Shown: in pieces, positions 1-64,000 of the stretch | Position numbering within the stretch: position 1 is the stretch's first letter | Layout of the letters: each line of letters starts with the position of its first letter | Origin: Boswellia sacra | Taxonomy: Eukaryota > Streptophyta > Magnoliopsida > Sapindales > Burseraceae | Direction of reading: 5' to 3' | NCBI GenBank assembly: GCA_013180625.2 | Contig: SNVD02000483.1 | Coordinates: 1-64,000 of the forward strand | DNA length: 64,000 nucleotides | The notes under the pieces: generated by a model | Database searches by the model: none | Seen by the model: only the letters and a program-made list of their open reading frames with translations | What the model was told of the DNA's origin: nothing | Program-made: the position numbers and the translations under genes

Positions 1-599
1 AAATAATTATGCTAAAATATCATAAAAGCTTTATAATACTATCCAATTAGCATTAATTATTTATGCTTAAGAGTGTACTTTCATGCGTTTATCAGTTGCT
101 CAAATGCTTTTAGATGCTTTCCGTTATGACAGCTCTTAATGAGAAGAAAGGACTCAGTTAGGGTCTACTGGGTTTTCTCTATCCTTATTGCTCGAAAAAG
201 TGTATTGATGGACCTGCACACTACTTTGTTGGCCCCATACAAACCATATGATGTTCTAGGATTTTCCTTCTACAAATAAAAGATTGAGGGACAATTATGT
301 CATTATGGGAGGGGATTAATGTTCTACAACTTGCTTTTTTTGTTCCCCATTTGGTGTGACTTCAAGCACCTTGGTATGGTCTAAGTGTTCTCTATTTTAT
401 TTCCTTTTTCTTGTCTATGTCTATGTCTATTTTATGTTTATTTATTTATTTTTTATGGTTTCTAGAATTTCTACAGTTGAACCTTTCACTGTGTTTCATG
501 ACAAGAGGTTAAATTACCTTAGGAGGTGTGTGTACCCATTTCATTTGGATAGTTCTATCATGATCACTCATAGCAACCTTTTCCATATTACATAAACCA
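1..599. other. AT-rich stretch, no gene recognised
   Basis: I see no convincing coding region here. The one longer reading frame, around 356-595, is a low-complexity hydrophobic frame from T-rich DNA without a convincing start. The stretch probably belongs to the same decayed element as the ORF remnant that follows. Confidence 0.5.
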
Positions 600-2390
600 T
601 TCCATCTGTGAATTTTCCTTTAGCGCACCAGCTAGTTTCATTTGGATTAACTGACAAGGATATCCTTGGAGACGTCTGCCTTACGGCTAGGGATGACTTT
701 AGAGACGAGGCTTAGGGCCATAAGGGTGATTTTGATGAATCTAATGATGATACTGATGATGAAGGAGGGGTTAATGATGATTCGGATAATGGTAATGCTA
801 TAAAAGTGCCCCTTACCAAGCTTGCGGTTTCCAATTAGAAGAATTTATGTCGTGCCTGAAAGGCGTTTCTTGCTCGTTTGACGTGTTCTCAAGTAACAAC
901 AGGTTATGGTTATAGTTTTTTTACTACTATTGTTAGGTCTCCCTATACTCTAATTACCTTGTAGATTGAGGCACCTGACTGGCTACAGAAAGAGATGCTT
1001 GATTTTTTAGTTGGTTTTCACTCAAGTAAGAGCAAGTTAAATGTTGATGGTTTTGAGGACGTTCAAATGAAGAGGGTCTCCATTGCCTAAGGGACCAAGC
1101 CTATGGAGGATTCTGGTAAAAAGAAGAAAAATGAAGCGATTGATGGTGAGAAACTGATGTCTTCAGCCATACAGTTTAGTTTGAGGTTCTCAATGACTTT
1201 TGTTTCTGTGAATGTTCCTTCCTCCCCTACCCTTGCCCCCTGACAATCATTCCTTTTTCATTTTGAAAGCATTTAAACGAGCGTTGTAAGGGTTCCTTAG
1301 TTCCATGAGGAGGTTTAGGGGCTTTATCCTACAAAGGTTTTCAACTTGTGATCTCAAACTTGGTCTTGAAGGATGAGCAATTTTGGTGTTTGATGATTTG
1401 AGCAACACTGCTATTAGTTAGAGGCTTTTGCAACATGGTTTTACCGCATGACATACAAAGGATCAGTATGCTAGATAACAATGAATTAAAGAAAAGCTTA
1501 GTTGTTGACTTGGCAGAGGTAAAGAGATTAGTGACCTTACATGTTATCTTTCCAATTTGCGGTTTAGTCTTCGTAACTTATTTGTTCCCTTTATTTGTAG
1601 GTGGTTACCAAAATGAGAGAGCTTTTGACTTCGAGGTTAGCATTTGGGTTACCTGCAATTAGGGAGAAGGAGGTGAAGATAGAAAATGAGAACCGCATAC
1701 TAAGGTAAAAGACTCAGAGTCATATAGAAGTTGCAAAGTTGCTAAATGAGAAATTTGAGTCGAAGGTTAGCAATAATTTTCTCTAACAGAGGTTGACTAA
1801 TTTTGAGTCTAGGATGGAGATCCTTGTCAAGGACAAGATTGAAGTCAGGGATTCTGTGAAGCGTTGGAAAGAGATGATGGTTAATTAGGCACTAAAGAGG
1901 ACTATAAAGGAGTTTAGGAATGGTTAGGAGTAGGCTGTACTTGATGTTGACCAACGTGAGATTCCAAGTCCACAGGACTTGAAGATGTCTGCTAGGATTG
2001 TTGTAAGTATTCATAGTCTGCTTTAGTTCTTTCTGTTTGTGTTTCTCTACATTCTTTGATAGAGCTTTCCATTTTCTTGTGCTCATTTTCAAGCTGCCAA
2101 TAATGCACTAATGCTTGCCTTGCTAGGAGATGATAATGTCATTGTTGCTATTGTGGCCTTCATGGCTGAAATTTTAGAGGTTACGCTTGAAGATTCTATT
2201 CCAACGGTGGATGAAGGGATGACATGTGATCAAGTTTTTGCTCAAAAGGATCTGTCTATTATCAGAAGGGTGATCAAGTGGCTAAACAAGGCTCACTCTT
2301 ACTGTCAAGGCAGTAAGAGCGAGCCTTGCAAAAGACGTTGGTTGGACTGTTCCTTCTTCTTGGTCTTATTCAAGATGATGCCATTATAGT
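600..2390 (+). pseudogene. Decayed intron-containing ORF with coiled-coil part, probably transposon-derived
   Basis: Several open segments interrupted by stops read as one old protein. An acidic run of Asp/Glu/Asn lies near 730-800. A segment near 1435-1515 reads HDIQRISMLDNNELKK. A plausible intron follows (GTAAAG donor at about 1519, TTTGTAG acceptor ending at about 1600). Then come charged heptad-like segments near 1660-1900 (EKEVKIENENRIL; RMEILVKDKIEVRDSVK) and a 2111-2280 segment starting MLALLGDDNVIVAIVAFMAE. A globular head followed by a coiled coil recalls the extra ORFs carried by some plant Ty3/Gypsy elements ('putative gypsy type transposon' proteins), but no domain is certain. 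It lies on the strand opposite the Gypsy pol remnant at 10240-10670, so it could be an antisense additional ORF of that element. Confidence 0.35.
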
Positions 2391-2802
2391 AGTAGTCCTT
2401 TTGAGTGAAGTTTTTCTTGTCTGTGATTTAGGTGGCGATGTGTTGAATGAATATTCCTATTTCTACTATACAGTCTTTGTTTTCAACGCATTGCTCTCTA
2501 TTTTCATTAGGCAAATGTATATTTTGTTTCTAATTTACTAGGCAACAGGTCCCTTGGTACTGTAGCTAGGCTTTATAATGTTTGTGGGCTTCTTTATATT
2601 TGGGCAGTGCATAGATGTAACTTGTATTTTTTGCTGCAATGGATTGTATGTTTGCCTCTTGCGAGAGTGATATCTATCTTTGCCTTGCTTTTCATGATTT
2701 GGTATTTTTCATTTGTATATCCTGCTGGATTGGTTTTTTGCCAAATTGGCTAGGAAATCCACCCTTATGCCTCAAATGTACGTTTTACCTGTATGCTCCC
2801 CT
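2391..2802. other. Intergenic remnant, no gene recognised
   Basis: This is T-rich DNA between the decayed ORF and the solo LTR. The frames at 2326-2541 and 2639-3022 are hydrophobic low-complexity translations; the second runs into the LTR and CACTA end and is not a gene. The last bases (CCCCT) are the left copy of an imperfect TSD of the solo LTR. Confidence 0.4.
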
Positions 2803-2995
2803 TGATAGGTGCTTAATTAGACATTATTTTATATCAATTTTCTTATGCTTATTTACTATGTTTCTTAGTATTTTTATGTTTTTGTGTTATTTTGAAGTTT
2901 GTAAGAGTTTTGAAGGAGTTTGCATTAAAAAGAGTAAATTGGCTAATAATTGTGAGCAGCAAGTTGAAGCCACGACCTCAAAATTTGAAGTCATG

Positions 2996-3190
2996 CACTA
3001 CAAGAAAAGTAGGAATAGATGACTGACACTCTATGATAAAACTCGTTATATCATAAAAAAATGACATAATGATGATAGAATTATACTCTATCAGAAACTT
3101 TATGATAGACATGTGATATATTTTTTGTCTATCAATAATTGATGATAGAACAGTGATAGAAATTAACTATATCAAGAATTTCATGATAGA
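2996..3190. repeat. Left subterminal repeats of CACTA 1
   Basis: After the terminal inverted repeat, short motifs of the type TGATAGA / TCTATCA recur in both orientations at roughly 15-35 bp spacing (for example near 3030, 3079, 3100, 3132, 3140 and 3183). In this superfamily such subterminal repeats are the binding sites of the TNPA-type protein. Confidence 0.75.
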
Positions 3191-3299
3191 AATTTTTAAT
3201 TGACCATGTCTGACCGAAATATAAATTAATATTTTATTAATTATGAGCCAAAAAAAATAATTTTGTTAATAAAATATACATAATAAAACGGTGCGTTTT

Positions 3300-3830
3300 A
3301 TGCTTAATATAAGACAAGAAAATTTTCCTTTCCCTCTTTAACTTTCGGCTTCCCTCTTCTTCCCTCTTCTATTTGCCCTAGAAAATCTTTTTCCTCTTCA
3401 TTCTTTCACAGTCCTTGAGTCGCTCCCGCCATCAACGGCAATACTTCCCCCTCTCTCGCCGATCAAATCAATTGCTCTCTCCTTTTCTTTCACTCTGTCA
3501 GCAGCGCCCTCTCTTTAGTTGTTTCACTGTCTCTAAGCCGCTCCCACCATCAACAGAAAGACATTCCCCCTCTAACCGATTGAATCAGTTGCTCTCTCCC
3601 TCTCTCACTCTGTCAATAGCTCTCTCTCTCTTCCTTCTTTCACTTTCTCTAAGCCGCTCCCACCATTAACAGGACCTTATTCTTCCTTGCTTCTCCCCTC
3701 ACTCATCCCTCTGTCACTTCTGCGAAGACTCGACTGACCCATTCGCTTGGTGGAGCTGCTCGACTGAAGGAAAGGAAAGTTCGATTTCTTGCCTAAGGAT
3801 GTCACTTTGGCATTGATATCACATCTCAGG
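3300..3830 (+). other. CT-rich leader-like segment inside CACTA 1
   Basis: A CT-rich stretch (ttccctctt and ctctctcc runs) resembles the 5' untranslated leader of a plant gene. Two similar blocks containing 'ctaagccgctcccaccat' occur near 3533 and 3648, with a related block near 3416, so part of it is internally repeated. A short exon-like piece ends at about 3829 with CTCAG followed by GTTTGTCC. The frame at 3415-3669 is translated leader and has no known domain. Confidence 0.45.
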
Positions 3831-4859
3831 TTTGTCCTTAACTGATATCAACAAGAAGTTTAAATTTTTTTTCTTTTCTTGTTTGGGGTTTTGTTGAGAA
3901 GTCTGTTTTCACTGGTGGATGTGGTGATAGCGGATATTAGGTGGTTTTGGCATCAATTTGCTGTCAAGGCATTGCACTCGCACAATTGGTGGAGGCACCG
4001 AAAGCAATTGGGCTAGTCAGCCAATGTGCTTTGGTTAACTTGCCCTGAACGGAGATAGAAGATTTTGTTCTATTATTTTGGTACATGTTTTGTTTCATTG
4101 TTCTATTTGTTTACTCTCCAACCTCTTGTTTGTGGATGTTTTGAGAGAGATTAGAGTAACATTGTGCGTGGGTGATTCGCTCACCAAGGATATTGCTTAA
4201 TGATGAACAAGTAGAAAAGAGAAGAGATTTTGTTAATTTCACATTGCAATCCCAAGAGTTTATTAACATATTTATAATAAAAGTAAAGAAACTCATTCTA
4301 TTAGCTAAACATATTTCATTCCATAGATCAGGATTGGTGGAATCTTTAGAATATCTTAGAGGTATAAGCATCAAATTAGTTTCTGTGGCATTTTCTTGAG
4401 ACTCTTGAAGGCAAAGGCTGAAGGCTTAATTGTTAATAAATGCTTTCTGTAGTTATCATCGTTATCAATAATGGCTGTCTATGGAGTCTGATAAGCAGAA
4501 GATGGTAGTTTTGGCTTAGCATTCTTCCTCTGACGGACTTTGGTGAATGCCAGTCTGTTGAGACAGAACGGGAATGTTGCTTGCCACCTTGCCACTCAAA
4601 CAAGAAAGTAGACAATAGAAACTAATTTTCCATTTTTATGGAATAAGTCTAAATTAAAATAGGATAAGTGTGACATAAAGTTTCTGTCTTTAGAAAGTTG
4701 TATACTGTATCCTTTTATTTTTTTTTATGCAAGTGCCTAAGAATAACTCTTTGCTAATTGCTAACATATTTCAAGTTTTAAGTATTTATTTGCCAATCAT
4801 CAGTGATATATCATTGAATTTTTCTCATATGGTACCTTATGCTTGATTGTTTGTCTAAT

Positions 4860-7090
4860 CTGATAGGTCCACTTGAAGCACTTAGATGGCTATATTGAAG
4901 AGGTAACAGAGTTATTGCACTTTCATTTTGGTTTTGGGCCCAAAATTTTGCTGCTTTATCTGCTTTTAAATCTGTACTAAAACAAGTTCCTTATTTCTAT
5001 CTACCAGTAAATGAGTTAGTAGATGTTATTGCTTGCTATAGGTAATTACATGTTCTTACACAATGCTTGAATTTTGCTATAAATTATAATTCAAAGATCA
5101 GGGTGCAACTTATAGAGAGCATTTATAACTTAAGTTTTACCTCAAAATTTGCATTGGAATGGTTGTGAGATAAAATTATAGTAATTCACAATCACATAAA
5201 ATTTGAACAATACATAAATCTATATATAAAACAAATATCTATGTTCATCTTCTACTGCCAAATCTACCCTCTTTTTCAAAAAGTTGTACTGTATTGTATC
5301 CAATACTCTAATCTTTTTTTCATACCATGTGACTAAAAGCAAAACTTGACCAATTCCTTCTTACACGCAACAAGAAAGAGTCAGAGTAAGGAAGGGAAAA
5401 AAAAAAAAAAAAAAAGAAAGGAGTAAGACAATCTAATTGATTCTACTGATTCTGCACTGTGGTTATACCGTTGTTTTGCCATCTCCTTGTTATGCAATCT
5501 TACTGTTTCCATTTTGTGAAATTCCCATTAATGAATCCAATGTTGTTATAGAGATAATTCTGTCTTTCTTTGCTGTGTTCCTAGATAATTTTGTCTTTCT
5601 TTGCTGCGTTCCTTCTATTTGCAATTAAATTTTTTTTATTACAGTTGTTTCAACTACACAAATGCTTTAGCGGTAAGCTGTTATTTAACTTTTTGAAAAG
5701 CATATTATTTCTTTTTAAAATGCCAGTTTATTTTTCTTTCTATGCTAATGCTGGGTAATTACTGTCTCATTTACCTAATGGCTATAATGCTTTTTCATAT
5801 TTCCACATTAGTGACATTCCTTCTTATACTGAAAAAGTAGCCCAGAAAGTTCACTGATCCGTTTGCTTAAATACTGGCTATTATCGACTGTCTCCACATT
5901 CCTCAGAGTGTTCTGTTTACATTGAAGTCCTTTTAAGTTAACTTGAGGCAATGGTATCAATTTCAGGATCTGGTGGTTGGATACATGGGTGTTCCTAAAT
6001 ATCCTGGAATCAGCATGACACAGCATCCACAATATGTTACTGTCAGGTAAATGACACTGCTGGATCACAAGTATGCTGGTAACTTTTTACATTTTGATTA
6101 TTCTTTATTATCACTCCTAAGTGACTTCTCTTTTGTACTTCATATTGATTGTAGTTGCATCATTCTTTCCATAAAAGCCATAACTTTCATGTTCTTTTCC
6201 TTTTTTCCATTGCTTCAAATTGCAGAAATGAACGTGGAAAGGAAATGCTAAGTTTGGTAGAAAGCCTTTTGAAGATTATTCCAACAACTAGCAGTGTAAA
6301 CACCAAAGCTCTATCTTGCTCTGTTCATTTTAGGAATTTAGAAAAGTCGAACAGCTGAGATAAAATAATGACTATTTTATTTCAGGGCGAACGACACCTA
6401 TTTGTTATGGAGACTGTTAAGGCAGATGATAATGCTAAGATGGGTATGTATGAATCCTCTTCTTTGTTATTGATGAAGAGTTTTTGTATTACTTAAGCTT
6501 TATACTATATGCATGCATTTCAAGCTCCTTAACTAGACACAGAGGTCAGTTTGGTTGTTTTGTAGAACCTGCATGTATGAACTCACTGCCACAAGATTTT
6601 ATGAAATAGAATTTGGACCATCCGATCTACAGAATACGTAGATATCGTTCAAGCTGTTTAAATTAACTAGAGAAACAATCATGTAAACTCATTTTCCTCC
6701 CCTTTTTTGTGTTACCCATTTCTGCATCTAAGTCATAATATTCATTGTAGAAAAGAAAAATGAATGCCCATATTTGATTTTTTTTCTTTGGCTTCTGTAT
6801 ATCAATATAGCAGCTCATATTCTCTCTCTTTGAAATCTCTCTTTTAAGGGAAGGGTCCTTCTCAACCTGCCCCGAATTTCATTGGGAATTTGATAGCTTT
6901 TTTACTCAACCTGGTAAAGATCCCTCTTCACAACGTACACAGTAAAAGCAAACAAAAGAATTCTCTTATTCTTACCTAGCCCTTGTGGTGTAGATTGGCC
7001 CAAAAGGATTGGAATTTGCCCGGTATTCACTTGATTATCATACCATCAGGAACTACTTGCATGTGAACCGAGCTTGGGGAAAACAAAGGT
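4860..7090 (+). pseudogene. Captured exons of an unidentified plant gene in CACTA 1
   Basis: Exon-like segments with good splice borders follow one another: about 4867-4901 (HLKHLDGYIEE), 5644-5671 (LFQLHKCFS), 5968-6048 (GYMGVPKYPGISMTQHPQ), 6226-6298 (NERGKEMLSLVESLLKI), 6386-6442 (GERHLFVMETVKADDNAKM) and 6994-7088 (GPKGLEFARYSLDYH, then NYLHVNRAWGKQ). Each is followed by GT and most are preceded by AG after a T-rich tract. Retained introns point to capture of genomic DNA, not cDNA. I do not recognise the gene; the fragments may come from one gene or from several. There is no continuous ORF, so it is a fragment in any case. Confidence 0.55.
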
Positions 7091-7759
7091 GCATTGGAAT
7101 CCATAATGACTCTTTATTGTAAGGCTTTGCTATGTTATTAATATTTCTAATATCAATACACGCAGAGCTGACAAGCACATGCCTTCGTACGCAAAAAAAA
7201 TCGTCGAGATGTACAACTAGAATGGTCAAATTGATCAGATGCTTTCAAGCAAGTGACTGCAGTACATCGCGGACGAGAAATTTTTACTGTATGTAATATG
7301 GTGGGCTGAATTTGTTGTTATTCTGGATTTGAATTATAGTCATAATTTTTGTTGATAGAATGGTTTAACTTATGTATGGGTAATGATATTCTTGATTTAT
7401 GGAATTTGTTCTCTATATTATTATGTGGTTATCATTAATATAAAATGGTTTTGCACTCAATTGGATGTGCACTTTAATTTTAGTTCATTTTGAATTTGTA
7501 AATGAATTTAAAATGCAAGAATGAAAAAATTAAATAAAAAAATCAATTCTATGCAACTACATTTAAATATTGTGATAGAAGATTTCAGTCATATTTTGTC
7601 ACAAACGACAAACAATATCAATTACCCGCCAAGAATTAACCAATAATTTTGGCGCCAAAATTATTCTGCCAAAATTAAATTGGAATCCAAAAAAAAACTT
7701 TTTTCGCGTCAAAAATTTCAAACAACAAAATAATTTCCCGCCAAAATTATTTAAGGATT

Positions 7760-8000
7760 ATTAAATAATTATTTACCTGGTGTGACAGATGTATGACATG
7801 TAAAAACTATCATAAAATTATAAAATTAATTACCTAATGTGATAGACGTATGACATGTAAAAATTATCACAAAGTAAATGATAGACTTTTTTTCTATCAT
7901 GATTGAGTGACAGTGACATAGACGACTCTTTGATTCTCTATCATCCACCCCCCTTTATGACCCTTTTTTTATGTCATCTATTCCTATTTTTCTTGTAGTG
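7760..8000. repeat. Right subterminal repeats of CACTA 1
   Basis: Motifs matching the left subterminal region recur (GTGACAGATGTATGACATGT, GTGATAGACGTATGACATGT, ATGATAGAC, CTATCATG, CTCTATCATC), followed by the inverted terminal repeat. A TATGACATGTAAAAA(C/T)TATCA unit occurs twice, at about 7792-7813 and 7849-7870. Confidence 0.7.
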
Positions 8001-9059
8001 ATGGCACAACTATTAGATTTGTCAAACCAAAACTGGAGAGGTTCCAGCAAGTCGAAGCCACGACCTCAAGATTAGAAGCCACAACTTTAAGTGTAAAGTG
8101 TCAAACATAGTTCCAATAGGCTAAAGCCGTGGTCGTGGGTTTTAAAGTCGCAACTCCAGCGCGATAAAAGATCTCATAAGAATGAATCTTGTGAACCTAG
8201 GGCTAACTCTCACTTACTCCAAAATGTATAAAGGCTACATATAAACCCTTGGAAGACCAAATTAGGGTCGACTATCATTTGGAGATCAATTCTCTAATTG
8301 AAGTTGACTATGTTTTTCTATAATAATTGCCTATGATTATTTTCTTGTTTCATTTAGGGTGGCCAACTAAATAAGAGTTGATTGTTGTCTATTGCTAATT
8401 TAGAAATCTTGATCTGTGATTGTTTTTAATTTCTATTCATTAGTAGCAAGTTGCGGTTAGAGATTACAACTGGAGAACATAACTTAAGTTAAATAATCCG
8501 AGCTTGTGTGTTTATTGCTTAGATAAACCTATATTTCTCTTATTAATGTATCCATTTAGTTACATTTATAGACCTTGTTTTAGGTTACTTTATGGACAGA
8601 GATTAAATAAAAAGCTTGTTTTATTTAACGATAAACTAAGGAAAGATTGTGATAACAAAGCTTGTTGTTATCTACGGTTGATAATTTCAATAGAAAATTG
8701 GATAATAATTCTATTATTGATTTGTAATTTCATATTTAGTGGTGGAGAATTATCCCTTGACTAGGTCTTTCTTATTATTAATTTTCATAATATTTAATTT
8801 TGTATTTTGTTATTCTTTATTAGCTTGTACATTTTATTGAGTTAGTCATTCATAAAACCCCTCTTTTATTATAATATTGTTGTTAATAATAAATTGATTA
8901 GAGCTAATCCTTGAGTGAACAATACTTCACTTATCACTATATTACTTGTGCGACTAGTATACTTGCTAATTTCAAATGTATCACCCTTCTTTTCAAAATG
9001 TTTCAAGTATTGCTTGTTGGTTTGTCTCACTGGTTGTTGGGTGAATCTGTCCCCCTTTC

Positions 9060-9770
9060 ATTCCAATTGCTTTGAACATGATATGCTTGATAGGCCCTTT
9101 GACTTAGGCTTTTTTTTTTTTTTTGCTTTCTAGTTGTCTAGTTAATTTGTTTTCCTTTTGTTTTAAGTGCTTTGGCATGATTTGTCTAAGTGTCCACCTG
9201 ACTTAGGCTTTTGCTAACTTGTTCCTCAACTTTTTTCCCAAATGCTTACTTGTTTCTTTGATTTGGGCCTATGTGGCCATTATTGGATGCTTACCCAGTT
9301 GGTTCCCTTTCCCAAGTGCATCATTTGTGATGTTGGCTAAGGACTACCTAGGGGTCACCCTAATTTGGGCCTGTTTGGCCATGAATAGCTACTTGCCCAC
9401 CTGTTTCCCTCTTACCAAATACTTAATTATTGTCTAGCGAGGGCCATCCTAATTTGGGCCTTTTCAACCTTGGCTAGATGTTTGCTAACTGGCTTCTATT
9501 TTCCCTAATTCATTTTTTGTGGCCTTGGCTTGACACTACCTATGGGCCACCCTGATTTAGGCGAATTTGGCCATAGGTAAACATGATCACCCTGGTTTGG
9601 GCTTTTATTGGCCATGTTAGGATTCTTTACTTGCCTAACCATTCCCTTTGTCCTAAATGCTCAACTATGGCCTGGCAAAGGGCATCTTGGTTTGGGCTTT
9701 TTACGCCTTGGCTTGAGTTTGCTAGTCCTTTCCTTTTCCTAAATTCCATTTAAAAGATTAAATGGCTAAG
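9060..9770. repeat. Diverged tandem repeats of about 100 bp
   Basis: A motif close to 'cacccTGATTTGGGCcttttggCCAtgg' returns about eight times (cores near 9101, 9201, 9261, 9361, 9451, 9553, 9591, 9690), mostly 90-100 bp apart, each followed by a 'gcttacttg / gctaacttg' type segment. Copies are strongly diverged. They lie downstream of the minus-strand integrase, where several plant Gypsy lineages keep tandem repeats between pol and the 3' LTR. Confidence 0.6.
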
Positions 9771-10239
9771 CTTGCACCCTATATGAGTAACTTAAGCCCA
9801 ACTTTTTATGCTTGATGAATTTTAAATAAGACAAGTAATTTATAAAAAAAAAATACTTTTCATTCCCTTCAACTCATTGGCTTACAAAGTACAAGTCTTA
9901 TTCAAAAAATAAAAGTTTCCCTCGAGCACTTTAAGCAAAATACTTTCTAAGGAAAAATGCATTCCAAGGCTTAGGGATTTCCTTATCGTCAATGGTTGCT
10001 AGAAGATAAGCCCTTTTTGTCCTGGTCTTTCTTTATTTGGTCGGTCCTTTCCATGTGCCTTCCATTTTTCTTGCATTCAACTCCTACCTGTTTTCCATGG
10101 CCTTTGTCAATACCCATTTCCCCTTGCTAAACTTTCTGACTATGACATTCTGATTATATCCTTTTGCTAGGGTTTGTATGTAGGTAGCCATGTTTATTAC
10201 AACCATATGATTTTCCTCCAGCAAGTCCAAATTCTACTA
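9771..10239. other. Non-coding stretch beside Gypsy integrase remnant
   Basis: No gene is seen. The minus strand from about 10240 down to 9980 may hold the very degraded end of integrase, but the reading is broken and I cannot assign residues. Confidence 0.4.
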
Positions 10240-10670
10240 TAACCCAATATCATTTTCTGGTGACCTACTTATATTTGTCTGCAAGGTAGGCAGTAGTGCT
10301 TCAGTTGGTATTACTGCCTCTACTCCATATGTCAAAGCAAAAGGTGTCTCTCTAGTTGGTTTCCTTTGAGTAGTCATATAAGCCCATAACACATTTGGTA
10401 GTTCTTCTAGCCACCTCTATTTCCTTTCATCTAGTTTTTTCTTTAGACAACTGAAAATAGTTCTATTTCTAATTTCTGCCTGTCCTTTTCCTTGTAACTT
10501 TTGGATGAAAACTTGTGGTCCACCTCATGTTCTTTACAGAAGCCTTTCATGACTCCATTATCAAACTACTTTTCGTTGTCTGAAATAATTATCTTGGGCA
10601 AGTCGAATCTACACATTATATTCTCTTAGATGAACTTCATTACCCCTCTTTTCTGCCCTTTTGATGGTTG
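10240..10670 (-). pseudogene. Ty3/Gypsy integrase remnant
   Basis: Read on the minus strand, about 10625-10586 gives ENIMCRFDLPKIIISDNEK, matching the integrase core around its second catalytic Asp (consensus ISDNGTQF, here NEK). Around 10403-10309 comes LPNVLWAYMTTQRKPTRETP followed by FALTYGVEAVIP, the hallmark C-terminal part of plant Gypsy integrases. Several stops and frameshifts break the frame. The wording is typical of the TAT/Athila branch. It belongs with the gag pieces on the same strand at 10790-10980 and 25527-25700. Confidence 0.8.
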
Positions 10671-10789
10671 CTCCATTATATACTCTCTCCTGACTGCCAC
10701 TAATGTTATCTCATGTTGTTGAAGCATTTCCCCCTCTTCCAAATGAAACTATCCTTCTGCCTTGATTCTGATTACCTCTATCATGTTCA

Positions 10790-10980
10790 TGTCCTTTCAG
10801 ATCAAGTATTCATAAAATATGGTCCTTCGTCTAACACCTGCTTTGGAGGTTGAGTCATATTACTCAACTCGCTCAGCTCGTGGTTAAACTTTGCTAGGTA
10901 TTCTTTAAGGCGTTCTCCCTATGCCTGCCTGATAAGGTAGAGACTTGTCAATATTTTAGGCTGTCTGTAATTTTTGAGAT
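10790..10980 (-). pseudogene. Ty3/Gypsy gag remnant, C-terminal part
   Basis: The minus strand near 10930-10865 reads PKEYLAKFNHELSELSNMT, the typical 'ESLR-YL-RFN-E' block of the retrotransposon gag domain. It is preceded by a diverged QK..T....S...QAG segment. Upstream the frame decays towards the Copia insertion at 11148. Confidence 0.7.
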
Positions 10981-11147
10981 ACTAGGAAAGAAGCACCTAT
11001 GCTAGTTTTGAAAAGGCTCTAATTGAAATTGGGGACAGTCTTTTGAACCACCCTAATGTTGTTGTATTGAAGGTTGAAAAGAAGATTTTGCAAAATAGTG
11101 TATCATCTAAGGTTTTGAGTGCCATTTTTTATGGTAATGAAACAAGT

Positions 11148-11475
11148 TGTGGAAAATCATATTTGATATTCCCTAATCCCTAATTTAAAAGGATTTTATT
11201 TTCTGATTCTAAGAATTATCTTTTATTTATTTTTTCCTGTTTAAATTTTTAGATAAGAGTGAGCTGTTTACTTTATCTCTAGTATAAGTTTTGAGATAAG
11301 AGTGAGTTGTTTTCTCTATCTCTTGTACAACTAAGAGTATTAGTATTTATCCCTAATTTTTAGGAATTCAGGACTCTAGAATATGGTATTCTTCTCAATT
11401 GGTATTTCCCTATATACAGCCATTGTTCTTCTAATTTTGTGTGTGAGAAATACAAGTTTTACTTCTCAAATTACA
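11148..11475 (+). repeat. Copia 5' LTR
   Basis: Begins TGTGGAAAATCA and ends CTCAAATTACA. It contains the duplicated motif 'gagataagagtgag' (about 11251 and 11294) and a promoter-like 'ccctatatacagcc' near 11410. The length is the same as the 3' LTR. Confidence 0.93.
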
Positions 11476-11489
11476 TAGTATCAAAGCCA
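11476..11489 (+). promoter_or_regulatory. Copia primer binding site (initiator Met tRNA type)
   Basis: TAGTATCAAAGCCA directly follows the 5' LTR. It matches the usual Copia site TGGTATCAGAGC with two changes. Confidence 0.8.
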
Positions 11490-11515
11490 CAATCTGATAC
11501 ACGATAACATATAAA

Positions 11516-11796
11516 CATGTCTTCTAGAAAGGAATCATCAAGTTCATAAGTTACCTCAATCAAAGAGGTTTCCACTCACATCCAACCTAACAATTTTGAT
11601 GCTACGGTTCTACCTATTAGCAACCATAGGTTGAATGGCCATAATCACCTCCAATGGTCTCAGTCCATTATGATGTTTATATGTGGCAAAGGAAAGGATG
11701 ATTATCTCATAGGGGGTTGTCGTGGCTCCTCCACCTACCGATCTAAAATATAAAACATGGGAGGCCAAAGACAATATGGTCATGTCTTGGATAAAT
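11516..11796 (+). pseudogene. Copia gag, N-terminal part (split)
   Basis: Starts ATGTCTTCTAGAAAG. Reading through one stop and a frameshift gives RLNGHNHLQWSQSIMMFICG and GKGKDDYLIGG, the conserved start of plant Copia gag (UBN2-type). The frame is cut after 'MVMSW' by the Athila-like element; the rest continues at 20981. Confidence 0.85.
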
Positions 11797-13207
11797 TGAT
11801 AGGTGTCTATTTACGTATTACTTTTATATCAATTCGTCCATGTTTCTTTGCTATATTCCTTGGTATTTTTATGTTTTTGTGTGGTTTTGATGTTTGTAGG
11901 AGTTTTGGAGCAACTTGCACAAAAATGGAGTAAAACCCTTCATTTTCACCTCTGCTAGTCAGTGATCTTCTCGGATTTAATTGTATTGATATACAATGAA
12001 CCCGATGACATGTTATATACCGTTGGAAAGCTCTCGAAGTCTATTTTCTGGAGAAATTTACGGTTTATAAATCCATTCAGTGTACCAAAAGTTGTAATCA
12101 AAACAGTGTGAGATGTATAGAAATATAATTCCACAAGTCACTGTAGCATGTATAATACGGGGCACTGTAGCAAGTCACTGTAGCAGAGTATTTAAACACA
12201 TTTTAGGGTTTTATTTTCATAACTTGAAGAGGGGAGAACGTGGTGGAGGCTGCAGCTCTGGAATTCTTTCATCTCTTGGAGTTCTTGAAGGAGAAAGGAA
12301 GCTTGGAAAGAGGAAGAACTACAATCCAAAGAGAATTACATCAAATTTGCTAAGTTTTTCCCTTCCCTTTCATTTTCTGGAATGTCTCCATGTTGTATTG
12401 TATTTACCACGTTCTTAAACATGTGTAACTGAATCTGAATTGGTTGAGGGTGATTTCAAAGCCCCTGATATGGTTTTTGTAAGTTGATTGTGCAAAAGTT
12501 GTTATCCAATTCTCTAATTGAAGTTGCTTGTATTTTCCCATATCTAATGCTTATGATTGCTTGCTGGATTGTATTTGGGTGGCCAACTGAATATAATCTG
12601 GATATTGTCTATTGCTAGACTAGAAATCTTGATCCGTAATTGTCTTGAATTTCTAATCCTTAGTAGCAAAATTGTGATCAGAGATTGCAATTGGAGAATA
12701 CAACCTAAGTTAAATAATCCGAGCTTGTTGTTTATTGCTTAGATCAACCTATCTTTCTTATCGTAATGCATCCATTGAATTAAATTTAGAGAGCTTGTTC
12801 TAGGTTGTTTAATGGATAGAGATTAAATAAAGAGCCTGTTTTATTTAACAACAAAGTAAGGAAAGATTGGGATAACAGAGCTTGTTGTTATCTACGGTTG
12901 ATAATTTCAATGGTGTAATTGGATGACAATTCTACAATTAATTCGCAAATCCATATCTTGTGGTAGAGAAGGATCCCTTAACCAGGTTTCTCTCATTGAT
13001 TTTCACTCAAATTAACTTTCTGTTTTGTTATTCTTTACTTGCATTAATATTTCATCTAGTTAATCAATCAACAAAACCCCCCCTCATTTAGTTTATTGTT
13101 GCTTTCGAATAACAAATTCAATTAGAATCAATCCTCGTGGGAACGATATCTTACTCATCACTTTATTACTTGTGCGACTAGTATACTTGCTAGTTTCGAA
13201 CGCATCA
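11797..13207 (+). repeat. Athila-like 5' LTR
   Basis: Begins TGATAGGTGTC and ends CGAACGCATCA, followed at once by the primer binding site. It holds three CACTGTAGCA motifs and a TATTTAAA box (12190-12197). A frame of about 64 codons (12227-12418) is conserved in the related LTRs but has no ATG. Confidence 0.95.
12139..12197 (+). promoter_or_regulatory. LTR promoter region: three CACTGTAGCA motifs and TATA-like box
   Basis: CACTGTAGCA occurs at 12139-12148, 12163-12172 and 12176-12185, just upstream of TATTTAAA (12190-12197). The LTR copy at the window end has the same motifs in slightly diverged form and a better box (TATATAAA near 63528). Position and repetition suggest upstream activator sites and the core promoter of the LTR; this is inference. 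Confidence 0.6.
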
Positions 13208-13213
13208 AGTTTT

Positions 13214-13231
13214 TGGCGCCGTTGCCGGGGA
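13214..13231 (+). promoter_or_regulatory. Primer binding site complementary to tRNA-Asp
   Basis: TGGCGCCGTTGCCGGGGA follows the 5' LTR by six bases. It is the exact complement of the 3' end of plant tRNA-Asp including CCA, the primer used by Athila-type and related Gypsy elements. Confidence 0.93.
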
Positions 13232-13320
13232 TTGATTTTCTAATCGATTTGTTATTTTGTTTTCATTGTTGATTCATATTTTCTTTGTTTTTCTTTTCTG
13301 ATTGTTTGTGTTTAGACAAC

Positions 13321-14178
13321 ATGGCAGTAAACTTCTATCAATTCAGTAGCGGATTTGAGCCACAAGTACCATGGAGAGTAAATGAGGTAAGCACTCCGAA
13401 CATTGAACAACAACTTTCTGAGCTAACCTCTCTTGTGGAAAACATGGCTGTAGGAGATATGCAAAAATCTTATGAATGTGGGATATATTCTACGATGGAG
13501 CATCCAATCGACATGTATCCAACTTTACAAGAAGAATATATGGAACAAGCCAATGCCATGGGTGGATTTCCAGGACAAACGAGGCAATGGTATGATCCTT
13601 TCTCTAGCACTTACAATGCTGGATGGGAAGATCAACATAATTTCAGTTACTGGAATCATCAACCAATCACTCCAAATGTGATACCAAATCGGCCACAAAG
13701 TTTCAATCAACCTAGAGTGCAGCAACCATTTCAAATGCAACCACCACTAATGCCACATCCAGCACCGCAACCAGCTTTGCAAAACTCAGGTATGTCTCTC
13801 GAAGATATTGTTAATGCACTTGCCACTAACACAATGCAATTCCAGCAGGAAACTGGGGCAAGTATCCAAAACCTGGCAAATCAAATGGGACAATTGGCTA
13901 CTAGCATGAGCAAATTCGAGGGTCAAGACTCAGAAAAATTATCTTCTCAAGCGGTGATCAATCCAGGAGAGACTGTTAGTGCGATAACTTCGCAAGGTGG
14001 AGAGCAATTAGATATCTTGCGAAGGAAATCACAAACTGATGAAGGAGATGACACCACTTCCACCATGAACAAAACATTGACTTCTGAGGTAAATCCTATA
14101 ACCCTCATTCCTTCATATGTTTCTCCTCCACTTTTTCCTAGTAGATTTGTAAAATCAAAGAAGAAGGAACAAGAATAG
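13321..14178 (+). CDS. Athila-like gag, C-terminal portion
   Basis: An open frame of 285 codons from the ATG at 13321 follows the primer site by 90 bp. It begins MAVNFYQFSSGFEPQ and has a Gln/Pro-rich middle (about residues 110-155). Then comes the helical segment typical of Athila gag tails (SLEDIVNALATNTMQFQQ, QNLANQMGQLATSMSKFE), ending PPLFPSRFVKSKKKEQE. The capsid-type retrotransposon gag core that should precede this is missing, so the protein is about half the usual size. The stop at 14176-14178 falls where the family normally reads on (next residues EILETFRKIEVNIPLLDA), so it is probably a mutation. The start is the first ATG in frame. Confidence 0.8.
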   Translation: MAVNFYQFSSGFEPQVPWRVNEVSTPNIEQQLSELTSLVENMAVGDMQKSYECGIYSTMEHPIDMYPTLQEEYMEQANAMGGFPGQTRQWYDPFSSTYNAGWEDQHNFSYWNHQPITPNVIPNRPQSFNQPRVQQPFQMQPPLMPHPAPQPALQNSGMSLEDIVNALATNTMQFQQETGASIQNLANQMGQLATSMSKFEGQDSEKLSSQAVINPGETVSAITSQGGEQLDILRRKSQTDEGDDTTSTMNKTLTSEVNPITLIPSYVSPPLFPSRFVKSKKKEQE

Positions 14179-15322
14179 GAAATCTTGGAAACTTTTCGCA
14201 AGATTGAGGTAAATATACCACTTCTGGATGCTATCAAGCAATTACCTCGTTATACAAAATTTCTCAAGGAGTTATGCACCAACAAGAGAAAGTTGAAAGG
14301 AAATGAGAAGGTAAGTGTGGGGGAAAATGTTTCAACTGTTTTACAAAGAAAAATTCCTCCGAAATACAAAGATTCAGGTACGTTCACCATTACATGCACC
14401 ATTGGTAAAAACTAAGTTTGAAAGAGCTACGTTAGATTTAGAAGCATTTATTAACATCATGCCATATTCTATTTATGCTTCTTTATATCTTGGACCTTTT
14501 GCGGAAACTGATATTACCATTCAACTTACCAAAAGTGCTGTGGAAGATGTGCTTGTGCAGGTGAATCAATTGGTTTTTCCAGCAAACTTCTATGTCCTTG
14601 AAATAGAGGATGAGACATCCCCTAATCCAACACCGATTCTTTTAGGGAGACCATTCTTGAAAACTGCTAGAATCAAGATTGATGTTCATTATGGCACTTT
14701 GACCATAGAGTTTGATGGAAAGGTGATATGTTTTAATATTTTTGAGGAACTGAGGTACTCTAATGACTTACATTCTGTTTTTGCAGTTGACGTTATTGAT
14801 TATTTGCCACAACAATGTTTTGAGTTAACTCGCAAGAATGGAGTGGATGTTGCTATTAGTGAACACATAAGGATAGAAAGTTTCAAAGAACCAAGAAAGC
14901 TGATACAAGTGTCTAAAGAAGTGGAGGAAGCTGTGACAAGCTTGGATGAGACTATAGCTATCACCACAAATAGGTATGATGTTTCGTACATTGAATTGCC
15001 TTTATCTAATGAGAAACTTCTTCCTTCTGTGATGAAAGCCAATACCTTGGAGCTTAAGTCACTTCCAGATCATTTGAATTATGGATTCTTGGGTGAGAAT
15101 GATACTTTGCGAGTTACAATGGAAATGGGCCTTGCACGAATACAAGAAGATAAACTCGTCCGAATACTTACAGATCACAAAATAGCTATTGAGTGGACAA
15201 TTGTTGAAATCCAAGGCCCATCCATATGCATTGACCGTATCTTGTTAGAAGAGGGATCCAAGCCCATTAGAGAAGCACAACAGAAATTGGATCCTCCCAT
15301 GATGGAACCAACGTCGGGCTGA
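14179..15322 (+). pseudogene. Athila-like pol: protease, linker and stump of RT
   Basis: 14179-14415 reads on from gag (NIPLLDAIKQLPRYTKFLKE, VSVGENVSTVLQRK), then a frameshift near 14400 leads into the frame ending at 15322. The protease begins near 14420; its active-site block reads DLEAFINIMPYS where the family has D-L-G-A-S, so Gly and Ser are both lost and it should be inactive. ILLGRPFLKTARIKIDVHYG follows. The linker (ELKSLPDHLNYGFLGEN) and the very start of RT (REAQQKLDPPMME) are present, then the frame ends at PTSG. The rest of RT, RNase H and integrase has been deleted: the next bases (GTTAAACCAAGCGCTTATTAG) are those usually found after Athila pol. Confidence 0.85.
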
Positions 15323-15765
15323 GGACGTTAAACCAAGCGCTTATTAGGGGCAACCCAATGTTTTTGAAAAATAAATAAAAAAAGAAAAGAAAAATAAAAT
15401 GAGGTAATAATGATCGATTTTTGTGTCTCGAGGAGATTCCTTTCGTAGGCCATCAAATTGATCAGGTTTTATCTCTCTTTGCTATCTGTCTTATTTGTTT
15501 TTATATTTTTTTTACTTGTTTTTGACTTTTGTTTGCTATCGTGTTGTTATCTCTTTTACGTGTCTTTAGTTTCGTTTCTGCTCTTTTCTTTTCCTTTATA
15601 TTGTTTAATTTGATTATTTCGTACTTCGAATTTATTTGTGCAACAGCTTAAGGAAATATCCAAAGGGGAGTTGAAACCATTGCCCGAAGGTTTGAAACGT
15701 GCATATCTTGGAGAAGAACAGACTCAATCACATTATCGGTAATATCTCTCCTTTTCTTCTCTTCA
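15323..15765 (+). other. T-rich intron-like segment and duplicated linker peptide
   Basis: After a purine-rich stretch (15365-15405) comes about 170 bp of T-rich DNA ending in a strong acceptor-like TTTGTGCAACAG (at 15646). A possible donor is CAGGTTTTATC near 15465. Immediately after the acceptor, 15647-15742 is open (32 codons with stop) and reads GELKPLPEGLKRAYLGEEQ, clearly related to the pol linker at about 15050-15100. A pol piece thus appears twice. In Athila-type elements the env-position gene is thought to be made from spliced RNA, so this could be the splice acceptor for the downstream ORF; not proven. Confidence 0.5.
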
Positions 15766-16320
15766 ATGGATGCCGTTATCTTTCTGTCAAACCTTCGCAA
15801 ATATTTTCCTTCACTTCCTCAAAATGCTGTGTTTAAAATTTATAAAGTACGAATGACTAGACTTTGGGTATTGATGCTCTTAAATCTGCCTGCGGATATC
15901 CGATGGCTTATCGAAGCCAAGGTGAGATTGTCCGGTGAGCCGGACATTAATCTCGCAAAATACATGCCTGGTCTAGGAAAGAGCTACTACGCCAAGAGGC
16001 GAAGAGCGAAAAGGTTACAAGTATGTTATAAATGTGCTAGATGGAATTGTAACCAGACTTGTCGTTCATTAGGTTTTGTGTCCAGGAATAGAGAAGATAA
16101 ACTTTCATTTATTAAGAATGGTTTGAGTAATGAGTCGCTGGATAATGTTTTGTTAACTCTCGAGTCACATTCTTGTGGACTTGTTCAGCGTGAATTGCTT
16201 AATCTATGGACACAATTTCGTGATGAATTGCAGTGTTATAGTCTAGGGAATCTGACTAAAAACGACCCTGTTTGCCAGTTTATAAGAAAACTGGATGGGA
16301 AGCAAATCCCCGACTCATAG
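15766..16320 (+). CDS. 184-aa Cys-rich basic protein, resembling plant-virus nucleic-acid-binding CRPs
   Basis: Intact ORF from the ATG at 15766, in the env position of the element. It has no signal peptide and no convincing membrane anchor, so it is not an envelope glycoprotein. Residues 1-70 are mixed hydrophobic and basic. Residues 71-84 contain GKSYYAKRRRAKRL, followed at once by Cys87, Cys90, Cys95 and Cys99, a possible zinc site. Then comes SLGFVSRNREDKL and an uncharged C-terminal half. An Arg-rich stretch right before a compact Cys cluster, in a small protein, recalls the cysteine-rich nucleic-acid-binding proteins at the 3' end of carlavirus-type genomes (Carla_C4 family), some of which suppress RNA silencing. 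The spacing of the last two Cys is tighter than I would expect, and this rests on memory of motifs, not a search. Alternatively it is a zinc-binding protein of retroelement or host origin. Confidence 0.6.
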   Translation: MDAVIFLSNLRKYFPSLPQNAVFKIYKVRMTRLWVLMLLNLPADIRWLIEAKVRLSGEPDINLAKYMPGLGKSYYAKRRRAKRLQVCYKCARWNCNQTCRSLGFVSRNREDKLSFIKNGLSNESLDNVLLTLESHSCGLVQRELLNLWTQFRDELQCYSLGNLTKNDPVCQFIRKLDGKQIPDS

Positions 16321-16545
16321 AAGGCGTTTCAGCCGTTACTGGACGTAAAACCAGAGGAAGATGTGAGCCACAATCACAACTACTTGTATATTTGAATGTG
16401 TGTTGTTGTTGTAGAATTTTTTTTCTTGTTTCGTTTGATCTGATTATCAATGTTGTTTTTGTGTTGTTGTTGTTTGTTGATTTTGTTTGTTTTAATTTCA
16501 AGTTTTCTTTTTGACAAACCAGATGACTACCCCATGATATAAGCA
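16321..16545 (+). other. T-rich spacer between the Cys-rich ORF and the hairpin repeats
   Basis: T/G-rich DNA with repeated TTGTTG, ending TTTTCTTTTTGACAAACCAG at 16522. This again looks like a polypyrimidine tract and 3' splice acceptor, directly followed by ATGACTACCCCATGA (a five-codon frame). No protein is supported. Confidence 0.4.
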
Positions 16546-16800
16546 CACGTGGAAGACAAGTGTGGAGGTTTTGTCAACCTCCGCCGAAAGTATATCTTTA
16601 CTTTTCATGCTTCACGTGGGAGACAAGTGTGGCGGTTTTTTTCAAACCCCACCGAAAGTTTATCTCCATTTTTCATGCACACGTGGGCGACAAGTGTGGA
16701 GGTTTTGTCAAACCCCACCGAAAGCATATCTATTTTTTCAAATCTCGGGGCGATAAATCTGCATCGAGCAACCCCCACCGAAATTATGTCCCCATGTGTC
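16546..16800 (+). repeat. 67-bp tandem repeats with CACGTG boxes and potential hairpins
   Basis: Three good copies start with CACGTG at 16546, 16613 and 16680 (period exactly 67), and a decayed fourth runs from about 16745. Each good copy contains CACGTGG, GACAAGTGTGG, a stem-loop (16562-16584, 16629-16652, 16696-16718) and CCGAAAG. The stem is GTGG-N-GGTTT against AAACC-CCAC. In copy 1 both arms differ (GGAGGTT / AACCTCC) yet still pair. CACGTG is the G-box bound by plant bZIP and bHLH factors. Frames of 60-110 codons cross the array in several phases, all without ATG, and only reflect the repeat. Confidence 0.8.
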
Positions 16801-16822
16801 AAATTTGAGAGTTTTACGTGTG

Positions 16823-16829
16823 TATATAT
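16823..16829 (+). promoter_or_regulatory. TATA-like box upstream of the LOG-like ORF
   Basis: TATATAT lies 106 bp upstream of the ATG at 16935 and downstream of the three CACGTG boxes. The arrangement (G-box array, TATA, start codon) is what a private promoter for the LOG-like gene would look like. Inference only. Confidence 0.4.
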
Positions 16830-16934
16830 CCATTCTGCATATTTTCAAATGTCATTTCATAACCTGTCTTGCACTTGAATCGCATAATACCTAACGTGCA
16901 TCATTGTCTTACACAAGTTAGAGCACTTGTAGAA

Positions 16935-17586
16935 ATGGAGAAAACACCAATTCGGCGATTCTGCAATATATGCGTATTTTGCGGATCGCAATTTGGTAAA
17001 GATGGAGAGTTTACCAACAGCAGCTCTTGATCTTGGTAGGACATTAGCTGCGAGGGGTATTCATTTGATTTATGGAGGGGGTAGTCTTGGGTTAATGGGG
17101 TGTGTGTCGACAGCTGCATCCTTGGGAGGAAGTAAAGTTCTCGGCATTATCCCTAAACCATTAGCTGTGCGAGATATCGTAGGCAACACAATCGGGGAAG
17201 AGTTACAAGTCTCTAGCATGCATGAGCGTATTGCACATATGGTTGTTAAGTCCGATGCATTTATAGCTTTACCCGGTGGTTATGGCACATTAGAGGAGAT
17301 ATTTCAAATCACCTCTTGGGCACAGCTAAACATCCATAAAAAACCCATTGGTTTGTTAAATGTCAATAACTTTTTTGATGGTTTGTTGTCTTTTCTTGAT
17401 CAAGCTGTAGAAAAAAATTTTATCTCACCATCAGCGAGGCAAATCCTTGTTACAGCTTCAACGGCAGGGGAGTTAATTGACAAACTACAAGAATTCGTCT
17501 ATTCACCTGATCCAACAATGGCTCGGATAAATTGGTTTGGAGAAGGCAATAAGAGGCGTAAACTGGATTTAACCCTCCATCTGTAA
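16935..17586 (+). pseudogene. LOG: LONELY GUY-like cytokinin riboside 5'-monophosphate phosphoribohydrolase, intronless, one frameshift
   Basis: LOG enzymes release active cytokinin bases from nucleotide precursors in the cytosol. The ATG at 16935 opens MEKTPIRRFCNICVFCGSQ, the usual LOG N-terminus, but the frame stops at 17028. One extra base near 17019 (run CAACAGCAG) moves the rest into the next frame, open to 17586 (194 codons from the internal ATG at 17002). That frame has LIYGGGSLGLMG, GIIPKPLA, MHERIAHM (the substrate-binding Arg kept, the usual Lys after it replaced by Ile), PGGYGTLEE (catalytic Glu kept), SWAQLNIHKKPIGLLNV and a basic C-terminus RRKLDLTLHL. Length and end match a divergent LOG-like branch of plants. 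Plant LOG genes have several introns; this copy has none, so it was probably captured from RNA. Translation from 17002 would lose the N-terminal strand with CVFCGS. Confidence 0.88.
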
Positions 17587-18810
17587 TCTCTATTTGCTGG
17601 TTTGCTTCGTTTTTGTTTGCTTTCTTTTTAGTGTGTTTATTTGAGATTTTTCATGTCGTTTCTTTTGAGCTTTTTCAGGTTATTTCTTTCGTCCCAGGTA
17701 ATATTTTCTAATCTCGGTTTTTAGAGTGGTGGCTTAAAAAGTTCAAGTTCTCTTGAAACGCATTCTGGATCTCTTCAATCCATAATGGCTGAATAAGGAG
17801 GCTAACTTCTAAACTTTTTAGACCCATTCTAACTAACTTGTTTTTGTTTGCTGACTTGTTGAACTTTGTTATTTTATGAGTGAGTTTAGTTTTGCGTAAT
17901 TTAGAGTTGTTATGTGTTTTTATCTTTATCAGTTTCGATTCAAAAAAAACAATTGTGGAAAAACCTGAGAATGGCAGAATATGGGGTTTTCTTTAACCTT
18001 TGAAACGCATTCTCTCGAATAAATCTGTAGTTTGTTTATTTCATGTTGTTTGAAGTGTCTTGTATCTTGTTTTGTTCTTTCATAATAAAGGTATATAGGC
18101 TGGAAACCTTAAGTCTGCGGGCTACTGGTCCTAAGGATTGTTGAAATATACAATCTTGACTCAGGTGTAACAACGCCACGTACCTCTTCTCTTACATTTT
18201 ATGGGCCAATGATAAGGCAATGATTGAATTAAGAATAACTCTTGGAAAATGATAAATGATGCATGGATCTGTGTGTGCTTTAATGTTAATTAGCTTTACC
18301 TTTGATTCCTTGCACAAAATTGAGCACCGAGCCATTATCACTGAGTTATTTGTTTACTTAGAGAAAGTTTATGTAATTTAAGTGTTTCTTCAGATTTCAA
18401 TGAATTCTAGAACTTGTTTGATGGTCACTCGAGGCGAAATCCTAGACTGTGCAACATTAGGGAAATGATTTAGGCCATCTTTGGACCGTTTGAGCCTTAA
18501 GAGCCAACCTTGACTAAAATTGATCCCTAGTTACCCCTTTGAGCCTCTGTAAACCTTTTTCTTTGTTAACTCACTAAAAGATTTCCTAACCTCAATTGAA
18601 TTTGTTCCAAACAGTTTATCCCTTACCTATGAGCATGTAAATCATTCGCAATTACATTTTGAGCTATGTTCTGGTTTTGGGAAGTTAGAGGAGGTTGGAT
18701 TGTGCCATGAGCAATGCAAGTGAGTTTTATTATGTTTGTAAAAAAAAAAAAAAAGAGAAAAAAAAATCTGTACTTATCTTCCACGTACTTAAACATTGAG
18801 GACAATGTAT
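17587..18810 (+). other. Non-coding 3' region of the Athila-like element
   Basis: No gene is seen. T-rich plant-leader-like text with some repeated phrases: 'gaaacgcattct' occurs at about 17756 and 18003. The poly-A run at 18739-18752 generates short false frames on both strands. The region corresponds to the long untranslated 3' part known in Athila elements. Confidence 0.55.
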
Positions 18811-18815
18811 TGTTT

Positions 18816-19019
18816 AAGTGTGGGGGAGTGGAATTGCAGTTAAAAAAAAAAAAAAAGAAAAGAAAAGAAAAAGAGTTCTATACCCTTGGGTGTTCTTAAA
18901 AAGAATGAAACAACAAAGTGTGGGGGTGTAGTTTCTTTTGTTTTCTACAAAAAAAAAAAGAAGAAGAAGAGAAGAAAAAAAAAAAAGAAGATTGAGTGTT
19001 CTAAATAAGTTTGGGGGAG
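18816..19019 (+). repeat. Array of polypurine-tract-like motifs
   Basis: AAGTGTGGGGGAG (18816-18828), AAGTGTGGGGGTG (18916-18928) and AAGTTTGGGGGAG (19007-19019), each near A/G-rich runs. They resemble the true tract at 19548-19562. The interior A/G stretches (18841-18872, 18948-18990) are simple-sequence expansions. Confidence 0.7.
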
Positions 19020-19547
19020 TAACCTGGTGAATTAAAATAAAGTTGTGTTATAAGGGTGAGCTCTACATAATCTTGAATGATTTATGTGTTTGTGGGTGAT
19101 TTGAGCCAAATTATTATCCTTGATCATACCTTCACCCAAGCCAAACGTTACAAGCTTAATAAAGTCCTACTTGATCCTTGGTGTTGTACATGTCTACATT
19201 AGTGGAGAGTGACTTGAAAAGCAGGCCTATGGAGTTCATTTATACATACATCTTCACTATTAAATATGATTCATTTTTAAACATAAACTCATCCGGGTTA
19301 CAAGTGATTAGGTGAGAATGGCTCTACACACACACACTTGAGGAATTGAAGTGAAGCGAAACTAATTTTTGAGATAAAATTCTTGATCAAGTGCATTATT
19401 TTGAAGTTTTCCTTGGGTTATAATTAAGTACAATCTTTGAGGCCTATTTGCAAGTTGAAGCATTTGTGTGTTTTAATTTTTCTTTGATTCTGTTTCGGTT
19501 TAGTTTTGTTTCGTATCATTTTAGTTGCTCGAGGACTAGCAAAGTCT
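19020..19547 (+). other. Non-coding stretch between polypurine motifs and 3' LTR
   Basis: No gene is seen. Ends with TTGCTCGAGGACTAGCAAAG, a phrase common just before the polypurine tract in this group of Gypsy elements. Confidence 0.5.
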
Positions 19548-19562
19548 AAATGTGGGGGAATT
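19548..19562 (+). promoter_or_regulatory. Polypurine tract of the Athila-like element
   Basis: AAATGTGGGGGAATT abuts the 3' LTR (TGATAGG at 19563), the expected primer site for plus-strand synthesis. Confidence 0.85.
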
Positions 19563-20975
19563 TGATAGGTGTCTATTTATGTATTACTTTTATATCAATT
19601 CGTCCATGTTTCTTTGCTATATTCCTTGGTATTTTTATGTTTTTGTGTGGTTTTGATGTTTGTAGGAGTTTTGGAGCAACTTGCACAAAAATGGAGTAAA
19701 ACCCTTCATTTTCACCTCTGCTAGTCAGTGATCTTCTCGGATTTAATTGTATTGATATACAATGAACCCGATGACATGTTATATACCGTTGGAAAGCTCT
19801 CGAAGTCTATTTTCTGGAGAAATTTACGGTTTATAAATCCATTCAGTGTACCAAAAGTTGTAATCAAAACAGTGTGAGATGTATAGAAATATAATTCCAC
19901 AAGCACTGTAGCATGTATAATACGGGGCACTGTAGCAAGTCACTGTAGCAGAGTATTTAAACACATTTTAGGGTTTTATTTTCATAACTTGAAGAGGGGA
20001 GAACGTGGTGGAGGCTGCAGCTCTGGAATTCTTTCATCTCTTGGAGTTCTTGAAGGAGAAAGGAAGCTTGGAAAGAGGAAGAACTACAATCCAAAGAGAA
20101 TTACATCAAATTTGCTAAGTTTTTCCCTTCCCTTTCATTTTCTGGAATGTCTCCATGTTGTATTGTATTTACCACGTTCTTAAACATGTGTAACTGAATC
20201 TGAATTGGTTGAGGGTGATTTCAAAGCCCCTGATATGGTTTTTGTAAGTTGATTGTGCAAAAAGTTGTTATCCAATTCTCTAATTGAAGTTGCTTGTATT
20301 TTCCCATGTCTAATGCTTATGATTGCTTGCTGGATTGTATTTGGGTGGCCAACTGAATATAATCTGGATATTTGTCTATTGCTAGACTAGAAATCTTGAT
20401 CCGTAATTGTCTTGAATTTCTAATCCTTAGTAGCAAAATTGTGATCAGAGATTGCAATTGGAGAATACAACCTAAGTTAAATAATCCGAGCTTGTGTGTT
20501 TATTGCTTAGATCAACCTATCTTTCTTATCGTAATGCATCCATTGAATTAAATTTAGAGAGCTTGTTCTAGGTTGTTTAATGGATAGAGATTAAATAAAG
20601 AGCCTGTTTTATTTAACAACAAAGTAAGGAAAGATTGGGATAACAGAGCTTGTTGTTATCTACGGTTGATAATTTCAATGGTGTAATTGGATGACAATTC
20701 TACAATTAATTCGCAAATCCATATCTTGTGGTAGAGAAGGATCCCTTAACCAGGTTTCTCTCATTGATTTTTCACTCAAATTAACTTTCTGTTTTGTTAT
20801 TCTTTACTTGCATTAATATTTCATCTAGTTAATCAATCAACAAAACCCCCCTCATTTAGTTTATTGTTGCTTTCGAATAACAAATTCAATTAGAATCAAT
20901 CCTCGTGGGAACGATATCTTACTTATCACTTTATTACTTGTGCGACTAGTATACTTGCTAGTTTCGAACGCATCA
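19563..20975 (+). repeat. Athila-like 3' LTR
   Basis: Almost the same as 11797-13207. Differences noticed include ACGTATT/ATGTATT at the start, a TC missing before the first CACTGTAGCA here, CCCATATC/CCCATGTC, GCTTGTTG/GCTTGTGTG, ACTCATC/ACTTATC and single-base changes in homopolymers. Ends CGCATCA, followed by TSD TAAAT. Confidence 0.95.
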
Positions 20976-20980
20976 TAAAT

Positions 20981-21540
20981 TCAATGACCAATGGTGAAGA
21001 CTTCATGTACTATGGAACAGCTAAGAAGATTTGGGACGTAGCTCGAGAATCCTACTCTGACAGTGAGAACACTTCACAACTTTGAAAGGTTAATTCATGA
21101 TTTCAAGGAAGGTGATCTCTTTGCAACTTAATATTTTAGTTCCTTGAATAGATTTTGGAAGCAAGTTGATTTGTTTGAGAATGGCTAGTTGTCCCGACTA
21201 TAATAACAAATACAAGAAAATTGTTGAAAAAGAGAGAATTTTTAAGTTTTCGTTAAGGCTAAATAAAGATCTAGATGAAGTTACGGGGAGGATTTTGGAA
21301 TCAAACCATTACCTTCTATTCGAGAAGTTTTTTCAGAAGTAAGAATGAAGGAAAATAGGAAAAAGATCATGCTTGGAGGATCAAATGCCTCTCAACCAAG
21401 CCCAAAAGAAAGCTCTATACTTGTTGCTCATAACACCAACATGCCAAACAATGACAACCATGCTAGAAGGAGAGGGAGACCTTTATGTGACCACTGTAAG
21501 AAGCCAGGTCACACTAAACAAAATTATTAGATTCTTTATG
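20981..21540 (+). pseudogene. Copia gag, C-terminal part with zinc knuckle
   Basis: Resumes the gag cut at 11796: FMYYGTAKKIWDVARESYSD, then after frameshifts and stops NKYKKIVEKERIFKF and LRLNKDLDEV. The zinc knuckle CDHCKKPGHTKQNY (C-x2-C-x4-H, last Cys replaced by Tyr) lies near 21486-21527. Not translatable as one protein. Confidence 0.85.
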
Positions 21541-22320
21541 GAAAACCACCTGATTGGAAGCCACGTGAGAACTGAGGATATGCAGTAGTTGGGAATACTC
21601 ATTTCTCAGTAGAAAATAGTCCATTTAGCAAAGAACAACTTAAAGTCCTCAAACAACTGCTTAACCAGACCAATTTGTCTTTCCCAACCATGCAAAATAG
21701 CGGATCCAAGCCTAATATCACTGAAACCAGCATAGAAACTGGTTATGTTGCTCACCTAGGTAATCTTTCTATTGCTTTGAGCTCTAAGGTTGACAAAAAC
21801 AATACTCGATTGTTGACTCTGGAGCTTCTAATCATATTACAGCTAATGCCTTTTTATTTCATGAATATAAACCTTGCTTTGAAAACCTGCTGATGAAAAT
21901 TATGGATGGCTCTATAATTAAGGTGGTTGGAATAGGCATTGTGATTATATCTAATAATCTGATTTTAAAATCAGTGTTGTCGGTTCCTAATTTGGCATGC
22001 AATTTATTGTCTGTTAGCAAACTGACCAAGAATTTAAAATGTGTTACAAATTTCCTTTCTACACACTGTGTTTTTCAGGACTTGGAAGCGAGAAAGATGA
22101 TTGGCAATGCTAAGGAAGAGATGGAGCTTTGTCTTCTCGAAAACACACAAGGTCTTCAAAAACAAATTCATACTACAAAGGGTGTAGCATTTATTGTTTT
22201 TCCTCCATTACCTAATAATAAAAGTACTATTATGCTTTGGCAATCTAGACTTGGTCATCCAAATTTTGTGTGTTTGAAGAAACTTTTTCCAGATCTATTC
22301 AATAAAAGTAATTCCTAATT
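21541..22320 (+). pseudogene. Copia protease and gag-pre-integrase remnant
   Basis: The protease site VDSGASNHITANAFLF is readable near 21812-21860, in a frame differing from the flanking one. Then VLSVPNLACNLLSVSKLTK (around 21977-22030) and the pre-integrase block LWQSRLGHPNFVCLKKLFPD (22235-22295), with the His of the HHCC zinc site. The frame ends in a stop at 22316. Confidence 0.85.
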
Positions 22321-23640
22321 CCTACAGTGTGAAATCTATCACCTATCAAAACATACTAGATCCAATTACCCTTTTCAAGGATATAAACCTTCAGAACCAT
22401 TTTCAATTATTCACAGTGACATTTGGGGGCCTTCTAGGGGTTAACAAAATTATTCGTACAAGATGATTTGTATCATTCATAGATGATCACACGAGGTTTT
22501 TCTAATAAAGAGAAGTCTGAAACAAAGTCAATATTTCAAACTTTCCAACAAATGGTCTAGAATCAGTTTCAAACAGCTATCAAAGTATTTAGGTTGGATA
22601 ATGCTAAAGATTACTTTAACTCTGTGCTTAGGAAAAGCTTAAAAAATAATGGAATTTTTCATCAAAGTTCATGTTTAGATACCCCACAACAGAATAGGAT
22701 CGCAGAAAGGAAGAATAGACACCTTCTTAAGGTTGTTAGATCTATCATGTTTTCCATGAATGTACCAAGGTATTTTTTAGGGGAAGCCATTTTAACCACT
22801 GCCTATCTAATCAATAGGATGCCTTTTAGTGTCCTTAAATTCAAAGCACCATGTCAAATGTTACAATCAATCTCAACAACCAAATTATCAATACTCTTCA
22901 TCCAAAAATCTTCGAGTGTTCATTCAAGACCATTCATCAGACCTAAGCAAGCTAGATCCAAAGGCAATCAAGTGTGTCTTTCTTAAGTACTCTGCTAAAA
23001 AAGGTTACATGTGTTATTTTCCTATCATAAGAAGGTTCTATACTACCACAGATATGACATTCTTTGAAAGAGATCCTTACTTTCCCAAAACACACATTCA
23101 AGGAGAAATCATTAGTTCAAGAATATGTATTTTGGCAAGACTTTCAAGACCATTGGACAGTACTCGAGACAAACCATACAAACCATGATCTTTACCCAAC
23201 TTTAGCTACTACTAGAAAACCATCTGAGACCCAAAATCCACCTCAGACCAACCATGATGCACAACATGACTTGACCGAAGTACTTGAGAATAAAAATCCT
23301 GAATCACTTCCAACAGCTTCACCTCGTAACTACATATTACTTTCAAAACAAACTGAGTTACATGTTTATTTAAGACAAAAATAACCTCAAGAGAAGATAA
23401 AGCATCATTAAGTTCCTAAACAAAGCCAAGAATCCAACTTGATTCTGGAAAGTCCAGGCAACACTATCTCTGAGCCTAGTCTTGAAAATAATTCTCTTTA
23501 TCTTGATGTTCCCATAGCTCTCAGGAAAGGAGTCAAAAAATGTAGAAACATCCTATTGGGCAATTTGTTTCCTATGAAAGTTATCTCCTCATTTTCAAGC
23601 TTTGATTACAAATATTTCCATTATAGAGATCCCGCAGTCG
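22321..23640 (+). pseudogene. Copia integrase remnant
   Basis: Cys pair and first catalytic Asp region near 22323-22440 (FSIIHSDIWGPS). The second Asp region reads RLDNAKDYFN (22591-22620) and the Glu region reads DTPQQNRIAERKNRHLL (22678-22728). Continues through FLGEAILTTAYLINRMP to the C-terminal domain with several frame changes (22829-23188, 23064-23384, 23439-23648). Confidence 0.88.
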
Positions 23641-24395
23641 ATTTATGAGGCACTAAAGAAACCTGAGTGGAATGCAGCTATTGGAGATAAGATTAATGCC
23701 TTGAAGAAAAATGGTACAGGGGACCTCAAGGTAAACAACTAGTGGGCTGCAAGTGGATCTCCAATGTTAAATACAAACTAGATGGAACTGCGGACTGATA
23801 CAAGGCTAGGTTGGTCACTAAGAGGTTTACTCAGACCTATAGGTTGGATTATCAGGAGACTTTTGCTTCAATTGCAAAACTTAACTCTGTTTGCGTATTA
23901 TTGTCTCTTGCAGCTGATTGTGGTTGGCCTCTCTTTCAACTATATGTCAAGAACACTTTTATCAATGGTGATTTGGAAGATGAAATTTATATGGAGATTC
24001 CTCCTGGATTTGAAACACCTATTAATGCTAATAAAGTTTGTAGGTTGTGGAAATATCTGTATAGCCTTAAGCAATCCCTTCGAGCATGGTTTGAAAAATT
24101 TGCAAAGGCAGTTAAGAAGCATGGTTACGATCAAGGTCAAGCCGATAGCACTCTTTTCATCAAACATCCACAAGATGGTAAGATAGCAATATTTATTGTC
24201 TATGTGGATGGCTTTATTCTAACAGGAGATGATCTAGAAGAATTGAGCAGATTAAAGAAACTTATTACCAATGAATTTGAAGTTAAGGACCTAGGGAATC
24301 TAAAATATTTCCTAGGAATGGAGGTTGCTCATTCTAAAAGAGGAATCTCAATTTCACAAAAAAAGTATGTCCTAGGTTTGCTTGAAGAGACATGA
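23641..24395 (+). pseudogene. Copia reverse transcriptase remnant
   Basis: After a broken start (23645-23800), 23811-24395 is open and shows RFTQTYRLDYQETFASIAKL, LFQLYVKNTFINGDLEDEIY (usual D-V-K-N-A-F-L-H-G region; the catalytic Asp here is Tyr), CRLWKYLYSLKQSLRAWFEK and the catalytic box as YVDG, not YVDD. Two catalytic Asp are thus lost, so it is inactive. The part after 24395 (LGCKPTNTLME) is frameshifted. Confidence 0.9.
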
Positions 24396-25181
24396 ATGTT
24401 GGGTTGTAAGCCAACAAATACTCTTATGGAGTTAAATTTATAAATCGGGATTGAAGAATAATTGTGCACCGGTTGACAAAAGGAGATACCATCGCTTGGT
24501 CAGCAAGATTATTTATCTATCACACATCGGGCCAGATATTAGCTCCTTTTGAGTGTAGTAAGCCAATTCATGAATAGTCCTAATGAGAAGAATTTAAAAA
24601 TTGTTTACAGGATCCATAGATATTTAAAGATGACTTTAGGAAAAGGATTATTGTTTAACAAAGGATAGAGTAGGAGTGTCAAGGTCTACTCAAATACTGA
24701 CTAGGCAGGATCTTTTACTGATAGAAGGTCTATTACCAATTACTGTACGTAGGTATGGGCTATTACTAGTTACTGTACGTAGGTATAGGGAAATCTTATG
24801 GCTTGGAGAAGTAAAAAATAGGCTGTTGTTGCTAGAAGTAATGCTGAGTCTAAGTATCGTGCTCTAACATTGAGCATATGCAAAGGTATGTGGTTAAGAA
24901 GGTTGTTAAGGGAACTTGGAGTTACAATCAGTAACTCAATGACAACTTATTGTGATAATCTAGCATTTATCAACATTGTGGAAAATCCAATTCACCAAGA
25001 TCGAACTAAGCATGTTGACCTTGATTGTCATTTCATCAAGGAGATAGTTGAACAAGGAATACTTGAGTTATCCTATACATCTACTATAACTCAAGTAATT
25101 GATGTTTTTACAAAATCACTGCCAAAATTGAAATTTGATTGGCTTATTTCCAAGCTAGAAAAAATCAACATCTATTCCTAG
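24396..25181 (+). pseudogene. Copia RNase H remnant
   Basis: Broken frames with KVYSNTD, then the RNase H end: ESKYRALTLSICKGMWLRRL (near 24848-24908), YCDNLAFINIVENPIHQDRT, KHVDLDCHFIKEIV and DVFTKSLPKLKFDWLISKL, ending just before the polypurine tract. Confidence 0.88.
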
Positions 25182-25193
25182 CTTGAGGGGGAG
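25181..25193 (+). promoter_or_regulatory. Copia polypurine tract
   Basis: GCTTGAGGGGGAG immediately precedes the 3' LTR, the standard Copia arrangement. Confidence 0.88.
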
Positions 25194-25521
25194 TGTGAAA
25201 ATCAGATTTGATATTCCCTAATCCCTAATTTAAAGGGATTTTATTTTCTAATTCTAAAAATTCTTTTAATTATTTTTACCTGTTTAAGTTTTGAGATAAG
25301 AGTAAGCTGTTTATTTTATCTCTTGAATAAGTTCTGAGATAAGAGTGAGTTATTTTCTTTATCTTTTATACAGCTAAGAGTATTAGTATTTATTCCTGAT
25401 TTTTAGGAATTTAGGACTCTATAATGTTGTATTCTTCTCAGCTGGTTTGCCTATATATACATCCATTGTACTTCTAATTTTTTTGTGAGTGAGAAATACA
25501 AGTTTTACTTTTGAAATTGCA
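25194..25521 (+). repeat. Copia 3' LTR
   Basis: TGTGAAAATCAG to TTGAAATTGCA, 328 bp, then TSD CAAGT. Clearly diverged from the 5' LTR at scattered sites. Confidence 0.93.
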
Positions 25522-25526
25522 CAAGT

Positions 25527-26400
25527 GCTCTTCTGGACCCCCCTCCTGTTAGAGGGTTCTACAAATGGAATGAAGAAGTTGATAGGTCACATAGCATTCT
25601 TTACCTTATTGGTGAAAAGCGTCTGAACAACTTTCTGGGCTGCTAAAACTGCTGCATCCATGGCCACAAACAAGTTTCTTAACTGCTCAACTCTCTATTC
25701 TGTCTCTAACATCATCCTCTGTATCACTTTTGGGTCTGTGTTTAGTTGGTTCCCACCTCCTAGGTTGTTTCCTCTATTACAGTTATGCTCCTTACATAAA
25801 GAGGATGTGTAAGACGTGTAGTAGTGTTCTACTAGCTCTCCACTCCCTCCTCTTTAGGTCTGGTTCCTTCAATGTTCTAACCACCTACAATTCTTCGCTG
25901 TTACTCTCGATTCTTGATTTGGGCTTATTCTAATTTTTTTTAAGAGGCATGCCACTGATTGATCATTACCAATATTATGTTCCCTCGATTAGGATGTGCC
26001 CTTTCCACCCAAAGCTACCTCTAGTATGGGCTTTATGGTGCGATTTTCTTCTTGCCTAGACTCGTTTCTCGTTGAGACCACTATTCTTAACCAGTTAAGA
26101 TTGTTTCACAAATTTGTTTGTTACAAGTTCCCTAAAGATGACAACAAGTTGTAGCAGCAGATTTTTGCATGCTTGAGAATGGTTTAGATTGCTCCCACTC
26201 TGTATGAAGCTAGCTTGGAAAGATGATGGTAGGGTTGATAACACTTTTGATCCCTGTCGGCAAGGGTCACTCCTTCTGTTAATGGGGGGCTTAACTTTTG
26301 TCTTTTTACGGGGCTGGTACATGTAAAGACACTTCGATATCTAAGTCATTTATCGATTTTACTACCTAAATAGTTGAAATTTTTTGTAAACTGTGATTAA
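25527..26400 (-). pseudogene. Ty3/Gypsy gag remnant, N-terminal part
   Basis: The minus strand about 25690-25600 reads VEQLRNLFVAMDAAVLAAQK then VVQTLFTNKVKNAM, like the region before the gag core in TAT-type elements. It lines up with the gag remnant at 10790-10980 once Copia is removed. Further up, 26322-26095 is open on the minus strand (75 codons, no recognisable domain) and may be part of the same gene. Confidence 0.45.
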
Positions 26401-27788
26401 ACTATGGCAAGGGCTAAAAACTGATAAAAGTAAGGAGTAAGGTTAAGATATCTTTTTGGTGCTCTCCAAAGAGCACATAAACATTTTTTTTTTGTGGTTA
26501 AGCTATAGATATGTGTAGTTGAATGAATCTAAGTTGTCTCCTATGGCTACATTTGTATTGGTCAATGTTGGACTTTCCCCCCTAAGTTTTCTATCAACTT
26601 TCTATGCCCATGCCTCCTTTAGACAACCAAACATTTTTTATGACTATTCATCATGCCTCCATCTTTTCTTCTTTGTCAATTTTCCGTTTCTATCTGCCCT
26701 CTAAAACCATTCTTCTTCTTGTCACGTGTACTCTAGGTGCTAGGCGTAGGCTTCCACTACACTTTGCTGCATCTTCATTGTTTGCTTCCATTTTTCATTA
26801 TTTTGTCTAATATTCCTTTCAAAGCCAACCTTCTTCCAACCGTAAGAAGCTTCTCTCACCCTAAGACCTATCTTTCGTATTAATTGCTTCTCAACCACCA
26901 CATTAATTGTCATGATTTATGACTATTTTGCCTTTTGTGTAGTTATATTTTTTTGTTATTTAGAGGTTGGGTTCGCTCACTTATGGGCTACTGGAGCTGA
27001 ACTTACTGGGATTAGGTTTGCCTCATATAGACTTAACCCATATGAAAATTATGACTTCTTCAATAGGTAATTAATTTGACAAGACTGTTTATGACAACCA
27101 ATGAATTAGAGACTCTGAAAGTGCTAGCTTCTTATGTTATACAGCTTACCCACTCCAAGTTACAAAGCTTGGTTATCAGTTCTACACATTACTTTATCAT
27201 TACTCACATACATAATGCTACTTATGAAGCTCAGCCAACTACTCAATTATATAAGCTTCTTTCTCATAAAGCACAAGGCTTTATGAGAGTGGTTTTGTGT
27301 AGCAACTTTGGTAGGAAATGAATAAGAGGTTAGTAGTAGAGCAAAAACGTGATTGGTGGATCTTCCATATAGCTTCACTTGTTACACAACAATTCCCTTA
27401 ATATATATACCAACTAATTAATAGTTATCTTCTTAAAAAAGCTTCTACTTTTGACAATACGATTATCTCCATCCCTTAGAAAAGCTTTAAAATGTGAACT
27501 AACGAGATACATTTAACGTTAAGATTAATGACTGTATCTACTTTGTTTCTTTAGGTTTTCATATCAAAGTAACCTAACAATAAAAGAAAATTAAAAAAAA
27601 AAAAAGCTTTGAACAAAAAAAACCCAAAATAAAATAAAAACTAGGTAAGAATTCTATAGCAGACGAAGACTACACTAATAAAAAAAATCTTCCTTAATTA
27701 ACACCCGTAAACAGTTAAAAAAATAATAATTAAGAAATTTGTCTTTTATCAAATCTTTGATCTAAATCTCTATAAATAGATTTATTAC
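26401..27788. other. Non-coding flank of the Gypsy remnant, no gene recognised
   Basis: AT-rich DNA with small unrelated frames (26519-26704, 26604-26810, 27076-27321), none with a recognisable domain. It may contain the Gypsy element's other LTR, which I could not delimit. The MULE target-site copy starts at 27789. Confidence 0.4.
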
Positions 27789-27797
27789 AAAATTAAT

Positions 27798-27927
27798 GGG
27801 GAAATATCATATACCACCTCTACTTTCTGTGACATTATCGTGAAAAAAATGTCTTCTGCACTTTTGTATAAGCGCCAACCTTACCTTTTTAGAAAGTCAT
27901 CATGGATTACCCTTCCGTTAATAATTT
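27798..27927 (+). repeat. MULE terminal inverted repeat, left
   Basis: About 130 bp pairing with 33137-33266: shared blocks include TACCACC, GTGACATTA, TGTCTTCTGCACTTTTGTAT, GCCAACCTTAC and TTTTTAGAAAGTCATCAT. Many substitutions separate the two ends. Confidence 0.85.
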
Positions 27928-28469
27928 AGACATTTGATGACATAAGTTCTCCATCCATAAACTCTACAATTGCCAATATACCCTTTACCATATTTTTAAA
28001 AAACAAGTGAATAAATAAACAATTAATCTATTGAGGAAATGACCTTTTTACCCTTGAATGGACCCAATTAAAAATAAATCTTCCCAGCATATGTGGCAAT
28101 GGGAAACGATAGATTTACCCCTCACATTTTAAAAAAATTAATATAGCCATTGCAAGCTAACCGTTGCACCATACATGTATGTCTTTGTACTAGTATATGA
28201 AGCTAGTTTAAACCAGCAAAAACACCATTGTAACATAGACAAATCACGTCTTGAAATCAAATGCAATAATAATTTTTACACAAGCAATCTCACCAGTAGC
28301 CGTCATTTGACATAAATATTATCAACATAGACAATCAAAATCTACCACTCACCATTTAAACATCATTCCACACATCAAAGTTCAAGTTACAAAGCAAGGA
28401 ATAAAGCAATACAAGGTTAAAGAAAATGACATCAAAGGTAAGTACAAGGCCATAAATTGATATAGCAAG

Positions 28470-28930
28470 CTTAAGCAAGGAAGGCACAATAGCAGTACAT
28501 CAAACATTAGTGCTAGAGGTAAATCTAAATGGCAACCTAATCAAATTCAAAAACATGAGATACAAATGTAGTTCAAAGGCCACTGTTATGAATTCTAAGT
28601 CTTCTAATGATCCTGGTAAGTTATATTTTGTATGCAAAGATGGATTATATAATTTCTACAAGTGGCGAGAGCTTGATATTGAAGAAATTAACTGTGATGT
28701 TCTTGATTTGGTGAATGCACTAATATGGAATGTGAGGAGAAGACTAGGAAGGAGAAGTCCAAAACATTTTATAGAAGATTCAAGGTGATATGAAGCAATT
28801 GATGACCCAAAATGAAGTGCTTGTGCAAATCAATAAAAAAATGAAGAATGTTCTCATGGTGAACAGGTTGTTATTCTATATGTTGCTGCTTATTTTTATA
28901 GGATTTATGGTAAAGATGATGTAATGTAAT
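28470..28930 (+). pseudogene. GRF-type zinc-finger protein with C-terminal membrane anchor, frameshifted
   Basis: One frame gives SNISARGKSKWQPNQIQKHE (28502-28561). After a frameshift it reads YKCSSKATVMNSKSSNDPGK, LYFVCKDGLYNFYKW (28561-28665), the GRF zinc-finger pattern (CxC..NPGR.FF.C...C.FF.W) with two of the expected Cys missing. A further shift gives MKQLMTQNEVLVQINKKMKN followed by a hydrophobic stretch LLFYMLLLIFIGFMV (28791-28925). Plant GRF proteins of this type have the same ending. It lies opposite to the transposase inside the MULE, so it is either cargo or a second MULE gene. Broken in this copy. Confidence 0.7.
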
Positions 28931-29397
28931 GGCTTATGCATGAAATGAAGAGCAATCAAAGTTCAAGTTACACTAAACTGATGAACTCACAAGACTAAAA
29001 TGGGCTATTATATTGCAATTTGAAATACAGAGCTAAGCTGCATAGTCATGAATAAAATATATCAGCTACAAGATTACAATAGAGCATAATTTTCTTCTTA
29101 TTGTGTGTGCCTAACTAAATGACTATACAAGTTCCTTTATAAATGATTAGCAACCCTATTCAAGTTCATTTACATAATACATAGCATATGATGAAGGTTG
29201 TATTGCCACTGCATGATTACTTACATATAAATTGCACATTAACATACATAAAATATTCCAAAAGCTTTCAAAATATTCTTCAAACTCACTGATTTCCTTG
29301 AGAATACCACCTTGTCACTATATGATTACTTACATAAATTTAGAAAGATAGTAAAAAGAATAAAAACAAGTGACAAATGCAATAGAAGGTATTTATA
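28931..29397. other. AT-rich spacer between the two MULE genes
   Basis: The 3' ends of the GRF remnant (plus) and the transposase (minus) face each other here. No coding signal. Confidence 0.5.
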
Positions 29398-31379
29398 TTA
29401 CCTCTTCCTCTTCCAATGGTAGTTGAATTTTGAGTCTGATGAGATGAGGGAGAAGTTGAGCACCCAACATTTTCTGATGCTGCACCACGTTGAGATGACT
29501 TTGCTTGAGATGGTGATGCTAGTTGCTAAGAAGATGACCTTATAGTGGAGTTCCTTGCCTCCGACATTTAGAAAACAGGAAAAAAAATAATAAAAAGCAA
29601 GCAATGCTAGTTGTTAAATGATTTAATAATCATATACCAAAAGGGTAATGACATTGTAACTTGTTTATTCTTTCTGGCTAGGGCATTTATGCATGTCCTT
29701 TTCTTGAGACTAAGAGGATGTTGGTGGAGGGTGGGGTTATGCTACACCAATATGATTTACAACTGTATTTGGCTAAGATGCTATTGGTTAAAAAGCTAGC
29801 CTCATAGTGGATGTCCTTGTCTTACACATAAAAAAACCAGCAGCAAGAAAGTTAGCTAGACATAATATCAGCAAACATGGAAAATTTAAATATTTAGGAA
29901 ATATAGTTCACCTACCTTTTCTTATTTGTGGCTAGGGCATTTTTGTAGCTCCTTTTATTGTGATTGTACCCACTACAATTTTTGCATCTATTGTAAATAG
30001 CTTTGAAGTTGGCAATTGTCATTTGCAGCCTTTCTCCTAATTTCTTAGGCCTCCCTACCTTAGTCCTCTTTTTGGGGGCTTCCAAGTTATTACATGGCAC
30101 CTTTGGCCACTCACTTTGATCGGGTATAGCCCTGACGTAATGGTCATAGGCTGCGATGTATCTATCCCTCAATAGTATCTTGTCGACAAACTAATGAATA
30201 TTTACCCTCCTTTCATTTGCATAAGCAATGGCATGGATGCAGGGCATTCCAAAAATCTGAAACTATCCACAACTGTAATACCTTTTGTTCAATCTCACCA
30301 CACAAACTCCCCCTTTAATTAAAACGTCAAACTCTATGTTGCCACACCAGATCACCTCTATTACAGGACTCAATTTCCCTTATCACTAATCACACTCCTA
30401 AATTTTGGACCTACATTTAGTGCCATTTTAGACATTCTTTTAGCTTGTAATGGCCAAACAAAAAAAAATCAAAAGCAAGTTATGAAAACAAAAGCACCTA
30501 ATAAGTAAAATCCAAAAAAAGAAATGCAATGCACTTACTTTCTCTACATCCTCTTTATTCCTTCTTATGTCCTCAACCATGATAAGATAGGTCTGACCTC
30601 GACGACGGTTGATCCAAGAGTTAAATGATTCCTTGATATTGTTGGTGACATGATCAACCTTAATATTTTTATCGAAGGTGTATCTACTATAATGTATTAG
30701 AGGAATGTTGGCCGAGTAGTCAAATGCCTTATTCTCAACTCTTTTAATTTCTTCCATGGTTAAGTGATAGTCACTAACATAGAGGCTTTGCAAGCCCTTC
30801 AAAACAACTCATGTATTCTTGATTCAATATATTCTCTATTGAAATTTTCATACAAATGCTTACCACAAAAGTTGTTTGATGCTTATAGCCACCGCACAGT
30901 CAAAGCATTCATAACTCTCTTTTGCTTATCACTCATAAATATCATAGGCAGCCTACACCCATCTACTCCTCATATGTGTTCACATAATAGCTATAAAAAC
31001 CAATTCCATGTCGAATTGCATTCAACCTCGTAAATTCTTAGGGCTAAGGGAAACATCCCATTGTTGGCATCAATGCCCACAACTATCAGTAACACCTCTC
31101 CCGTAGGGCCCTTTAGGTGACAACCATCTACACCTACAAATGGCCTACAACCCCCAACAAAACCTTGTCTCTGTGCAAGAAACCTAATAAAAAACCTCTA
31201 GAATTTAGAGCTTGCAGATGTCAACTTTGCATCTACCCTAACATAAACAGTTATACCAGGCTTTGTGATTTTTACAATGTTTGCATATTTGTGCAATAGG
31301 TTAAGGGCTTTTAGGTGGTGTTCCCTTATGACCTCAAGAGCTCTCATCCTAGCTCTACACAACTTCTATTTGTATGCTT

Positions 31380-31419
<40 letters not shown>

Positions 31420-32289
31420 CTTTTCTAACCACTCTACATCCAGGGTAGCATTATCTCTAAAATGGTCCTCAATTTTTTTGCTATCCATATGTATGTCCAC
31501 TTAAGGGTATCAAGGATTTTAGAACACCTATGTGCAGGATATAATGTTTAATTTTGTAGGTCATTGGGTCTTGTGTTGTGGAGGCATGAATCCTCCAACG
31601 ATAGCCTTTTGTAACACTTACTAGTCACCCAATTTTTCTCATTGTTTCATTTTTTTTAAGCTTAATCCCCTTACGCATCGAGTATTCTCTAAGAACTTCT
31701 CTATAATGGGCCAAATTTTCAAATGTTTGACCAAATCTAAACTCAACCTCCCCTTCAGGACCAGCCCAAACAATTTTGCCTTATGGACCATAACCATCCT
31801 ATCACTCCCCACTTCCTCCTCACCATTGCTTATTAACTTTTCAAAATTTTCACCATCACTTTCATAATGTGAATGGTCATCTAATGACTCATCTCCACTC
31901 TTACTTCTTCCCCTACTATCACTTCCTAACCCATTATTCTCACCCTGCACATCTACATCAGTTTCAGGCCTATGGTTTACATCAGCACCACACTCAAAGT
32001 CATACTCACTATGGCACTCTGAGTTTCCAAGAGAACTTTCACTCTTAAGTTCTTTAGAGGCACTATTGTGCAACTCAAGTTCTATTTCAACATCCCTATT
32101 GGCCAACTCAGGATCATCCTCATCTATCCTAGTATTCATCTCAGATTCAATGTCATCAACCCTATTGATCAACTCAAGTTCATTTACAACTTTACAAGGC
32201 ACCCCAATGGAAACTTGCTCACTGTCTAGTGGTTTAACATCTACTGAAATGGTTACATCATGAATTTTTTTCTTTTCAAACATTTTCAA
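29398..32289 (-). pseudogene. mudrA-type MULE transposase, broken
   Basis: Read from 32289 downwards. 32289-31639 is an acidic N-terminal domain (ATG at 32283, MFEKKKIHDVTISVDVKPLD), rich in Asp/Glu/Ser. Then the DDE region, heavily frameshifted: VGVDGCHLKGPTGEVLLIVV (about 31130-31070), GIDANNGMFPLALRIYEVE, IFMSDKQKRVMNAFTVR. 30802-30440 has IPLIHYSRYTFDKNIKVDHV and TNNIKESFNSWI. 30172-29912 has the SWIM-flanking end DRYIAAYDHYVRAIP, RTKVGRPKKL and a CxxC..H zinc part. Last, 29560-29400 gives a Ser/Gln-rich tail (ASPSQAKSSQRGAASENVG). Introns and stops are mixed. It lacks an intact frame, so the element is not autonomous now. Confidence 0.88.
31382..31418. repeat. (TA)n microsatellite
   Basis: About 18 uninterrupted TA units inside the transposase region of the MULE. 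Confidence 0.95.
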
Positions 32290-33136
32290 GGATTTCTAGA
32301 AATTGCAAGTCAGAATAAATGTTCATGATTTCTCCATCCCAAGGTAACATAACAATAAATTTGACGTCCCTATGATATATAACACCCAGTTTAAAAGCCA
32401 TATTAGCAACATATATCAAGCTAATCCTACTGACTTTATCAGGTCTATATTCCCAAATTTAATCACAAGACCCATTGCTTCTAATGCTTAGAAAACATGC
32501 CCATCAGATTGCCATATGCATCAACAGATATTACAATATGAAAAAAAAAACTTGTCAAAAACCTCAAACACATAATAAAGTAGCCAAGCATAATATAAAA
32601 CTGAAAAAAAAACCACTCATCTCATGCATGCATGTCAATATAATAGTACAAGTATACAAGTTATCACATCAATTTCATATACTTTACATCAATTTGTAAA
32701 AACCCCAATTTTTCCAAAATCTAGGTTCTGATTCTAGGGGAAAAAACACGTACAACAACATAAAATTCTCAAATAAGACCAAAATTACTAATAACAATAG
32801 TCAAATATATAAAATATAAAAAAAAGTGAAATAAACAAATACTCAAACAACATGACATTTTTTAATGGAGAGATGGTATACAATGTATGAAGGAGTTGAT
32901 AAACCTTACCCAACAATGGAAACAAACTGCTACAACAAGCTTTAGAGGTTCAACAAGCTTCAACTTATTGTTGAGTGAGATATTGTACGTGGGAAGAGGA
33001 ACAGTCGAGAGCGATGAAGAAAGAAAGAGAAAGTGGGGGTTAAGTGAAATTATCTTTTTAACTATTGACTTGCCTCTTTGCTCTTGTTAAATGACCATTT
33101 TAACCCTCCATATTCAAGTTATTTACATGCACTTAA

Positions 33137-33266
33137 TGTATAAACTAACAGAAAGATACTCAATGATGACTTTCTAAAAATGTAGGGTTGGCACTCATAA
33201 AAAAGTACAAAAGACGTTTTCTATGTAATATCACAAAAGTTAGGGGTGGTCTTTGACATTTGCCCC
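33137..33266 (-). repeat. MULE terminal inverted repeat, right
   Basis: Inverted partner of 27798-27927; ends CCCC at 33263-33266 followed by the TSD. Confidence 0.85.
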
Positions 33267-33275
33267 AAAATTAAT

Positions 33276-33873
33276 CAAAAAAGTCCTTTCGATTTTGATG
33301 GATGAAGTAAATTCAAAAAATTAATAACATTAATTTAGGTTAATGTTGTGTCAAATATGTAATAATACCATTCTCATATGAGTTTGTATAATAAGTTTGT
33401 AAGTATAATACTACTCTACTATAATTTAAAAACAGTATGATTGGTATATTTAATTTAAGTATAATTATAAGAAATCAAACAGAAATAACATTACAAAAAA
33501 AACATAAAATTGAATAAACAAATAAAATAATAGAGAGAAAGTAAGAAAAATATAAGGTTTAAGTAATTGAGAGGCGTGTTATAAGCATCTGCATAAAACT
33601 AAAGTTCTTCCTTTATGCAATTAATGTCAGAATCTTAAGATTGCAAAATATAATCCCATGGTGATAATTAGTCTTCTCGACGAACGAGAAGAACCATATC
33701 TCTAATGTCGTGGTTGCTAAAAAACATATGATAGAAAATACTAATCAGTTGAAATTTGCATATAATATTCTGCTTCTTAATTTATGTCTTTTGCCTTATA
33801 CAACATTCCTTACTCTTATAATTAACTCATTATATATAACGCTTAATTTAACTGAGGTTTAATCAGTACAACA
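33276..33873. other. AT-rich spacer between MULE and CACTA 2
   Basis: No gene or element recognised. The last three bases (AAT, 33871-33873) are the left TSD of CACTA 2. Confidence 0.5.
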
Positions 33874-33889
33874 TGGAAAGCCATTTGCG

Positions 33890-34300
33890 GCGGGCTGAAA
33901 CCGCCGCAAAAGCACTTTTACGGTGGGTATACGACGGTTGTAAACCGCCGTAAAAGCAACCGCAGTAAAAGCTTTTGCTGCAGTTTTGGCCCGCCGCAAA
34001 TGTCTTTTTAAGGCAGTTTAGTTGTTCGACGCAAAAACATACGACGAAATAGAATTGGCATATAACACACTGTTATACAGCGGGTTTAAATTGCCGTATA
34101 TGGACCTTATACGGCGATTTTTTAACTGCCGTATAAGGTTTCTTATAAGGCGGTCTGGAGACTACCTCAAAAGGTTGATTATACGACGGTTTAAAAACCA
34201 CCGTAAAAGTACCTTATACGGCGGTTTATAAACTGCCGTAAATGGATTATTTTAATTTTTAAAAATCTTTTTGCGACGACCAAGAAACCACCGTAAATGA
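33890..34300. repeat. Left subterminal repeats of CACTA 2
   Basis: About seven copies of palindromes of the type TTATACGGCGGTTTATAAACTGCCGTA spread over 400 bp (for example 33896-33915, 33919-33953, 34105-34133, 34181-34208, 34216-34243). They make small meaningless frames (such as 34022-34231). Confidence 0.85.
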
Positions 34301-34892
34301 TTTTTTTTGGGGAAACTCTTTTCCTGTTTAGTATTGTTTACTGTTTAAAGATTGAGTAACTTATCTCGCAAAAATACTTTGATATGTTTCTCCAATCATT
34401 CGATAAATACGATGAAATCAAATCAAATATCAAAATATATCACATAAATAGTTTAACCATAATGTAAACAAACCAAACATAACTCAATCGTCATTCACAT
34501 AGTTCAACATCATATAATCAAATAGTTAAACATCTGATCAGTTACATAATTCAGCAGCGTCCACAAAACTCAATCATAGGATAAGTAAGCTGTAAAACTT
34601 GGCGTAAAACTTGGCAAACAACCTGCAAGAATAAATTTGTAATCAAGATTATAATCATTAAGTAACATTATGTATTTTAAAACAAATTGTATAATTTCAT
34701 TTATATACCTATTCATTCTCGTGGTTTGAATCACGATCTGTGAGGTTGTTTGTTCAATGACTATCATATTGGAAATAGCTATGATGTCCACTTGAAGCAT
34801 CTGGGGCCTATTCATAAAAAAGAACATGAAACATAAGTAAAAAATATGAGTTAACTTAAACCACATTTTTAACTTTAAAAATAAGCAAATAC
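34301..34892. other. AT-rich 3' untranslated part of the TNPA-like gene
   Basis: No gene is seen. The minus frame at 34866-34570 follows an intron-like border of the TNPA-like gene (AC at 34892-34893 on plus) and has no domain. Confidence 0.4.
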
Positions 34893-37045
34893 CGGTCTTG
34901 TAGCACGCCGCTCTGCAAATTCTGGAAACCTCTCCTGCAGGAAGGAAACAACTTCATCATACATCATTTTCATGTTTTTGTGATCCTGCTTCAAGTTGTT
35001 GTGTGCTTCATTCAAGTTTTTGTGTGCTTCCTTCAAGTTGTGGTGCTCTTGCTGCAAATTACCCAACTCTTCCCTCAAGTGAACATCCGATGAGTTGTTG
35101 CCTTGCACGTCAGTCGGAGTGGACCAAAACCATATGTCTGGGCATAACCGTGATGATCAGGTAGGGATGGCAATGGGGCGGGGCGGGTCCGGGGCGGCCG
35201 GTACCCAGCCCCGCCCCGTTCAAATTTTTTTTGCCCCGCCCCGCCCCATTGCCCCGTTGCGGGGCGGGGCGGGGCGGGGCGGGGCAAAAAAATTTTGAAC
35301 AAATTGGACCCGCCCCGCCACGCCCCTAAACATTTATATTTTTACAATTAACCCCCTATAATATTTATATTTTTTGCAATCAACCCCCTATAACATTTAC
35401 ACACTCTAATTTTTATCATATTATTTTACTTACTGTCAACCCTCTAATATATTCAAATGTGTTACAGTCACCCCTAATAATATCATTTAAGTCCCAATAG
35501 TTTATTTTTTATCACATATACCCTTATACTGTGCGGGGCGGGGCGGGGCGGGTCGGGTCGAACGGGGCTAAATGTTAGACCCGGACCCTGACCCGCCCCT
35601 ACCGAGGCAGGTTTCTTTTGCCCCAGACCCGCCCCAAAACAGTTTTGGGGCGGGTCTTGCCCCGTCCCATTTGTCCAGGGCAAACCGGGGCCCCGAACCT
35701 GGCGGGGCAAATTGCCACCCCTATGATCAGGTCCCATTACATTGCCAAATACTTCTTCTCTTACTTGTTGAGTTTGCTGGTCTTGCGAAAATTGAGACAA
35801 ACCTTCATTAAATTGACTCTACAACATAATAGAAAGAAATAACAACTTAATAAAGATAATGTATTATGCAAAAATTAATTTACCAATAGTGGATGAACAA
35901 ATAATTCAAAAAATTAAAGAACTTACAATTATTTCTGCACTTTCATCATCACCTACTTCGCCATTACTTTTTGTTCTTGTCTTGACAAAGACACTAATGC
36001 GATCAGTTTGCTCTCCATTCCTTATCATCTAAACGAGAAAATAACAGAACTACAATAATACAACTACTAAAAAGATATAAGTAAATCTTGATAACCAACA
36101 AATAAAGAGTGTATAAACAAACAAATGTAACTTACCTCTTCTCGTTTCTGAGCAAATGACGTGCGGCCTGTTCGATAAAGTGCAACTTGTTGTGCTCGAT
36201 TTACCTTATTCTTCTCTGCAGCTTCCTATAATATAAACAATAAACAAGGTTAACAACAATTATATTATATGACTTACAATATAAATAAAAAAAAATATGA
36301 AATCTACACTTTTGGATTTATGTTAGGCACATACTTTAGCCTGTTCTGTTCCCCAATAAGCTACAAGAATAGGCCACTGATCCGGCTGAACTCTGGGAGG
36401 AGTGAATTGTGACCGATCCTCATCCGTATCATACTTTTTGTAGTACTCCCTCTTTACACGAGATTTCCAATCCCGCCAAAGGTTCCCAATATGTTGTAAA
36501 CAATAGGGTCTATACTCATCAGGAACATCTGTATTATCCTGCAAAAACAAATTGCAATAGATTAATCGAGGTACAAACTCAATATACATGTTATCTTATA
36601 GATTTCTTAAAGATAAATAACCTTCACTTCTTTCCAGATGGCATCCAAAAGATGTGATGACATATTTTGCCACTGAGGACAAGTCAACGGAGCCATATTG
36701 CCATTTTTGGTTATGATTCCAAGTTGGGTGGTTAATTTGTCTTTGTTTACGTTAATTGGTTGCCATTGAGAGTTAAACTGAATATGCAACCTTTGGCCTG
36801 TACCCCACTCACGAACAGTGCGAGCTATTCCACGTCCTCTCACAACACCTGATGTACCACCTGTATCTATAAAAAAACAACAACAAATGTTTAAACAATC
36901 TTAAATTTTTAAAAATTAAAATAAACATGTATATAGCTTTTTTATTCGTTTGAGTTTGAGAAGATGTTGCCGATTGTCGTCGAGCTTCTACTTCTTGTTC
37001 TATTATACTCTCCATGGAGGTGTCTCTTGGTCTCTTTGGCGGCAT
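34893..37045 (-). pseudogene. TNPA-like (Transposase_24 type) gene of CACTA 2, interrupted by a MITE
   Basis: Second gene of the element; TNPA-type proteins bind the subterminal repeats and bring the ends together. Exons on the minus strand: 37045-36930 or so (MPPKRPRDTSMESIIEQEVE), 36868-36620 (RTVREWGTGQRLHIQFNSQW), 36542-36335 (RPYCLQHIGNLWRDWKSRVK, the core domain), 36226-36137 (KNKVNRAQQVALYRTGRTSF), 36030-35928, and a last exon 35818-34893. The last exon ends in a clear coiled coil (LREELGNLQQEHHNLKEAHK and three further N-L-K/N-E-A-H-like repeats). The last exon is cut by a 562-bp hAT-type MITE at 35162-35723, which destroys the frame. Confidence 0.82.
35162..35723. mobile_element. hAT-type MITE with GC-rich ends
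   Basis: Terminal repeats TAGGGATGGCAAT and, inverted, TAGGGGTGGCAAT. The 8-bp duplication TGATCAGG lies at 35154-35161 and 35724-35731. Both ends are made of (GGGGC)n and (GCCCC)n runs (35175-35285, 35535-35700), while the centre (35330-35530) is AT-rich with a degenerate repeat 'tacaattaaccccctataatatttat'. It codes for nothing; the frames of about 67-105 codons over it come from the GC repeats. It disrupts the last TNPA exon. Confidence 0.9.
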
Positions 37046-37343
37046 AGTTATCTATTCAAAAAAATATTCACAGTTAAAGAAGCTAATATATTTGTTTAAG
37101 CTCCACGATAATTAATATATGCATATAATAAAAAATTACAATTCATACAAGTTCAATTGAACAAATTATATATTTTATTCATAAAAAGTAATGGTTACAC
37201 ATAGTCGAGGGGAAGTCACATAATTGGGCAAAAGAAGAATGCCCCTAAAACAAAAGCCATATGAAAAAATCACGTAATCAACAAAAAACATGTCGAACGA
37301 AGTACTGTCAATCAACATCATCCATATCATCATCACTGTCTTC
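37046..37343. other. Spacer between TNPA-like and TNP2 genes
   Basis: AT-rich spacer. The 3' end of TNP2 is at about 37344; nothing else seen. Confidence 0.5.
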
Positions 37344-40300
37344 TCAATTGATGATCACTGTTGTTCCCTCAACTCCTTGTCTAACCCATTGAACATCTTC
37401 CTCACGAAAATAACCCCTTTCATCTAGTTCTTGCCGTGTATATAGCTTAACTTGTGGCACCATGTTCCCAATAGATGAATTTTTGGACGTAAGATCAAAT
37501 GTATCTCTTGTTGACATTTTAAGAACAACATGCCAATCTTCATCTACCGGATCTTGGATGTAGCAAACTTGCTCCGCCAAAATGGAAGGTTCATCATCAA
37601 TACCGTTATCTTTGTATAATAGATGATTAAAATTAACCATTGTGAAGTCGAACTCATCACACTTCTTTCCAGTCCGATTATCAACCCAATTACACTTGAA
37701 CAAGATGAAAGTCATGTCGTTGACATATTGAATTTGAATTATATCTGTTAACACTCTAAGAAATGTTACACTGTCAGAAAGAGGGTTTAGATCTCGTGCA
37801 CTAGCATAACTCATGGTATCAGCCTTCAAAATAACACCAGATTGTTGCTTGTTTTTGTGTTTATCTGCATCCTTGGTACGAAATTTGAAGCCGTTGACAA
37901 CATAAGATTTATTGGTACGTGTACCCCATTTAGGGCCATTAGCTAAATGAATGATTTCCTTAGACAATGATACATTTGAGGTCTCTTGCAAGAAGTGAAC
38001 CTATGGAAACACATATAGTCAGCAACAAAAATCTCTATAGCAACAAAATATTAATTAAATTTCTGGCACTTACATGATTTCGAAACGATTCGTGGAATTT
38101 TCTGTTATGCTCTTTTTGAATTTCGTGAATAGAAGAACGTGACATTTCATTACGAATTTCATTAAGACGCTTTCTGTGCGAGAAGACATTGGAAGATATC
38201 AAAAAGAGATAAAAAGTACCTTAACTTAGTTGTATAGCAAAAAGAACTTAGGTAATGAAGGAAAATTATGCATATCTTAATCTCGAAATGGATCAATAGA
38301 AGTTGTATTGACTAGCACATATCTATGTGCTTGAACCCAAGAGATATGATCAAGTTCGAATTGCTCTCCTTCATCAGAGGTACCATCTTTATTCCGAGGT
38401 CCTCGATTGAGTTTAGTTTCCACTTCATCGAGATATCTTGAACAAAAGTTTGTGCACTCATCCATTAGGTATCCTTTAGCAATAGAAGCCTCAGGATGTG
38501 CATGATTACGCACATATCTCTTCAGAGTTAGCAAATACCTTGATAACCCATGAAATTTATAAGTACTATCAATCAATTCATTTAGAATTTATGAAAATTA
38601 AAAGACATTAACATGGTAGTTTATAGTACCTCCCAATTGGATACATCCATCTAAATTGAACTGGTCTCGCTAATGATGCCTCCTCAGGAAGATGAACAGG
38701 AAAATGCTCCATAATATCAAAGAATGAAGGTGGGAATATTTTCTCAAGATGACATGATGTAAGCACCACTTTATCTTGAATATTATTTAAATCCTCTTCA
38801 GTTTTCACTTTTGAGCATAATTGCTTAAAAAAGTTAGCCAACTCAATCAAAGTGGCAACAACATTTTTCGGTAATGCTCTTCGAGCAGCAAGAGGAAGCA
38901 GTTGTTGTAGCAGTATATGATTGTCATGACTTTTCAAACCTGAAATGCTTTGCTCTTTCATGTGAACACGATGAGAGATATTTGATACATAACCATCTGG
39001 TAACTTCACCTTTTTCAACACCTTAAGAAAGACGTCTTTATTTTCTTTGGTCATTGAGAAACATGCAGGAGGTAATTATAATTTGTTAGCGCCCCGTTCT
39101 TGAGGATGCAATGCTTTTCTAATTTTCATATCCTTTAAATCATAGCGAGCTTTCAAATTATCTTTTGATCTCCTAGGATCCCCCAACAATGTCCATAGTA
39201 CATTGTCATAGACATTCTTCTTAATATGCATGACATCAAGATTATGTCTAATCAAGTTATGCTCCCAATATGGTAGTTCAAAGAAAATACTTTTATTCTT
39301 CCAGATGTTTGCATGATTTTGGGGATTATTCATTCTTCTTTGAAGATCTTCTATCTTATATTCAGTTAGTGTATCTTGTACTTGTTGTTTTATATCAAAA
39401 CCAGATAACCGAGATGGAGCAGGTCCCATATCGGGTCTCCCATTGAAGAAAATCCTATCTTTTCGAAATCTATGAGTAGTAGGTAAATATCGCCGATGAC
39501 CCATATAATAAAATTTCCTACTATGAGACAACCATTTGGAAACCGTATTTCCTAAACAACAAGGACATGCTTTCTCCCCTTTTGTACTCCAGCCTAATAG
39601 ATTCGCATATGCCGAAAAGTCATTGATAGTCCATAACAATGCTGCATGAAGCTTGAACATTTGTTGACACGATGCATCATAGGTTAGTACACCTTCACTC
39701 CATAATTCTTTCAATTCCTCAATCAATGGTTGCATATAGATATCTATTTTATTCCTAAGACCTTTGGGACCATCAATAAGTACAGAAAATATGAAAAAAC
39801 TTTCTTTCATACATGGCCAAGGAGGTAAGTTGTACGACATTAACACAATAGGCCATGTACTATGGGCTATAGACATAGTCCTAAAAGGATTAAATCCATC
39901 AACTGTCAAGCCAAGTCTCACGTTATGACAATCAAAAGCAAAATCTGGATTTTTTTCATCGAAAGTTCTCCAACAAAGACTATCAGTCGGATGCCTAAGA
40001 ACACCGTTTTTAATGCAATCTTCTGCATGCCATCGCATAAGAGAAGCGGTTTTTTAGGACAAGAATAATCTTTTTAACCTAGAACGTAATGGAAAGTATC
40101 TAACTTGCTTTGCAACTATCTTCCCATGCGAATTTGATGCATCATTCAACTCATCAAAGTTTTTATAGCGAGACATTTGTCATATGCAACATCTATCCAA
40201 ATTTGCAAACTCACCTCTAAACAATATACAATTGTTAGGACAAGCATCCCAAGTCTTGTATGTAAACCCCAAGTCAGTAGTTATCTTTTGTGCTTCATAA

Positions 40301-40881
40301 TATGAAGAAGGAATTTTGACTTGGTCAGGAAAGGGCTTCTTCAAAAGTTCTAGTAACTTTGTCACTGATTTGTCGGTCCATCCGTGCAACATCTTAAGTT
40401 GCAAAAGTTGAACAGTAAATGAAAGGGAGGTAAAATTTTCACAACCCGGATACAACGGACACTCTGCCTACTCAAGTAGCTTTAAATACGTTTTAGTTTC
40501 ACTATCTAATGGACAACTACTATGTTCACCGAAGGCATTATTTGGAATCCCCATGGCCTCATGTATCATTCCAACCATATCATCACCCCTTGTAGAATCA
40601 CAACCAACCTCAAAATGTTGGTCAGGTTGGTCAGACTCTATAGGTGCATATTGATCACCATGTAAGGTCCACCTCTTGTACGTTCTTAAAAACCCATTGC
40701 ATATCAAATGCTCCCTTGCTGTGTATCTATCCATAAGATATCGATTGTGACATTTCTTACATGGACATAATATTCTATTATCATTCACTAAATTGCCAAA
40801 GGCAAAATTTAGATATCCCTCCACCCCAGTGAAATATGCTCGACAACATCGATTTGCTAAGTCAATCCAACTCTTATCCAT
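37344..40881 (-). pseudogene. TNP2-type CACTA transposase, broken
   Basis: The ATG at 40881 gives MDKSWIDLANRCCRAYFTGV, the transposase-associated N-terminal domain with CPCKKCHNR. Next 40455-40180 (MLHGWTDKSVTKLLELLKKP, SYYEAQK, ACPNNCILF). 40038-39076 is the TNP2 core (MRWHAEDC, FAFDCHNVRLGLTVDGFNPF, LMSYNLPPWPCMKESF, YDASCQQMFKLHAALLWTIN, CPCC). 39054-38608 and 38576-38277 form the DUF4218 part (CHLEKIFPPSFFDIMEHFPV, HLPEEASLARPVQFRWMYP, LKRYVRN). 37991-37344 is DUF4216 (FDFTMVNFNHLLYKD). Between blocks there are an in-frame stop just before MRWH (40055), frameshifts, and at least one real intron (38277-37991). It is nearly full length and still easily read, but not a continuous gene. Confidence 0.9.
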
Positions 40882-41510
40882 GAGAATTTCCCTTAAAAGT
40901 AATAACAACAATGTTTATATCAATACAAATTTATTCATGCACAAGTGAATAGATATAATATGAAACCTAATTGCAAACATTTATCTAAAAGGTTGGTGGT
41001 CCTATCCTATACAAGAATGCATAAGTTTGTACTATAAACTAGTAGTCACAAGTTGCTCCATCTTAACAGAAAATTCGGTAGCATTTCCTTATAGTTCTCC
41101 AAGTACACATATATATAGTTGATTGAATGCATGTGTCATTTCGATGTTCGAAAATTAACACAAAACAGACAATCATCTATTATGTACTGAGAGAACATGA
41201 GAAAATGTAACCAAATTTTCTGATAAGATGGAACAAAACATGACCAACTAATTTACAATACAAACTTATGCATTCATGAACTGTCCGAATCTAGAGAATT
41301 TAAGAATCATTACTAGACATACACTCTTCGTTGTCATTTTTCGATGAAAATGAAAAAAGATACGTCATATAATAATTCTCGAACGGGGTCTAAGCTTGTA
41401 TGCATGAATAACAATTGAATATAACAATGTTAATAAACTTTTCAACGAACATAGGAAAACATAATATTTATAACAAAGTATAGAAGCGGGATCCGTACTT
41501 TATGTGAAAC
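40882..41510. other. AT-rich region upstream of TNP2
   Basis: No gene is seen; presumably the TNP2 leader and an intron or promoter. Confidence 0.4.
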
Positions 41511-41519
41511 CGCCTTTTG

Positions 41520-42530
41520 GCTTCATTTGGTTTTAGTAGGCTTGTGTCTTTTTTAAAGGTTTAATGGGTGGACCATTTTTTTAATTTAGTTCTAGAAGGC
41601 TAGTGTCTTTCTGTAAGGTGTAATGTGTTATTGTCTTTTTTCTGTTTGTTTGTTTTAGTGGGATGGGTTGGGTTAGTTTATAAGTGAATGGGGCTAGGTT
41701 AGTTTAATTAATTGTTGCTTTAATGGGCTGTTTCTTTTTTTTTTTTTTTGGAATTAGTTAGGCCTAAATGCTCTTTTTGGGTATAGTGGGCTACCTAGTT
41801 TGCTTATGTTAGTGGGATGGGTTGGTTTAGTTTATAAGTGAATGGGCTACGTTAGTTTACTTATTTGTTGGTTTAATGGGTTGTTTCTATTTTTTTTGGA
41901 ATTAGTTGGGCCTAAATGCTTTTATTGGGTTTAGTGGGCTACCCACTTTGCTTATGTCAGTGGGATGGGTTGGTTTAGTTTATAAGTGAATGGGCTATGT
42001 TAGTTTAGTTATTTGTTGGTTTAATGGGCATTATTAGGCCATCAATGGTAGTGGGTTTAATGGGCTGTCGGCCTTTTTTGTAATTAGTTGGGCCGTCATG
42101 CCTTATTCTTTGGTTTAGTGGGCTGCCCACTTTGCTTATGTTAGTAGGATGGGTTGGTTTAGTTTATAAGTGAATGGGCTAAGTTAGTTTAATTAATTGT
42201 TGGTTTAATGGGTTGCTTTTAAGTTTTTTGGAATTAGTTGGGCCTAAATGCTTTTACTGGGTTTAGTGGGCTACCCACTTTGCTTATGTTAGTGGGATGG
42301 GTTGGTTTAGTTTATAAGTGAATGGGCTAGGTTAGTTTAATTAATTGTTGGTTTAATGACTGTTTCTATTTTTTTTTTTTTGGAATTAGTTGGGCCATCG
42401 TGCCTTATTTTTGGGTTTAATGGGCTGCCCACTTTGCTTATGTTAGTGGGATGGGCCCTCTTTGTTCATTTGGTGGGCTGGTGTATAATTTTTTTATTTG
42501 TGTAGTAGGCTGCCCTCTAAACAAATGTTG
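41520..42530. repeat. Tandem array of about 150-bp units
   Basis: The phrase GTTAGTGGGATGGGTTGG recurs with cores at 41661, 41815, 41963, 42147, 42295 and 42449; spacings are 154, 148, 184, 148 and 154. Each unit also has 'tttataagtgaatgggcta', 'ttgttggtttaatgggctg', a T-run and 'ggaattagttgggcctaaatgc'. The 184-bp unit carries an extra copy of the 'gggctgtcggcc' part. It is non-coding. Confidence 0.9.
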
Positions 42531-45500
42531 TGGCAATTTTTTGGGCTTCTAATGATGCATCAATAAGCCGATTTACATTAATCTGAATGTCATGTTATTG
42601 CTAAATTCTAGTACATCAAATATGGCACATTGATCATTTCAAAGTCAGTTATGCAAATTAGATTATTGTTTCAAGGCATTGCCTCACCCAAACACAGAAG
42701 CAGGAACTAAATTCTTATGATTTAATTTTCTTCGTATTAGCAAATAACAATAGTATTAGCATAGGACAGAGAATGTGCAATCAATAGGCAGCAGTGAAAG
42801 AATATCTATTTGGTATAATTATTCACACCTGATAATTAGTCACCAAACCTCTATTGGCAGGTTGATCCAGCAATTTGAATATGACAACCTAGAGAAAGAA
42901 TTAAAGAAAAAGAACATAAATGGGCAGCCAGTCTTCCATAACAACATAAATTTCAAATAAAGTGACTTTCAAACCAAATTTTTCAAACTGCATATTATTC
43001 AAAATCTTAATTATGAAACTTAACTTTATACCAAAATTACTAATTGTAGTTACAATTTTATAATCAGTCAATGCAATGTCAGAAATTTTTACGGGTTCCT
43101 CTGCTTTTCTACATATTAGACCAGCATGTCAAAGTGTTTAAATATACCTTTGTAGTTGCATACTCTGCTAAATACCTTCAAAGGGTACTGATATTCATGG
43201 CTATCACTTTTTTCCTATTAATTTGTAGCGGTTAAGGTTGTTATAACAAGCATTTTTTTTTTTTTTGCATTAAACATGGCAGAGATGCCGTCATTAAGTA
43301 GACATGCAGTCAAGTATGAATTCTGAAAGCATTTTTGGTTACAAATACAATATCTATTGTATATGTCAAGTCCAGCCAATTGATAATAAGACCATTATCT
43401 AATGGACTAGTAAATCAAATACTTTCTTATTCCAAATTTCCAATACAAATACAAATAAGTTGTCATGTCCACTACTAAGGAGTATCTAAAGATGTTCAGC
43501 TTAGAGTAACTTCAATTATATATAAAGGAATACTGGATTTTAATGGAAGAAAGATGCAGGTGTCATAGTAGACTGAGAAGAAGAGTAAATGGTGGGCCTT
43601 CTTCTTATCAGTTCCTTATGCTTTAATGAATCTATCTTTGGAATCACTCATCAAAATAGATTTTACTCTTCCTCTGCAATGTCACAACATCAATAATTGA
43701 TCTTGGTGGGATGATTTCAACGGATTAATTTGAACCCAAATATCTTCTACTTAATCCATCCAAGAAAGGACCATTCTTGTCTAGATGCAGGCAACAAATA
43801 GAAATTTTGTCCATTATTTGAACCTAATCGTCTCTTCTTACCTAGAAAGTGGGTAGTATGTCATGCTTCAGACATCATGCATGTAACTAACTCTATATAT
43901 ACTCTTATCAGGAAGTGTTCTGGGTAGGATATAGACAGTACATGAGAAAGAGCACAAGTTCTACAAATTTGTAAGTTAAGAGTTTTGTTCCCAGGAAATG
44001 ACCTTCATTTTGCCACATATACTTTAGCGCCTTATTAACTCTACCTTTTTTGTTTATTTTTGTTAAGCGAGCAGCTTGCAATTTTGGCCATGCTAAACTC
44101 CTCTTGGCCGGAGGACTTAAGCTTGTTCAGTTAGAAATTACTAAAATGATCATTATCCAGAAATGTGTGAAGCTGAAAATAACATTATTCATACCAATTT
44201 TATCATATTCTATGGTATCTCCTTCATATTGGTATTAATAAGCTATCAAATGGCTTGTGGGCAATTTAGTTTAGTTAATAGTCTGGTAGTACTTCTTCCT
44301 TAGAAAATGCTAGTCAAAGGCTCCTTGTAATCTTACCACTCAGAAGAAGGATTAATCAAATGTCTAGAACTGAGGCTAGGGATGAAATCATTACAGGATA
44401 CAAAATCTTCATTCTTATATTAGTTATAGCGTGTTGAATCAGGGACCCAGTTGACAAAACCTCAATAAGTGCTATGGATGGTCAGACAGGTCCTAGGCAG
44501 GCACAATTATCCCAGGTGTAAGACCAAACCATTCATTGCCTAATACAACAAACAAGAAGTGGTGCCCGATCAAAAACACTTTAAGAAAAAGGGTCATTCC
44601 ACCGGAAAGTATCATATCAGAAAGTTAAAATTATAAAATAAAATTAAAATTAAAACTGCTAATTATCTTCATTTGATAATATGCATAAGTTCAGTATCTA
44701 CACCAGCCAGCATGATAAAAAATTCCCTGGCCTAGTAGCCACACACGGGAAGCATGCAGTCCGAAACAAAAATTCTGAGATGTTTGTATTAAATTTACAT
44801 GTATAAAAGTGGAATCCTTACAGGGAAAAGCTATTAGATAAAGGGTAGAATGGAACAAAAGTGCTCACTTATTAATGTGTATATTGACAAGTGGCTTAGT
44901 CCTTTTACAGGATTTGCGTAGCTAGCTGTTCTCACACAATAATTGTCGCTGTTCAAATTAGTCCCACAAGGGACAATCGTAAAAACAAAGAAAAAGTGAA
45001 GGTTGTATATACTCATGACAGTTTCTAGAGGGAGCAAACGAGCTGTGTTGGTCCCAATTTATAGGTGGGAAGCTTTTGTTGGCTTGTTTGTAAATTATAA
45101 CAGATAACGACTTGACAACAGACGGGAAGACATAATGTAACTTAAGAAGAAGGCTAAAAAAATTTTGGCTTGGGTAAAAATAACAGGCTGAAAAAAGGGT
45201 ATTGTATTAATTATAGTGTGAACCAGACAACAAAAAATTTTAGAATTTAAACCTACCAATATCTCATCCATCTTGTACTGTACATAAGAAGAATTATGAA
45301 CTGATACTTATCCTTGTCTCGTCCATATTGATCACTATACGGTCTATTAATTATAGTTTTTTCAGCAATAACTTATATCACAGGTTCGAATCAACCAAAA
45401 ACCAAATTATAAACACATCACATCAACATATATAAAAAAAATGAAAACCTGTGAGTGTTGTTCGTCTCTGCTTTAAGGGGAGGGTGGCTGTGAGTGAATT

Positions 45501-45918
45501 TGCACCCGCGGTCGTGTGACGAAACAAGGAGGTGTGAGATGAGAGAATAAATAGATCCTGGGGGTCGGTGGCTGTGAATGAATCAGTGATTGTTAGATTT
45601 TGGTTTTAAGAAATTATTTGACAAGAGAAAATCACCAACAACAATAAATGTTAGTCCTCGGTAGGAAAACTCCACAGATAAATGTTAAACAACAACAAAC
45701 AGCAACTCAAAATAATGCACGAATCACCATAGTAAGGAATAATTAACATTAACATCTAATTGAAAAATTAACAGAGGAACAAAATACTTGAAAAACAACA
45801 AATTAATAACAAAGTATCATCAGAGATTGAGGCTTACACACTTTCAATTCCCGCCAACAAAGAAATTCAAATTAATAACGATGCATGAATATTAACCTTG
45901 TGACCTTGTAATTTGCAG
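42531..45918. other. Non-coding interior of CACTA 2, no gene recognised
   Basis: AT-rich DNA with short frames only (42775-42960, 44050-44238, minus 44834-45037), none with a known domain. A slightly GC-richer piece at 45470-45580 (repeated 'gtggctgtgagtgaat / gtggctgtgaatgaat') may come from another captured sequence, unidentified. Confidence 0.4.
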
Positions 45919-46311
45919 GTGATAGCTGCAACAAATCGTGTAGATATCCTTGACCCTGCTCTTATGTGTTCTGGTAGATTGGATCGCAAAATTAAGTTCC
46001 CACATCCAAGTGAGGAAGCAAGAGCTAGAATTTTGCAGGTTTCTCTTAGAATTACTTTATTTAATGTATTTGTGCATGTTAGGTTTTTTGTGGAAATCTT
46101 ATGAAAATTTTAAATGATTGATTTTGTAGATCTACTCTAGAAAGATGAATGTACATCCAAATGTCAATTTTGAAGAACTTGCTCGCTCCACTGATGACTT
46201 CAATGGGGCACAGCTGAAGGTTGTTTGTGTTGAAGCAGGCATGAGGATTTCAATGAAGGTATCATCCAGGTTTAGGCTAAGAAGAAAGCAAGCCTAAATT
46301 ATTATGCATAG
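45919..46311 (+). pseudogene. RPT5: Captured 3' end of RPT5 (26S proteasome AAA-ATPase subunit)
   Basis: RPT5 is one of six ATPases of the proteasome base. Exon 45919-46038 reads [20 protein letters not shown] then [20 protein letters not shown], the end of the AAA domain with the Arg-finger region (one Arg changed to Cys). An intron follows (GTTTCT to TTTGTAG, 46039-46129). Exon 46130-46243 reads [20 protein letters not shown] and [13 protein letters not shown]. About 12-13 codons are then deleted with a frameshift. The true ending [20 protein letters not shown], with the C-terminal Tyr-Tyr-Ala that docks in the core particle, follows to the stop at 46309-46311. The retained intron shows capture of genomic DNA. 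Only the last fifth of the gene is here. Confidence 0.93.
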
Positions 46312-47290
46312 AAAAAAACCTTGAGGAGAACACTTGGAAGGTTTTATTCAAGCAACCAAGAAGATAGCAAGCTTTAGGTCAGGAATCTCTGTTCATATAA
46401 GAAGCAAATATGTTTACCTTTTGCTTGCTTTACTATTGTAGTACTTCAATTTAATGTAAACCATGTCATACTTGGAATTTTTAGGATTAAACCATGAGAT
46501 GCTGACAAATGCCTGAGTATTTGAATTAAACAGCTGCTATGTACTCGTAGCATCTCAAATGGATCGTCCAAATTCTTCTCTTATGTTGTGAAATTCTTTG
46601 CTTAGACAAAGTGATACTTGAGAGTTTTTTTTTTTTTTTTTCCAGAATTGCTTTGTCTTTTGACCTGAAGAATCTATATTCTTCAGTGACCTAAAGCTGC
46701 GTGCCAATCATCATGTTTCAGAACAAACTATATAAGATTGTAACCGTAAATAATAAGAGATAAAAAAATTTTAAAAAGTTATCAAGAAAGAACTAATGAC
46801 AGAACATTAGATAGTACCTTCATCAGCCAGAAAAAACAAAAAAATAAAAAAGAGGCTTCATTTCGCTATTTTGTAATGCTTGGCTAATGTGAACAAAGCA
46901 CATTTTAGATAACGTGTTTTAGCCTGTCTGCATTTGAAAATTTCTTCCTTATTGAAAAAAATAATAATAAAATTACAGCTAGATCTATGAAATTTATTAG
47001 ATTGATAAGTCGCAATAATTTTAATTCTAAAAAATAAAAGAAGGACCTTGTTAGATTCATGCATCATCAGCACAAAGTATATAAATTAGCCATTTATATG
47101 GAGTTCATATACATCTCTGTCATGTTCACAAATAAGCCATTTTTATTCATTTCAGCATCTGAAACTCCAGTCACAAAGAGGCCAACAAATGAAAAAATAA
47201 GAGACAGAAGAAATGACGGAACAAAGAAAATGAAAAAAAAATGAAAAAATTACCAGCAAATCCAGTCACAAAGAGGCCGTCAAAACTGGA
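46312..47290. other. Non-coding interior of CACTA 2 after RPT5
   Basis: Begins with what should be RPT5 3' untranslated DNA; the remainder is AT-rich with no gene seen. The minus frame 46858-47073 is low-complexity. Confidence 0.45.
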
Positions 47291-47620
47291 ACGTGGAAAG
47301 TTTTTCAAGCTTTAAATACCCACAACACAAGGACACCGTGGATGACGGAGCAACTAAGTAGTGGTGGCGGGAGCTAAGAGGACTGAAGTCTCTTCGTCCT
47401 CAGTAGTCGGCTGGTCTACGATTCTCTGACTCGTGATGCTCGGCTTGGAGGATAGAACGCAGCTCCACAACAGGCAAGAAGATGAAGCACGACAGCACGA
47501 CAGAAGAAACGAGGTTAAACCAGGGAAGAGAAGCTTCAGGGAAGAAAACGCAAGAGAGATGAGAGGGAGATTGAAAGGAATGGAGGCCAAATTCTCGCGG
47601 TTAGGGTAAAATTGATTTGG
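47291..47620 (-). other. GC-richer leader-like segment near the right end of CACTA 2
   Basis: On the minus strand this is CT-rich (tctctctt, cttcttcc), like the 5' leader of a plant gene. A frame at 47590-47354 starts with a valid ATG (MASIPFNLPLISLAFSSLKL) but has no known domain. It may be the transcribed leader of the transposase genes or a captured first exon. Confidence 0.35.
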
Positions 47621-47629
47621 GGGTTTTTG

Positions 47630-47745
47630 GCCTCTTATACGACGGTTTCAAAACCGCCGTAGAAAGCGCTGTGCGTGGACCTTTTACGTCGGTTTTTAAA
47701 AACCGCCGCAGATGGGCGCAGTATAAGGGCACCCTTCTTGTAGTG
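47630..47745. repeat. Right subterminal and terminal repeat of CACTA 2
   Basis: Contains TTATACGACGGTTTCAAAACCGCCGTA and TTACGTCGGTTTTTAAAAACCGCCGCA, the same palindromes as at 33890-34300, then the CACTA terminus and TSD AAT (47746-47748). Confidence 0.88.
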
Positions 47746-47748
47746 AAT

Positions 47749-49578
47749 GTGAATACTAAGCATTTTGTATATTAATGTTTCGTGACTTATGATCTAATAT
47801 TAGATATACTACTTTCATTGAGATTCCTATATGGCTTATAACAACATATTACAGTAACATATCAACATCAAAGTTACTAGAATTTGCTTCAACAAGGTAC
47901 ACAAATACCTTGCCATTGCTGGACAAAACAAGCAAGAAATAGAGACAAAATTTTGACGACAATGATCATGCTTTAAAAGGGATAATTAGATGTCATCAAA
48001 CAAAGATGATAACGTCAACTTTGTTGTAGCTACATGCAACAATAGCTCCATAAACCTAATTGTTATTTGGACAGTCATGCCAATGTTTGCTGAAGGTGAA
48101 GCAAACTTGAATCAACTCAATGGTTTAATATCATATTTAGATGCTAGGCTTAGATAACAGTTTTAGACCTGAAAATCAATTAACTATTAAGGCATAACTA
48201 TGAACATTAAGAATGTATTTGAAAGTTGGGACTGGACTGTAGATAGTATTGTCTAGTGTTATCTTATATTTAGTGTAATATGGGATTTAACTATATTAGT
48301 ATATAATAAATTTTTTAAAAATCAATTTCAAATATAAACTAATTTAATTTTATTCAAGTTTAATTTATTATTACATCATTTTTATAGTTAATTAAACATT
48401 TAAATATATTTTTAAATATATTTATTTAAAAAATATTATTTTATTAAAATAGGTATTTTTAATATGAATTTAATAATATTTTATTTTACTATTATCTTAT
48501 ATTTTAATTATAATATTATGAATTATAATAAAAATAAAAAATTCGTAATATTATTAAAAATAAAATATTTATAATAAAAATCATTTTTAGTACATAATTA
48601 AATATTTATGTATAGTAAAAATTATATTTATTTCAAAATTATTGAATATTACTATTTTATTAAAAAATAAGTATTTTTAATATTATTTAATATAAGTTTA
48701 GTAATATTTAATTTTATTTATTATTATATTATATTTTCATTGCAATATAAGTTCAAAAATTAATATTATTTTAATTAAGTAAATTATATTATTTTTATCA
48801 TTTATTTTATTTTTATTACATAATAATTCCAAATTAATATTAATTTTGTTATTTTTTGCTTATTTTGATATTATTACATTCATATTTGTTTTAAAATATT
48901 TTATAACTTATTAATCTTAGTATTTTTAATTTTTAAATGCTTGTTCGAATCTTGGGACTCCTTATCCCATGTAAACACATGGGACTCCTTGTCCCATGAG
49001 TTGAGGAAAAGACGATAAGATTGGGACTCATGTTAATCCAATCCTAATTTTAAAAAATTGTTCCAAATAGCAAACTAGTATAAGGAGTCCTAAATAATAG
49101 TCCAATCTCACCACTAGCCCGGTTCCCAAAATTGCCCTAAGAGATTTCACAAGCACAAACTATGGCTGTCCACTTACAGTTAATACAAAAATGAATAAAT
49201 GGTCAAGACACAACATTGAGAGCAACTTCAAACAGAAGTGTATGTTGTTCTGCTTTGCAAATTAGTACATACAACTTGTTTACCTTGCTTAAACTAATCC
49301 TATGCTGGTGCTGTCTCTGGCGATAAACTTATAAATTTCCAAATTTTACTAGTGTCAAAGATACCAAGATTTATATATTGAAAAAAGAAAAAAAGAAAAT
49401 GATAATCATAATCATAATAACTAAAATAACTTTTATTTTCAATTTTATGGCAGCAAACATTACTAAAACTATTGAAATTCAAAAGTAAAACCAGAAAAAT
49501 AGTGAATATATTAATTATTAGCAAAAATATATTAACAGAAACAAGTCACTGACATCAGGATTGTGAATCATATATCGC
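47749..49578. other. AT-rich non-coding flank, with a possible MITE
   Basis: No gene is seen. 48211-49137 is exceptionally AT-rich and lies between two TAA triplets. Its edges (GAATGTATTTGAAAGTTGGG; inverted GGGCAATTTTGGGAACCGGG) are weakly similar, so it might be a Harbinger-type MITE, but I would not rely on it. The rest flanks the 3' end of the demethylase pseudogene. Confidence 0.35.
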
Positions 49579-49655
49579 TTACTTTACGATCTTATCAAAA
49601 GCTCCATCCATTACATACAGTCATTTTCTTCACCTACATCAGACGGTAGTAGTAA

Positions 49656-50435
49656 GATGTTACGATCCACATTGACTAAATATGGAATTAGTTGGTGGTG
49701 TTGCTAGGATCCCACATCGATTAAGTATGGAATTAGTTTGTGACTTATAAGCCTATGGGCACCCTCCCTTTACAAGCCGGGTTTTAAAGGTGAGTTCTAC
49801 TCATAGGTTTGTAACAATTGGTATCAGAGCTAGCCCACGCGAGGCCTATGTTGTGGAGGGGGTGACTTAGAAAGGCTAGAGTGGGTCGCTGTTGATGTCA
49901 GTGTCAAAAGCGTGGTAGTATTCGATCCACATCAACTAAGTATGGGATTAGTTGGTGGCAAATGATACATGGGGTTATCAAATGATACATAGTGTGATAC
50001 AGTCAAAACAAAGTATTGTAGTAAAAAAAAAAGGATACCTTGGATACGGGTAGACTCATCACCGAATTCTCTATCATCTCATTTTCCATTTCATTTACTT
50101 GGTTTATTTTTGTTATAGTATAAACATGGTGGTTAGAAATCCTTTATTTTTTCAATTCAATCGCTCTTTTGATTTTGGGAAAAAAAAAATCACTTTATCA
50201 ATATACTGCTTCTTCTACACATTCATCTCCAACCCATAAAAGGGACCTTCTACACATTCATCTCCAACCCATAAAAGGGACGAACTAATAGTTAGGACTC
50301 ATTCAAAAATCGATAATCTACTCATGGGAAAACCTTTCCCCACATTATGAACTAATATCTTTTTAACGTTTAATTAGATCGGGTAATCATTCAAATTAAA
50401 TTACGGGTTTTTAAAGGTGAGTTCTACCATAGGTT
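49656..50435 (+). mobile_element. TRIM-like short LTR element in a demethylase intron
   Basis: TGTTACGATCCACATTGACT... and TGCTAGGATCCCACATCGAT... (49656 and 49702) open a short LTR that ends GGTTTGTAACA at 49816. TGGTATCAGAGC, a perfect Met-tRNA primer site, follows at 49819-49830. About 85 bp of internal sequence leads to a second LTR start (ATTCGATCCACATCAACTAA, 49920). Its end (AAAGGTGAGTTCTACCATAG, then GTTTATAACA) appears only at about 50415, so the second LTR is split by some 430 bp of foreign DNA. It codes for nothing. Confidence 0.7.
50212..50281. repeat. Perfect tandem duplication of 35 bp
   Basis: CTTCTACACATTCATCTCCA followed by ACCCATAAAAGGGAC occurs twice without a gap (50212-50246, 50247-50281). 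It lies in the foreign DNA that splits the TRIM-like second LTR. Confidence 0.9.
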
Positions 50436-50439
50436 TATA

Positions 50440-51120
50440 ACATAAGAACAGTCACGTTTAGAGCAAATACATTGGCATGCTTAAAAATAATATAAAATCT
50501 ACAATTGATAACTTCTATAGGTACCCCGACATCATGCATGCCAAATCAGCATAAACAAAAACAGGTAGGTTGAAGTGGACCGCAATATTACATATCCAAG
50601 CATGTATAGCACAAAAAGAAATGCATGCAACAAAGTGAGTACAATGGAAAATAATGCAACCACCTTATATCAAGCAGGTTATCGTACTACATTGGTAGTT
50701 GCTACATCGACATGTGTAAAATGTGAAAGGTTTGAATAAAGAGAAATTTTTACAGCAATTGCAGAAAGGAAATGGAAGAGGACATCAATGGTAATCCATA
50801 AATCATTATTAAGAAATAAAGGTTAAAATCTATAATGTATTGTTATTATAAACAGTCGAATTAAAACCATGGACCATCCAACTAAAAGGTGAAAAGATTT
50901 ACTAAAATAATACAGACCTTTAAGAATCAAACACTATTTTCTCTTAAATTCCAAATTACTCATAAGCGATCACTATGGTAAAATTAAAAAAAAATAAAAT
51001 AAAGCATGAATAATTTTCTTGTTTCGTAGTCCCAATTCCAAAATACTCATATCAGAACATTAATTGAAAGTCATTGATGCAGATTCAGTCAACATTAAAT
51101 CAAAGGTTAAAATGAAGTAC
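50440..51120. other. Demethylase intron, AT-rich
   Basis: No other element or gene seen. Donor GTACTTC of the exon at 51121-51228 lies at its right end. Confidence 0.5.
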
Positions 51121-51228
51121 CTCCAACTTATCCTCTTTAGCCCAATGATCAGGGGGAAGTAAACGGAATTCCTCCATCAAACGAAAACACTCACCGACAT
51201 TTTCAGGATAAACAAAGCCAAGTGCAAC

Positions 51229-52148
51229 CTTCATGTGAAAACAAGAGCATTAGATACATTTAAACCTACATTAATTGACTGGTCCTATAACCCTAATCAA
51301 TTACAGCTTGATATGCTTAAAAGTTATACTATTTTGATGATATACTGCAAAAGTCTCTAATATAAAACAAGAATGTCATAGGACCCATTTTCCGTATTAC
51401 AACTTCTAAACTACATATTTGGACAAACTGCAACAACTTTCTTGAACTATTTCCGTGTGTACATCTGAGGAGAGATATCATGAAAGCCCCAAGCCAGCTT
51501 GATCCACAGGATTTTGGCAACATTAACGTCTCACAGACTTGACACTACTGTCTAAAAGTCAATAAAGGGATTCCTTTACAGGCTTTTGATCATACCAAAA
51601 TTTCCCATTCTTCAGCATTTGCAGATTTATGGCAACTGAAAAAGCCATTATAAAAGAGCAACGCTAGGATAGGCCTAAAAGCACGTCTGCTTACACTCAG
51701 CAAAGGGTAATCCATTTTTTGAAAGATCCTAGCTTCCATGTTATGAAAATTCTGGTGCATCTTTGAGATACTTAAAACAACCAAAAACCAGAGTACAAAC
51801 TAATAATCAAGAACTCTAGTGTAACACAAAGAGACAAAACAAAGTCACTGGGTAATGAACTTTCATTTTGCATCCATAGACTAAATTGTAAATATTTAGG
51901 ATGTAAAAGATCACATGAAATAAGGTCAAACAAAAATAGGCTACCAATAAAAGAATCATGAATAGAGACAGAACACATAATTTGAGCAACAAAAATATCC
52001 AAGAGTTGCATTAATCAAATTCATGACATCTTGTTCACTAGATATTTTCTAGAGAATTAATACTGTCTCACAACATAATAATGATCTCATAAAGATAAAA
52101 TTTTGTATTGGCCAGAGTAATTAAAAAAAAGTACTGAAATTAATTTAC
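51229..52148. other. Demethylase intron
   Basis: Holds small minus frames of 64-79 codons with no domain; none looks real. Confidence 0.5.
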
Positions 52149-52395
52149 CTTAAGGTTCCTGACTTGATGCGGACATCCTGCAGGAATGAAAACAGCCTCT
52201 CCAATCTTCTGAATGAACGTCCAGGGTTCAATTCCTAGTGATTGCATATAACCATATTAACAATAATTGAAGAATAGAAGCTGTAATTTAAACAATTCTC
52301 CAGTATTAATATATTTTGCATACTGTATTCTTGCTTTAGCTTTGCTTTATGCTCAAAGTGAGGTAAAATATCTCATCATGTATAGGATGAACAAC

Positions 52396-53232
52396 CTATG
52401 CCACCAAAACAAGCAATAAAATGGTGAAACATTAATTTGTTAATACATGAACAAAGCAACGCAAATCACTTCAGAACATAGGCTTAGCATCTGAACATAA
52501 GGTTTAAAAAAATAATATCACCTCAAAAATTTTCTTCACAAGATATTATATAATCAACAGTTAAGGTTTAACAGGCTTCCACGGTAATCGGAATCCCTAT
52601 CCCAATATGCATGGGACCCTCCAACCATGCCTTTCACGGTGCTTATGACACCAAGAGAGGTAACAAAAATATGTTTTAGACAGCATTCACAAAAATCCTC
52701 TTTATTCCCCACAGCATTAGGCTACGCTTCACTTGAAAAAGTGGAACAAATCACCAGGAAAATTCAAACATAGCTAAGTTTTGTTCGCAATGGCTCAGCA
52801 ACAAATAAATTCCAATTTCTCATTGCCATCAGTACAAGATTTAGAAAACCAACATCCTTAATCAAGAGCTAACTTAGCTGACAAACATTTTTTTTCCTTT
52901 TTATATTTATTATTTATTTTATTTTATTATATTTGGCTATGAAACAAATATTAGAGACAGGAATATGAAAGGCTGAGACCTGCAGTCACTTAATATAAGT
53001 CAACAACCATTATAACACATTAATCAAGAGATTTATCAATTAGTAATATAATATAATAATAAAAGAGAACTTCAAGCACATCCTAAAATTTAGAAAACCA
53101 TTAAATGCTCTTCTTATATGAATCAGTTATCAGTATAATGCATGAATCAACATATCACAGTTCTACCAGTAACATAATATAATAGACAGAATGAGCACTC
53201 CAATCGCATTATATAATTTAGCAAGCAGTTAC
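52396..53232. other. Demethylase intron
   Basis: AT-rich, non-coding; no element boundaries found. Confidence 0.5.
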
Positions 53233-53619
53233 CTGCTGTATTTGAAAACAATGAATATGTTTGAATTCTCTAAAATGCTTCATAAGATACTCCTGCAGCC
53301 TAGGAACATCTTGTCTCTGGCAAATGTCCTAGATAGCACCACCATCACCTGATTCTAACTCATTTTTAGAAATATCAGATGGTCCACCACTGTCCCAACT
53401 CCTACTTTGATCTGTTATTGCCTCTGCATGGGGGTCATCCAACCTAGAATCACAGGTTTGCCTCTCTTGTGGAACAAAAATAACACCACCATCTCGATCA
53501 TCACACGTGCCACCAGACTTCTTATCCTTTGCAGGTTAACCACGCGACATATCGTGGAAATTTTGGTCTACAGAGTGATTGACATCGAACATTTCCATTT
53601 GCACTACAAGAATTTTTTA

Positions 53620-54330
53620 CATATTTGTCACTTTATAACTTTTTTATTTGGCCTTTTTTTAAAAAGTGAGAAATATAACATTGGCCTGAAAGTCAAACCT
53701 GCCTATTCATCTTATTTGTCACTTTTGTCTTTATTCAATCAAATATTTATCATATTTTTATAAAAATGTGACAATTATATGAATATGTAATTTTTTCCAT
53801 TTCCTTCTCACATTTTTCATCTTCTCTTTCAAGCATTATGAATATAATATTTTAAACTTCAATAAGTAGAGAAATAAAAAATCTCAAAATAGTAATTAAA
53901 TAACACAATTTTATGTTTTAATATTTAATTAAAAATAATTTTTAAAAATATTTAAATAAAAGATAATATTTTTGTATAAATTAAAAAATAAATTTTTAAA
54001 AACAAATCAATAAGAAGTAAATTTTTAAACATGTAAATTGTATGAAATAAATAAATTATTTTATACTTTCAAAGTGATTAAAATCACATTTTTTAATTTT
54101 TTGATAAAAATTAAGAAATTAAAAATCTTGAATAAAATCTTATTTTGAAATAATATAACATTTGTGCTGAAGTAAAAATTATTATAATTTATTTTAGAAA
54201 TTAAATAAAAACAATTAATGTTTATAAAAATAAAAAAAACTAAAACATATATATGGATATTTAAAATATCTCATGTGTCACAATTTTATTGGTTAATAAA
54301 GTTTTAAACATACACATGTGTTACACTTCA
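53620..54330. other. AT-rich left subterminal region of CACTA 3
   Basis: Short motifs TTTGTCAC, AAGTGA and AAATGTGACAA recur in the first 200 bp and may be the left subterminal repeats. The rest is AT-rich with no gene. Confidence 0.5.
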
Positions 54331-54886
54331 TAAAACCCATTTGCCATAAACCTAAATTAACCCTAAAATCATTTTCTCTTCTCTTCACCCTTTCACGCCT
54401 CCACCCTTCCACGACCTCTCTCTCCCCCAAAACAGTCCACTCTCTCCTTTCTTTTCTCCTCCCAAATTGCGGCTTGGAGTTTCGGATCGGGTAGATCGAG
54501 TTCTTGAGGTAACACATGTAGGCCGAGACGGGAGATTCGGTCGCGGTGTGTACAACCCAAAAAGGCGAAAGAGGGGATAGAGGAGTGGTGGGCTGTTGTA
54601 TGAGGTTTCCGCCATTGTTGTTGGTATTGGAGGGGATGGTGGTGGGGTGGTTAGAGGGAGGGATTGGGGGTTCCGCTGCTGACATGTGCGGGGGAGATCG
54701 TAAAATCCACCACGGGCGTAAGATTATCACCAGCAATGCTTATGTCACGGTCGCTTGTGTCTCTCTTAAGACAAACTTCAATCAACCTAAAAACAGATCC
54801 CCATTTGAGAATCTGAGCAACAAACCCAGATAGAAGATCCAATCCACCAAAATTTTGTTTTTTTTTTTAATTTAAAATTCACTGAA
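54331..54886 (+). other. Leader-like region upstream of the HPGT fragment
   Basis: A CT-rich stretch (54370-54470), then GC-richer DNA with frames on both strands (minus 54736-54293; plus 54546-54833) that have no known domain. It may be the promoter and 5' untranslated part captured together with HPGT, or another captured first exon. Confidence 0.4.
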
Positions 54887-56199
54887 ATGCAGAGCAGGGG
54901 ATTGAGTAGCCGGCTATCGAGTATGCTGGTGAAAACCCCAATTTCATCCCTCTTGTTCTTCATGTTCGCTAGTTTAGCTTCCATCTATGTTGCTGGCAGG
55001 TTAGCTTTCCCCAATTCTCTACAAAATTTGTTCTTTTTAGTTTCCAATTGAACAAAAATGTATCTTTTTGGGTGGGCTTGTGGTAGGTTGTGGCAGGATG
55101 CACAAAACCGAGTTCATTTGATCAAAGAGCTCGATAGAATCACCGATCAGGTGAGTTTGTTTTTTATTTTTTTCTGTGTCGTTGTAGTTTGAAATTTATG
55201 TTTATGAATGTGGGTAGTTTATGTAATAAATTGAATAACTTAAAAAAACATACGATGATTTGAATCTTATTACCTATTGCTGATTGGTTTTTAGGGGCAA
55301 TATGGAATATCAGTGGATGATACATTGAAAATCATAGCATGCAGGTAATTTTAATTCTTTTACATTGATTTGAATTTTGGATCAATTGAATTTTGCACTA
55401 ATTTAATTTAGTGATTACTAGTTGTTAAAGGGTTTTTATTGTAATGGGTTCAAGTTTCTTTCATAGTCAGAATTCTGATTAAAGTTAGTGTCACTGTCGA
55501 TTACTTATTAGGGAGCAACAAAAGCAGTTATCAAAAGTTGAGATGCAGCTAGCTGTAGCTGGGAAAAAGGGTTTTAGATCAAGGATTTCAGTGGATACTA
55601 ATGAGAACCGTCCAGAGAAAAGACCACTAGTTGTCATAGGAGTATTAACAAGGTTTGGCCACAAAAACAACAGAGATGCTATCCGTAAAGCATGCATGGG
55701 AACCGGTAAACTATTTTCCATTGGCTCAATAGGGCATTTTATTTTTCAAATGTTCCATTAATGAAACATGAGTTGATTTTCTGGAAGTAAAAATGTACTT
55801 TAATTAAGTTTGTTCTAATTGTCATTGGCATTTTGAACCCAATTGTTTCACGGGTGCAGCTTTGAAAAAACTGGAGAATGATAAGGGCGTCGTTGCTCGT
55901 TTTGTAATTGGAAGAAGGTTTGATACCATTTTCTGTAATTGCTATTATAGTTTCTTGACATGATGCTTCGGTAGAACTCTTTTTATGTATATTGTTTCAA
56001 GACTTGGCTAGAACTCTTTGTCATAATGATTTTTTTTTTGGCAGTGCCAATTGTGGTGACAGTTTGGACAAAAGTGTTGACAATGAAAATAAGCGGACAA
56101 ATGACTTCATAATTCTTGTATGTATTTATAGGTCATCAAATTCATTTATTGCCTGGATTTGCTGTTGGTGAAAGATAGATAGCACTATAGAGAACAAAT

Positions 56200-57455
56200 G
56201 GTGGCAAAACACAGTCAGCTAGCTGTGTTCTTGCAATGGAGCACCCAGCTGTCTTTATAGATAGCAGGTCCATTGACAATGAGGGAGTTGATGATGCTGC
56301 TATGTTTTGGCTATCTCAGAGATTGGTGTTTGTTATTTTTGGTATGGAAAGAATATTGAGGAATTTTGTAATACCAAGGCCACAAAAATTTCATTATCTT
56401 CTAAAGATGCAATCTTTAGAAATCAGAAGAGTGCACTACGTGCAATTTTTGCAACAAAATTACAAGGCTCTTCTAAGCCTACCTCTATACATGCGTTTCT
56501 CGCCTATGGTTTGATGGTGAAGCCATCATTTCAGAAAATTATAGTGCAATTTGGCATGGACATAACTTTGGATAGCTCTCAGGATGGAGTCCTTCTGCCG
56601 ATGAGTCAATCTAACAAATCTAAAAAAGGACAAGATGTTCAAAATAGAGGTAAGAACCAAACATGACTTTTCTTGTAAAATCCCTGCTTACTTTATATAT
56701 TATGTAGTGTAGAAACTCAATCTACTGTCAAATAATTTTTCATAGAGCATGAAACATTTTGATGAGGAAAAGTCAGTAGAACTTGTCATTAAGTTATGAA
56801 AGTTGGAATGTGAATATTACGCAAATTTATTTGTTCTTGGCTTATCTGATGCATCTACTTGGACAGTGGGTATTCTGCATCATGTACTTTTTGGATAATT
56901 ACATTAACTTTAGCAGATATTGGTGAGATATGTAAAGATATATGGAGTGGTCTATAATGTTTGGAGACATTTTTGGACCAGTCTTTAATCTGGTGCAGTC
57001 TTTTGTTAAAGTTGGCTTCTTATTAAATGATCATTTTATTATTGTGGTTTCATTTTAGGCCAAATATTATCTTCAAACTTTTGTGCATTTGGTTATGCAC
57101 AGTTTATGGAGTCTGTTTCACCATCATTATAGTAATTTTTCAAATTAGTTACTATGGATTTACTGCATATGGACATAAATTTTAAAATCTTTTAGCTCCA
57201 TTTACTACTTGAATGTATTCGATCTTAATTTGTACTCTCGGTAATTCATGGTCCCTCATCATTTTTTACTTAATTGAACAGTTACTACATTAGACTGTGC
57301 AAATGCAGAGGATGCTATTCTTCCACTTCCAAAGATTTTAGATATTCGTGAGACAAAGAATAGACATCAAACTTTGAGTAGTGATCTTGATCAGGTAATG
57401 CTTGACTTGGTTGACAGCAAAAATCAAGCTGAGTTTGTGGAGAGCAAAGGTACTT
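56200..57455 (+). pseudogene. Unidentified gene fragment lying in the HPGT intron
   Basis: Segment 56230-56650 reads, with a frameshift at about 56310, MEHPAVFIDSRSIDNEGVDD, then VCYFWYGKNIEEFCNTKATK, ALRAIFATKLQGSSKPTSIH and AFLAYGLMVKPSFQKI, ending at a GTAAGA donor. A second exon-like part at about 57283-57450 reads LDCANAEDAILPLPKILDIR and SSDLDQVMLDLVDSKNQ, ending at GGTACT. The text looks like a genuine conserved plant protein, but I do not recognise it. It is likely a separate capture or insertion into the HPGT intron. Confidence 0.5.
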
Positions 57456-57770
57456 TTTATATTCATTTATAATTTTTCCTACTTTTATATATGAGTTTTC
57501 TTAATGTCAAAAGGATTTATGGTTTGAGATTTGATTAAGGTTTCAAAGGAATTTGTTAGATGGTGAAACTTAAATAGTGATGAAGTTAATTGTTGTTGGT
57601 GGTCCAGTTTATACTTTTAATCCCTTTCTTAAAAGTAATATATAACACCAGTTTTCCTTTTTTTTTTAGTTACTGTGAATAGTGATGTGCACCTTAATAC
57701 TGCACAGTACATGTGAAAATTGTATTTTAATTGTAGAAGGAAAGAACATATAAAGAAAAAGTTCAGAGTG

Positions 57771-57774
<4 letters not shown>

Positions 57775-57801
<27 letters not shown>
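57775..57801. repeat. (GA)n microsatellite
   Basis: About 13 GA units within the HPGT intron; responsible for false Ser/Leu-rich frames on the minus strand. Confidence 0.93.
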
Positions 57802-58482
57802 GAGTGCAGCAAACCAATCAACCCAAATATTTCACTGAGATTTAGAAAAACATGAATACCTAGGTATATATAGATTTCTTTAACTCTCAAAGATGTTTTG
57901 TATTTATAGATATTTGTAATTCAAATATTTAAGCTTATTGTTTGGAATTCTTTTTTGCAGGATGATGTTGTGGAGGCACCTAAGGAGTTTCCAAAGAAGG
58001 CTAAATTGTTCTTTGCCTATGCTGTAGATAAGTGGAATGCTGAATTTCATGCTAAAGTTAATGATGATTTTATGTGAATATCGGTTAGTATTTTCATGTA
58101 TAAAAGATCTACTTCTTGTCTTTCTAAGATATTAATGTCACCCGTAATATCTAATTTAGAGAGGATCTTTGTTCAATGCTTCTGCTTTTCATCAGTAGGG
58201 CTACTGTTAGCAGATATTCCTTGCGTCTGTTTCGAAACATTACATGAACAAGTAATCTAAAGTGCTACTTACTTCACATGGTAGCATAGTAGAATCTAGT
58301 TCCTGGTCAGATTACAAAAATCTGATTTGACCATGAGCTTGGCCCATATATGTTTTTTGTTTTGAATTCTAAATGGAAAGTTAATGTGAATACCATAACT
58401 CTAATGGAATAGAGTTGTCAAAGCAATATGAAAATGTGAAGAGTTGTTTATGAATGACAGTGATAATATTTAATGCTTCCAG

Positions 58483-58629
58483 TCAATTGCAGAAGCAGCA
58501 GAGGATATTTGGGACTACTATGGTTGTGACTTTGGCACCAATCATTCAAGACTCTTAAAAGCACTTTCTCATATTAATTATAATGTCTGCTTGGCTACTG
58601 CTTTGGATGAATATCCCGATTCTATACAG
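58483..58629 (+). pseudogene. Unidentified captured exon
   Basis: Exactly 49 open codons between a CCAG acceptor and a CAGGTTAACC donor, reading SIAEAAEDIWDYYGCDFGTN, HSRLLKALSHINYNVCLATA, LDEYPDSIQ. I cannot name the source. It is separated from the last HPGT exon by 400 bp of non-coding DNA and does not continue the HPGT protein. Confidence 0.5.
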
Positions 58630-58727
58630 GTTAACCTTCCTTTTTTACTTCCATCCTGATTTGCCTGCGGCGAGTTCTAATAGTTTTACAATAATTACAA
58701 GAATCCCTTTCAAAATTGTTATTGTAG

Positions 58728-59583
58728 AGCCAGCTCATGTTCCCAGTCACCCTGTGCCAAATCACACAACTCCTGTGAATGAGGACCTTAAAAACAGCAA
58801 AGAAGCTAGTCATGCATTGGACAATGGAAAGATTTTGGTGGCTGAGAAAAGGGTTGTTGCAGAGCATTGAGTTGTTTCAAGTCAGAATGATGTTCATCCA
58901 GTCTCAGATACAACTGCTTCTAAAACCTAGGAGGAAGCTCCCAAGAAATCTTTTGCATCAGTGGTGTGCTCATGTTTTTATAGTCATCTTGCAATTATTT
59001 TGATGTTTGAACTTCTATGTCTTATACTCTGGTTGTTTCAGGTACATGAGTTAAACAAGAGTAATGCTCCATTTAATGTTATTGTGAGGGTTCCACCTGT
59101 TAAACCTGTTGAACAATCACAAGCAACTGTAACACCTATAGCACCTGCTCCGAATAGCAACAGCACTGTGGAAAGAAACAATAATACTGCAGGTTTTAAT
59201 TTCATCATAGTAAATTGGTAGAATAATATCTGTTGTGGTTTGGAAATAATGTATGTTGTACGACTTTTCTAAACTGTGCCTTGTTTAAATATTTTCCTTA
59301 TATATTCTGCAGTTAAAGGTCACTCCATATTTGTCGAAAACTTGCCTGATAATGCAATAGTTGCACAACTTATGGTGATTTTTGAGCAATTTGGGCCTAT
59401 AAAAGCAAACGGTATTCAAGTTCGAAGTCAGAAGGTATGTTTCAAGAGCATTTTGCGCTGTTTTTTTTTTTTTTTTTTTTGCATAATAACCACATGTTGA
59501 TGAGCTTCATCTTACAGCAAACAGGAAACTATTTTGGCTTAGTAGAATTTGAGTCTGCCACTTCAGTTTAAAGTGTGCTTAAG
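58728..59583 (+). pseudogene. Captured fragment of a G3BP-like NTF2-RRM RNA-binding protein
   Basis: Proteins of this family join an NTF2-like dimer domain to an RRM and act in mRNA regulation and stress granules. Exons: about 58728-58963 (linker, HPVPNHTTPVNEDLKNSKEA, two stops, then EEAPKKSFASV), 59041-59190 (VHELNKSNAPFNVIVRVPPV), 59313-59434 (start of the RRM: GHSIFVENLPDNAIVAQLMV, FEQFGPIKANGIQVRSQK) and 59518-59583 (GNYFGLVEFESAT, the RNP1 strand, then a stop). The NTF2 domain and the end of the RRM are missing. Introns kept, GT-AG borders good. Confidence 0.87.
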
Positions 59584-60307
59584 GTATAGCTTTTGTGTTC
59601 CAGTTTGACTCACACATGTCCTGGTAGTTTCATTTAATTGCTTAAAACCATGTGTGCTTATTAATGAAGAACAAAAAACAGATTGGTGTTCTTATTTGTC
59701 ATTGATTTCATGATAGCTTAAAACCATATGTCATTAACATAAACATTGCTTCGAATGAAGAAAGTAGTAGTATGGATATAGAATATGTTAAAGATTTTGT
59801 CCTTACAAGCCATTGGCAAGTTAGTTTTGCGATAAGGGATCTATGGGTTTATTATTTTCTTTTGAGCAACATTTTGGTATTCTAGATCAATGGCTTTTAT
59901 TTTTCTGTTTAGTAATATCAATTCTGTTTGTTCTGATGTCATATGGTTTTTTTTCCTTTTACCCTCAGAATAACAGTGTAAGATATCTACCCAGGTTTGG
60001 TCCCACTGTTCCTCAAGTTTGCAGTGACTGTGGGAAGAAATTGAAGTTTTCTGTTTGCTTAAATGTAATTATGCATGTATTTGCATGTGTTATTGGGTGT
60101 ATGATGTGCACAGAATCTTTAAGATGTTAATGCCAAGAAGTTCTTTAGATTTCTTGCAATTTTACTGGTGGAGCATTTAATTGGTCCAAAGTTGTAAATG
60201 AACTATAATTTCTCCATATGGATTTCTAGACAACACTTTCAATCTCCTTGTGACCTTGCTTCCATTTTGACGTGAAACAGTATATGTGATATGTGCTGCT
60301 GACGCAG
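59584..60307. other. Non-coding region between captured fragments
   Basis: AT-rich; a short piece at about 59985-60050 (FGPTVPQVCSDCGKK) could be another small exon, unassigned. Confidence 0.4.
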
Positions 60308-60500
60308 GAAGTTATAAATGAGGAAGATGAAAAATTGAGGGGCTTGAAGAAAGAACTGGGTGATGATGTGTAAAAGGCAGTGACATCAGCTTTAGTGGAG
60401 ATCAACGAATATAATCTGAGTGGGAGATATATAACTTAAAAGTTGTGGAATTACAAAGAAGGAAAAAAGGCTCCACTGGAAGAGAGAGTTTCATATATAT
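60308..60500 (+). pseudogene. Captured XH-domain exon of an FDM/IDN2-type RNA-directed DNA methylation factor
   Basis: After a GACGCAG acceptor the frame reads EVINEEDEKLRGLKKELGDD, stop, KAVTSALVEINEYNLSGRYI, stop, KLWNYKEGKKAPLEERVSYI. This is the C-terminal XH domain of the FACTOR OF DNA METHYLATION / INVOLVED IN DE NOVO 2 family, which binds double-stranded RNA in the silencing pathway. Two in-frame stops (for expected Tyr and a residue before L-W-N) show decay. Only this last domain is present. Confidence 0.88.
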
Positions 60501-60519
60501 TAATTTTTTCTAAAATACC

Positions 60520-60819
60520 TATTTTATATATATATATATATATATATATTAATTCTTTTTAAATACTTGGTGGTTAAAAGCTGCCAAGTATATATTTTTT
60601 TTAATTTTTGAAACTATCATACTTGGCGGCCAAAAACCGCCAAGTATATTTTTTTTAATTTTTAAACCTATTATACTTGGCGGTCAAAAACTGCCAAGTA
60701 TAGTCAGATACATATTTGACATTTTGACTGACCGCCAAATATAGTCAAATTGACTATATTTGGCGGTGCCATTGGTGGCGTTTTTAAGACCGCCAAATAT
60801 GGTCATTTTTCTTGTAGTG
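60520..60819. repeat. Right subterminal palindromes of CACTA 3
   Basis: After a TA microsatellite, TACTTGGCGGTCAAAAACTGCCAAGTATA-type palindromes occur at about 60563-60592, 60619-60648 and 60673-60702 (55 bp apart). Then come GACCGCCAAATATAGTCAAA and its inverse, and the terminus. No such palindromes are at the left end. Confidence 0.88.
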
Positions 60820-61404
60820 TTGGTCTTGGGTTTTGTGCTGCTGTTTCAACTTCTCTATACTAGCAAGGCTTTTAGGTTCAAGTTTCACATCAGCAGTATG
60901 TATCAAAACATTTACCTGAAACAACAAATCCACAAAAATAAATAAATGGTCAATCGACAAACATTAGGTTAGAGAAGCAAGTAATGTGATGGGCCTCCAA
61001 TTAGATTCACCTATGCTAGGCGCCACTTGAATACTAAGAAATGAGGGGTAGAATAGAGATTGTTCTTATCTACTCTTTATTTTTTCTGTTATGCTTTTGG
61101 TAGTGTAAGTGGTTGTCCTGCTTAGGTATGTGTGTTGAGTTAGTGAATAAAAGTGGAATAGAGAGAGAAGGAGAGGGGGAATTTTAGCGAGCAGAATTTT
61201 GTTCTAGGAAGAGCTAGCAGACCTCTCGAATAATCTGCTACCTATCCCAGTTTTTTTGTGCTGCAGTAAACTTTCTAAGAAAATTCTACTTATTTTATTT
61301 CATTTCTACCCTATCTCTGTCCTACTTCATTTGAGTTCTAGGTGTAATACTCGGAGAACCATCCTGTTTCCACCAATTTAGTATGAGAGCTCTGAGATCT
61401 TGAG

Positions 61405-62400
61405 ATGGCTAAGAAAGGAGAGGTAAGAATAGATGTGTTAGAGGAAAGACTTACTCAATTTCAGGAAGACATTGGTGTTGTTAAGGGGGGCATGACAAAG
61501 GTCCAGCTCCTTGAACAAAATCTGGCGATTGTGTTGGAGAAGCTGGAGGCAATAGCGATGGAGGTTAGGAGTAAAAAGAAAAAAATTTTGAAACGAACAT
61601 AAAAAACTTGAAGATCGCTTTAGGAAGGTCTGGTGAGGGTTCATCGGTTCCACCTCTGGAGTCTGGGAGATTTGACGTTGGCGAAATCATAAAGGAGATT
61701 TTCAACCACCGTATTGACTGGAGATGCCAGTGTTTGATGGTAAGGATCCTGATGGCCAGACTTTTAGAGCTGAGAGATACTTCTCATTGAATCGCATGAC
61801 GCAGGCGAAAAAAATAGAGGCAGCAACGGTATGTTTTGAGGGCGAGGCTTCGCCTCCCAATGTAGAGTTGGGACGAAATGAAAAGGCTGTTGTTGGATCG
61901 ATTTTATTCTTTGTAGGAAGGGTCGAACAATAAGAAGTTGTTGGTGTTGAAGCAAACTGACACAGTTCAAGAGTATCGATGTCAATTTGAGATGTTGGCC
62001 TCGTCTCTACACGACGTTTCTGAAAACATTCTGGAAGGAGGCTTCATTAATGGGCTTAAGCCTGATATACGGGTCGAGCTGAGATTGATGCAACCAAATG
62101 GGTTGGCCCGATTGATGGAGGTGGCGCATCGAGTGGAGGATCGAAACTTCACATTCAACAAAAATAAATCTGGATTGAGTAAAAATTAAGGAAAAGGAAC
62201 GTATGCAAATTCAAGCCCAAATATGAAGTTAAAAAACATTTTTCCTCCAACAACAGGCTTGTCCATGATCAAGCAGCCATCTTAGAATTTGGGGTCTTCA
62301 TTCAAGCAACTCATAGATGCTGAATTGCAGGCAAGAAGGGATAAAGGTCTTTGTTATTAATGTGAAGAAAATTTTTTGCCAGGCCATAGATGTCGATTTA
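61405..62400 (+). pseudogene. Gypsy gag remnant
   Basis: MAKKGEVRIDVLEERLTQFQ (ATG at 61405) begins a coiled-coil N-terminus. After frameshifts come MPVFDGKDPDGQTFRAERYF, EYRCQFEMLASSLHDVSENI, LEGGFINGLKPDIRVELRLM and RLMEVAHRVEDRN of the gag core. The zinc knuckle (CY-stop-CEENFLPGHRC) lies at 62350-62396. At least three frame breaks and stops. Confidence 0.85.
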
Positions 62401-63134
62401 GAGAACTTCAAGTATTGGTGATTCAAGAAGAGGAGACTTGTCAGCCAGAAGAGGAGGTCAGAGCTGCTGAAGAAAGTGGAAAAATACTCAATGAACCAGG
62501 CGTTGTAGAGCTCTCATTGAATTCTGTTACAGGCCTCACTACTCCTAAAACCATAAAATTGAAGGGGATAGTAAAAGATAAAGAAGTCATTGTGTTGATT
62601 GACATTGGGGCTACTCGTAATTTCATCTCATAAGCCCTGGTGAGTAAATTAGATATACCAGTAGACTAACACTGAAAAGTATGGGGTGCTCTTGGGAACC
62701 AGTGCTCCTATTAAGGGGGCAAGTGTGTGTAAGGGAATCGTTCTACCAATGCACGAGGTTGAAATGGTAGAGGACTTCCTTCCCTTGGACCTCAGGGGGT
62801 CGAATATAGTGTTGGGAATGGTGTGGCTGCAAACATTGGGGGTAATTAAATTCAATTGTAAGGAATTGACCATGGAGTTTAAAGTTAATGGTATTACAGT
62901 AGTTCTCCAAGGGGATCCTAGCCTTAGTCAGACTCAAGTGAAATTAAGAATATTATGAAGGCAGTGCAAAGTGGTAGGCAGGGGGTATTGCTACAGTTGA
63001 GTGCACTTTCCCTGATGCAAGACTCTGCCTCCAATATATTTCCTAAGGCAGTGGAGGAAATTCTTAGTGAGTTCCAAGTAGTGTTTTCCATGCCGGATGG
63101 CTTGTCGCCTCACAGGGAAAAAGAACATGCTATT
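62401..63134 (+). pseudogene. Gypsy protease and start of RT
   Basis: The protease site reads VLIDIGATRNFIS (62592-62630); the usual Asp-Ser-Gly has become Asp-Ile-Gly. Then VLPMHEVEMVEDFLPLDLRG and NIVLGMVWLQTLGVIKFNCK, and after a stop the first RT residues VFSMPDGLSPHREKEHAI. The frame is then cut by the LTR. Confidence 0.85.
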
Positions 63135-64000
63135 TGATAGGTGTCTATTTATGTATCATTTTCATATCAATTCATCTATGTTTCTTTGCTATAATCCTTG
63201 GTATTTTTATGTTTTTGTGTGGTTTTGATGTTTGTAGGAGTTTTGGAGGAACTTGCACAAAAATGGAGTAAAACCCTTCATTTTCACCTCTGCTAGTCAA
63301 CTATCTTCTCGGATTTAATTGTATTGATATACAATGAACCGGATAACATGTTATATACCGTTGGAAAGCTCTCGAAGTCTATTTTCTATAGAAATTTATG
63401 GTTCATAAATCCATTCAGTGTACCGAAAGTTATAATCAAAACAGTGTGAGAAGTATAGAAATGTAATTCCATAAATCACTGTAGCATGTATAATACGGGA
63501 CACTGTAGCAGGTTACTGTAGCAGAGTATATAAACACATTTTAGGGTTTTATTTGAATAACTTGAAGGGGGGAGAACGTGTTGGAGGCAGCATTTTTGGA
63601 TTTCTCTCATCCCTTGGAGTTCTTGAAGGAGAAAGAAGGCTTGGAAAGAGGAAGAACTACAATCCTAAGGAGATTCATCTACAAAGGAGATTTTCAAAGG
63701 ATTTGCTAAGTTTTTCTTTTCCTTTTCAATTCTGGAATTTCTCTGTATTGTATTTATGTTGTTCTTAAACATGTGTAACTGAATCTGAATTGGTTGAGGG
63801 TGATTTCAAAGCCCTTGATATGGTTTTTGTGAGTTGATTGTGCAAGAAGTTGTTATCCAATTCTCTAATTGAAGTTGCTTGTATTTTCCCATGTCTAATG
63901 CTTATGATTGCTTGCTGATTGTATTTGGGTGGCCAACTGAATATAATCTGGATATTGTCTATTGCTAGATAGAAATCTTGATCCGTAATTGTCTTGAATT
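63135..64000 (+). mobile_element. Athila-like LTR, third copy, running off the window
   Basis: Starts TGATAGGTGTCTATTTATGT after CTATT (63130-63134, presumably one TSD copy). It follows the LTRs at 11797 and 19563 throughout the 866 bp seen, with dozens of differences. It keeps the CACTGTAGCA motifs in slightly altered form, and has TATATAAA near 63528. Whether a full element follows, and whether it carries the LOG-like cargo, cannot be seen. Confidence 0.92.

Follow-up and report, generated by a model that had tools for sequence, protein, structure and literature searches.

The window, the whole 64,000-nucleotide stretch of DNA analysed here, contains a young LTR retrotransposon that has lost its pol region and carries a virus-like Cys-rich gene, NABP, and a LONELY GUY (LOG)-like gene. 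The element moved recently and belongs to a Ty3/gypsy family with many copies, in which NABP and LOG probably constitute a conserved accessory module, at the env position, that would evade silencing and steer host cells.

Anatomy and mobility of the element

The 5' and 3' LTRs (11797..13207 and 19563..20975) are 99.79% identical, differing at 3 of 1409 aligned bases, and are flanked by identical 5-bp target-site duplications, TAAAT, at 11792..11796 and 20976..20980. When the flanks are joined without the element, approximately 60 codons, which by eye resemble Copia gag, are open across the junction, indicating that the composite transposed in its entirety. Thus, both the recent mobility of the element and the transposition of its cargo with it, proposed in the first-pass annotation, are borne out. 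The primer-binding site, TGGCGCCGTTGCCGGGGA, at 13214..13231 (counted from the letters), which we take to match the 3' end of tRNA-Asp, and a purine-rich tract, ATGTGGGGGAATT, at the end of the non-coding tail (17587..19562) before the 3' LTR, complete the set of paired LTRs, target-site duplication, primer site and purine tract expected of a Ty3/gypsy LTR retrotransposon. The label Athila, taken from the primer site and the ORFs at the env position, is tentative. All features within the element are on the forward strand.

The gag-like ORF at 13321..14178, named by its place behind the 5' LTR, is near-neutral to weakly constrained and has no Pfam match above the cut-off. It is followed by a stump (14315..15322), judged by eye to comprise the protease region and the first RT codons, which is neutral in the copies tested, has no Pfam match and is homologous to 105-1123 of the family copy L017. 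The first-pass annotation had recognized a 'pol stump'; a remnant is indeed present, but comparison of deletion copies identifies it as the leftover of an internal deletion, with its junction at 15296..15320, through which RT, RNaseH and integrase were removed. The junction lies at the same site in 12 of 18 deletion copies, where it is readable, and copy L016 displays a small local difference.

A high-copy family with a shared gene order

The cargo region occurs at 39 further places in the source genome, a lower bound, with 94-98% identity, while the RT-integrase region occurs at 40 (L017 and 39 others identified by DNA homology), giving a family total of at least 79 places. In L017 profile searches of separate pieces revealed the pol order RT-RNaseH-integrase, with RVT_1 above the cut-off in one of two pieces, and both RNaseH and rve above it. 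Among 12 fuller copies, sampled from the 40 RT-integrase places, NABP lies behind pol in all 12 (one of which is cut) and LOG in 10; in the other two LOG was not found within the stretch fetched. The full-length order of the family is LTR-gag-PR-RT-RNaseH-INT-NABP-array-LOG-LTR. The cargo of NABP, array and LOG, initially ascribed to one element, is present as described but is a property of the whole family. Many single copies have broken ORFs, and intact 216-amino-acid copies of LOG exist elsewhere in the genome. In a tree of the cargo sequences copies with pol and those that have lost it are intermixed.

Selection on the two ORFs

Variants common to at least three copies are predominantly synonymous in both genes. 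The counts (synonymous/non-synonymous/stop) are 18/4/0 across 31 copies of NABP and 41/20/0 across 30 copies of LOG, against 35/107/9 and 55/201/16, respectively, for singletons. The omega of shared variants, about 0.1-0.3 overall, is 0.13 for NABP (43 sequences) and 0.27 for LOG (40 sequences); in these larger sets each ORF contains one stop codon common to at least three copies. The RT control gave 14/2/0 for shared variants in nine copies, while omega was 0.91 in the protease stump and 0.90-2.98 in four non-coding stretches. NABP and LOG are therefore under purifying selection, similar to RT and unlike the spacers. For gag, omega was 0.51 for variants shared by at least three copies (P 0.01, 11 copies), with constraint absent when the threshold was raised to at least five.

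Private mutations, pooled over all copies, are neutral-looking in both NABP and LOG. Values below neutral were obtained for singletons in two subsets, the LOG deletion set (0.62; P 0.012) and the NABP set from copies with pol (0.59; P 0.02); in sets of few copies, variants of a lineage are counted among the singletons. It could be argued that selection acts in the pol-deleted lineage alone. This reading was dropped, since the cargo of deleted and pol-containing copies recombines and intermixes, and the selection is thus not assignable to the deleted lineage. The first-pass annotation had proposed that further copies and their dN/dS would distinguish functional cargo from junk, and had staked its reading on the presence of the ORFs in other copies and on their not evolving neutrally; with 39 further places, and purifying selection in the shared variants of both ORFs, copy number, linkage and selection all support a functional cargo.

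A virus-like Cys-rich protein

The 184-amino-acid NABP ORF (15766..16320) is intact, as first reported, and encodes a basic run followed by a C-x2-C-x4-C-x3-C finger. It matches the Pfam families Viral_NABP (PF05515; 1e-10, 42.4 bits against a cut-off of 23) and Carla_C4 (PF01623; 3.6e-5, 24.1 bits against 20.9). The cysteines C87, C90, C95 and C99 are retained in 41-42 of 43 copies, the finger is invariant or near-invariant in an alignment of 63 sequences that includes the window, 59 of which match the Viral_NABP profile, and the spacing is found in 103 of 120 NABP relatives among the matches listed. Relatives of the element type are widespread in eudicots, and the element proteins are mostly 182-184 amino acids. 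Searches of viral contigs and plasmids identified no relatives.

Structure prediction from the single sequence was useless (pLDDT 47), while the fold predicted from the alignment reached a pLDDT of 65.9. Seven of the first nine matches of the latter in BFVD are named plant-virus silencing suppressors or NBP, from pruneviruses, fig latent virus 1, garlic virus X, CVB and others, but with E values of at least 0.43 these are not significant. Against solved structures the single protein had no match at E <= 1, and the alignment had matches only at E 0.38-0.74. The suggested link of this virus-like protein to silencing is strengthened by the Pfam matches together with published accounts of related viral NABP/CRP proteins, which occur in some genera of two virus families (PMC12172455) and are described there and elsewhere as silencing suppressors and transcription factors (PMC12172455, PMC7588395); by analogy, the element protein may have a similar role. 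Two of 31 copies have GAG in place of the NABP stop, and 24 more in-frame codons follow it. Readthrough was considered but is not claimed, because variants after the stop lack a clear codon-position bias.

A LOG-like protein with an altered lysine and a C-terminal tail

The LOG-like ORF (16933..17586, with an ATG at 16935) matches PF03641 at 3.6e-39, and TIGR00730 is also above the cut-off; among solved structures, Arabidopsis At2g37210 is the closest to it. Consistent with the earlier description it has no intron and carries one frameshift near the start, which puts the apparent start codon out of frame with the remainder. The predicted protein contains GGGSLGLMG, retains PGGxGTxxE as PGGYGTLEE, and ends in RRKLDLTLHL. 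It scored 111 bits against the equivalog NF058542 (cut-off 300 bits), which does not discriminate for plants, since the Arabidopsis-type LOG P0241 also falls short at 132.

Element LOGs comprise a clade of 114 listed matches plus the window sequence (support 0.967). Canonical LOGs have the lysine of the motif MHxRK, read as KAEM, in all 109 of the readable sequences among the 120 listed (the other 11 being unreadable), whereas the window has MHERI. Of 97 readable sequences among the listed LOG relatives, 89 have M, I or L at the same position, 7 have K and 1 has H; by the pattern tested for the clade, in which some members are unreadable, only P0050 of the 114 matches keeps the lysine. PGGxGTxxE is kept in 98 of the 114. 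A C-terminal LxLxL, the definition given for the EAR motif in PMC6283911 and PMC9956375, is present in 101 of 120 listed LOG relatives (101 of the 114 clade matches) and in none of the 120 listed canonical LOGs. The element LOGs form a separate clade with a tail of their own, comprising a putative NLS-like basic stretch and an EAR-like LxLxL. The element LOG may, as the first-pass annotation proposed, alter hormone level. It should be emphasized, however, that what has been conserved may be something other than enzyme activity, as the lysine is mostly lost in the clade and, in Orobanche gene models in which NABP and LOG are fused, PGGxGTxxE is gone from all five while KRKR..LDLSL is kept in four of five.

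Both genes occur in other eudicots, and in some they are linked. In addition to the Orobanche fusions, NABP and LOG have adjacent locus tags in Rhamnella, with same-length contigs as a further sign of linkage, and relatives of both with conserved motifs are found in other plant families. The NABP and LOG distances covary (Spearman 0.70, permutation P 0.005) over eight partner sets, not all of which are independent.

The array and a candidate promoter

The structured repeat array seen initially (16541..16820) consists of three to four units with a spacing of 60-68 bp; the segment 16535-16815 folds better than 200 of 200 shuffles (z -3.2). Matches elsewhere suggest that the number of units varies between elements. 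CACGTG, the G-box core, occurs in three units, at 16546, 16613 and 16680. The idea that the array is a proven enhancer was dropped, because the conservation of the G-boxes is unexceptional in relation to their surroundings (177 of 393 hexamers are as well conserved as two of the three, and 60 of 393 as the third). Upstream, variant comparison among copies identifies a conserved spacer 3' of NABP (16321..16540), whose first 80 bases contain no variant common to at least three copies. Downstream, TATATA at 16823..16828, 112 bases upstream of the LOG ATG, is kept in 31 of 31 copies and is a candidate internal promoter.

Discussion

It has long been asked whether the accessory genes carried by plant LTR retrotransposons have any function; many of them have no recognizable relatives. 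The two described here are each related to proteins of known activity, namely silencing suppression or transcription activation for NABP and cytokinin release for LOG. With these relatives, RT-like selection and intact copies, counter-defence and control of cell division become testable by standard assays. In the mechanism we propose NABP would bind RNA and suppress RNA silencing and/or activate host transcription, favouring the element. LOG, expressed from the array/TATA region or from genomic RNA, would act in the nucleus, releasing active cytokinin and/or engaging TOPLESS-type co-repressors through LxLxL. Cells with an active element would then stay proliferative, and the element would reach the germ line. 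Having lost pol, the window copy must use relatives for reverse transcription and integration. More tentative, and somewhat unlikely in its entirety, is a broader proposal of a eudicot-wide Ty3/gypsy lineage with a host-manipulation pair, in which a virus-type silencing suppressor/transcription factor and a nuclear EAR-tailed LOG, joining cytokinin release (or its remnant) with TOPLESS binding, block silencing of the element and keep the host cell dividing, with NABP exchanged with RNA viruses. Such an element, if real, would be to plants what a growth-promoting retrovirus is to animals.

Retroelements do capture transcripts, and it could be argued that NABP and LOG are viral and host sequences caught by template switching and copied without function, as the many broken copies and the frameshift in the window LOG might imply. 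In contrast with this proposal, shared variants are mostly synonymous with zero or one stop, only the pooled private variants being neutral, and relatives in other plant families have conserved motifs; the shared-variant counts, set against the RT, stump and spacer controls, lead us to reject neutral passengers as highly improbable. The observation that LOG was not found in two of the 12 sampled pol-containing copies is consistent with only one gene being important, its partner kept by linkage, but this is improbable given the low omega of each ORF separately, the adjacent or fused pairs in other plants and the covariation of distances over the eight, partly dependent, partner sets.

The pair could instead serve replication of the element and not the host cell, NABP as an RNA chaperone or a packaging/nuclear-export protein and LOG as a nuclear pseudoenzyme scaffold with an EAR tail. 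Constraint similar to RT, loss of the lysine in most of the LOG clade and the retention by the Orobanche fusions of the tail but not PGGxGTxxE all fit such a role, which we nevertheless judge unlikely, as PGGxGTxxE, needless for a pure scaffold, persists in the window ORF and in most listed clade members. As to origin, NABP may not have come from a virus, but have been an ancient gene of plant retroelements that the ancestors of carla-, tricho-, viti-, allexi- and mandariviruses captured. The breadth of element-type NABPs in eudicots, and the description of viral relatives from some genera of two families (PMC12172455), make this quite conceivable, although the Pfam families were described for viral proteins and we lean against it. 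That retroelements and plant RNA viruses both have NABP suggests that genes have been exchanged between them.

The first-pass annotation knew of no described element with this pair, and our literature search found no report of NABP, the NABP-LOG pair or the LOG tail in such elements. Steinbauerova et al. (2011) reportedly is the source for a YgdH domain in gypsy elements of Citrus and Populus. That LTR elements of these genera contain this LOG-family domain inside Ty3/gypsy, as here, is already published (PMC9289625), and what is new is the pairing with NABP, the conservation of that pair and the LOG tail. The Citrus and Populus elements possibly belong to the same or a related lineage; the portion of the account that deals with them does not mention NABP, a two-gene module, selection on the ORFs or an NLS/EAR-like tail (PMC9289625). 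Similar to the window family, Athila env-like ORFs and Retand aORFs lie behind pol and are common to copies, but in the accounts of them concerned their origin and function are either called unknown or no more than suggested (PMC7264820, PMC11963269), whereas the ORFs here are recognizably related to viral proteins and to a host enzyme. Gypsy elements of Phalaenopsis likewise retain a captured enzyme, an ALKBH-type m6A demethylase, over replication rounds, although this is a different enzyme, a single gene and in one orchid genus, with no viral partner gene mentioned in the section describing it (PMC9289625). Insect R1 LINEs carry a tobamovirus-like helicase domain, and so also have a plant-RNA-virus-like gene in a retrotransposon, but these are non-LTR elements in which the domain is inside ORF2 (PMC4686597).

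The carlavirus and mandarivirus NABP/CRP proteins, such as p12 of chrysanthemum virus B, share with the element protein their Pfam families, a basic region with a Cys finger and small size (PMC12172455, PMC7588395), but reside in RNA viruses, whereas the element proteins have a LOG gene as their neighbour. Canonical plant LOGs of the At2g37210 type share the PF03641 fold, GGGSxGLMG and PGGxGTxxE with the element LOGs, and differ in the lysine, replaced in most element LOGs, and in the LxLxL tail. Canonical plant LOG genes also generally have introns, unlike the window ORF.

Anatomy and insertion site of the element

The window element has its 5′ LTR at 11797-13207 and its 3′ LTR at 19563-20975 in the LTR pair alignment, with three differences over 1409 aligned bases, and is flanked by the target-site duplication TAAAT. 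It has a primer site, which we take to be of the tRNA-Asp type, and a purine tract. The interior holds a gag-like ORF, a stump consisting of a protease (PR) region and the first RT codons, an ORF for a Cys-rich protein of 184 aa (15766-16320; NABP hereafter), a repeat array and, at 16933-17586, a LOG-like ORF that begins in a different frame from the remainder. The protease region was recognized by eye, and a Pfam search of it gave no match. The cargo described in the first-pass annotation, frameshift included, was recovered, and its view of a composite bounded by LTRs and a target-site duplication is borne out by the host site, which by eye resembles Copia gag and, when the flanks are joined, is open for about 60 codons over the junction. 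Together with Pfam matches to Pol_BBD, gag_pre-integrs and RVT_2 in Copia-type ORFs at 21794-24395, the joined flanks point to a Copia retrotransposon (11467-11796 and 20981-24395) in which the element appears to be nested. Elsewhere in the window, a diverged stretch at 8240-8960 resembles by eye the internal half of the element's LTR and may represent an older relative or a solo LTR, and ORFs at 37344-40914 on the minus strand resemble, also by eye, CACTA/En-Spm TNP2-type transposase.

The cargo belongs to a family

The first-pass annotation placed the cargo on one Athila-like element; the composite stands, but not the single owner. When the contigs of the 638.6-Mb assembly were searched, further copies, for which it had proposed to look, were found, the cargo matching the window and at least 39 other places, a lower bound because 40 of 5121 candidates were scored (41 rows, one a second piece of contig C836). 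The matches on C6746 and C4180 (loci L018 and L019) look identical and are probably an assembly duplicate, and L019 was left out of counts. In locus L017 the interval from protease to NABP still holds RT, RNaseH and integrase, and the pol of this locus matched at least 40 places, itself included (40 of 3948 candidates scored). The two lists overlap at contig C5651 only, which brings the family to at least 79 places (78 with the identical pair counted once). At 12 sampled of the 40 pol places, NABP lies downstream of pol in all 12 (in L041 it is truncated after 304 bases); LOG follows in 10, the exceptions being L041 and L049. The module is therefore part of the full-length element, and the window copy is a deletion derivative.

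The 43 NABP sequences divide into 18 of the deletion type, 14 with pol (pol+), of which 12 were picked by it, and 11 unassigned. The deletion junction, readable in 12 of the 18, lies at the same site, L016 differing slightly locally. In the cargo tree pol+ and deleted copies are intermixed, which shows recombination between the two types. LTR divergence ranges from K 0.002 (window) to 0.105 over eight usable pairs; of nine reported, L020 was dropped because its LTRs are in opposite orientation. At L024 (1-6446) two head-to-tail PR-stump/NABP/array/LOG units form a tandem of the deletion-type interior.

Both ORFs are constrained

Because each copy decays after insertion, private and shared variants were separated. 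The 31 copies are the window and 30 loci fetched from 39 places (L019 dropped, L024 contributing two, nine places left out). The null kept base and CpG/CHG context for the 31/30-copy and 43/40-sequence sets and the PR, gag and non-coding controls, and base only for the strict deletion and pol+ sets and the RT control. When dN/dS of both ORFs was compared between copies, as the first-pass annotation had proposed, singletons gave an omega of 0.98 for NABP (35 synonymous, 107 nonsynonymous, 9 stop; 31 copies) and 1.18 for LOG (55, 201 and 16; 30 copies), and variants common to at least three copies gave 0.11 (18, 4 and 0) and 0.23 (41, 20 and 0), respectively. With pol+ copies added, shared-variant omega was 0.13 for NABP (43 sequences) and 0.27 for LOG (40 sequences), with one shared stop in each ORF. 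For variants common to at least two copies, the strict deletion set gave 0.15 (NABP) and 0.24 (LOG), and the strict pol+ set 0.19 for both, with one stop each; at such small set sizes, omega for certain singleton classes was likewise under 1 (0.62 for LOG in the deletion set, 0.59 for NABP in the pol+ set).

At the threshold of three copies, the controls gave 0.91 for the PR stump (9 copies), 0.51 for gag (11 copies; 1.04 at five or more), and 1.09, 2.98, 1.18 and 0.90 for four non-coding stretches read in an arbitrary frame. RT (9 copies) gave 0.05, and 0.23 at two or more. The low shared-variant omega of the cargo lies near that of RT; the cargo is thus constrained much like RT. With L019 included, intact NABP occurs in 8 of 32 rows and intact LOG in 5 of the 31 that are non-partial; among the added pol+ copies the counts are 3 of 13 and 3 of 11.

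Origins of the two proteins

The Cys-rich ORF matched Viral_NABP (1e-10) and Carla_C4 (3.6e-5) in Pfam, each above its cut-off, and appears to encode a viral-type nucleic-acid-binding protein. Searching 5.8 billion proteins returned 264 relatives at E ≤ 0.01; the best 120 share 53-74% identity with the query, 60 are 182 aa long, 103 carry C-x2-C-x4-C-x3-C, and the organisms named are Populus, Rhamnella, Xanthoceras, Acer and Orobanche. In an alignment of 63 sequences that contains the window, Viral_NABP is matched by 59 and Carla_C4 by 57. The predicted model (pLDDT 65.9) reached a best E of 0.43 against a viral structure library, which is not significant; seven of its first nine matches, likewise not significant (E ≥ 0.43), carry the names of plant-virus silencing suppressors or NBP. 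Around the NABP stop (16318-16400), TAG is present in 29 of 31 copies and GAG in two, with 24 in-frame codons beyond, and 16321-16400 holds no variant common to three or more of the 31.

The LOG search returned 3883 relatives, the best 120 including, by name, Reevesia (38) and Diplodiscus (7), as well as Populus, Melia, Rhamnella and Xanthoceras. A tree was built from the window, 118 matches (P0003-P0120), 28 canonical LOGs (of 120 listed), At LOG8 and a pair of Xanthoceras proteins. In it the matches cluster together (support 0.954), and 114 of them form a large clade with the window (0.967), so that the element LOG represents a separate clade. Beside it branch P0062, P0063, P0069 and P0076 with the Xanthoceras pair, their own grouping being weak (0.526). 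Since the canonical set was LOG1/3-type plus one LOG8 only, the donor could belong to some other subfamily of plant LOGs. PGGxGTxxE is retained in 98 of the 114 clade matches and an exact C-terminal LxLxL in 101, mostly preceded by a basic run such as KKRK (a basic run lies near the end in 109 of the 120 listed matches); the 120 listed canonical LOGs have no C-terminal LxLxL. At the lysine of MHERK, 89 of 97 readable listed matches have M, I or L, seven K and one H. The four proteins beside the clade end in KRRRLD and retain MHERK, and P0050, the first branch within it, has both tail and K; judged from these sequences, the steps look ordered from a KRRRLD end with K, through a tail with K, to replacement of K.

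Linkage in other plants and possible function

In Rhamnella, FNV43_RR03511 (LOG) and RR03512 (NABP) are adjacent locus tags, and by eye model P0205 joins an integrase-like end to NABP. Among the NABP matches listed, both domains occur in one protein in one Rhamnella model and at least five from the parasitic plant Orobanche (P0221, P0229, P0234, P0236 and P0240); none of these five has PGGxGTxxE, four reading PGGYDTLNE, and four keep the KRKR..LDLSL tail. Three pairs of contigs of equal size (8723, 2425 and 2128) across the listed LOG and NABP matches are presumably the same contigs. NABP and LOG distances correlate over eight partner sets (Spearman 0.70, permutation P 0.005). In the Populus set the two partners share only the genome, and the two Orobanche sets are closely related to each other; seven sets gave 0.75 and six 0.79 (both P 0.04). 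LOG-type domains are already published in Citrus and Populus gypsy consensuses (PMC9289625). Topic searches, with most subscription journals and bioRxiv outside their scope, found no paper that, as listed, reports a retroelement with NABP, the NABP-LOG pair or the tail.

Beyond the observed anatomy, family, selection, linkage and motifs of the NABP-LOG element, NABP is a putative silencing suppressor or activator. PMC12172455 describes related viral proteins that suppress silencing and CVB p12 as also a transcription factor causing hyperplasia, and PMC7588395 describes suppressor and activator roles of a related viral protein. LOG would be a putative nuclear protein that releases cytokinin and/or binds a co-repressor. 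A candidate promoter of its own may lie in the 3′ region: three G-boxes are kept in 28-30 of 31 copies, a conservation that is not exceptional, and TATATA is present in all 31, a level that 27 of 393 hexamers reach.
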